From IMG/VR virus record IMGVR_UViG_3300010399_000217, positions 1 through 25,075 of that record: DNA of 25,075 nt; one strand, written 5' to 3'. Numbering within the stretch: position 1 is the first letter of the stretch; the number at the start of each line of letters is the position of its first letter. Source of the stretch: a virus. Below the pieces are notes generated by a model. The model searched no databases. It saw only the letters and a program-made list of their open reading frames with translations, and was not told the DNA's origin. Of the stretch, positions 1 through 25,075 are shown one piece after another. Both the position numbers and the translations under genes were made by a program.

Positions 1-3000
1 ATCATAAGACAATTAATAGCCCAAACAGACAATACTAAAGTACCTAATTCACCTGTACAGCGTTTCTTAAACTCTATATTAGGTAAAGCAAGGACACCTG
101 AAGATGTACTCTCCTTGGCTGAGCGACAGAACCGATTGGCTGTCACGTATGCTCCATCGGAATTATTTAAGATCTTGGTCGAGAACAGTCCGACATTACA
201 AAAGATATCGTCAGCTGCGCCAGCCAGATTTAGCAAGAAGCGTCAGAAGTGGGACGAGTTTGTCAAGGTCCTCGAGAATGCTCAGGAACTTCCTGATACA
301 CTAGATGCTACTAAGAAAGGTTACTTCTTTAAATCCCCTTCGGATATGGAGACGTACTACCAGCAGTGGGTACATCGTCTGCCCGACGAAGATGAAGTCG
401 TAGCTTACTTCGAATTCAAACGAGGTATGGAGATTGATCGTGTCTTCAGAAACATCGCAGAACACCGTAACCAACAGCGAGTTGGAGCCGAGACTGTAAA
501 GGTCTTCTCCAAGGATGCTGAAGGTAACCGTGTGGCTTCTCAAGAGTTCAGTGGTGTCCTTAGACCCAAGCTCCCGGGTGCTTCAGACAGTATCGTAGTC
601 GTAGGTAAGCATGGTGAAGAGCATGCCATGGACCTTGCTAAGATGTCTCTTAAGGACAAGCAGGAATGGAATGAATTAATAGCTAAGGGTGAATACAAAC
701 TCGTTGAAGTCTATAACCCTGAACTACGTGTGCTCAATGGCTATGGTAATATCAAAGACCTCCGTGTGCGCTTCGTACTTGCCAAAGACTTAGAAACCAG
801 AGAACTCGATTGGAACCACATCCCTCGTCGGGGTGGTGGACACATGGAGTACGACTATGACTTCTACCTCAAGCAAGCTAAAATTTCCTACGATAAAGTA
901 GGTGATCGTCATTGGTATGAAGGTGATACTACCCTGATGGCTGTCCAGCTACAGAAGGTAGGTAAGGACGCTGCTAAGCACCTCAATGAAGTCCGTAAGT
1001 ACCTTAAGGGTAAGAACGATACACAAGCTAAGGAATACTCCGACCAGAACCTCCACATCCCTTGGGAGACCGTCAAAGAATGGTTCACTCCCGGTAAGGC
1101 TGCTGATGGTTCCTACCGTGGTGCTCAGCTTTCCCTAGACCAAGAAATTCATCTCGTAAGACGTGGTGACAAACTAATTAACATCGATAAGAACCTCGAG
1201 CGTCAATACCGTAAACCCGGCTCACTCGAGACATCTCTCCGTGACGGAACCAAAGAAGGTTCCTTAGCTAGACAGGCTCAAGTTGAATATTCACAAGAAC
1301 GAGATGCATGGGAAATGCTTGCCTTGGAGGATAAGGGTACTCGCGGCAATCCTCTTTACAGTATTAGTCCTGCAAAAGTTGTAGACCCAGTTACTACCAT
1401 GAACCGTGGGTTATCCCGTATTGTCAAAAGCAATTACATGGATGACTACAAGACTATGGCTGTAGAACACTGGCTTAAGCAAGCTTCTACCTTCATGGAA
1501 GCCCGGGATAGTGAAATCCGTCATTCTCCAATGTACTACTTCCGAGAAGGTAAGTGGAAAGCCAATGCAGATAAGAACACCACGGCAAGACTGGACGCGG
1601 CGAAGTTTCATATCGAACAACTCGTTGGACAACCCTCAGATCTGGACGCTCAGCTCCATAGCTACGCCCAGAAGCTTTCGGATTACATGTACGAAAAAGC
1701 AGGTCCTAAAGGTGCTGTCCTCACACAAGAGTGGCTCTTACCTACAATCAAAGATCCCTTTGCCTTCATGAGAGCAGTGACCTTCAATGCCAAGCTGGGT
1801 TTATTTAATATACCTCAGTTCATAGTCCAAGCTGGTAACTACTCGAACATACTTGGTATCGCAGGATACAAATACGCTTCTCCAGGTACGCTGGGTGCAC
1901 AACTCCACTTCTGGAGTTCGGTTAACTCCAACCCTGCGATCATCAAACATCTAGATGATCTTGCTAGTAAATTCAATCTCCCAGGCACAGCTAAATGGAA
2001 GCCTGGGGAATTCACTGAAGCTTTCCACGAACTCCGTAAGACTGGATTTGGTAATCCCGGTGGTGAGTACGCTGCACTTGATAACCCAATGAACCAGAAG
2101 CTCATCTCTGACAGTCAGGGGAGGACCTTCCTCGATTGGGGACAGTTCTTCTTCAAACAAGGTGAGCGTAACTCGCGCTACGGTGCTTGGTACACAGCCT
2201 TCAAAGAGTTCCGTGAAGCAAATCCCACGGGACGTATTACCGATGCCCAGAGGGCAGCTATCCTACAGAGGGCTGATCTACTGAACATCAATATGTCCAG
2301 AGCGTCTTCTTCAAAACTCCATACAGGTATCCTGAGTATTCCTACTCAGTTCTATACCTACCAGATCCGTCTGATGGAGCTGATGCTTTCCAATCGGTTA
2401 ACTCCGAAAGAAAAGTTCAGTATGTTCGCTACGAACTCGCTCTTATATGGTTTACCCATGGGCGTAGGCCTTACAGGAGTTCCCTTCTCTGACTTCGTTC
2501 GTAAGAAGGCAATGTCTGGTGAATACGGTGAACCGTATGTCGTTGGAGATAACTTCTTCTCTAGTACAGCTATGGAGGGTGTCGTATCGGCACTTGGTGC
2601 CATTGCAACAGGTAAGGGTGATCCATCTTCAGGTACATGGTTCGACGTCGGATCTAGGTTCGGCACTAAAGGCTTTGAATTCCTTGGTGGTCTCAACAAA
2701 TCAGATAAGGGTTTCTTAGACATAGTTGGTGGTCCTGCCTACGGTCTAGTCAAAGGTACTATTGAACAATCTGATGGCTTCCTCCGAGCTATGATCAGTA
2801 TGGCCAAGGGAGACCAAGAAGTCTTTCCAGTAGTCACCGAAGACCTCGTTGATGTATTCAAAGAAATCTCTTCGGTTAATACAGCTTATAGAACTATAGC
2901 GGCTGTGAACACAGGACGGTGGATATCCAAGAAGGATGCCTACCTCGCTGACTCTACTGGTGCGCATGCAGTCTTCTCTGCAGTCACTGGACTGAAGGAT

Positions 3001-3360
3001 ACTCGTATCAATGATATCCAGACTATGACTAATAGTCTCAAGGATCAGAAGAACTATGAACAAGAAGTCGAATCCCGGTTTAGACAAGAATTCCGTAGAG
3101 GTGTCCTTGCACAGAAGGACGACAACCCTCAGCTCGCTCAGAAGTTCTTCACAAGAGCTTCAGCATGGCTGGCAATTGGGGGGTACCCAGAAGATAGATA
3201 TAACAACCTCGTAAGCAAAGCTATTAATGACAATGAGTCCGTTCTAAGTAAAGTGAACTTCGACTTCTACATTAAGAAAGCTCCCGATGCCTTACGTAAA
3301 GACAGAATGGGAGCTGCAAGGAAATCAATGCTAATACAAGACAAGCAGAACGGAGAATAA
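1..3360 (+). CDS. Large internal virion (DNA-ejection) protein, 5' truncated
   Basis: The reading frame is open from base 1, so the gene begins left of the window; 1119 residues are visible. The protein is mostly helical and charged, with a more hydrophobic stretch (about residues 600-680 of the visible part) containing LGLFNIPQFIVQAGNYSNIL and a glycine-rich segment GLPMGVGLTGVPF further on. Great length, lack of enzyme motifs and position ahead of two more large helical proteins at the end of a structural block match the internal virion proteins that podoviruses eject with their DNA (T7 gp16 is the model). The assignment rests on architecture and context; I cannot name a specific family. 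Its last codons carry GGAG, the ribosome-binding site of the next gene, which starts directly after the TAA. Confidence 0.7.
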   Translation: MIRQLIAQTDNTKVPNSPVQRFLNSILGKARTPEDVLSLAERQNRLAVTYAPSELFKILVENSPTLQKISSAAPARFSKKRQKWDEFVKVLENAQELPDTLDATKKGYFFKSPSDMETYYQQWVHRLPDEDEVVAYFEFKRGMEIDRVFRNIAEHRNQQRVGAETVKVFSKDAEGNRVASQEFSGVLRPKLPGASDSIVVVGKHGEEHAMDLAKMSLKDKQEWNELIAKGEYKLVEVYNPELRVLNGYGNIKDLRVRFVLAKDLETRELDWNHIPRRGGGHMEYDYDFYLKQAKISYDKVGDRHWYEGDTTLMAVQLQKVGKDAAKHLNEVRKYLKGKNDTQAKEYSDQNLHIPWETVKEWFTPGKAADGSYRGAQLSLDQEIHLVRRGDKLINIDKNLERQYRKPGSLETSLRDGTKEGSLARQAQVEYSQERDAWEMLALEDKGTRGNPLYSISPAKVVDPVTTMNRGLSRIVKSNYMDDYKTMAVEHWLKQASTFMEARDSEIRHSPMYYFREGKWKANADKNTTARLDAAKFHIEQLVGQPSDLDAQLHSYAQKLSDYMYEKAGPKGAVLTQEWLLPTIKDPFAFMRAVTFNAKLGLFNIPQFIVQAGNYSNILGIAGYKYASPGTLGAQLHFWSSVNSNPAIIKHLDDLASKFNLPGTAKWKPGEFTEAFHELRKTGFGNPGGEYAALDNPMNQKLISDSQGRTFLDWGQFFFKQGERNSRYGAWYTAFKEFREANPTGRITDAQRAAILQRADLLNINMSRASSSKLHTGILSIPTQFYTYQIRLMELMLSNRLTPKEKFSMFATNSLLYGLPMGVGLTGVPFSDFVRKKAMSGEYGEPYVVGDNFFSSTAMEGVVSALGAIATGKGDPSSGTWFDVGSRFGTKGFEFLGGLNKSDKGFLDIVGGPAYGLVKGTIEQSDGFLRAMISMAKGDQEVFPVVTEDLVDVFKEISSVNTAYRTIAAVNTGRWISKKDAYLADSTGAHAVFSAVTGLKDTRINDIQTMTNSLKDQKNYEQEVESRFRQEFRRGVLAQKDDNPQLAQKFFTRASAWLAIGGYPEDRYNNLVSKAINDNESVLSKVNFDFYIKKAPDALRKDRMGAARKSMLIQDKQNGE

Positions 3361-5556
3361 ATGGCCCCCTTTAATCCAGCCATACAGCCTACAAATGACC
3401 CCAACTATGAGAACCGATCTAGAGCAATTGATGTTCCTGATAGTCTAAAACCTCGTGGTGTAGAAGAGAATAGAATTATGCCTGAAGGTCAGAAGATCGG
3501 GGATAAGTCCGCCGAGTACGAAGGCCAAGCTGCTGCGTATAATATGCAAGCAGAAGGTCATGCTATGAAATCCTACGGTGATCTATTCGCAGGCGTCGTT
3601 GGTATCGCTGACTTCATGGGCAAGGCTGGTGTCCAGATGGTCAAGAAAGATATCGAAGACCGTGTCTACGACGTAGCCAATAAAGAACGACAGAGTTATA
3701 CTGAATACCTCGAGACTGTAAAAGCAGGTAAAGGTGTCAAGAATCTCTTAGATGCTCGAGCTGAAGCTATAGATGATGAAACCCCCGGTGAAGTCGAAGG
3801 TCTACCCGATAGACTCGGCAGCCTCACTGGTGCAAGAGATGCTGGTAAGATTAGCAATAGTTATTACCAAGCTCGTCTACTGGCGGAAGCCAAGGACCTT
3901 AGGGCAAGGTACCCCGGCTTTCGTCAGGAGATTGACGACCAGTTCGCTAAGGTGACTGGTGTCAATCCTGCTAACGCTTACATTAACTCTCTCGTCGGAG
4001 ATATCAACCGAGCTGCGGCTGCTGCCAACAAAGGCCAAAGCAAGATTGAGAGTTTCATACTCCAGCGTCAGGGTTACCCTAATGCTCCTGATGTATACCA
4101 GAAGTTCAAGGCTGGTCAGATACAAGATAAAGACGTTCTTAACTGGGCTGCTCCTTATGAGCGCCAAGATCAAGAACTCAAGATGCGTGCTGCTAAGATT
4201 AACGATACCAAGCTCTCTCGTGGTGAAGTAGAATACCAAGCCTCCCGAGGTGCAGATGCTGCCTTCGGTATGGTCGTTGGTAGATCCGTAGACCAGATGC
4301 TTGGACGTATGGGTATTAACTCTGCTGAGGATGCAAGCAAGCTTGACCTTCAAGTCAAGGCTGGTGCTATCCCTGCTAATAGGTTCGCAGAACTCGGACA
4401 GGAGATCGCAGACCATCGTGCTCAGTTGAGAGTACAGATGAAGAAGGATGCTGACCAACACGGCATCACTAAGATCCTAGGTGCCGATGAAGTCAACAAG
4501 CGTATCGACGCAAGCCTTCAACAGCTAGAAACCCTTAACGATCGTGTCTACAACAAAGACTTCGGTGGTATCTACAGAACAGCTAAGGCTATTAAGTCTC
4601 AGACTGAAGATGATACTATGCAGCTCCTACAGAACTCCAAGGTCGGTCCTGCCATGAGGCAGATGATGGTCCTACGTGAGATCGGTGGTGAACAGTGGTT
4701 CCAGAAGTTCAACCTTGATCTTATTAAGTCTGGTCTTCCTCAACATTACTCTGCCTACGCAGAAAGGTGGATGTCGGAGATTGCGAGCCAGACCAACATG
4801 CGTACTACTGGTATGCCTACGACACTCAACGATATGTTTGATGAGTTCAAGGCTAAGGGTATGAATGACAACAAAGTCAACGCAACTATTACCAATATGA
4901 TCACTAAGATCTCTGACAAGGATACTCCAGACGAAGTTCGGTCTAACCTTGCCTTGGCTGCTTTCCATCCCAACAATCGTGGCTTTATCTCTAAGCTCAA
5001 CGTAGATGCTGTCGATCCTACCAATCCTAATCGTAAGATCCAAGGCCAGAATGCTGTCTTCCAGAAGTTTACTTCTCCAGAGATGACGGCTACTATTAAG
5101 AAGCTTGGTGAGACCAAACCAGAGATTTGGACTAACTACGTCAATTGGGCTAAGGAAACTCTCGGTACTGAACTCATCGGTAGAGAGGTCCAAGACCTTA
5201 AGAACATCCCTGAGAATGCCAACGTCAAGGTAGGTTGGGATGACAAGAATTCACGGTTTAAAGCTATTGACACTAGACCCGACAGTCTTAAGGAAGCTCA
5301 ACGTGGATACCACGTCTCTGCTGCTTCCGGTCAGTACTTCAAGCGTACCGAAGCTTCCCTCAATCGTATTAATTCAAATCTAGCTAACTACAAGAACATC
5401 GCTGAAGCCAGCGGTGCAGATGTCAATGCCTTCTTACTGAAGAGTATTGCTGACATCGGTGGACGAGAAGCTTTGACTAAGGTTGATGGTATTCCCTTCC
5501 AGATGCTACAGCAGATTGGTTTGATGAAACTTCGGAGTGGCGTAGGTAGTAAATGA
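3361..5556 (+). CDS. Second large helical internal virion protein
   Basis: 731 residues, starting at the ATG that directly follows the upstream TAA with GGAG 5 bases before that stop. The sequence is almost wholly helical, rich in Ala, Gln, Lys and Asp, with no transmembrane segment and no enzyme motif that I recognise. A heptad-like stretch around residues 340-400 could form coiled coils. By size, composition and place between a giant virion protein and a peptidase-bearing one it resembles the T7 gp15 class of ejected core proteins. That is inference from context; sequence similarity was not tested. The stop overlaps the next start as ATGA, so the three virion genes are probably translationally coupled. 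A tail-tube or scaffold-like role cannot be excluded. Confidence 0.65.
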   Translation: MAPFNPAIQPTNDPNYENRSRAIDVPDSLKPRGVEENRIMPEGQKIGDKSAEYEGQAAAYNMQAEGHAMKSYGDLFAGVVGIADFMGKAGVQMVKKDIEDRVYDVANKERQSYTEYLETVKAGKGVKNLLDARAEAIDDETPGEVEGLPDRLGSLTGARDAGKISNSYYQARLLAEAKDLRARYPGFRQEIDDQFAKVTGVNPANAYINSLVGDINRAAAAANKGQSKIESFILQRQGYPNAPDVYQKFKAGQIQDKDVLNWAAPYERQDQELKMRAAKINDTKLSRGEVEYQASRGADAAFGMVVGRSVDQMLGRMGINSAEDASKLDLQVKAGAIPANRFAELGQEIADHRAQLRVQMKKDADQHGITKILGADEVNKRIDASLQQLETLNDRVYNKDFGGIYRTAKAIKSQTEDDTMQLLQNSKVGPAMRQMMVLREIGGEQWFQKFNLDLIKSGLPQHYSAYAERWMSEIASQTNMRTTGMPTTLNDMFDEFKAKGMNDNKVNATITNMITKISDKDTPDEVRSNLALAAFHPNNRGFISKLNVDAVDPTNPNRKIQGQNAVFQKFTSPEMTATIKKLGETKPEIWTNYVNWAKETLGTELIGREVQDLKNIPENANVKVGWDDKNSRFKAIDTRPDSLKEAQRGYHVSAASGQYFKRTEASLNRINSNLANYKNIAEASGADVNAFLLKSIADIGGREALTKVDGIPFQMLQQIGLMKLRSGVGSK

Positions 5557-7079
5557 CCCAGCCACAGATAGCTTACGACGGACAGGTATTCGAGGATGAG
5601 GCTGCCTTCGAGGCACACATCAATCCTAATATTCCGCCTGAGCTAAAGCGTGTTTATATCACTAAGTCAGAAGGTGAAGGGGACCCATTTGTTAAACCCG
5701 GTACAGATCCGGGCGACAACAAGATGGTCGTCGATCCCAATAAGTTCTTACAAGATCAACAGCTGGATGACATAGAAACTACTCCTAGTACCGGAATGGG
5801 ACTAGAGATCGGATTTAAAACCTCTCTAGGAAGCCCAGAGAAGCCCGCTGATGCGTTAAAACCAGCAGAGGGTAGTCAGGTACCGGAAAAAGGTCCAATA
5901 TCAAATTTCCTGTCTAGATTGAGTATTGTCAACCCTGTTAAAGCTATGATGAGTGGCCCTAACTGGGAAGACGATAAGAAGCTTTTGACTGGATTCTACG
6001 AGACAGTTAAGAATGCCTTCAAGCTCCCCGGGGATGTCTACGGTGGTAAGATTGATCCTATGTCTCCACAAGGCATAGAACGTGCTTTTGATCTAGCCGG
6101 CGTAGCTGTATTGGGTCCTGCTCCTGTAGCTGCCAAGATGGCTGATGGAACTCTTGGTTCCTTCATTGGTGTCAAGGCAAAGCAATATGATCGGGCTCGT
6201 CTGGGCGAAGCTCAAGTCATGGCTGCCAATGGTGTACCCACAGATGACATCTTTCGTAAGACTGGTTGGTTCAAAGGAGCCGAAGGTCGATGGAAGTATG
6301 AAATAGACGACAGTAAAGCTAAGTTCGATGCTAATTGGGTAGACACTACTAAACCCCGTGGAGACAATAAGCACTTCAGTACTATGACTACTGAAGAGGC
6401 TATGAATACTCCTATAGAACGCTACCCCGGTCAAAGGGTTAAGGACCTCCAAGATATCCTTAAGCACGATGAACTCTATAAGGCTTACCCTGAACTAAAG
6501 AATATCAAAGTAGTCTATGATGAAACCCATACGTCTGCCCATTGGGATGTTAGAAATAACGAGATAGTCATAGGACCCCATTACAAAACGGATAAAGGTA
6601 CATTGATGCACGAAGTCCAGCATGCCATTCAAGACATTGAAGGATTTGCCAAGGGTGCAGCTCCCGGTCAGGCAGGTAAAGACTTCCAACTTAGATTAGC
6701 TGAAGATATTAAACCCGTTGCTAAAAGACTGAATGAACTATACGAAAAAGCAAAGACTGGACATCTAGATGATATCGAATACGCCGAAAGAAAACACCTT
6801 ACTTTCTTAATTGAAAAGTATAACGAATACCACAAAGCAGCAAATGCTCAGGCCTTGGAATACTATATGCGTATGGCTGGTGAAGTAGAAGCTAGGAACG
6901 TAGATACTAGGGTTCTCATGACCGAGGCCCAGCGCCGGAGAACTTACCCGACTTGGACTGAAGATACTCCAGGTAATAAACAAATCATAAATACAGACGA
7001 AGCTTACATGACAACTGCTTACGGTACATATGATCCTAAGTTAAAGAAGTACGTAAAACCCAAAGTAAAACCCAAATAA
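5553..7079 (+). CDS. Virion-associated protein with HExxH zinc metallopeptidase domain
   Basis: 508 residues, start overlapping the previous stop (ATGA). The N-terminal ~110 residues are acidic and Pro/Gly-rich, probably disordered. Around residues 218-250 lies a segment ANGVPTDDIFRKTGWFKGAE of a kind repeatedly found in large phage polyvalent proteins. The C-terminal half carries HEVQH at residues 353-357, followed by AIQDIEGFAKG and, about 90 residues later, GEVEARN (443-449), whose glutamates are candidate third zinc ligands. This HExxH...GEVEARN layout is that of zincin-like peptidases in phage polyvalent proteins. It is the last gene before the convergent terminator and belongs to the virion block, so it may be injected with the DNA or trim another virion protein. 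Substrate unknown; the protein ends in a Lys/Pro tail. Confidence 0.7.
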   Translation: MTQPQIAYDGQVFEDEAAFEAHINPNIPPELKRVYITKSEGEGDPFVKPGTDPGDNKMVVDPNKFLQDQQLDDIETTPSTGMGLEIGFKTSLGSPEKPADALKPAEGSQVPEKGPISNFLSRLSIVNPVKAMMSGPNWEDDKKLLTGFYETVKNAFKLPGDVYGGKIDPMSPQGIERAFDLAGVAVLGPAPVAAKMADGTLGSFIGVKAKQYDRARLGEAQVMAANGVPTDDIFRKTGWFKGAEGRWKYEIDDSKAKFDANWVDTTKPRGDNKHFSTMTTEEAMNTPIERYPGQRVKDLQDILKHDELYKAYPELKNIKVVYDETHTSAHWDVRNNEIVIGPHYKTDKGTLMHEVQHAIQDIEGFAKGAAPGQAGKDFQLRLAEDIKPVAKRLNELYEKAKTGHLDDIEYAERKHLTFLIEKYNEYHKAANAQALEYYMRMAGEVEARNVDTRVLMTEAQRRRTYPTWTEDTPGNKQIINTDEAYMTTAYGTYDPKLKKYVKPKVKPK

Positions 7080-7103
7080 GACATTTCACCTATCACAGGC
7101 ACG

Positions 7104-7139
7104 AAAAAACCCCCAACGGATTTCTCCGAAGGGGGTTTT
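7104..7139. terminator. Bidirectional rho-independent terminator
   Basis: A stem of AAAACCCCC (7106-7114) with GGGGGTTTT (7131-7139) encloses a small inner CGG/CCG pairing. Read leftward, the hairpin is followed by six T (complement of 7104-7109); read rightward it ends in TTTTCGTTT. It sits between the rightward virion genes and the leftward early genes, so it can stop both. Confidence 0.9.
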
Positions 7140-7183
7140 CGTTTGCCTACTTTTTGGTAGGGAATTCTGACTTACGTCCGTAG

Positions 7184-7203
7184 TACCCTTCAAGGAAGGG
7201 GTA
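7184..7203 (-). other. Hairpin just past the end of the leftmost minus-strand gene
   Basis: TACCCTTC (7184-7191) pairs with GAAGGGGTA (7195-7203), giving an 8-bp stem with one bulge and a 3-base loop, starting 5 bases past the stop of the leftward gene. It lacks a T-tract, so it probably protects or pauses the 3' end, with real termination at the stronger hairpin 45 bases further on. Confidence 0.45.
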
Positions 7204-7208
7204 AGCGT

Positions 7209-8003
7209 TTACTTGCTCTTGGACGAAGTCGATTTCTCGTTTCCCACGTACTTCCAGTTACGGAAGTCGTTCAGGAGACTGAGCAGCTTGTCGGCGGGCG
7301 ACAGGGTCGCTTCGTCGATGACATCCTGGGCAGCCTGCTTCAGGGCCTTGCGAGCCTCATTGAAGCCTTTGCTGTCGGGCTTGTTCTTGCCCCAACGGAT
7401 GCCCCAAGTCGCACCCCAGTAACCATCGGTGGACTCTTTGATACGCTCAACGGCGTTGGGATCGAGGGTGTAATCCTCAGCCTTGATCTTCTCGATCAGA
7501 GCAAGGGCATTACGGGGTTCATCGTCAGCGTCCATGAAGAACTGGGGACGAAGAACTTCGCGCTCGATGCGATTGGTTTCCTGACGGATACGATCCGAAA
7601 AGAAATCGCGCTGCGTCATCTCAACAGTGGGCTGAGCCAGAGCAGCGACATTGACCGAAGCGGTCATGGGGGAGTTTTTGTAACACATGGGTTTTTCACC
7701 TTCTTGTAGTAATTGCTCCATATAGGCAAGATGTTTAATGCCTGAATTATAATTATATGGAGGACACGCAGATTTGCAAGTGTCTATAGTATGAGTGTGA
7801 CCGGGGTCACAAGTTGTAGGTATGTTAATCATGGTACAGTTATCAGCTGCAACCATAGCTCGTTTAGCATTCAACATAGCATCTACGAATTCTATCTCGT
7901 TTTTGCAAGCTTGAACATTGCGATTGTATATTTCTTTGGGCGTCATTTTAGTATCCGATAAAGAGAGGGACACCAAGGGGTTGTACTCGGCTCGTCCCTC
8001 CAA
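7209..8003 (-). CDS. Hypothetical protein, possibly two-part, start uncertain
   Basis: The longest reading is 264 residues from a TTG (8003). No family is recognised. The N-terminal part (to about residue 105) is Cys/His-rich, with TTCDPGHTHTIDTCKSACPP suggesting a small metal-binding module. The C-terminal part is helical and contains DGYWGATWGIRWGKN. Base composition changes sharply near 7690: the upstream half is AT-rich, the downstream half GC-rich. An internal ATG at 7688 lies 8 bases after AAGGTG, so a separate 159-residue product (7209-7688) is quite possible. Another start is ATG 7946, which lacks a visible ribosome-binding site. It is the last leftward gene before the shared terminator. 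A fusion of two former genes is a reasonable alternative. Confidence 0.65.
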   Translation of the reverse strand: MEGRAEYNPLVSLSLSDTKMTPKEIYNRNVQACKNEIEFVDAMLNAKRAMVAADNCTMINIPTTCDPGHTHTIDTCKSACPPYNYNSGIKHLAYMEQLLQEGEKPMCYKNSPMTASVNVAALAQPTVEMTQRDFFSDRIRQETNRIEREVLRPQFFMDADDEPRNALALIEKIKAEDYTLDPNAVERIKESTDGYWGATWGIRWGKNKPDSKGFNEARKALKQAAQDVIDEATLSPADKLLSLLNDFRNWKYVGNEKSTSSKSK

Positions 8004-8012
8004 GTATCCGCT

Positions 8013-8246
8013 TTACAGCGGCAGTTTAACTTCAGACGTTTCCGTCTTGACGACTGAGACGTTCTCTTTCGAGCCTCTCCGCTTCGTCGAGCGCACTGGC
8101 GCTTCCGAAGGCGTTGATTTCGGGGAAATCATCGAGGGGATCGACTGGGTAGTCGTCGTCTGTTTGGAAGAAAAGAGGACTGTCTCCGCCGGCTCGTTCA
8201 GCCACGTGACAAACCTCGTCCAAAGGTTCTTTAGATAGTTCAACAT
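8013..8246 (-). CDS. Possible overlapping-frame small protein
   Basis: 77 residues, read +1 relative to the gene at 8032-8256, from an ATG sharing that gene's ribosome-binding site at longer spacing (15 bases). The N-terminus MLNYLKNLWTRFVTWLNEP is a convincing amphipathic helix, while the rest is Ser/Thr/Lys-rich and low in complexity. Either this is the real gene and the acidic frame is the shadow, or both are made. Codon bias or conservation in relatives would decide. Confidence 0.3.
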   Translation of the reverse strand: MLNYLKNLWTRFVTWLNEPAETVLFSSKQTTTTQSIPSMISPKSTPSEAPVRSTKRRGSKENVSVVKTETSEVKLPL

Positions 8247-8256
8247 GTTCGTTCAT
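8032..8256 (-). CDS. Small acidic hypothetical protein
   Basis: 74 residues, starting at an ATG 5 bases after AAAAAGGA. It is acidic (segment TDDDYPVDPLDDFPEINAFG) and ends in a charged helix, ALDEAERLERERLSRQ. I do not recognise it. An overlapping frame starting 10 bases downstream (8013-8246) is also open for 77 residues; I prefer this frame because it owns the ribosome-binding site and has a natural-looking acidic composition. Confidence 0.6.
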   Translation of the reverse strand: MNEHVELSKEPLDEVCHVAERAGGDSPLFFQTDDDYPVDPLDDFPEINAFGSASALDEAERLERERLSRQDGNV

Positions 8257-8283
8257 GTCTTTCCTTTTTGGGTTTGTAAAAAC

Positions 8284-8625
8284 CTATAGTATTTCTTGTT
8301 TAAGTTCGTCTAGTTTTAGACGTCCTTGTTGTCGTAGTTCTTCTCTTTGTACGGCTTGTTTATCCCACAATTGATAATAACCATTAGGGAAACCGTATGT
8401 AGACTCCGACCGTATCCATCGGATTGTATGGTCTACAGGAACATTTCGGATAGTATAAGTAAGCCATCGTTTATGACAACAATGATTACAATTACAGTCT
8501 TCACCGTTCCTATTACAGTGTCGAACTACGGCTTTGTCGAGAAGGACTTCAGGAAGTCTCTCCCTGATCTTCGTCTCGATCAGATTTCTGACTGTCTCCA
8601 GCCTTGTCGATGTTGTAGACGTCAC
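8284..8625 (-). CDS. Small Cys/His-rich, probably metal-binding protein
   Basis: 113 residues from a GTG at 8625, which has AAGG 9 bases upstream; a GTG at 8634 is the next alternative but overlaps that site. A cluster RHCNRNGEDCNCNHCCHKRW places five cysteines and three histidines within 20 residues, a likely zinc-binding knuckle, followed by a basic/aromatic stretch and a helical C-terminus rich in Gln, Arg and Glu. No known family is recognised. The first 77 bases overlap the end of the upstream gene in another frame, typical of coupled phage genes. Confidence 0.65.
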   Translation of the reverse strand: MTSTTSTRLETVRNLIETKIRERLPEVLLDKAVVRHCNRNGEDCNCNHCCHKRWLTYTIRNVPVDHTIRWIRSESTYGFPNGYYQLWDKQAVQREELRQQGRLKLDELKQEIL

Positions 8626-8941
8626 CGAATTCACCCTTCTCTAGGGCCTTATTGATTGCGTTGGTTGCTTTCTGGACCTTCTGGGAGAGCTTGTCCTTCT
8701 CTTCCTTCTTGGCCTTGGAGAAAGTCTGGCTTACAATCTTACCATCTTCATCAAACGAAATCTGGTCTGCCTTAATCTTCGACAGTTCTTTTTCCATTTT
8801 ATCAAGTTTATCCATTGCCGAAACAAGGGCATCACTCCGTCGCTTGAGTTCACGTTCAACGAGAACGTCTACGACTTTGTCTTCAACTTTGGGTGCGATA
8901 TTCGCGATGGTCTCTGCCACCTTGACTTGTACTGTATTCAT
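8549..8941 (-). CDS. Coiled-coil hypothetical protein
   Basis: 130 residues, highly charged and helical. Residues about 35-60 (SAMDKLDKMEKELSKIKADQ) and 75-95 have heptad-like spacing suggesting a coiled coil, and the C-terminus is acidic (KSDRDEDQGETS). No transmembrane segment and no known domain. The ATG has only a weak AAG-type site close upstream, but a good sigma-70-type promoter lies 30-60 bases before it, so this gene may head its own transcript. The tail overlaps the following Cys/His-rich gene by 77 bases. Confidence 0.75.
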   Translation of the reverse strand: MNTVQVKVAETIANIAPKVEDKVVDVLVERELKRRSDALVSAMDKLDKMEKELSKIKADQISFDEDGKIVSQTFSKAKKEEKDKLSQKVQKATNAINKALEKGEFGDVYNIDKAGDSQKSDRDEDQGETS

Positions 8942-8972
8942 CTTACTTGGTCTTTCTGATGTGATTTAGTTT

Positions 8973-9001
8973 ATACTACTACTAGTCTTCAGACTTGTCA
9001 A
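8973..9001 (-). promoter_or_regulatory. Sigma-70-type promoter
   Basis: On the minus strand TTGACA (complement of 8996-9001, 6/6 match), a 17-base spacer and TAGTAT (complement of 8973-8978, 4/6). It overlaps the stop codon of the upstream gene and lies 32 bases before the ATG at 8941. The -35 match and spacing are good for a host RNA polymerase promoter; activity is inferred. Confidence 0.55.
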
Positions 9002-9243
9002 CCCTTTCTTGGGGGTTGTCGTCTTCGGTTCGCTGAACGCGAAACAACTCTTGTTGGAACACGGTCAAGACTGCCAGTCCGATGATATCCAACATGGTCA
9101 AGTTCCTTACCGTCCCCTTTACGAACACGGCCTGCACGCATTGCTTTTCGTCTTGCTCTGTTACGAGCGACACGTCTCTTAACTTGCTCAGGTCTGTTCT
9201 CATACGCAGTTTCCTTTGCGTAATTCCTATCCGTCCGTACCAA
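8998..9243 (-). CDS. HNH-endonuclease-like DNA-binding protein
   Basis: 81 residues, basic. It contains NRPEQVKRRVARNRARRKAM, KGDGKELDHVG and TRVVSRSANRR, the order seen in a small conserved phage family related to HNH nucleases in which a DH pair and the final RVVS...NR motif form the betabeta-alpha metal core. Here the DH is present (residues 49-50), but the middle Asn/His of the HNH core is not obvious, so activity is uncertain. The start is a TTG, 8 bases after GGAAGGAAG and just past the upstream stop; no ATG is available upstream. A shadow frame (8982-9203) is open but lacks such similarity. Phage copies may act as nicking enzymes or nucleoid-associated proteins. Confidence 0.7.
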   Translation of the reverse strand: MVRTDRNYAKETAYENRPEQVKRRVARNRARRKAMRAGRVRKGDGKELDHVGYHRTGSLDRVPTRVVSRSANRRRQPPRKG

Positions 9244-9246
9244 TAT

Positions 9247-9459
9247 TTACACTTCCTTCCTTTTCATAATTTTCAGCCTGACTGTTTTGTCAGACTTCTC
9301 GCCCGGAAAATACTCCAAGGAGAATACGTCGTCAGCATCGTAGTTGACGACCTTGATTGCGGAAAGGTAGGTTAACACTGCGGCGTCGAACTGAGAGCGG
9401 GCAATCTCAATAGTCTTTTCTTCACCGAGTAGATTGGTTAGCTTCTTCCCGAATGGCAT
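9247..9459 (-). CDS. Small hypothetical protein
   Basis: 70 residues starting MPFGKKLTNLLGEEKTIEI. I chose this ATG because AAGGA lies 8 bases upstream; a longer frame back to 9525 has no good ribosome-binding site and its extra residues are read from the overlapping upstream gene. The protein is an amphipathic alpha/beta mix ending in KTVRLKIMKRKEV. No domain is recognised. The last bases contain GGAAGGAAG, the ribosome-binding site of the downstream HNH-like gene. Confidence 0.7.
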   Translation of the reverse strand: MPFGKKLTNLLGEEKTIEIARSQFDAAVLTYLSAIKVVNYDADDVFSLEYFPGEKSDKTVRLKIMKRKEV

Positions 9460-9595
9460 CTTCTGCTTCCTTCTCTTCGAGTTCGGAAGTTCGTCGCCTA
9501 ACGTAGGCACTTTCTTTCTTGGCATTACGTTCTTTCTTTGCAGCCTCTAGCTGCATCCGCTCACGTCTGTTGTGCGGGTGGTGTTTCTTAATCAT
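9422..9595 (-). CDS. Small highly charged protein (57 aa)
   Basis: 57 residues beginning MIKKHHPHNRRERMQLEAAK and ending in an acidic helix (EEKEAEDAIREEANQSTR): a basic N-terminal half followed by an acidic one, all probably helical. No ribosome-binding site is visible; instead its ATG overlaps the stop of the upstream frame in ATGATTAA, implying translational coupling. It overlaps the next gene by 38 bases and supplies that gene's AAGGA site. No family recognised; an RNA- or nucleoid-binding role would fit but is a guess. Confidence 0.6.
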   Translation of the reverse strand: MIKKHHPHNRRERMQLEAAKKERNAKKESAYVRRRTSELEEKEAEDAIREEANQSTR

Positions 9596-9791
9596 CGAAA
9601 TCTAATGGTTTAATCTTAGGCAACTCTACGAAGCCTTCCTCAACTAAGAACTCTAGGCAATCTTCAGTAGTCTTATCGTTTAATTCTAGTATATCCTCAA
9701 GGGTATAAACCTCAAGTACTCGGTCGTAGTTCACGTAAGTGTAAATACCCCTACGGTAAATAAGGCCATTATAATTCCATTGCCAATAAAT
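9588..9791 (-). CDS. Small acidic protein with no standard start codon
   Basis: A frame of good protein character runs to the TAA at 9588 and reads WQWNYNGLIYRRGIYTYV, then an acidic helical region (VLEVYTLEDILELNDKTTED) and LPKIKPLDFDD. Between the upstream in-frame TAG (9846-9848) and this segment there is no ATG, GTG or TTG. I list it from an ATT at 9791 (67 residues), which lacks a ribosome-binding site. The natural start would be the ATG at 9802, which overlaps the endonuclease VII stop as ATGA, but it lies in the other frame and reads only 23 hydrophobic residues. So it is either frameshifted (a slip or a lost base in the run TATTTATTTATTGG) or uses a rare start. The downstream gene overlaps its stop, supporting translation. 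Confidence 0.5.
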   Translation of the reverse strand: MYWQWNYNGLIYRRGIYTYVNYDRVLEVYTLEDILELNDKTTEDCLEFLVEEGFVELPKIKPLDFDD

Positions 9792-9798
9792 AAATACG

Positions 9799-10173
9799 TC
9801 ATTTCTTCTTACGCCTTCTACGCTTCTTCTTAATCTTAGGTGGTACTATCCATCCTGGGTATTCTTTTGTGAGGTATTCATACGCTGCCTTAAGTAACTC
9901 GTGTCCGCTTCCAAGGCGGTGACGTCCGACAATTCGTCGATTACAGTATGTGCAAAGAAGTCCCCGAATTTGTCCCGTCCAATGATCATGGTCAACACAG
10001 AGCCTGCTTTTGAATTCGCTAGCTTTTCGTCGACATACGCCACAGCGTTCTTCCTGTTCCCGTAGTAAGACATCATACTGTTCCTCTGTTATGCCAAATC
10101 TTTTAATTAGATGACGAGATCGGGGACTGGGTTTAGCAGTCCCCATCTCTAAAGCCTTAGTCTTTTGGCTCAT
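9799..10173 (-). CDS. Recombination endonuclease VII
   Basis: 124 residues. Zinc-binding CxxC pairs stand at C44/C47 and C74/C77, with the active-site signature DHDH at 61-64 followed by G-Q-I-R-G-L-L-C, as in T4 gp49 and its smaller podovirus relatives. These His-Me finger enzymes cut Holliday junctions and branched DNA, clearing replication intermediates before packaging. The C-terminus is a strongly basic Lys/Arg tail (KIKKKRRRRKKK). The ATG overlaps the end of the upstream small gene by 17 bases, with GAAAGAG close before it. It takes the place that T7 gives to endonuclease I, next to the exonuclease. Confidence 0.9.
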   Translation of the reverse strand: MSQKTKALEMGTAKPSPRSRHLIKRFGITEEQYDVLLREQEERCGVCRRKASEFKSRLCVDHDHWTGQIRGLLCTYCNRRIVGRHRLGSGHELLKAAYEYLTKEYPGWIVPPKIKKKRRRRKKK

Positions 10174-10342
10174 TCTCTTTCAGGAACTTAAGGACGTCGT
10201 CCCAAGAGGTAAAGACATAAGTCTCGGAGCTATACGAATTACTAAAAGTATCTTCGTTCTGCGTCTCAGTCTCTGTAGTCTTGTTAACAATAAAGCCATT
10301 GCTAACGGTATTAATGGAGTAAGTATTTTCTACGTTTTTCAT
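10157..10342 (-). CDS. Small hypothetical protein
   Basis: 61 residues, starting 4 bases after AAGGAAG. It is rich in Asn, Thr and Ser (NTYSINTVSNGFIVNKTTET) with a predicted helix near the C-terminus (SWDDVLKFLKENE). No domain is recognised. It lies between exonuclease and endonuclease VII and overlaps the latter by 17 bases, so it is co-translated with the recombination genes. Confidence 0.75.
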   Translation of the reverse strand: MKNVENTYSINTVSNGFIVNKTTETETQNEDTFSNSYSSETYVFTSWDDVLKFLKENEPKD

Positions 10343-10366
10343 TATTCTTCCTTCTTTCTTGGGAGG

Positions 10367-11281
10367 TTAGTTATTATACACGACTTTGCCGTGTTTGTCT
10401 ACTTCTGTTATGAAACTTCCGTCTCTGCGTTGGGGGCGGCGGACAACCCTCGTAAGATAACGGGGCCCGTCGGAGTAGAGGAAGGTTCGAAGGTTCGGGA
10501 AACAGATATATTTGAATGGGCTATAGCTTGCTGTAACGCCCAGTTTAATGTTTCCGGACTGGCCGTCGGGTACTGTTTCGCAAGTGCAAGATGGAGGTCG
10601 ATCAAGAGCGACGATAGCTTTGTAAGCTGCGATGCGTTCTCTAATATGGTCTGGGCGGTAAGTATGCTCATATAAACACATGTGTCCTAGTTGTTTGTCA
10701 ATAGCGAGAATATATCCTCGATCCTTAACGCGGAGTAAAGGGTCGTCAATCGAAGCTGCAAGATAGCCGTCAAGTTGATCCAGATAGCCAAAACCGTCGT
10801 AAGGACGACCATTCGGGTCCACTTTGTCAAGGAGCTTATCCTTGAACTTGAGAAAGCTAAGAGTGGAAGTAGATTTAACATCAACCAAACACCCGTCAAT
10901 GATACAATCTCTGTGACCACTGATGCCGTCGAGAGTGAGTTCATCTTGCTCTCCTGTTACTTCGTGTCCACATGCTCTAGCCCATGTGATGGCCATTGCT
11001 TCTATTTGGTGTCCAAAAGTGAACTTGACCACTGCGGAAGGTTGCAGGGGCTCAGCAAGAAGTGGGGAATGTATCGAGTGCCACAAGTGACATGGGCACT
11101 TTGGGCCCATCTGGCTGAGACGAAGTCTAGGTACGCCTTTTCTTGTTCCGAACGCTCGTTCGAGTTGGAGGGTGACTTCCTTGGCGTACGTCTCTGCCAC
11201 GTCTCCGGTAAACCAACCTGTTCCGTCATTTTCTTTTAGAAACCTTTGTATGTCTGGTATTAGTGTTTCAATGTTTGGCAC
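10367..11281 (-). CDS. PD-(D/E)XK exonuclease (RecB/Cas4-like)
   Basis: 304 residues. Core motifs are in order: GHQIEAM (E94), GHRDCIIDG (D125), LVDVKST (D134, K136) and the helical QxxxY-type motif YLDQLDGYL (167-173). The upstream LRLSQMGPKCPCHLWH is the typical N-terminal signature of this phage exonuclease group. Cysteines at 62, 64, 232, 234 and 260 could hold an iron-sulphur cluster, but the spacing is not the textbook Cas4 pattern. Such enzymes degrade host DNA and resect ends for recombination, the role of gp6 in T7. The gene starts inside the end of the upstream small gene (22-base overlap) and stands beside endonuclease VII. Exact polarity and substrate cannot be told from sequence. 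Confidence 0.85.
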   Translation of the reverse strand: MPNIETLIPDIQRFLKENDGTGWFTGDVAETYAKEVTLQLERAFGTRKGVPRLRLSQMGPKCPCHLWHSIHSPLLAEPLQPSAVVKFTFGHQIEAMAITWARACGHEVTGEQDELTLDGISGHRDCIIDGCLVDVKSTSTLSFLKFKDKLLDKVDPNGRPYDGFGYLDQLDGYLAASIDDPLLRVKDRGYILAIDKQLGHMCLYEHTYRPDHIRERIAAYKAIVALDRPPSCTCETVPDGQSGNIKLGVTASYSPFKYICFPNLRTFLYSDGPRYLTRVVRRPQRRDGSFITEVDKHGKVVYNN

Positions 11282-11490
11282 TGTAAATCTTCTAAGAGTA
11301 TTTTTCTAATTGCTTCTTGGTATTGGGGAGAACGTATTAAATGATTAATCCAAGGCTTACCACCCCATCTTGTTTGTATAGGACCTACCGTAATCCAATA
11401 TTCCCACCAAGAATATTCGTTGTAACTATTAACTTCTTTGAAATAAGACAGATGCCATTTCGGACAGTACTGCCAATCTATTAGTCTCAT
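11260..11490 (-). CDS. Small Trp/Tyr-rich hypothetical protein
   Basis: 76 residues, unusually rich in aromatic residues (SYNEYSWWEYWITVGP; seven Trp in total). The ribosome-binding site is weak (GAAAGATTAAA before ATG). It overlaps the exonuclease start by 22 bases, suggesting coupling. The start lies 14 bases downstream of a tRNA-like hairpin element. No known family; it may be a small inhibitor or structural peptide, but nothing in the sequence decides. Confidence 0.65.
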   Translation of the reverse strand: MRLIDWQYCPKWHLSYFKEVNSYNEYSWWEYWITVGPIQTRWGGKPWINHLIRSPQYQEAIRKILLEDLQCQTLKH

Positions 11491-11504
11491 TTTAATCTTT
11501 CAAC

Positions 11505-11573
11505 GGCCCTGCCTTGGATTCGAACCGCGTCATGCCAACTAGTGGCAGTGCTACCATCGCACTTGTCAGGGCC
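11505..11573 (-). ncRNA. Degenerate tRNA-like element
   Basis: Read on the minus strand, GGCCCTG (11567-11573) pairs perfectly with CAGGGCC (11505-11511) like an acceptor stem. A D-arm-like hairpin GTGC-GATGGTA-GCAC and an anticodon-like hairpin TGCC-ACTAGTT-GGCA follow, then a T-loop GGTTCGAATCC. Several invariant features fail: position 8 is A, four bases rather than two separate acceptor and D stem, position 33 is C, and the T stem has only about two adjoining pairs. No 3' CCA is encoded. It is therefore either a decayed tRNA or a tRNA mimic or processing signal between the small Trp-rich gene and the membrane-protein gene. I assign no amino acid. Confidence 0.5.
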
Positions 11574-11579
11574 TAATGC

Positions 11580-11882
11580 TTAGTGGGAGGTCATCGCTCG
11601 GAACAGCGCACCCATCACCAGAATGTAAACCGGTGGAACGGTGGCAGCGGCGATGGTCCAGAGAATGTACTTCTGGACAAGGGTCAGGCGACCCTTCTTT
11701 TCGTCTTTCTTCTCCAAAGCCTTGAGAGCTTTGTCAAGGTCTTCCTTGAATTCCGGTACCTGACGCAGGACCTTGATGACTTCTTTCAGCGTCAGCTCAC
11801 CCTTACGGGTCTTCTTCTCTTTAGTCGGAGCCGTCTTTAGTTTATCGAAGAGCAGCTCCAACAACAGTGTTTCTGCCTTCAT
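11580..11882 (-). CDS. Small membrane protein with C-terminal transmembrane helix
   Basis: 100 residues from the ATG at 11882, 7 bases after AAAAAGGAG; a longer frame to 11918 lacks such a site and would run into a structured leader. The N-terminal 70 residues are charged and helical (DLDKALKALEKKDEKKGRLT), and the C-terminus holds one hydrophobic helix, YILWTIAAATVPPVYILVMG, followed by a short polar tail. A one-helix protein with a basic cytoplasmic domain could be a holin-like, antiholin or membrane-targeting protein. No endolysin is nearby, so I leave the role open. It is the first gene after the 2 kb structured RNA region, and its leader contains two competing hairpins. Confidence 0.75.
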   Translation of the reverse strand: MKAETLLLELLFDKLKTAPTKEKKTRKGELTLKEVIKVLRQVPEFKEDLDKALKALEKKDEKKGRLTLVQKYILWTIAAATVPPVYILVMGALFRAMTSH

Positions 11883-11903
11883 GTTCGTACTCCTTTTTGG
11901 GTA

Positions 11904-11967
11904 GGTGGGAGCTGACACGTAGCTCAGTAAGTTTTATCTACTTTGGCTACTTGTTTGCGCTCCCACC
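11904..11967 (-). promoter_or_regulatory. Long-range 9-bp stem in the leader of the membrane-protein gene
   Basis: GGTGGGAGC (11904-11912) and GCTCCCACC (11959-11967) are perfect complements. Inside them GTAGC/GCTAC (11919-11923, 11946-11950) and AGTA/TACT (11926-11929, 11939-11942) pair as well, giving a three-step rod. On the minus strand an extra G-U pair can extend it. It ends about 8 bases before the AAAAAGGAG site. It may be a processing site or translation control element. Confidence 0.55.
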
Positions 11968-11986
11968 CTAATAAGATTAAGGTGGA
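11961..11986 (-). promoter_or_regulatory. Competing hairpin at the end of the structured region
   Basis: On the minus strand TCCACCTTAAT pairs with ATTAGGGTGGGA with one bulged G and one G-U pair (11 pairs, 3-base loop). Its 3' arm is the same GGTGGGA strand that forms the 9-bp stem with 11904-11912, so the two structures exclude each other. The G-U pair exists only on the minus strand. Confidence 0.5.
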
Positions 11987-12218
11987 CGCTCGAACCGCGC
12001 GAGATATTTCAGAATTCGTGACACAGTGTTCATGACGCACATGGCGTGTTCCTCCTGCTAGAGTTACGTCTGTGGGTTAGGTGTGTCTGGTTCCTAAGCT
12101 CGTTCTTTCTACATGCTAGCACGCTAATCCGGCGCGCTCTTGTTGCGGGTTCGTGGACATTCATGCAAGGCGACTTACGTATAGAGGCTTTCCTTCGCAG
12201 ACCTCCTGCGCCATTTGT

Positions 12219-12246
12219 CTCAACTTCGGTCTCACCGCCTGTTGAG
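12219..12246 (-). other. Nested hairpin in the structured RNA
   Basis: CTCAAC (12219-12224) pairs with GTTGAG (12241-12246). Inside, CGGT (12227-12230) pairs with ACCG (12234-12237) over a CTC loop. Ten pairs in two helices separated by a 2/3 internal loop. Confidence 0.6.
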
Positions 12247-12267
12247 CGTATGCAAGTAATCCGTTTC

Positions 12268-12294
12268 AGAAGTGGGTCGTTAACCCTGCTTTCT
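12268..12294 (-). other. Hairpin with GGGT/ACCC tip, recurring motif
   Basis: GGGT (12274-12277) and ACCC (12283-12286) close a CGTTA loop, with AGAAG (12268-12272) pairing to CTTTCT (12289-12294) below. The tip recurs almost identically at 13671-13683, where the loop is CGTCA. Confidence 0.5.
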
Positions 12295-12637
12295 GTTTTG
12301 ATACCGACGTGAACGCTGTCTCACTGGATGTTCATAGAAGGCTCTCTTGACTACGCAATTCACCCACGTCCTCGCTCCCTACACGGGACCTGTTCACCAC
12401 AGGTTGACGGCTTTTGTCGTGATTGCTATCTAGCCTAATTGGGCTACATCACAGTAGTTCTTACTTCGGTTCCTTCCGATGTCGGAAGATTGACACCCAC
12501 CGATGGACTATCGGCAGTGCCCTTACCAATCTTTGATTGGCGTATTCATCCAACCAGTTTCTTTCTACTCGGTAGCTGTCCAACAACCAATAAGGTGACG
12601 TTCTGTTACGCGAAGGCTATACCTTTCGCTGCAGACC

Positions 12638-12676
12638 AATGCTCACGGTTGTCCAGCATTAGACCTAGTGAACCGT
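12638..12676 (-). other. H-type pseudoknot in the structured RNA
   Basis: AATGCT (12638-12643) pairs with AGCATT (12655-12660). The loop of that hairpin holds ACGGTT (12645-12650), which is perfectly complementary to AACCGT (12671-12676) beyond the stem. Two interleaved perfect 6-bp helices make a classic H-type pseudoknot. No protein-coding frame needs this arrangement. Confidence 0.6.
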
Positions 12677-12733
12677 CGGTCCTCCCTCAGAAGGAGGATA
12701 CGTAAAGGACTTGCTCTTGAGAGAGACTTACTC

Positions 12734-12762
12734 TGGAGGTGTGGTTAAGACCACGGGCTCCA
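12734..12762 (-). other. Two-level hairpin in the structured RNA
   Basis: TGGAG (12734-12738) with CTCCA (12758-12762) and GTGGT (12741-12745) with ACCAC (12750-12754) form ten pairs around a TAAG loop, separated by a small 2/3 internal loop. Confidence 0.6.
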
Positions 12763-12917
12763 CATTGCTGATGCATTTCGGCCATTCCTACTTCATACCG
12801 GGCTGTAGGCGACTCATACTAGGGCTGCGCTCGACACAGCATATTTCGGGTTGCACCCCTATGCACTACCACTGCGAACTCTAGCAATCCCTACGTCGTC
12901 AGGCGAGTTTCACCGCG

Positions 12918-12948
12918 TCGGCTCTTCGCCGAGTGGATTCGAACCACC
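12918..12948 (-). other. tRNA T-arm-like hairpin plus adjacent hairpin
   Basis: On the minus strand GGTGG-TTCGAAT-CCACT (12932-12948) reproduces a tRNA T arm: five stem pairs including a terminal G-U, a 7-base loop with TTCGA in the canonical place. It is followed directly by TCGGC/GCCGA (12918-12932) with a 5-base loop. No acceptor, D or anticodon arm can be drawn around it, so it is a T-loop motif inside a larger RNA and not a tRNA. Confidence 0.6.
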
Positions 12949-12961
12949 ACTGCCTGCCGTC

Positions 12962-13023
12962 CAACCTACTGCTCACAAAGTCTCCGCCCCGCGGAGGTGG
13001 GTCACGCTCCCACATGTCGGTTG
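12962..13023 (-). other. Closed multi-branch junction in the structured RNA
   Basis: CAACC (12962-12966) pairs with GGTTG (13019-13023) and encloses two directly adjacent hairpins: CTCCGC/GCGGAG with a 3-base loop (12982-12996) and GTGGG/CCCAC with a 7-base loop (12997-13013). The two inner helices abut without a spacer, as expected for coaxial stacking. Confidence 0.6.
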
Positions 13024-13330
13024 AAAAGATTGTCGCTAGCTTATGCTACCTAGTAACCCCGTGGCGTCACGGTTGACTATCGGCTACCCACTAAAGAGTG
13101 GACCGACGTCGAAGTCTGGCTTAGCATCCTTGATGACACTCTCCTTAGGAGATCAGGACTTACATGATGGTGTCTGCCATCCATACCTAGTACACACTAG
13201 GCTGTTGCCGTCGTCATCGGCTTCTCCGAAGCTAGGTTTTATATACCGGCTAATGAGACCGGTGTACTTACAACGACACATCCTCACTGCTATGTCTATT
13301 CGCTACCTGTGCAGTACCACCGTTTCGGCC

Positions 13331-13347
13331 GCACGTGTCGCACGTGC
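13331..13347 (-). other. Perfect 7-bp hairpin with 3-base loop
   Basis: GCACGTG (13331-13337) and CACGTGC (13341-13347) flank a TCG loop. It is one of the longest uninterrupted local stems in the structured region. Confidence 0.6.
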
Positions 13348-13663
13348 CTCCATGATTACGGGAGTGTCCCTGTCGGTCCTGCTAGATTACTTCGTCATCA
13401 ACGGAAGTAGCGAAGTCTCGCAAGTACTTTGCTGCCCGACGGATTAACGTGGCATGATCGGGACTAACTCCACGACATAGCAACAGACCACCACAAGGTG
13501 GGTGGGGTATCCTGCCAGCATCATCCCAGCAGGGTTCCGCTACGCATTTTCGCTACATTCACCCTAGACGTGGATCTCATTCCAAACCCGGCTACGGTCT
13601 CTTCCCGCCAGTTTAACCTGTGCGGTTTCTAACCCACTCTCCCCTTTGGACAGGGCAGGGCAA

Positions 13664-13719
13664 CATACTGGGGTCGTCAACCCATAGAGGCATGCTCAGA
13701 CGGTTTCCTCTTCAGTATG
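13664..13719 (-). other. Three-way junction in the structured RNA
   Basis: CATACTG (13664-13670) pairs with CAGTATG (13713-13719), seven perfect pairs. Between them GGGT/ACCC closes a 5-base loop (13671-13683), abutting the outer stem, and AGAGG (13686-13690) pairs with CCTCT (13707-13711). Together this is a complete three-helix junction. Confidence 0.65.
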
Positions 13720-13934
13720 AACCAAAATATGTGAGAGGCTTTACGAGCACCCTCTCTTGCCACAAGGGGACGTCCCAGTCGCGACTGGTGTGGGAGTATT
13801 ACACCGGGGACACTACTAATAATCCCATCATCGCCCTTACGGGGCGGGCTCTACTTGAGCTACGGTGCGTGCGGCCCACAAAGATTTTATCCTTGTTATC
13901 CGCAGTTGGCATGGGTTATAGATTAAATTAGTAA

Positions 13935-13989
13935 CTGACGCCGGGTCGGCCTGTGGTGACCATGTGGGGTTTGAACCGCCCGGCGTCAG
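13935..13989 (-). other. 11-bp stem with T-loop-like sequence near the 5' end of the structured RNA
   Basis: CTGACGCCGGG (13935-13945) and CCCGGCGTCAG (13979-13989) are perfect complements around 33 bases containing a GGTTCAAACC T-loop-like sequence (minus strand) and a TGG/CCA mini-hairpin. Acceptor-plus-T stems in a tRNA total 12 pairs, so this may mimic a tRNA minihelix recognised by tRNA-processing enzymes. It lacks room for D and anticodon arms. Confidence 0.55.
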
Positions 13990-13996
13990 CCATGTA

Positions 13997-14025
13997 CTAG
14001 AGCAGGAGTGCGGCCCTTGCTCTAG
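13997..14025 (-). other. Perfect 8-bp hairpin just after the SSB gene
   Basis: CTAGAGCA (13997-14004) pairs with TGCTCTAG (14018-14025) around 13 bases, starting 5 bases after the SSB stop codon. No T-tract follows, so it more likely marks the SSB mRNA 3' end or the processing point of the downstream RNA than a terminator. Confidence 0.55.
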
Positions 14026-14030
14026 CCATC

Positions 14031-14546
14031 TCAGAAGACACGCTCAGGCTGCGACGTAACTTCGTCTACCTTTGCTTTCTCTTCTTCGTTCTGGTAATCC
14101 GTTTGAGGATTAAAAGGAACTAAGTTATCAACACGAACACCCTCTAGTCGAGCAGCAACTGCTTTGCCACCTCCGGGTGTTGCATGAGGGTACACTTCAA
14201 GTACGAGGGAAAGATCACTGCCATTGCCAATAAGAACCCCGTCAGCAAGGGGAGTACCATCAGCCATAGCGACAGTGGGTGGAGCGAATATGAGGGTCTT
14301 GATTTCTCCATTCCGCAGCTTGACGTCCTTCTTGGGTGGACGCTTGAAGCGCATGTAGTATCCATCTTCATCCTTCATCATGGTATTCTTCAGACCCTTG
14401 CTCTGAAGTTCACGAAGAACTTCTAGGTCTTCAGGGATCGGGTAGAGTTCGGTTGACCAATCTCCAAACTTATTCAGTCGTTGGACGTGGGTCCATCTAC
14501 CTTTACCACGTACCGTTATCCTTGTAGTCTTATCGTAATTAGCCAT
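14031..14546 (-). CDS. Single-stranded DNA-binding protein
   Basis: 171 residues from ATG 14546; a start at 14561 (176 residues) is possible and neither has a perfect ribosome-binding site. The pattern GRWTHVQRLNKFGDWSTELYP, LKNTMMKDEDGYYMRFKRP, ADGVLIGNGSDLSLVLEVY and RLEGVRVDNLVPFNP is that of the T7-like phage SSB group, an OB-fold protein with an acidic C-terminal tail (here NEEEKAKVDEVTSQPE, ending in aromatic Phe as in T7 gp2.5). Such proteins coat template strands and coordinate polymerase with primase-helicase. It overlaps the upstream small gene by 8 bases and is the last gene before the 2 kb structured RNA. Confidence 0.8.
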   Translation of the reverse strand: MANYDKTTRITVRGKGRWTHVQRLNKFGDWSTELYPIPEDLEVLRELQSKGLKNTMMKDEDGYYMRFKRPPKKDVKLRNGEIKTLIFAPPTVAMADGTPLADGVLIGNGSDLSLVLEVYPHATPGGGKAVAARLEGVRVDNLVPFNPQTDYQNEEEKAKVDEVTSQPERVF

Positions 14547-14715
14547 TCTTATTAATCTCATCCACTTCTACGACTTCAATATCGAAGGCTTCATCATAAG
14601 TCTCACGAACATAGTCGTAGGCCATCTGCTCGGCTTCGTCTTTGGTCTCCGCTTGGAAGGTCATAGCACCGCCATGACGCAGGGAATAATCAAATTCAAC
14701 GTTCCAGTCTTTCAT
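14539..14715 (-). CDS. Small acidic hypothetical protein
   Basis: 58 residues from ATG 14715, with AAGGAAG 5 bases before it; an in-frame TTG at 14733 would lie upstream of that site and is less likely. Composition is acidic (ETYDEAFDIEVVEVDEINKNG) with an alternating beta/alpha look. The N-terminal half, MKDWNVEFDYSLRHGGAMTF, predicts strands. No family recognised. It sits between polymerase and SSB, coupled to both neighbours by overlaps. Confidence 0.75.
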   Translation of the reverse strand: MKDWNVEFDYSLRHGGAMTFQAETKDEAEQMAYDYVRETYDEAFDIEVVEVDEINKNG

Positions 14716-14716
14716 A

Positions 14717-14932
14717 TTATCTTCCTTTTTCAATACTGTCTTTCAGTAATTGTGCTCTTCGAGCTTGCTCGTACATCTCTGCAAATTTAATTTGAAACTG
14801 ATGTAGTTCTTCTTCTAACTTGAGCCAACGATTATAAAAGTCTTCATTGACTTCTACTTCTGTACCCCAAGTATCCATTTCAGTAACAAAGTAATACGGG
14901 TACCACTCATCTGCATCTATTCTTATTTTAAT
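14717..14932 (-). CDS. Small hypothetical protein with apparent AUU start codon
   Basis: 71 residues. The frame is closed upstream by a TAG inside the polymerase gene and contains no ATG, GTG or TTG before residue 19. An ATT at 14932 lies 8 bases after GGAG and overlaps the polymerase stop (ATTAA), an ideal position; the product then starts MKIRIDADEWYPYYFV, a natural-looking N-terminus. The rest is a charged helix, LKLEEELHQFQIKFAEMYEQ. AUU starts are known (infC for IF3, some phage genes) and usually give low or regulated expression. Alternatively translation begins at ATG 14878 (53 residues), which lacks a ribosome-binding site. Function unknown; the stop overlaps the leader of the next gene. 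Confidence 0.65.
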   Translation of the reverse strand: MKIRIDADEWYPYYFVTEMDTWGTEVEVNEDFYNRWLKLEEELHQFQIKFAEMYEQARRAQLLKDSIEKGR

Positions 14933-16895
14933 GTGTCTTACTCCAGTTAGTAGCTATTGTATAATCTTCATCTTCGTCGTTCCAGTATGAACCAGCCATA
15001 GGACAATTCAAGTGTAATTCTTCTCCGGCCCACTTCAATGCATCGCATTGTAGTTGGGCTACCTTCAAAGCAATCGTAATATTATTTGGTGTCTCAGTCT
15101 GCCATTCATCGTGAACCAGATTGACGAGAAAGCTGTCGTAGGCGGGCAACTCAGGCGCGAATTTAATTGTCGCCTTCGCCATAACAACCTTCTCGCCATT
15201 CTGTAGAGCACCGGACATCCAAAGATGTTTACGGGCTCCTACGGTATCCCCGGGTATACGAACTTTACGGCCATCGAGACCAGTGAGGTAGCCCCTAGTT
15301 GCATCACGAGGAATAATATCCTCATGTAGTTCGGCTAACCCGGGGTATTTTTCAATCAATGCATCAATAGCTTCTTTGGCTTCTTCGACTGTACAACCCA
15401 TGATCTCGGCGATCTTACTAGGACCGCCGCCGAAGAACATCGCGTATAACGAATGCTTTGCTGCATTCCTTGTCTTACAGTACTCACCGAAGTAAGTCTT
15501 GTTGAGGGAATGAGGATCTGTGCCTTCGCTTTTCTTACCGTTGACTATTGCATATGTGAGAGTTGGGTCGTTGATAAGATGTGCAAAGACGCGTAATTGT
15601 ATAGCTTCTGCATCGACGCCTACGAGTAGACGTCCTTTAGGAGCTTGCCATAGTGATCGTAGTTCTTTTCCGTACAGACTAGGCTTGCCATCGGAAACCC
15701 TGACTGCGTTAGGTATGTTTGCAGTATTTGGGTTCTGGTGAGCCATCCGGTGGGTCCACGCACCAATAGCGTAGAACTTCCCGTGTATCCGTTGATCGGG
15801 AGTAACAAGGTTGAGCCACTCGGTAAGAGTTCGTCTTCGACTTTCCAGCAGAATTCGCTTTGCCAGAAGTCGGGAAGCCAGAGGGGCGGAGGTGGGGAGG
15901 GTATCAAGATTAGCTTCAGTGACTTTCCATCCTGTTATTCTTAATTCTTGTAAACGAGTATATAGTTCTTTGAAGCTTGTGTCAAGTGCATCATCTCGAT
16001 GCCGGTACTTCAATTTATTGTATTCTCGCTCTACGTCCTTATGAGTTTCGGTTTTCTCTACAGGTCGCCAGCCAGCTTCGTTAAGAACACTGATAATCTG
16101 TGAATGGCTGCTAGGATTGAAAGTCCTCCAAGTACAATAGCTGAAAGGAGCAGCGACAGTGAACTCAGGAATGCTTTCGCGAAGCGCCTTAGGTATGGAA
16201 GTAAGACTGATAGTACCATGTTTCGTCTCCTTCGGAGTGATCTCACGTATGAGTTTCAGTCTCGGGGGAAACGCATCAAGTATTTGTTCGTCTAAGTCTC
16301 TAAGCTCTTTTGTAACTCTTTCAAGTAAGCCTTCCGCCTTCTTAGTATTGAAGCTGAAGCCACGGTCATGGAGCTGATTAGCAACCAACTGGAAGCGATG
16401 CTCCAAGTCAATGCAGCTTGCATTGTCTGGGTTATGAATAAATTTATGGTACTTACTGTAAATGCGGAGGCAGATATCCACATCCCTGATACAATAAGTT
16501 TCGAGATCATCTGAGTATTTACTAAAGTCATAATGTTTTATCTTTTCAAATCCGAATTCAAGTCCGTAGTCTGCAATAGAGTGTCCTTTACGGGGATAGT
16601 CGGCGAGTTTACTGATTACAAGGGTGTCAGTAGATATACTAGCGATATCTTCGTGGCTGCAGCTAAGCAAATCAACAAGGACAGGCCAATCGTACCCAAG
16701 GAAATTATGACCGATAAACCTAGTAACGTGTACAAGAAAATCTCTAAAGCGTCGTAATTCATTTTCATCTTCTGTTAAATTCCTAAATATATATAATTCA
16801 TTTGTATCTATGTCACGGCAGGCTACAACCCATAGCTTAGTGGGCTTTACTAGACTGTTCGTCTCTGTGTCTATTACTATTCTCAAGTTGCTCAA
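14928..16895 (-). CDS. Family A DNA polymerase with 3'-5' exonuclease domain
   Basis: 655 residues. Exonuclease motifs: D9-T-E11 (Exo I), GHNFLGYD 63-70 (Exo II) and YCIRD 134-138 (Exo III). Polymerase motif A is GVDAEAIQLR (D428), motif B RNAAKHSLYAMFFGG (K480, Tyr484 at the position that discriminates dideoxynucleotides) and motif C VHDE 594-597, so both activities look intact. It is slightly shorter than T7 polymerase (704 residues), and I see no clear thioredoxin-binding insertion. The only possible starts are TTG codons: 16895, directly after an in-frame TGA, or 16886, which gives MRIVIDTET. Neither has a strong ribosome-binding site; overlap with the upstream small gene suggests coupling. 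It replicates the phage genome with the primase-helicase. Confidence 0.95.
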   Translation of the reverse strand: MSNLRIVIDTETNSLVKPTKLWVVACRDIDTNELYIFRNLTEDENELRRFRDFLVHVTRFIGHNFLGYDWPVLVDLLSCSHEDIASISTDTLVISKLADYPRKGHSIADYGLEFGFEKIKHYDFSKYSDDLETYCIRDVDICLRIYSKYHKFIHNPDNASCIDLEHRFQLVANQLHDRGFSFNTKKAEGLLERVTKELRDLDEQILDAFPPRLKLIREITPKETKHGTISLTSIPKALRESIPEFTVAAPFSYCTWRTFNPSSHSQIISVLNEAGWRPVEKTETHKDVEREYNKLKYRHRDDALDTSFKELYTRLQELRITGWKVTEANLDTLPTSAPLASRLLAKRILLESRRRTLTEWLNLVTPDQRIHGKFYAIGAWTHRMAHQNPNTANIPNAVRVSDGKPSLYGKELRSLWQAPKGRLLVGVDAEAIQLRVFAHLINDPTLTYAIVNGKKSEGTDPHSLNKTYFGEYCKTRNAAKHSLYAMFFGGGPSKIAEIMGCTVEEAKEAIDALIEKYPGLAELHEDIIPRDATRGYLTGLDGRKVRIPGDTVGARKHLWMSGALQNGEKVVMAKATIKFAPELPAYDSFLVNLVHDEWQTETPNNITIALKVAQLQCDALKWAGEELHLNCPMAGSYWNDEDEDYTIATNWSKTH

Positions 16896-17115
16896 TCACC
16901 GGGTCAATATAAATTAAATGGATTGGTCTCTGCCACCAATGGTTTACGGAATAAAAGTTCAACGTACGGAAGTAAGACTTCGTATGCCTTATCTGTAGTT
17001 GTAAAGGAGAACAGATTATTAAGTGCCACTTACCTAATCTTATATGGAGTAGTTTGTTGATGTCAACTATTAACTTACCATTTAACATCGTTGATATACT
17101 ATCGTTGTAGTCCAT
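16837..17115 (-). CDS. Small hypothetical protein upstream of the polymerase
   Basis: 92 residues; ATG 17115 stands 7 bases after TTAAGG. It has a short hydrophobic/basic middle (LLHIRLGKWHLIICSPLQLQ), too polar for a clear membrane helix, an aromatic patch around NHWWQRP, and a polar C-terminus. The final 59 bases overlap the polymerase in another frame. No family recognised. An excellent sigma-70-like promoter lies inside the gene, so this stretch may serve mainly as the polymerase leader. Confidence 0.6.
   Translation of the reverse strand: MDYNDSISTMLNGKLIVDINKLLHIRLGKWHLIICSPLQLQIRHTKSYFRTLNFYSVNHWWQRPIHLIYIDPVIEQLENSNRHRDEQSSKAH
17039..17066 (-). promoter_or_regulatory. Sigma-70-type promoter upstream of the polymerase gene
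   Basis: On the minus strand TTGACA (complement of 17061-17066, 6/6), a 16-base spacer, then TATAAG (complement of 17039-17044, 5/6). It lies inside a small gene about 140 bases before the polymerase start. Strong on paper for host RNA polymerase; function inferred. Confidence 0.5.
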
Positions 17116-17129
17116 TTGTATGCCTTAAC

Positions 17130-17172
17130 GCTGGCCTGTGCTTTGTACTACCGAAGGATTACACAGGCCAGC
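17130..17172 (-). other. Perfect 11-bp inverted repeat between two small genes
   Basis: GCTGGCCTGTG (17130-17140) and CACAGGCCAGC (17162-17172) flank 21 bases. It fills the spacer between a membrane-peptide gene (stop at 17178) and the next start at 17115, ending 3 bases before the TTAAGG ribosome-binding site. No T-tract, so RNase III-type processing or mRNA stabilisation is more likely than termination. Confidence 0.65.
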
Positions 17173-17177
17173 AATGG

Positions 17178-17321
17178 TTACTTGGTCGTACTGACCGAGC
17201 ACTTGTGGAAGAAAGGCAGGTCCACGCAATCAGCGTTGACCTTCGGGCCGACGACGATCACCGTGCCGATAATGACTGCAACACAGGTCGCGATGATCAG
17301 AGCGTGGGTGGGCTTATCCAT
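17178..17321 (-). CDS. 47-residue single-span membrane peptide
   Basis: Starts at ATG 17321, 7 bases after AGGAG. After MDKPTHA comes one hydrophobic helix, LIIATCVAVIIGTVIVVGP (residues 8-26), and a short polar tail with two cysteines (VNADCVDLPFFHKCSVSTTK) that could form a disulphide if periplasmic. It may be a small holin or pinholin, a superinfection-exclusion peptide or a membrane anchor; no lysis enzyme is nearby, so none is preferred. It is flanked on both sides by perfect inverted repeats. Confidence 0.75.
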   Translation of the reverse strand: MDKPTHALIIATCVAVIIGTVIVVGPKVNADCVDLPFFHKCSVSTTK

Positions 17322-17371
17322 AATACTTCTCCTGCTATGCTCTCGGACGGTATGTCCAGTATGAGCTAAAG

Positions 17372-17454
17372 GGCCTGCAGTTCCGTACTCCACTACCATT
17401 CTAGTAGGTCAACGATCGGCTGGTACGGTTAGTGCCGTTTCTCATCTGCAGGCC
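17372..17454 (-). other. tRNA-like branched element between two genes
   Basis: GGCCTGCAG (17372-17380) and CTGCAGGCC (17446-17454) form a perfect 9-bp outer stem around 65 bases. On the minus strand the interior holds two hairpins, CGGC/GCCG and CTAC/GTAG (the latter with a 7-base loop TAGAATG), giving a three-way junction. There is no T-loop or CCA, so it is not a tRNA. It occupies the spacer before the membrane-peptide gene. Confidence 0.55.
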
Positions 17455-17461
17455 ACAAAAG

Positions 17462-17623
17462 TTAGGCTACTTCTTCATCGGCGCTGTGGATCAGGGACTT
17501 CAGAACAGTCTTGTGTTCCTCAGCGGAGCCGGGGCGATTGTTATCGTCGCACCACTTCTTCGCCTCCTGAACCATGCGCATAGTCGACCAGGTTTCCTGA
17601 TCGTACCTAAGCACTTGTCCCAT
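17462..17623 (-). CDS. Small charged hypothetical protein
   Basis: 53 residues from ATG 17623. The open frame continues upstream, but those codons lie inside the preceding gene and the start MGQVLRYDQETWSTMRMVQE looks natural. The ribosome-binding site is weak (AAGAAA); the 17-base overlap with the upstream gene suggests coupling. It is a helical, charged protein ending LIHSADEEVA. No family recognised. Confidence 0.65.
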   Translation of the reverse strand: MGQVLRYDQETWSTMRMVQEAKKWCDDNNRPGSAEEHKTVLKSLIHSADEEVA

Positions 17624-17924
17624 TTTCTTGTTCTTTCTTTTCTTCAGGGATGTGCAGTATTTGCACCAAAGTATTCTGTTGCCAGAACTTCTGGCCAATA
17701 TGCCTTTCGATAACTCCCCGGATGTTGCACCGTAAGAGAACGGAAATACCTTGCTTGGATAGTAACACGTATTCGTCCAATTCGGAAGTACTTCTTCCGT
17801 TCGGAATGGAAGCAAAGACTGTTCCGAGTTTCATTCCCGGAAAGTGGTCGAAGCCTCCACCGCTGTTGCCCGACTTGGGTATGCGGACATCGTCGATGTC
17901 GATGATCTCAGCTGTGGCTTTCAT
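17607..17924 (-). CDS. Hypothetical protein
   Basis: 105 residues. The ATG overlaps the phosphatase stop (ATGA) and follows GGAGGTAAAGGT, a strong ribosome-binding site. It begins with a beta-rich segment (MKATAEIIDIDDVRIPKSG), has a Gly-rich loop, then a mixed alpha/beta domain and a Lys/Glu-rich C-terminus. I do not recognise a family. Tight coupling to the metallophosphatase suggests a shared function, though neither partner's substrate is known. Confidence 0.8.
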   Translation of the reverse strand: MKATAEIIDIDDVRIPKSGNSGGGFDHFPGMKLGTVFASIPNGRSTSELDEYVLLSKQGISVLLRCNIRGVIERHIGQKFWQQNTLVQILHIPEEKKEQENGTSA

Positions 17925-18679
17925 ACCTTTACCTCCAAGAATTCTAACGCCGTCAACTGGGTGTCGTCAAATACACCGATGACACTACGGCCAGTCTTAT
18001 AGGCCCATACGTCAAGGTTGGTACGTCCGCCGCCCTTACTACCGGGCTGCCATACGTGCGGACCATCGGAGAACTGGTGATGACCATGCACAACGTGCTT
18101 GCCTCTCCAGCCTCCGTGGTCGGCGGGATGGTATAACATCCACTGCATCTTGTGGAGCAAGTCCTCCTTCTTGGATGGGAGGTTCATGCCCCATTGAGGG
18201 ATGCCAGCGTGGACATAGACTTGCTTCTCTGCTTCGTAGTAGAGAGGCAGCGATGCCATCCATTTAACATGGTCTGATGGTACGAGGCTGTAGTAAGCGT
18301 CTCGTCTACCACGTGCGTTGTAAGTAACGGGTAGGTGTCCGTAACTGTAGAGAGTCTTATCTCCACCGTTACCGAACCACCAATCAGGATCAAGATCATG
18401 TACGATACTTTCGACAGCCATAGCTTCGTGATTGCCTTGGAGGCATATGAAACGATCTTCGATGAAGTCTTTTTGTTCCTTCATTAGACGTTCAATTATC
18501 TTATTACTGTCGGGTCCTCGGTCGATGTAATCGCCTAAGGTAATAATCGTATAGTCATACGGCTCGTTGCCGTGTTTACTCATTGGAGAATTATCATCTA
18601 CGTGATCATGAATTCTCTCAATGGCTTTGTCAAGTAAGTCGTAGCGCCCGTGTAGGTCGCCTATTACATAATATTTCAT
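17921..18679 (-). CDS. Calcineurin-like serine/threonine metallophosphatase
   Basis: 252 residues with the full PPP-type metal centre: GDLHG 7-11, GDYIDRG 49-55, GNHE 82-85, VHAG 156-159 and HGH 198-200. It is close in length and layout to lambda protein phosphatase (221 residues) and bacterial PrpA/PrpB. Such enzymes use two metal ions to remove phosphate from Ser/Thr/Tyr residues; in phages they may reset host signalling or act on nucleotides. The start ATG follows AAGGGATAAACC. The downstream hypothetical gene is coupled by ATGA. No kinase is visible in the window. Substrate unknown; all catalytic residues appear present. Confidence 0.9.
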   Translation of the reverse strand: MKYYVIGDLHGRYDLLDKAIERIHDHVDDNSPMSKHGNEPYDYTIITLGDYIDRGPDSNKIIERLMKEQKDFIEDRFICLQGNHEAMAVESIVHDLDPDWWFGNGGDKTLYSYGHLPVTYNARGRRDAYYSLVPSDHVKWMASLPLYYEAEKQVYVHAGIPQWGMNLPSKKEDLLHKMQWMLYHPADHGGWRGKHVVHGHHQFSDGPHVWQPGSKGGGRTNLDVWAYKTGRSVIGVFDDTQLTALEFLEVKV

Positions 18680-18733
18680 TGGTTTATCCCTTCTAGATAG
18701 GCCCTAGGATTGAATTAGAAGGCCACTGGTGCG

Positions 18734-19003
18734 TTATTTCTTCTTCTTGGTAGTACCAGTGCGGCGATTGGGCCGTAGGTAAAGTTCGTCTTTGTATTTC
18801 TTCTCGCCAAACAGGTCCATCTGAGGAGGAAATTCCTTGTCTGGGTAAACCTCTACGATCTTGGTGTACTTCCTTCGAATGTCGTACATAGTCTGCCGAG
18901 GTATGTCGAGTTCGAAGCAAAGTTTCTTAGGATGTTCTCCAGCAACCAGTCGTTTAGCGATCTGGCGCTTGACTTCGAATGTCAACTTCGGATTGATTGT
19001 CAT
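18734..19003 (-). CDS. Small helix-turn-helix protein
   Basis: 89 residues from ATG 19003, 8 bases after GGGAG and overlapping the upstream stop (TGATG). Residues about 6-45 (LTFEVKRQIAKRLVAGEH, then LCFELDIPRQTMYDIRRKY) have the length and hydrophobic spacing of a homeodomain-like/resolvase-type helix-turn-helix, with recognition helix near PRQTMYDIRRKY. The C-terminus is basic (RPNRRTGTTKKKK). It could be a transcriptional regulator of phage or host promoters, or a terminase-small-subunit-like DNA-binding protein; the context of replication genes favours regulation. No dimerisation domain is visible. Confidence 0.75.
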   Translation of the reverse strand: MTINPKLTFEVKRQIAKRLVAGEHPKKLCFELDIPRQTMYDIRRKYTKIVEVYPDKEFPPQMDLFGEKKYKDELYLRPNRRTGTTKKKK

Positions 19004-19176
19004 CACTCGGGCTCCCGAGCTTCGAAGTTGTCCTTCTGAAACGGAGAGGCTCTTAAGCCTTTCTCCATCTGGGAGGGCTTTTGGTGACCCACCCTGTACT
19101 GTTCAAGGGGTACGACTTCGGTCCAAGTCTGCCCGTGAACTTCCTTCTTGACCAACACCTCGATTACCTTCGGCAT
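19003..19176 (-). CDS. Small hypothetical protein overlapping the UDG tail
   Basis: 57 residues, MPKVIEVLVKKEVHGQTWTE onward. The ATG at 19176 has an excellent site, GGAGG with 7-base spacing, although it lies inside the C-terminal coding part of the uracil-DNA glycosylase gene (74-base overlap). The stop overlaps the next ATG (TGATG), so the chain UDG - this gene - helix-turn-helix gene is coupled. It has a beta-rich N-terminus and a polar C-terminus, with no known family. A UDG-inhibitor or partner role cannot be shown. Confidence 0.7.
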   Translation of the reverse strand: MPKVIEVLVKKEVHGQTWTEVVPLEQYRVGHQKPSQMEKGLRASPFQKDNFEAREPE

Positions 19177-19843
19177 CGTCGAGCCTCCAGTTGATTGGTT
19201 GTCTGCCTAAGTCAACTAACTTATCGTTGATGGTTGTGAATATACGCGACCCGATGAATGGATTTCGAGAGTTGGACCCGCCTCGAGGTGAGGGATGTGA
19301 TGTGGTGACCACCGATGACTTCGTGACATCGACACAGTCGATATAACGTTTGGCCACCGAGCCGAGAAAGACAAAAACGATCCCGCCTGTGTTGGACAAT
19401 ACCTCAAGAACTTCACGTGTAAGGAAGCTGTATTCGTCCCAGTCATGGCTAAGTGATGCATTTGCTTTACAACTTGGGATAGCGTTCCAGAGAAGTACGC
19501 CTTGGTCTGCCCATTTATGTAGATCTCCGCTCGGGGGATCGGGATAGTGTGTATCCGACGAATATTCTTTAAAGATCTGTTGTAACGTCTTCGGGTAATC
19601 CTCCGCTTTAATGTAATCTGGGATAGAGAACGCGAGACCGGTAGCCATTTCTTTGTCCGGATAAGGGTCTTGACCGACAATGACAACGCGGACATCTTCA
19701 GGCTTGAGTTGTTGAAGACTCCTGAATAAATCAGACCGTTTAGGATTGTAAACATGACCCGCCTTCTCCATGTCTTTGAGTCGTTCGTTACAGACCTGCC
19801 ATTCGCCGGTCTGCCAATACTTAAGTTTCCAAGGATAAATCAT
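19103..19843 (-). CDS. ung: Uracil-DNA glycosylase, family 1
   Basis: 246 residues. Signature motifs: GQDPYP 57-62 with catalytic Asp59, GVLLWN 115-120, and HPSPRG 183-188 with catalytic His183 and the DNA-intercalation loop. The fold ends, as usual, at PINWRL (216-221); about 25 further residues (GNRGVGQEGSSRADLDRSRT) form an unusual polar tail whose codons are shared with a small downstream gene. The enzyme removes uracil from DNA, repairing dUTP misincorporation or cytosine deamination, so this phage presumably does not use uracil-DNA. The ATG overlaps the primase-helicase stop (ATGA), coupling repair to replication. UDG is uncommon in podovirus genomes. Confidence 0.93.
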   Translation of the reverse strand: MIYPWKLKYWQTGEWQVCNERLKDMEKAGHVYNPKRSDLFRSLQQLKPEDVRVVIVGQDPYPDKEMATGLAFSIPDYIKAEDYPKTLQQIFKEYSSDTHYPDPPSGDLHKWADQGVLLWNAIPSCKANASLSHDWDEYSFLTREVLEVLSNTGGIVFVFLGSVAKRYIDCVDVTKSSVVTTSHPSPRGGSNSRNPFIGSRIFTTINDKLVDLGRQPINWRLDDAEGNRGVGQEGSSRADLDRSRTP

Positions 19844-21429
19844 GCTGCTAGTATCGCTTTCGTTATATTATCGTTAGCCATCTCAGGTATGATGCCGAGA
19901 TCCTCAGATAAAGTATATGTAATAGGATCAAATAGTAAATCTCCGGCCGGTCCAGTGCGACCGCAGTACCGGTTCTTCGCTACCATAAGGTGCGTCGTAC
20001 GCCTTATGATAGGGTCGAGGCTCTTAATGTCGCGCGAAAGGTCAATCCTGATGTCCGCGATCTTCGATATGTTCCTTGAACCTCGCGTTAGACCATCATC
20101 GTTGACATGACTGACGATGATTAACGCGAAGTCCAACTCCTTTACCATCATCTCTAGTCTGGTCGAGAGATAGTCTAGTGCTCGCCGCTCGCTCTCTCCG
20201 AGTAAGCCGCTAACGACCATAGTAATGTGGTCAAGAAGAATATAACGGCAGTTACGGGCAGTAACGAGATACCGTATTGTGTCCAGAATACTCTCTGGAT
20301 CGTCAGAACCAAAATGACTGTAAATGTGCAGTCGATCATCTTCGCGTACAACCGCTTGGACAGCAGCGTACGCTTCATCATCGGATACACCACAGTCTGG
20401 TAGGTGGACTGGTCGTTGGAGATGTATTCCCGCCAAAGCCTGGAGGTGGCGTTTCTTGTTCTCTTCCAGGTATATAGCGCCGACCGCCTCGTTGGTGCTC
20501 GTAAGGAGGTTATGCTCAATAGCATGGAGTAGCTCCGTTTTCCCGACGCCCTCTTGGGCCGTCACTAACACGGACTCACCGGTCCGAATTCCATACGTCA
20601 TATAGTTCAATGTAGGAAACGGGTATGGTGTACCAAACTTCGGCTTCTCTTTGAGTATCTTTTCGAAGTCAGACCAAGAGGATACCACCGTCTCCGGACA
20701 GTACCTCTTGGCTGATTGGAATAGCCGGTCGAGTTCTACTCCTTCGCCGGCTCGAAGGTAGTCGTTGGCGTCCTTGCGGGTGCCACCAGGAAACTTGATG
20801 GAATAGACTTTGTTGAAGTCGAAGAGGCTAGCAATATCAGCCGCCGCTTCCCTTCCCGGCCCATCTCCGTCAAGTGCGAGGTAGATCCGTTCAAATGAGT
20901 TAAGCCAGGATCGATCGTTTGCAGCGTCCAGCTTCCCAGAACTGCTGCTCCGAACAGATACACAAGGAAGACGGAGAACCTGATATAGGGAAAGTGCATC
21001 GAGTTCGCCCTCCGTGATGACAACAGATCGTCCACCGGTGAACTTGTCTCGGCCATACAAACCTCCTTTTGACATGTCGCCTACAGAGTAGAACCCCTTA
21101 GGTAAGGTTCTGACTTTCATAGCTCCATTAGGCCAAGGAAATCCTATGGCTACCGGCTTACCAGTATTGTCGATCTTGGTCTTAGTATCGTAAAACCGGA
21201 AGGTTTCTTTATCGATGCCTCTGTATGGTAGGTACTCATAAGTAAAAGTATCTTCAATCAAGAATGGTTCTTTCTCCCTCTTGGCGGGGATGTGAGTATT
21301 GCAACTAAAGCAATGACTGTGGCCGTCAGCGTATACACACCGAGCGTCAGAAGAACCACAGTCATCACAACTTATGTGCTGTTCAACGATCACCTCGCTG
21401 GGCAGCTTCGAATGTTCTCGTGTATTCAT
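19840..21429 (-). CDS. Bifunctional primase-helicase (T7 gp4-like)
   Basis: 529 residues. The N-terminal zinc finger has C21/C24 and C40/C43. The TOPRIM primase core shows TEGELDALSL (E140) and LALDGDG (D187, D189). The RecA-like helicase carries Walker A QEGVGKTE (292-299), Walker B ILLDH (397-401), an H4-type strand HVNDDGLTRGSRNISKIADI (441-460) and a candidate arginine finger in AKNRYCGRTG. It should unwind the fork as a ring and lay primers for the family A polymerase. Zinc finger to helicase in one chain matches T7 gp4 (566 residues). The ATG lies inside the end of the upstream gene (47-base overlap), without a strong ribosome-binding site. Confidence 0.95.
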   Translation of the reverse strand: MNTREHSKLPSEVIVEQHISCDDCGSSDARCVYADGHSHCFSCNTHIPAKREKEPFLIEDTFTYEYLPYRGIDKETFRFYDTKTKIDNTGKPVAIGFPWPNGAMKVRTLPKGFYSVGDMSKGGLYGRDKFTGGRSVVITEGELDALSLYQVLRLPCVSVRSSSSGKLDAANDRSWLNSFERIYLALDGDGPGREAAADIASLFDFNKVYSIKFPGGTRKDANDYLRAGEGVELDRLFQSAKRYCPETVVSSWSDFEKILKEKPKFGTPYPFPTLNYMTYGIRTGESVLVTAQEGVGKTELLHAIEHNLLTSTNEAVGAIYLEENKKRHLQALAGIHLQRPVHLPDCGVSDDEAYAAVQAVVREDDRLHIYSHFGSDDPESILDTIRYLVTARNCRYILLDHITMVVSGLLGESERRALDYLSTRLEMMVKELDFALIIVSHVNDDGLTRGSRNISKIADIRIDLSRDIKSLDPIIRRTTHLMVAKNRYCGRTGPAGDLLFDPITYTLSEDLGIIPEMANDNITKAILAA

Positions 21430-22078
21430 AATATCGAGGTAACCAATTCTTCTCTATGTTGGGGAATTGAATAGGACACTGAAGCGTCGAATAGCCACCG
21501 TCGAGACGTTCATTCCAGTATTCCTTGCGGCCTACGTACATGAACGCATCGACGATGTGGAGCTTCTCAGATGTTTCCTTGGCCCGCCATCCCTGCAGGG
21601 CGCGAGGGAGAGGTTTACCATTGACGGTCTTCCAAGGTCCACGAGCCTTCTCGTGGTAGGGGAGCAGGAGCTTCACCCTTTTACGTTTGTATTGTATTGT
21701 ATTTTGGTATGCGTTGTCAAGAGAAACTAACAAGTCCGGGGTAACTAAATGAAGCTGCCCCTTGATCTTGGCCTTGGGGAGTGAGGAATAGTCCCCAGTT
21801 TCCGCATGTAGTGGAACAGCCTGACCAGAGGGGCAGTCATGAAAGAATTCAAACCCCTGCATAGTGAATACAGTGGGGTAATTATTATAGCCCGGGAATA
21901 GCGTCGGACCATACTTGAGCATCTTGGGAAACAACAGATGCTTGGACATGTGCCCATCACAGACGAATAGCCTTAGCCGTTGGTATTCAAACAGCGAAGC
22001 TGCGTCAGGGGTGTGACGGACACGGTAGTCCATGTAATGAATGATTGTGAGATTGGGGGCTTTGAGGAGGGCTCGCAT
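21383..22078 (-). CDS. Gamma-glutamylcyclotransferase-like (AIG2-type) protein
   Basis: 231 residues from ATG 22078, which has GGAG 6 bases upstream; the open frame extends to 22135 but would include a strong hairpin. The order RLFVCDGHMSKH (compare YGTLM), IKGQLHLVTPDLLVSLDNAY (compare GxLYxVTPExLxxLD) with QYKRKRVKLLL, and AFMYVG matches the GGCT/AIG2 fold. The usual catalytic Glu in the LDxxE position is Tyr here (LDNAY 120-124), and the glycine-rich substrate loop is altered, so classic cyclotransferase activity is doubtful. In other phages such genes sit with amidoligase and class II amidotransferase genes that may modify peptides or proteins. The next gene upstream has an amidotransferase-like N-terminus. 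Assigned by pattern only. Confidence 0.6.
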   Translation of the reverse strand: MRALLKAPNLTIIHYMDYRVRHTPDAASLFEYQRLRLFVCDGHMSKHLLFPKMLKYGPTLFPGYNNYPTVFTMQGFEFFHDCPSGQAVPLHAETGDYSSLPKAKIKGQLHLVTPDLLVSLDNAYQNTIQYKRKRVKLLLPYHEKARGPWKTVNGKPLPRALQGWRAKETSEKLHIVDAFMYVGRKEYWNERLDGGYSTLQCPIQFPNIEKNWLPRYYEYTRTFEAAQRGDR

Positions 22079-22098
22079 GTTCATCTCCATAAGGGAAT

Positions 22099-22130
22099 CC
22101 CGGCGGGATGCCGGACAAGGTCCCGCCGGG
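22099..22130 (-). other. Perfect 10-bp inverted repeat in the leader
   Basis: CCCGGCGGGA (22099-22108) and TCCCGCCGGG (22121-22130) flank 12 bases, very GC-rich. It lies 21 bases upstream of the start at 22078, with no T-tract on either side. It may be an RNA-processing site or a barrier to 3' exonucleases. Confidence 0.65.
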
Positions 22131-22135
22131 TCCAC

Positions 22136-22168
22136 TAGCTAGGTGGGAAAGGAGAAGGTTCCTAGCTA
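22136..22168 (-). other. 8-bp inverted repeat directly after a stop codon
   Basis: TAGCTAGG (22136-22143) and CCTAGCTA (22161-22168) flank 17 bases, beginning 2 bases past the stop of the upstream gene. With the GC-rich repeat at 22099-22130 it forms a tandem pair in one spacer. Confidence 0.55.
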
Positions 22169-22169
22169 A

Positions 22170-23693
22170 TTACTTCCAATTACCCCAGCCGCCGGTGCCG
22201 GTCTTCGACTGTTCGATAACGGTAACCTCGACGTCAGAGGTCTTGGTGGTGACGGCCTTGGGAGTGGTCGCCGCCAAAGCGAGTTCGGCGTTGATCGCTC
22301 GACGCCGGTATTCAAGCAGCATATGGAAGCCGCCCTTGCCGTTCTCCTGCATGTACTGCGCCAGGTCTTCGGGAAGCCAAGCATCGGGACGCTTGGAATC
22401 GACGCCGAACTGGAGCGACCACTGCGGGTACTTGCTCTCGGCCTTCTGGATATCGATCGGCGAAGGAATGTCCTTACCCTGCCGGTCGGTAATCCTCAGT
22501 ATAGTAGCATTGCTCCGATCCTTCTCGTCCTTGGTAAGGACCATCAGGTTCGCTTCCGCCGCGATCTGGCCGCCGGATTTCACCGGGACCACCGGACGAG
22601 GTGCGCTGTCGCGCATGTCCTTCGGCGTCTTGTCCTTCTGCTGCTGCTCGAGGCGTTCCTTCAGCTCGGGCAGGTTCTGCGCCTTCGACGGGTAGTCGAC
22701 GACCCAATAGCGGAAGTTCGGCTGATCCCAGCCCTCGGGCATTGAATGACCACACTGGGTCATACGCTTGACGAGGTTCTTCCGGTCCTTGTAGGACAGA
22801 CCGGTCGGGATGTACTCCCAATGACCCGCCGGCGGAGGGACCTTCGACAGGTCCGTACGCTGGGGATCATTGAGAGGTGCAGGGGGAGCATCAATCTTGG
22901 TATCCGGCTGGGTAGCCGGGGGGAGTTCCGGCGGAGCCGCCGGCTTGGTCTCGACAGGCGGCGGATCGACAGGCAATGCCGGCCCAGACGCCTTGGTGTC
23001 CTTGTAGTTGAACCATCCCTTGCCGGCGTCGGGCTTGACGGACTTCACATCCGATTGACCCGATGCCTTTGGCGCCTCTTCCTTGTACCCGAGGGTATTG
23101 GATACCGCCCCCCAGGGGAAGACGGAACCGAGGGTGTTCTTGCCCAACCAAATCGGGTCACCCACCGGTGGAAAGAAGCAATAGACACCACGCTCGCCGA
23201 TCCTGACCATGATTTGGTCGACAAAGGTAGGGTCTTTGATCTCGTCCAGAAATTTGGCGAGATTGCCGCCAGAGTATTTAACGAACTTGTTGAGGTTCGG
23301 TTGCATGATCTTCTTGGCGAAGTTAGCTTCCGGAGTAATGCCGGCCTCGACGAGTGTTGGAAACTCGCCTTCGATGCCGTAGGACATCAGCACGTCAGCT
23401 TCCCTGCCTTCCATCGTGAGATCGAAGGGCTGCAGGAACTTCTCTTCGACCTTGTCCAGCTTGGAGAAGGTCAACAGGATACGGTGATCCGTGTACGCCT
23501 TCAACAACTCGGCCACTTGGTCGAGCGACGCGCCGGTGTCGGACCGATCCGTAATCAGGACTGGCTGCGCATCCTTCATAGCCTGGATGGCATAGCCACC
23601 GCAGCTATTAAAGGTTGCTACCACGCTCCTGATGTATTGCTCCGGGATATCCTTGTTGGGTTCCCGGACGATGATCACAGTTTTCTCAGACAT
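22170..23693 (-). CDS. Large hypothetical protein with amidotransferase-like N-terminal domain
   Basis: 507 residues. The first ~220 follow the layout of phage class II glutamine amidotransferase (Ntn-hydrolase) domains: TVIIVREPNKDIPEQYI, FNSCGGYAI, DHRILLTFSKL, QPFDL and VLMSYGIEGEF stand where those proteins have the first strand, NxDGxG, the FR(x)ATHG strand, HPF and HNG segments. The catalytic N-terminal Cys is absent (MSEK), so it is degenerate or uses another nucleophile. A Pro/Ala/Lys linker (about 221-290) leads to a second domain with HWEYIPTGLSYKDRKNLVKR and a C-terminal GTGGWGNWK. The composition is GC-richer than the middle of the window. It is probably an early protein; the amidotransferase reading is tentative and no function is claimed for the C-terminal half. 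Confidence 0.6.
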   Translation of the reverse strand: MSEKTVIIVREPNKDIPEQYIRSVVATFNSCGGYAIQAMKDAQPVLITDRSDTGASLDQVAELLKAYTDHRILLTFSKLDKVEEKFLQPFDLTMEGREADVLMSYGIEGEFPTLVEAGITPEANFAKKIMQPNLNKFVKYSGGNLAKFLDEIKDPTFVDQIMVRIGERGVYCFFPPVGDPIWLGKNTLGSVFPWGAVSNTLGYKEEAPKASGQSDVKSVKPDAGKGWFNYKDTKASGPALPVDPPPVETKPAAPPELPPATQPDTKIDAPPAPLNDPQRTDLSKVPPPAGHWEYIPTGLSYKDRKNLVKRMTQCGHSMPEGWDQPNFRYWVVDYPSKAQNLPELKERLEQQQKDKTPKDMRDSAPRPVVPVKSGGQIAAEANLMVLTKDEKDRSNATILRITDRQGKDIPSPIDIQKAESKYPQWSLQFGVDSKRPDAWLPEDLAQYMQENGKGGFHMLLEYRRRAINAELALAATTPKAVTTKTSDVEVTVIEQSKTGTGGWGNWK

Positions 23694-23737
23694 GTCTTCG
23701 TCTTCCCTTCTGATTGGAGACTAACAATGTTCCAGCG

Positions 23738-24274
23738 TTAGCCGGTCTTCTTCAGGGCCAGAGCCTTAGCTCCGAACCTCTTCGCTGCGTCGACGACGTT
23801 CGAAACGCCAGATTTCTCGTCGTTCGTGGTACTCGGGGGGTCACCCCAGGCTGGCTTCTCTTGTCCGGGGGTGTTAACCCCGTGGGCTCGGCGTATCTTG
23901 ATAGCCTTCTTGACTTGCTCGGGAGTAAGAACAGGAAGGAGATCAGGGATATGATGCGTCTTGGCAATCATCCGGTAAACCGAATTGACCTCTTCACGCG
24001 TCACCTTTCCTGCAAGCCAGAGTTCTTCGAAACCGTCGGTGAGTATGTCTGCCACCGATTGCTTGACGAAGGCTTGGCGCTCTGCCTTCTTCTTCTTGCC
24101 CATGGCAAGTCCCCTTTGTATCCGGATACTTCTCCGGTGTTCGAGGTAGGCTTTGACCGATGCCCGTCGGTCATAGATGAAGAACCCGATAGCTGCCAGC
24201 ACACCCAGCGTTGTGATCGCTGTGAGCGCAGTAACTCCGGGGTTGTCGACCATTACGTTTATCCAGTGTTCCAC
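23738..24274 (-). CDS. Single-span membrane protein with charged cytoplasmic domain
   Basis: 178 residues from a GTG at 24274, 7 bases after AGGAG; an ATG at 24289 lies before that site and is less likely. One transmembrane helix (PGVTALTAITTLGVLAAIGF, about residues 12-31) is followed by a basic stretch (YDRRASVKAYLEHRRSIRIQ) that predicts the tail stays inside. A conspicuous internal start, MGKKKKAERQAF at 24103, could give a soluble 121-residue form. The C-terminal region is helical with a proline-rich segment. No family recognised; position among early genes suggests host takeover or superinfection functions, but this is inference. Confidence 0.7.
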   Translation of the reverse strand: MEHWINVMVDNPGVTALTAITTLGVLAAIGFFIYDRRASVKAYLEHRRSIRIQRGLAMGKKKKAERQAFVKQSVADILTDGFEELWLAGKVTREEVNSVYRMIAKTHHIPDLLPVLTPEQVKKAIKIRRAHGVNTPGQEKPAWGDPPSTTNDEKSGVSNVVDAAKRFGAKALALKKTG

Positions 24275-24302
24275 ATTGGCTCTCCTCATGGTCACAACGG
24301 AA

Positions 24303-24343
24303 AAAGCCCCCGCCAACCGAGGGGACCGGTCGACGAGGGCTTT
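24303..24343 (-). terminator. Rho-independent terminator, leftward
   Basis: AAAGCCC (24337-24343 read on the minus strand) pairs with GGGCTTT (24303-24309) around a GC-rich interior and is followed by a run of five T. It separates the basic-protein gene at 24376-24873 from the membrane-protein gene and probably attenuates rather than abolishes readthrough, since no promoter is visible before 24274. Confidence 0.7.
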
Positions 24344-24344
24344 A

Positions 24345-24368
24345 CCAGTAGGTTGGGCGACCTACTGG
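24345..24368 (-). other. Perfect 9-bp hairpin ahead of the terminator
   Basis: CCAGTAGGT (24345-24353) and ACCTACTGG (24360-24368) flank a 6-base loop. It starts 7 bases past the stop of the upstream gene and abuts the terminator stem, forming a tandem hairpin pair. Confidence 0.6.
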
Positions 24369-24375
24369 GGAGGAA

Positions 24376-24873
24376 TTAATATATTCCAGTCTCGGGAATG
24401 TTTGGGTGGTAATACTGACTAGGCTCCACCCAATCAATTGTGCCTGAGCACCATCGTTGGTACGCTCGATCTTTACTCTTGTATTCAATACTACGTCTGT
24501 AGGTATTACGACGAGGATCATACTCTAGTACGCAACATCTTTCGGGATTGAGTTGGAAGTACATGCGCGCCCGAAGCCATGCATCATCCACCAATCGGAA
24601 GTACATCCACTTCGGGCACGCTTCTTCGATTTCATGCTTCAAAGCCTGCGCTTCTTTGCGAGGTTCATTACTGTTATAGTGCATCATCTCCCGCATATCT
24701 ACGAGACCGTGCTTAAGAGACGTAGCAGCGTTCTTATACCACTGCATAATCTCCCTATTGGGAGGCATACCCACATTTATGCGCTCAGAAGAAAACTTCT
24801 TCATCACACCACGGGCTCTTGCCCGGTAGGTCTTCACCTTCAGACGCTTGGCCGTTAACCATCTCTTTGCCAT
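24376..24873 (-). CDS. Basic hypothetical protein
   Basis: 165 residues; the ATG follows GGAAGGGGAAACTCC. It starts MAKRWLTAKRLKVKTYRARA, strongly basic, followed by helical regions and a C-terminal part rich in Trp, Tyr and Arg (RCCVLEYDPRRNTYRRSIEY). No motif is recognised. A full sigma-70-type promoter stands 28 bases upstream and a terminator follows, so it forms its own transcription unit. Small basic early proteins often bind host factors or nucleic acid; that is only a possibility here. Confidence 0.75.
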   Translation of the reverse strand: MAKRWLTAKRLKVKTYRARARGVMKKFSSERINVGMPPNREIMQWYKNAATSLKHGLVDMREMMHYNSNEPRKEAQALKHEIEEACPKWMYFRLVDDAWLRARMYFQLNPERCCVLEYDPRRNTYRRSIEYKSKDRAYQRWCSGTIDWVEPSQYYHPNIPETGIY

Positions 24874-24900
24874 CGGAGTTTCCCCTTCCGATTATTATTA

Positions 24901-24929
24901 ATCATCGCATGCTTTGGAGCTTATGTCAA
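24901..24929 (-). promoter_or_regulatory. Sigma-70-type promoter
   Basis: On the minus strand TTGACA (complement of 24924-24929, 6/6), a 17-base spacer and GATGAT (complement of 24901-24906, 4/6), followed by an AT-rich start region and, 28 bases on, the ATG at 24873. It is the only space between the last two genes of the window and the best-placed promoter seen. Confidence 0.65.
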
Positions 24930-24943
24930 ATGAAGTCTAACCC

Positions 24944-25075
24944 TTACCTAGGCCAGTCGTCCATGAAACCGTCGATGTACAGGCCGTCGTCTTGAAGCAC
25001 CGACAAAATGGCGACGAACTGTTGGGCTGTCTGATTTAGGGGGTTCGCCCATAGCGACGCGTACGGGACTGGGTC
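24944..25075 (-). CDS. C-terminal fragment of an unidentified gene, cut by the window edge
   Basis: The minus-strand frame entering at 25075 stays open for 43 codons and ends at TAA 24944. The visible C-terminus contains SLWANPLNQTAQQFVAILSV and ends DGFMDDWPR. Composition and length of the open frame support a real coding end, and the promoter of the next gene lies immediately downstream. Too little is visible to assign a function. Confidence 0.65.
   Translation of the reverse strand, partial: DPVPYASLWANPLNQTAQQFVAILSVLQDDGLYIDGFMDDWPR

Follow-up and report, generated by a model that had tools for sequence, protein, structure and literature searches.

What occupies the gap of about 2.1 kb in the replication region of the IMG/VR phage record IMGVR_UViG_3300010399_000217, whose 25,075 bases we analyzed as a whole and call the window? 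The original prediction proposed a giant structured non-coding RNA of about 2.1 kb, read leftward and devoid of protein genes. The replication region of the window is T7-like, with a polymerase, a primase/helicase, a gp2.5-like SSB, and a Cas4-type exonuclease, and the predicted coordinates of the gap were right: the SSB gene stops at 14031 and the next gene, encoding a small membrane protein on the minus strand, starts at 11882 (Table 1). The same leftward block also holds minus-strand genes for a uracil-DNA-glycosylase superfamily protein (19103-19843), a NinI-like phosphatase (17921-18679), and a recombination endonuclease VII (9799-10173). ARAGORN detected no tRNA in the window, Rfam yielded no family at E ≤ 1 for the whole window or at E ≤ 10 for the gap alone, and the window had no match in an annotated phage collection. 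The longest sense (minus-strand) ORF in the gap (14030-11919) has 44 codons, and a 134-codon antisense ORF (13043-13447) was rejected as a gene, given that stops interrupt its frame in the relative L002. The expected lack of protein genes therefore held for long frames, conserved ones included, but not for a conserved mini-gene of 21 codons.

Table 1 Features of the gap and of its borders in the window.
Feature	Position	Strand	Evidence or content
SSB-like gene (gp2.5-like)	14031..14561	-	phrog_112, E=4.6e-7; upstream border of cassette
Variable 5' part of gap	13728..14030	-	Not common to L002/L003 (blast limits)
Conserved core, giant RNA, ~1.8 kb	11940..13727	-	Identity to four relatives; 45 supported helices
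10-bp helix 13685-13676 / 13448-13439	13439..13685	-	96% paired in five sequences
Multibranched domain, closed by 13055-13049 / 12823-12817	12817..13055	-	100% paired, 3 covarying pairs
T-arm domain	12897..12959	-	Covarying stem P1, T-arm, acceptor-like hairpin, D-arm-like element
Domain closed by 13-bp helix 12472-12457 / 12314-12300	12300..12472	-	100% paired, five sequences
Shine-Dalgarno AGGAGG of mini-gene	12051..12056	-	Sequence
Mini-gene MCVMNTVSRILKYLARFERPP-stop	11977..12042	-	Conserved, 21 codons, C-terminus Pro-Pro-stop
Hairpin TCCACCTTAA TCTTA TTAGGGTGGGA containing Pro-Pro-stop codons	11961..11986	-	Compensatory A-T to G-C change, L087/L089
Small membrane protein, 100 aa	11580..11882	-	Lys/Glu-rich N-terminal part, one C-terminal hydrophobic helix
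Cas4-domain-type exonuclease	10367..11281	-	phrog_1990, E=1.8e-21, present in relatives; downstream border

Relatives of the locus were gathered with the polymerase as query, which yielded 73 loci in viral contigs; the SSB protein, used as query for close relatives, returned none, and scanning with a DNA pattern of the RNA retrieved L002 and L003 only. Every locus showing the whole region has the gene order polymerase, SSB, gap, small membrane protein, exonuclease, except that the membrane-gene profile had no hit in one or two loci, and the SSB-like gene adjoins the polymerase gene in every locus long enough to show it. Removal of near duplicates left 55 non-redundant gaps, all of them between SSB and exonuclease, 1.2-3.7 kb long, and raised in G+C. 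A second, independent search performed afterwards provided 10 more close loci with the full region, which were held out; gap, membrane gene, and mini-gene were present in all 10. The picture differs in 16 more distant relatives, most with 37-43% polymerase identity and including the cultured phage CRP-13: SSB and exonuclease are separated by only 0-833 nt (54 nt in CRP-13), and no membrane gene, mini-gene, or giant RNA was detected in any of them. RNA, mini-gene, and membrane protein thus occur jointly or are all missing, which indicates that a single clade acquired or retained the cassette as a whole. Judging from the sequences, the carriers are one clade of uncultured soil phages with genomes of ~50 kb, and the family of folded RNAs, 1.2-3.5 kb long, is fast-evolving.

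Searching bacterial and archaeal genomes identified no host and gave three weak polymerase matches in MAG contigs. The distant polymerase relatives L152 and L153 lie in MAG contigs labelled Candidatus Dependentiae and Altiarchaeales, which are probably binned phage contigs. In five loci (L016, L030, L064, L068, and L069), similar inserted DNA separates SSB from RNA within the first kilobase of the gap; it has ORFs of ~175 codons and is probably an extra protein gene. Because the similarity among these loci in that kilobase may partly reflect such an inserted gene, we left it out of the RNA evidence.

The fold was assessed by aligning the core of the window with those of four relatives (L002, L003, L087, and L089), to which it is 58-68% identical in nucleotides over most of its length; in the alignment used for the consensus structure, the identity over the core is 58-62%. 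The consensus structure contains 162 pairs with compensatory support, compared to 61 ± 6 (maximum 71) for 16 column-shuffled alignments, i.e. 16 standard deviations above the shuffled alignments of these five sequences; the alignments are not structure-aware and the shuffles ignore phylogeny, which leaves such counts partly conservative and partly approximate. The consensus energy is -728 kcal/mol, compared to -490 ± 15 kcal/mol for the same 16 shuffled alignments, and 45 helices combine compensatory support with at least 85% of cells paired. A test with 3 sequences gave 105 compensatory pairs versus 49 ± 7 after shuffling, and a second subfamily gave 67 versus 21 ± 3. Alignment folding in 250-nt windows returned mean z values of -3 to -5 for three subfamilies, whereas polymerase coding DNA of the same phages, treated alike, showed no such signal (mean z about 0 to -1). 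In contrast, the folding energy of a single sequence, a 1000-nt piece of the window, was ordinary (z = -1.0, with 2 of 20 shuffles equally good). The original prediction had taken nested hairpins in one sequence as its argument, and had named covariation across homologues and folding relative to shuffles and to coding DNA as checks; the fold was borne out by covariation, by alignment energies, and by the comparison with coding DNA, while the energy of the single sequence proved uninformative. As to extent, the gap is as long as proposed, but its first 300 nt (14030-13728) are variable and only the ~1.8 kb that follow (13727-11940) are conserved. On these comparative grounds, the minus strand of the window from 14030 to 11940 specifies a giant structured RNA.

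Several parts of this putative RNA are well delimited. The variable 5' part contains an 11-bp hairpin (13989-13979 / 13945-13935), and the region of the 10-bp helix contains the invariant GTTAATCCGY. The stem closing the multibranched domain reads TACTAGG/CCTAGTA, TACAAGG/CCTTGTA, or TACACAG/CTGTGTA in different phages, and the T-arm domain sits inside this domain. Further downstream, the domain closed by the 13-bp helix encloses nested covarying helices (12455-12443/12333-12323 and 12437-12432/12343-12338). Two motifs recur across subfamilies in the gaps of many loci, namely TTACATGG, located 95-250 nt before the mini-gene (11 exact sense copies and 1 antisense copy in the gaps), and GCCRGATWAGC near the 3' end; their recurrence suggests a shared 3' domain.

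The original prediction had anticipated both the tRNA-like T-loops and the direction of reading. The gaps contain 70 T-arms with a perfect 5-bp stem and a TTCRA loop in sense orientation and none in antisense, a sense density of 6.2 per 10 kb compared to 0.03 in shuffled gaps (~200-fold enrichment), and the same pattern was found outside the gaps 13 times in 676 kb, counting both strands (0.1 per 10 kb). Folding is better and covariation greater for the sense than for the antisense strand, although the latter also folds well. Since the neighboring genes point left, the T-arms are found in sense orientation only, and the sense strand folds better, a leftward reading of the predicted RNA from the minus strand is supported.

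In about 20 gaps, two further elements come after the T-arm, first an acceptor-like hairpin closed by a loop and then a tRNA-Leu-like D-arm, e.g. TGTTGCAGGTTCAAATCCTGC GGGGGA CAGC TCCCCC TGGCGCAATTGGTAGACGC in L043. This module is a predicted circularly permuted tRNA mimic with the same order of elements as bacterial Y RNA. Among nine examples, 93% of cells are paired and the covariation score is 0.575, versus 0.173 for shuffled and at most 0.153 for slid alignments. A covariance model of the module (R1) also identified it in many gaps outside the training set, among them L039 (49.8 bits), L036 (42.5), L041 (38.4), L015 (37.5), and L022 (35.8); matches in L076 and L043:68-165 were left out because they overlap ordinary tRNA genes. 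The window, equally outside the training set, has an R1 match at 12952-12901 (23.9 bits, E=2.3e-5). Here, stem P1 (12959-12953 / 12903-12897) is 95% paired with 7 covarying pairs in five sequences, and the T-stem of the T-arm GGTGG-TTCGAAT-CCACT (12948-12932) is 100% paired with 4 covarying pairs, followed by an acceptor-like hairpin, CGGC-GAAGA-GCCG, and a D-arm-like element, CGG-TGAAAC-TCG. In the subfamily of the window, the D-loop lacks GG and the acceptor-like hairpin is missing from L002 and L003. The window copy can therefore be viewed as a degenerate module, in which T-arm and basal stem covary strongly while the acceptor-like hairpin is not universal.

The Rfam model of YrlA (RF02553) aligns to the same element in L043 (29.4 bits) and L029 (22.4 bits), in both cases below its gathering score of 69, and has no match in the window. 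None of 31 phage records contains a Ro60/Rsr (TROVE) gene, although the host may encode one. A Y-RNA-like element in the gap of L068 (L068:2778-2871) is nearer to true YrlA than the modules of the other loci: its D-arm (GGGGGAGTAGCTCAGTGGTAGAGC) is of the ordinary class-I type, and its closed acceptor hairpin is long. A further tRNA-shaped hairpin lies 3' of the membrane gene of the window (11578-11505, minus strand), with a 7-bp acceptor-like stem (GGCCCTG/CAGGGCC), a D-arm, an anticodon-like arm, a GGTTCGAATCC loop, and a broken T-stem; its position is taken by a plain hairpin in L002 and L003.

The mini-gene, the permuted module, and the link to a membrane protein were all absent from the original prediction. 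Near the 3' end of the gap, a mini-ORF led by a Shine-Dalgarno (SD) sequence and ending in Pro-Pro-stop is present in 55 of 55 gaps when GTG and TTG starts are allowed. With a strict ATG start it is present in 48 of the 55, compared to 6 of the 1284 small ORFs with an SD sequence outside the gaps, and 1.3% of shuffled gaps contain a Pro-Pro-stop mini-ORF. The stop codon is TAA in 54 of the 55 and the residue before Pro-Pro is R or Q in 44, whereas all four codons are used for the first Pro and both AGR and CGN for the Arg before Pro-Pro. This freedom of synonymous third positions, the use of both Arg codon boxes, and the near-constant TAA imply that the peptide is under selection. The conserved CCWCCTTAA near the 3' end was also considered as an anti-Shine-Dalgarno mimic and rejected, as it corresponds to the Pro-Pro-stop codons with free third positions. 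In E. coli, termination was blocked by a C-terminal Pro-Pro in every genetic context tested, with stop-codon cleavage and ssrA tagging as a result (PMC3834316). The mini-gene fits an SD-led short ORF with an arrest-type C-terminus conserved at the peptide level, and its predicted product is expected to stall the ribosome. In nearly all loci the membrane gene comes immediately after the mini-gene, usually at a distance of 10-125 nt. Where identified, the product of the membrane gene is ~100 residues long and combines a part rich in Lys and Glu with a single hydrophobic helix at the C-terminus; a homologue of the same place and make-up is found in nearly all of the 55 loci and in the 10 held-out ones, and searches of Pfam and PHROG assigned the protein to no family.

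Taken as a whole, the RNA is best read as a new giant RNA of phages that is akin in kind to GOLLD and ROOL but belongs to neither. These two giant phage RNAs have no known function; GOLLD self-assembles into a 14-mer cage, and oligomerization has been shown for both. Like GOLLD, the soil-phage RNA is giant, ornate, structured, and encoded by phages, but it is longer (gaps of 1.2-3.7 kb), contains a permuted closed tRNA mimic rather than a real tRNA, has an arrest mini-gene and a membrane protein attached, and sits between SSB and exonuclease instead of beside a tRNA island. With ROOL it has in common a large size, phage origin, a complex multibranched fold, and the lack of a known protein partner, but protein genes are linked to it and it is about three times as long as a 659-nt ROOL example (PMC12286853). 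Many GOLLD members exceed 800 nt, some with tRNAs in a linker (PMC12286853), and the original assignment to a GOLLD/ROOL-like class of greater length was thus apt. Rfam models of GOLLD, ROOL, and OLE gave no match in the window (E ≤ 1), in the gap (E ≤ 10), or in nine relatives at the gathering threshold. The likeness to YrlA, clear in about 20 relatives, consists of a T-arm, a loop-closed acceptor hairpin, and a D-arm on a basal stem, in permuted order; YrlA, however, is an RNA of 90-150 nt, whereas the soil-phage module is one part of an RNA exceeding 1 kb. OLE works with the membrane protein OapA and resembles the soil-phage RNA as a large structured RNA with a membrane-protein neighbor, but the hosts differ and the soil-phage protein has one helix and no detected family. 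OLE RNA is found at the membrane (PMC11332333). No catalytic core of a group I or II intron was matched in Rfam, and the gap lies between genes, not inside one. Among open-licence papers, we found no description of this RNA family.

From the structure established by comparison, we infer a function for the cassette of giant RNA, mini-gene, and membrane protein: rather probably, the RNA acts in trans as a scaffold ribonucleoprotein (RNP). It would be read leftward together with the replication operon, fold, and work during infection as GOLLD and ROOL may do. The tRNA-like module would be an element of tertiary structure and, by analogy with bacterial Y RNA, could dock host tRNA-binding or tRNA-modifying enzymes or PNPase. 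A ribosome on the mini-gene would pause at Pro-Pro-stop, within the final hairpin of the RNA; the pause would keep the folded RNA apart from the message downstream and determine the output of the membrane protein, which probably anchors or partners the RNA.

As the mini-gene and membrane gene follow directly, the gap could instead act in cis as an oversized leader, whose fold and Pro-Pro-stop peptide merely attenuate or switch the membrane protein and exonuclease, with no trans role. TnaC-type leaders, short arrest peptides acting as a switch for a downstream operon, work likewise, and the short distance from mini-gene to membrane gene fits this main rival, as does the location of the mini-gene stop, where stalling of a ribosome would open a conserved hairpin. 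The mini-gene resembles TnaC and YbeL-PP in being an SD-led short ORF before an operon with C-terminal proline(s) at the stop that interfere with termination (PMC3834316 for termination). It differs from them in that only the class of the preceding residue (mostly R or Q) and Pro-Pro-stop are conserved, in lacking a sensor motif, and in following a giant RNA. Moreover, 1.2-3.7 kb exceeds by far any attenuator known to us, and the covariation at the 3' end is matched by that of the conserved multibranched domains and T-arm modules located over 800 nt upstream of the mini-gene. We give the cis leader a modest chance.

Other readings of the gap fare less well. The position beside the polymerase and SSB genes and the good folding of the antisense strand would suit a conserved fold that acts as DNA, e.g. 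a single-stranded replication origin or packaging site, but the strictly sense T-arms, the better folding and greater covariation of the sense strand, and a mini-gene predicted to be translated at the end of the gap make this very unlikely. We find it hardly credible that the gap is a decayed tRNA island, or that it contains circularly permuted tRNA genes processed into working tRNAs, even though the T-arms are canonical, the D-arms are tRNA-Leu-like, and a normal tRNA-Leu gene is present elsewhere in some of these phages: ARAGORN finds no tRNA or tmRNA with a free acceptor stem in the window or in the gaps of the scanned loci, the permuted order with its closed acceptor hairpin leaves no free acceptor end, the stems still covary rather than decay, and most of the RNA is not tRNA-like, with P1 continuing into a larger junction. 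An undetected protein gene, or random intergenic sequence with hairpins arising by chance, would agree with the ordinary energy of the single sequence, but is already refuted by the excess of compensatory pairs, the short sense ORFs, and the antisense frame broken in L002.

In summary, we favor a scaffold RNP acting in trans. That all members of a clade of phages with ~50-kb genomes have retained a structural RNA 1-3 kb long probably reflects strong selection for it. Two attached features, the arrest mini-gene found in every member and the tRNA-Leu-like or Y-RNA-like mimic, suggest tests of function, and the cassette, being present or absent in sister phages, is a natural unit to delete or express. 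A bolder possibility, which we consider improbable, is that the RNA is a ribosome-capturing machine: a ribosome arrested at Pro-Pro-stop would stay tethered, the tRNA mimic would engage the ribosome or the host tRNA, tmRNA, or decay machinery, and the membrane protein would hold the complex at the membrane. If this is true, the cassette would encode a phage RNP that sequesters or specializes host ribosomes.

Follow-up and report, generated by a model that had tools for sequence, protein, structure and literature searches.

An apparent AUU start codon overlapping the stop codon of a phage DNA polymerase gene

Genes that start at AUU have been described in Escherichia coli, namely infC (named as such in a reference title of PMC2268962) and pcnB, the second chromosomal case (a reference title of PMC13009471), and in Staphylococcus aureus, where the 61-residue protein of cvfC1 starts at AUU according to the part of PMC13009471 drawn on here. 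The same part of that paper puts the yield of non-canonical starts in S. aureus at ∼10% of the AUG signal, and the part of PMC2268962 used here reports that re-initiation is inefficient without a Shine-Dalgarno (SD) sequence and that excess IF3 inhibits both non-canonical starts and SD-less re-initiation. Eukaryotic re-initiation, the subject of the consulted part of PMC4648390, has little bearing on the gene described below. For phages, ten AUU-start genes are claimed for Salmonella phage f18SE in the consulted part of PMC4599075. We set this claim aside, as AUU opens none of the 52 genes in the record of that phage (45 ATG, 5 GTG, and 2 TTG, with an origin-spanning gene left out). The record examined is presumably the one that the paper describes. 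Our search of the literature on phage AUU or ATT starts, with subscription papers mostly outside its scope, found no AUU gene overlapping a polymerase stop codon.

The 71-codon frame and its protein family

The DNA analyzed here, called the window, is a virus record of 25,075 bases from what is presumably a T7-like phage. Its DNA polymerase has its best annotated-phage matches in Lentibacter and Roseobacter phages, at ∼32 to 38% identity, and has relatives at 73 loci in viral contigs, with best-segment identities of 47 to 67%. The polymerase C terminus is a His followed by the stop codon in all 70 readable junctions, which are those of the window and of 69 relatives; in the remaining 4 of the 73 the sequence stops short of the polymerase end. 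In the polymerase genes of L068, L069, L070, and L072 the RRTLTEW and GAW(T/S)xRMAHQ motifs are separated by an unbroken in-frame insert some 100 residues long or longer.

Elsewhere in the window, positions 11930 to 14030 (∼2.1 kb) lack long open reading frames on the minus strand, and those on the plus strand are all short. Colinear blocks of this region are kept in L001 (8205 to 9798) and L002 (7714 to 9237) with 70 to 94% identity, and in a three-sequence alignment of one stretch 10 of 47 predicted pairs are maintained by changes in both partners. Among 77 sources, only the window, L001, and L002 gave convincing matches to a covariance model built from the core (13557 to 13722, minus strand), with L048 and L050 at an E value of 0.87, and the region gave no Rfam match at the gathering score and no tRNA. 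It has the appearance of a large structured phage RNA not described before.

On the minus strand the polymerase gene ends in AAC TGG AGT AAG ACA CAT TAA (Asn-Trp-Ser-Lys-Thr-His-stop), and from this junction the +1 frame reads ATT AAA ATA AGA ATA GAT GCA GAT GAG TGG (Table 1). The original prediction had placed the start of this frame at the ATT, 8 bases after GGAG and overlapping the polymerase stop as ATTAA, with no ATG, GTG, or TTG between the upstream TAG and codon 19, and in all of this, coordinates included, it was correct. The ATG at 14878 is the sole canonical start ahead of codon 53, and the upstream TAG means that no start codon more than 7 codons before the ATT is possible in the window. 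The 8-nt spacing from GGAG to ATT is plausible for an SD sequence, as gene 17924 of the same window also has GGAG at 8 nt. Both marks of a coupled gene pair, a start that overlaps the upstream stop and an SD sequence inside the upstream gene, are found in the ATTAA/GGAG arrangement, and RNA folding near the ATT gave no hairpin signal (z = 0.06). An open reading frame search using ATG, GTG, and TTG omits the gene, and a stop-to-stop search lists it. A start-less frame need not be improbable by itself; the weight for the ATT start comes from a recognizable protein whose homologues mostly place a Met at the ATT codon.

Table 1. Positions in the window of the 71-codon gene, its proposed start, and neighboring features
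Feature	Position	Strand	Basis
71-codon gene, DEWYP small-protein family, ATT to TAA	14717..14932	-	translation; profile built without the window; alignments A3 and A4
Proposed start codon ATT (AUU)	14930..14932	-	8 of 13 distinct homologues have ATG at this codon
Probable Shine-Dalgarno core GGAG, within the polymerase Trp-Ser codons (TGG AGT)	14941..14944	-	sequence; spacing and pairing; Ser-codon association in relatives
Polymerase stop TAA, sharing T14930 with the ATT codon (ATTAA)	14928..14930	-	sequence
In-frame TAG, barring starts farther upstream	14954..14956	-	sequence
ATG at codon 19, the first canonical start in the frame; considered not to be the start used	14876..14878	-	
Stop codon TAA of the 71-codon gene	14717..14719	-	
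Family A DNA polymerase (655 aa), encoded upstream	14928..16895	-	Pfam PF00476, E = 2.3e-30
Next gene after the 71-codon gene, ATG at 14715	14539..14715	-	

The impression that the frame encodes a natural-looking protein was borne out by a profile of 12 homologues built without the window, which matched it with an E value of 2.9e-16 over model positions 1 to 61 of 63, in a search space of the window's 445 stop-to-stop frames of at least 30 codons each. By this sequence evidence the 71-codon frame is a real gene. The family, as aligned in A3 and A4, consists of small proteins with DEWYP near the N terminus and a helical tail in which one Gln is invariant, and it occurs in a Nocardioides prophage region and in viral contigs. 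It was assembled by scans with the protein, degenerate DxDEWYP patterns, and alignments, and the conservation of DEWYP is partly built in, since patterns containing it found most members; a member found by profile, in L031, has DELYP. Across the phylum of the Nocardioides genome the family appeared in 1 of 396, the one already known, and a four-row profile (A2) found members in none of 33 records of relatives. A 13-row profile later recovered the member in L031, a record outside those 33. That member (L031:4177-4359, with an ATG start) is encoded immediately ahead of the polymerase gene in a polymerase relative and overlaps the beginning of the polymerase match, at 4350, so the family is present on either side of this polymerase. 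At L095:849-1622 the DEWYP domain is the N-terminal part of a protein exceeding 250 residues, where most homologues are free-standing small proteins.

Pfam and PHROGs gave no matches for the nine members of A3, and NCBIfam gave none for the window protein. An AlphaFold2 model of the latter (mean pLDDT of 94.4) predicts short strands at residues 2 to 7, 14 to 17, and 24 to 27 and a long helix at residues 30 to 70. The top match in a fold search was only an uncharacterized 62-residue phage protein (E = 0.077; TM scores of 0.63 and 0.70), and the PDB held nothing credible for the window protein by fold or by sequence.

As to whether relatives have ATG where the window has ATT, 8 of the 13 distinct homologues do, at precisely the codon that aligns (L074, L078, L081, L094, L100, L104, L109, and L031), with the proviso that L074, L094, L100, and L104 are among the homologues with further in-frame starts upstream and that the aligned ATG is not necessarily the start they use. 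Two homologues start one codon before that position (L108 with ATG, L098 with GTG), and three start 4 to 9 codons before it (L097, L093, and L095). Copies that were identical or on the same contig had been merged (L074 with L080, L084, and L086; L078 with L082; L081 with L083; L100 with L103; L098 with L101, L106, and L107; L093 with L105; L095 with L102). Left out of the count were L077 and L079, longer proteins with an internal IDADEWYP; L092, L096, and L099, non-family by eye; L085, which matches over 14 residues in a Bacteroidales contig and has ATC, not a canonical start, at the aligned codon; and H1/L076 (E = 7) and H42 (E = 0.7). Position 1 of the profile built without the window aligns to the ATT codon, and the first predicted strand begins at residue 2 counted from it. 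The gene thus has AUU, and neither AUG, GUG, nor UUG, at an N terminus set by homology; it is like the other family members in motif, profile, and start position, but all 13 of those found have ATG or GTG. Taken together, homology, ribosome-site geometry, and the predicted fold leave the ATT start well supported, as far as sequence and model can speak.

Probable ribosome sites and start codons at comparable junctions

The GGAG of the window is written by the Trp-Ser codons of the polymerase, and relatives differ in how they encode this Ser. Where the Ser after the conserved Trp is AGY, which makes GGAG, a TTG-start gene in a TTGA overlap follows in 15 of 18 nonduplicate relatives, the exceptions being L006 and L032, with an ATG overlapping TGA, and L016, with neither arrangement. 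Where it is TCN, such a gene follows in none of 8, a difference (Fisher, 1.1e-4) obtained with only near-duplicates removed and kinship uncorrected. A TTGA-overlap frame is also present in 2 of 45 nonduplicate relatives without GGAG (L046 and L073), and GGAG is therefore not indispensable. The comparison suggests that the GGAG in the Trp-Ser codons is probably a used ribosome site.

The TTGA-overlap genes behind PolA (L003, L044, L005, L007, and others) share the site and the Trp-Ser GGAG with the window gene but start at TTG in the +2 frame, whereas the window gene has AUU in the +1 frame. No TTG overlaps a TGA at the polymerase junction of the window, which has TAA and a +2 frame open for 1 codon. 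No TTGA-overlap gene gave a significant match to the DEWYP profile; L030 may be a remote relative of the family (E = 0.039; 14.0 bits, with 1000 shuffles giving no more than 8.4).

No other locus with a DEWYP gene directly behind a polymerase was found. At eight loci (L060, L063, L015, L012, L013, L055, L054, and L026, with L012 and L013 identical) a +1 frame runs through a CATTRA junction with no start right at the junction. We rejected these as further AUU cases, since an ATG found in frame between −47 and −53 at every one of them, preceded by GGGAG or GGAGAG in seven of the eight (L012 aside), makes the ATT unnecessary. Also rejected was L043, with an ATG at +70, where its L045 homologue starts to match as well. 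L041, with a 34-codon +1 frame, TTG at −26, and GTG at +40, was counted neither way.

In a pattern scan, at least 119 loci had a GGAG junction with CATTAR, with duplicates kept and kinship uncorrected; 111 junctions fall within a frame of 100 codons or more and were assumed to be polymerase-like, and 8 were set aside. Among the matches listed, the +1 frame extends for at least 37 codons in 77 of the 111, and 73 of these 77 have GTG at −11, all but L135, L156, L165, and L192. Within the same matches an SD-like motif stands at −27 to −16 in 68 of the 73 GTG genes, against 0 of 16 loci of the TAATG group, in which the following gene begins at TAATG. GTG at −11 is likely the start of the +1 genes in this group, and the ATT is thus no general solution. 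At many of these loci (L116 to L234) the next gene apparently starts with GTG within the last polymerase codons, with the SD-like motif also in the polymerase. In the window the corresponding codon is GTA, with no SD-like motif and with an in-frame TAG at −26.

Of the four long +1 frames lacking this GTG, L156 and L165 were rejected as AUU cases for having an upstream ATG, and L192 was not counted, its 40-codon frame having just 28 codons in the look-alike L123. L135 has the same geometry as the window and no canonical start before +49, with SRLIIISFLILTTGC directly after the ATT, which by eye is a lipoprotein-like N terminus. Among the matches listed, it alone has a good-looking +1 protein without a canonical start. 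This protein had no homologues in phage and plasmid collections at E limits of 0.01 and 1 and no family matches, and L135 is a possible candidate for a second AUU case.

Proposed AUU initiation and its alternatives

The strongest rival to AUU initiation is a one-base indel, introduced in sequencing or assembly, that hides a true junction of the TTGA type with an ordinary TTG start and the same protein frame. All 19 other AGY junctions, duplicates included, have TGA, and TAA is found only in the window (n = 20); the TTG of TTGA is the usual start at such junctions, and a one-base length change, natural or artefactual, would account for the missing standard start. Both frames stay intact after such a change, so homology is blind to it. 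However, none of the window genes that match the contigs of two relatives is split between frames, and L135 independently has the same start-less geometry. We consider the indel unlikely, if still to be reckoned with. The original prediction had named a sequencing error restoring a standard start as one way in which it could fail; the indel is what is left of that concern, a substitution being unlikely because it would destroy the polymerase stop. Its other way to fail, initiation at the internal ATG, we regard as quite improbable as the only site of translation, and likewise that the frame is not translated at all. This ATG is the one canonical start available before codon 53, and the low G+C content of the gene suggests a recent, possibly decaying arrival, but a start there would delete the DEWYP motif and two of the three strands (residues 2 to 7 and 14 to 17), and the frame is intact for 71 codons with a full-length family score.

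Near-cognate codons other than AUU are present in the frame (AUA at codons 3 and 5, GUA three codons before the ATT, and CUA farther up), and the phages of the pattern scan use GTG for their +1 genes at the position of that GUA. In the window, however, the GUA overlaps GGAG and lacks an upstream SD-like motif of the kind that 68 of the 73 GTG genes among the matches listed have, and neither AUA codon, at 14 and 20 nt from GGAG, aligns with the Met of the homologues, which makes a start at any of these codons very improbable. We would expect even less a +1 ribosomal frameshift at the polymerase stop, giving a fusion to the polymerase: the frame is indeed +1 to the polymerase with the stop at the junction, but re-pairing of the P-site tRNA from CAU to AUU would be poor, the homologues are mostly free-standing small genes, and the His-stop end of the polymerase is invariant.

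Initiation at AUU is, in our assessment, quite likely the best explanation of the 71-codon gene. Because the polymerase stop begins with the third base of the ATT, a substitution to ATG would abolish that stop, and with a polymerase ending in CAU-UAA a +1-frame start that overlaps the stop can only be AUU. Ribosomes ending the polymerase, or 30S subunits bound at GGAG in its last codons, would set initiator fMet-tRNA on the AUU at 14932, and after this AUU overlapping UAA the ribosome would continue in the +1 frame and translate the 71-residue protein. The low expression and the coupling to polymerase translation that the original prediction had suggested are plausible in light of the published work, and the yield of such coupled initiation would probably be low. 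The gene also looks recently acquired. Its G+C content is 0.34, against 0.44 to 0.49 in seven neighboring genes, with third-position values of 0.26 against 0.42 to 0.54, and in the close relative L001 the gene is missing, the polymerase being followed directly by the counterpart of the next gene. Low G+C and absence from L001 point to a recent arrival, and the insertion would have been at the place where related phages attach other small genes to the same GGAG.

A broader picture can be offered tentatively, with more doubt than confidence. The end of this polymerase group (Asn-Trp-x-x-Thr/Ile-His-stop in nearly all) may be a docking site for cargo genes, where the synonymous choice of the last codons makes the ribosome site and the frame sets the start codon: UUG in UUGA, AUG in UGAUG or UAAUG, GUG at −11, and AUU if a +1 gene is flush with the stop, as in the window and perhaps in L135.

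Comparison with known AUU-start and coupled genes

AUU is outside the start set of standard open reading frame searches, and annotation would tend to miss or truncate genes that begin with it. Here the start is fixed to the codon by homology, and the shared base explains why simple substitution by a standard start was not possible, making this junction a clean test case for the extent to which an overlapping replication gene can impose a non-standard start. The association with Ser codons further suggests how the ribosome site of a next gene is written into a conserved protein end.

Like TAATG-type coupled phage genes and the geneV-geneVII re-initiation of M13, the 71-codon gene has a start that overlaps or abuts the upstream stop; it differs in having AUU in place of AUG, GUG, or UUG, and its coupling is putative. 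With infC and pcnB of E. coli and cvfC1 of S. aureus it shares, as far as the parts of the sources used here describe them, an AUU start with an SD sequence upstream, and with cvfC1 also its small size. Unlike these three it is a phage gene, its AUU overlaps the stop codon of the upstream gene, no logic of IF3 autoregulation is visible, and its initiation at AUU is predicted from the nucleotide sequence. The apparent AUU gene behind the polymerase is a new example of a known rare start type, in an overlap without room for a standard start, and not a new principle.
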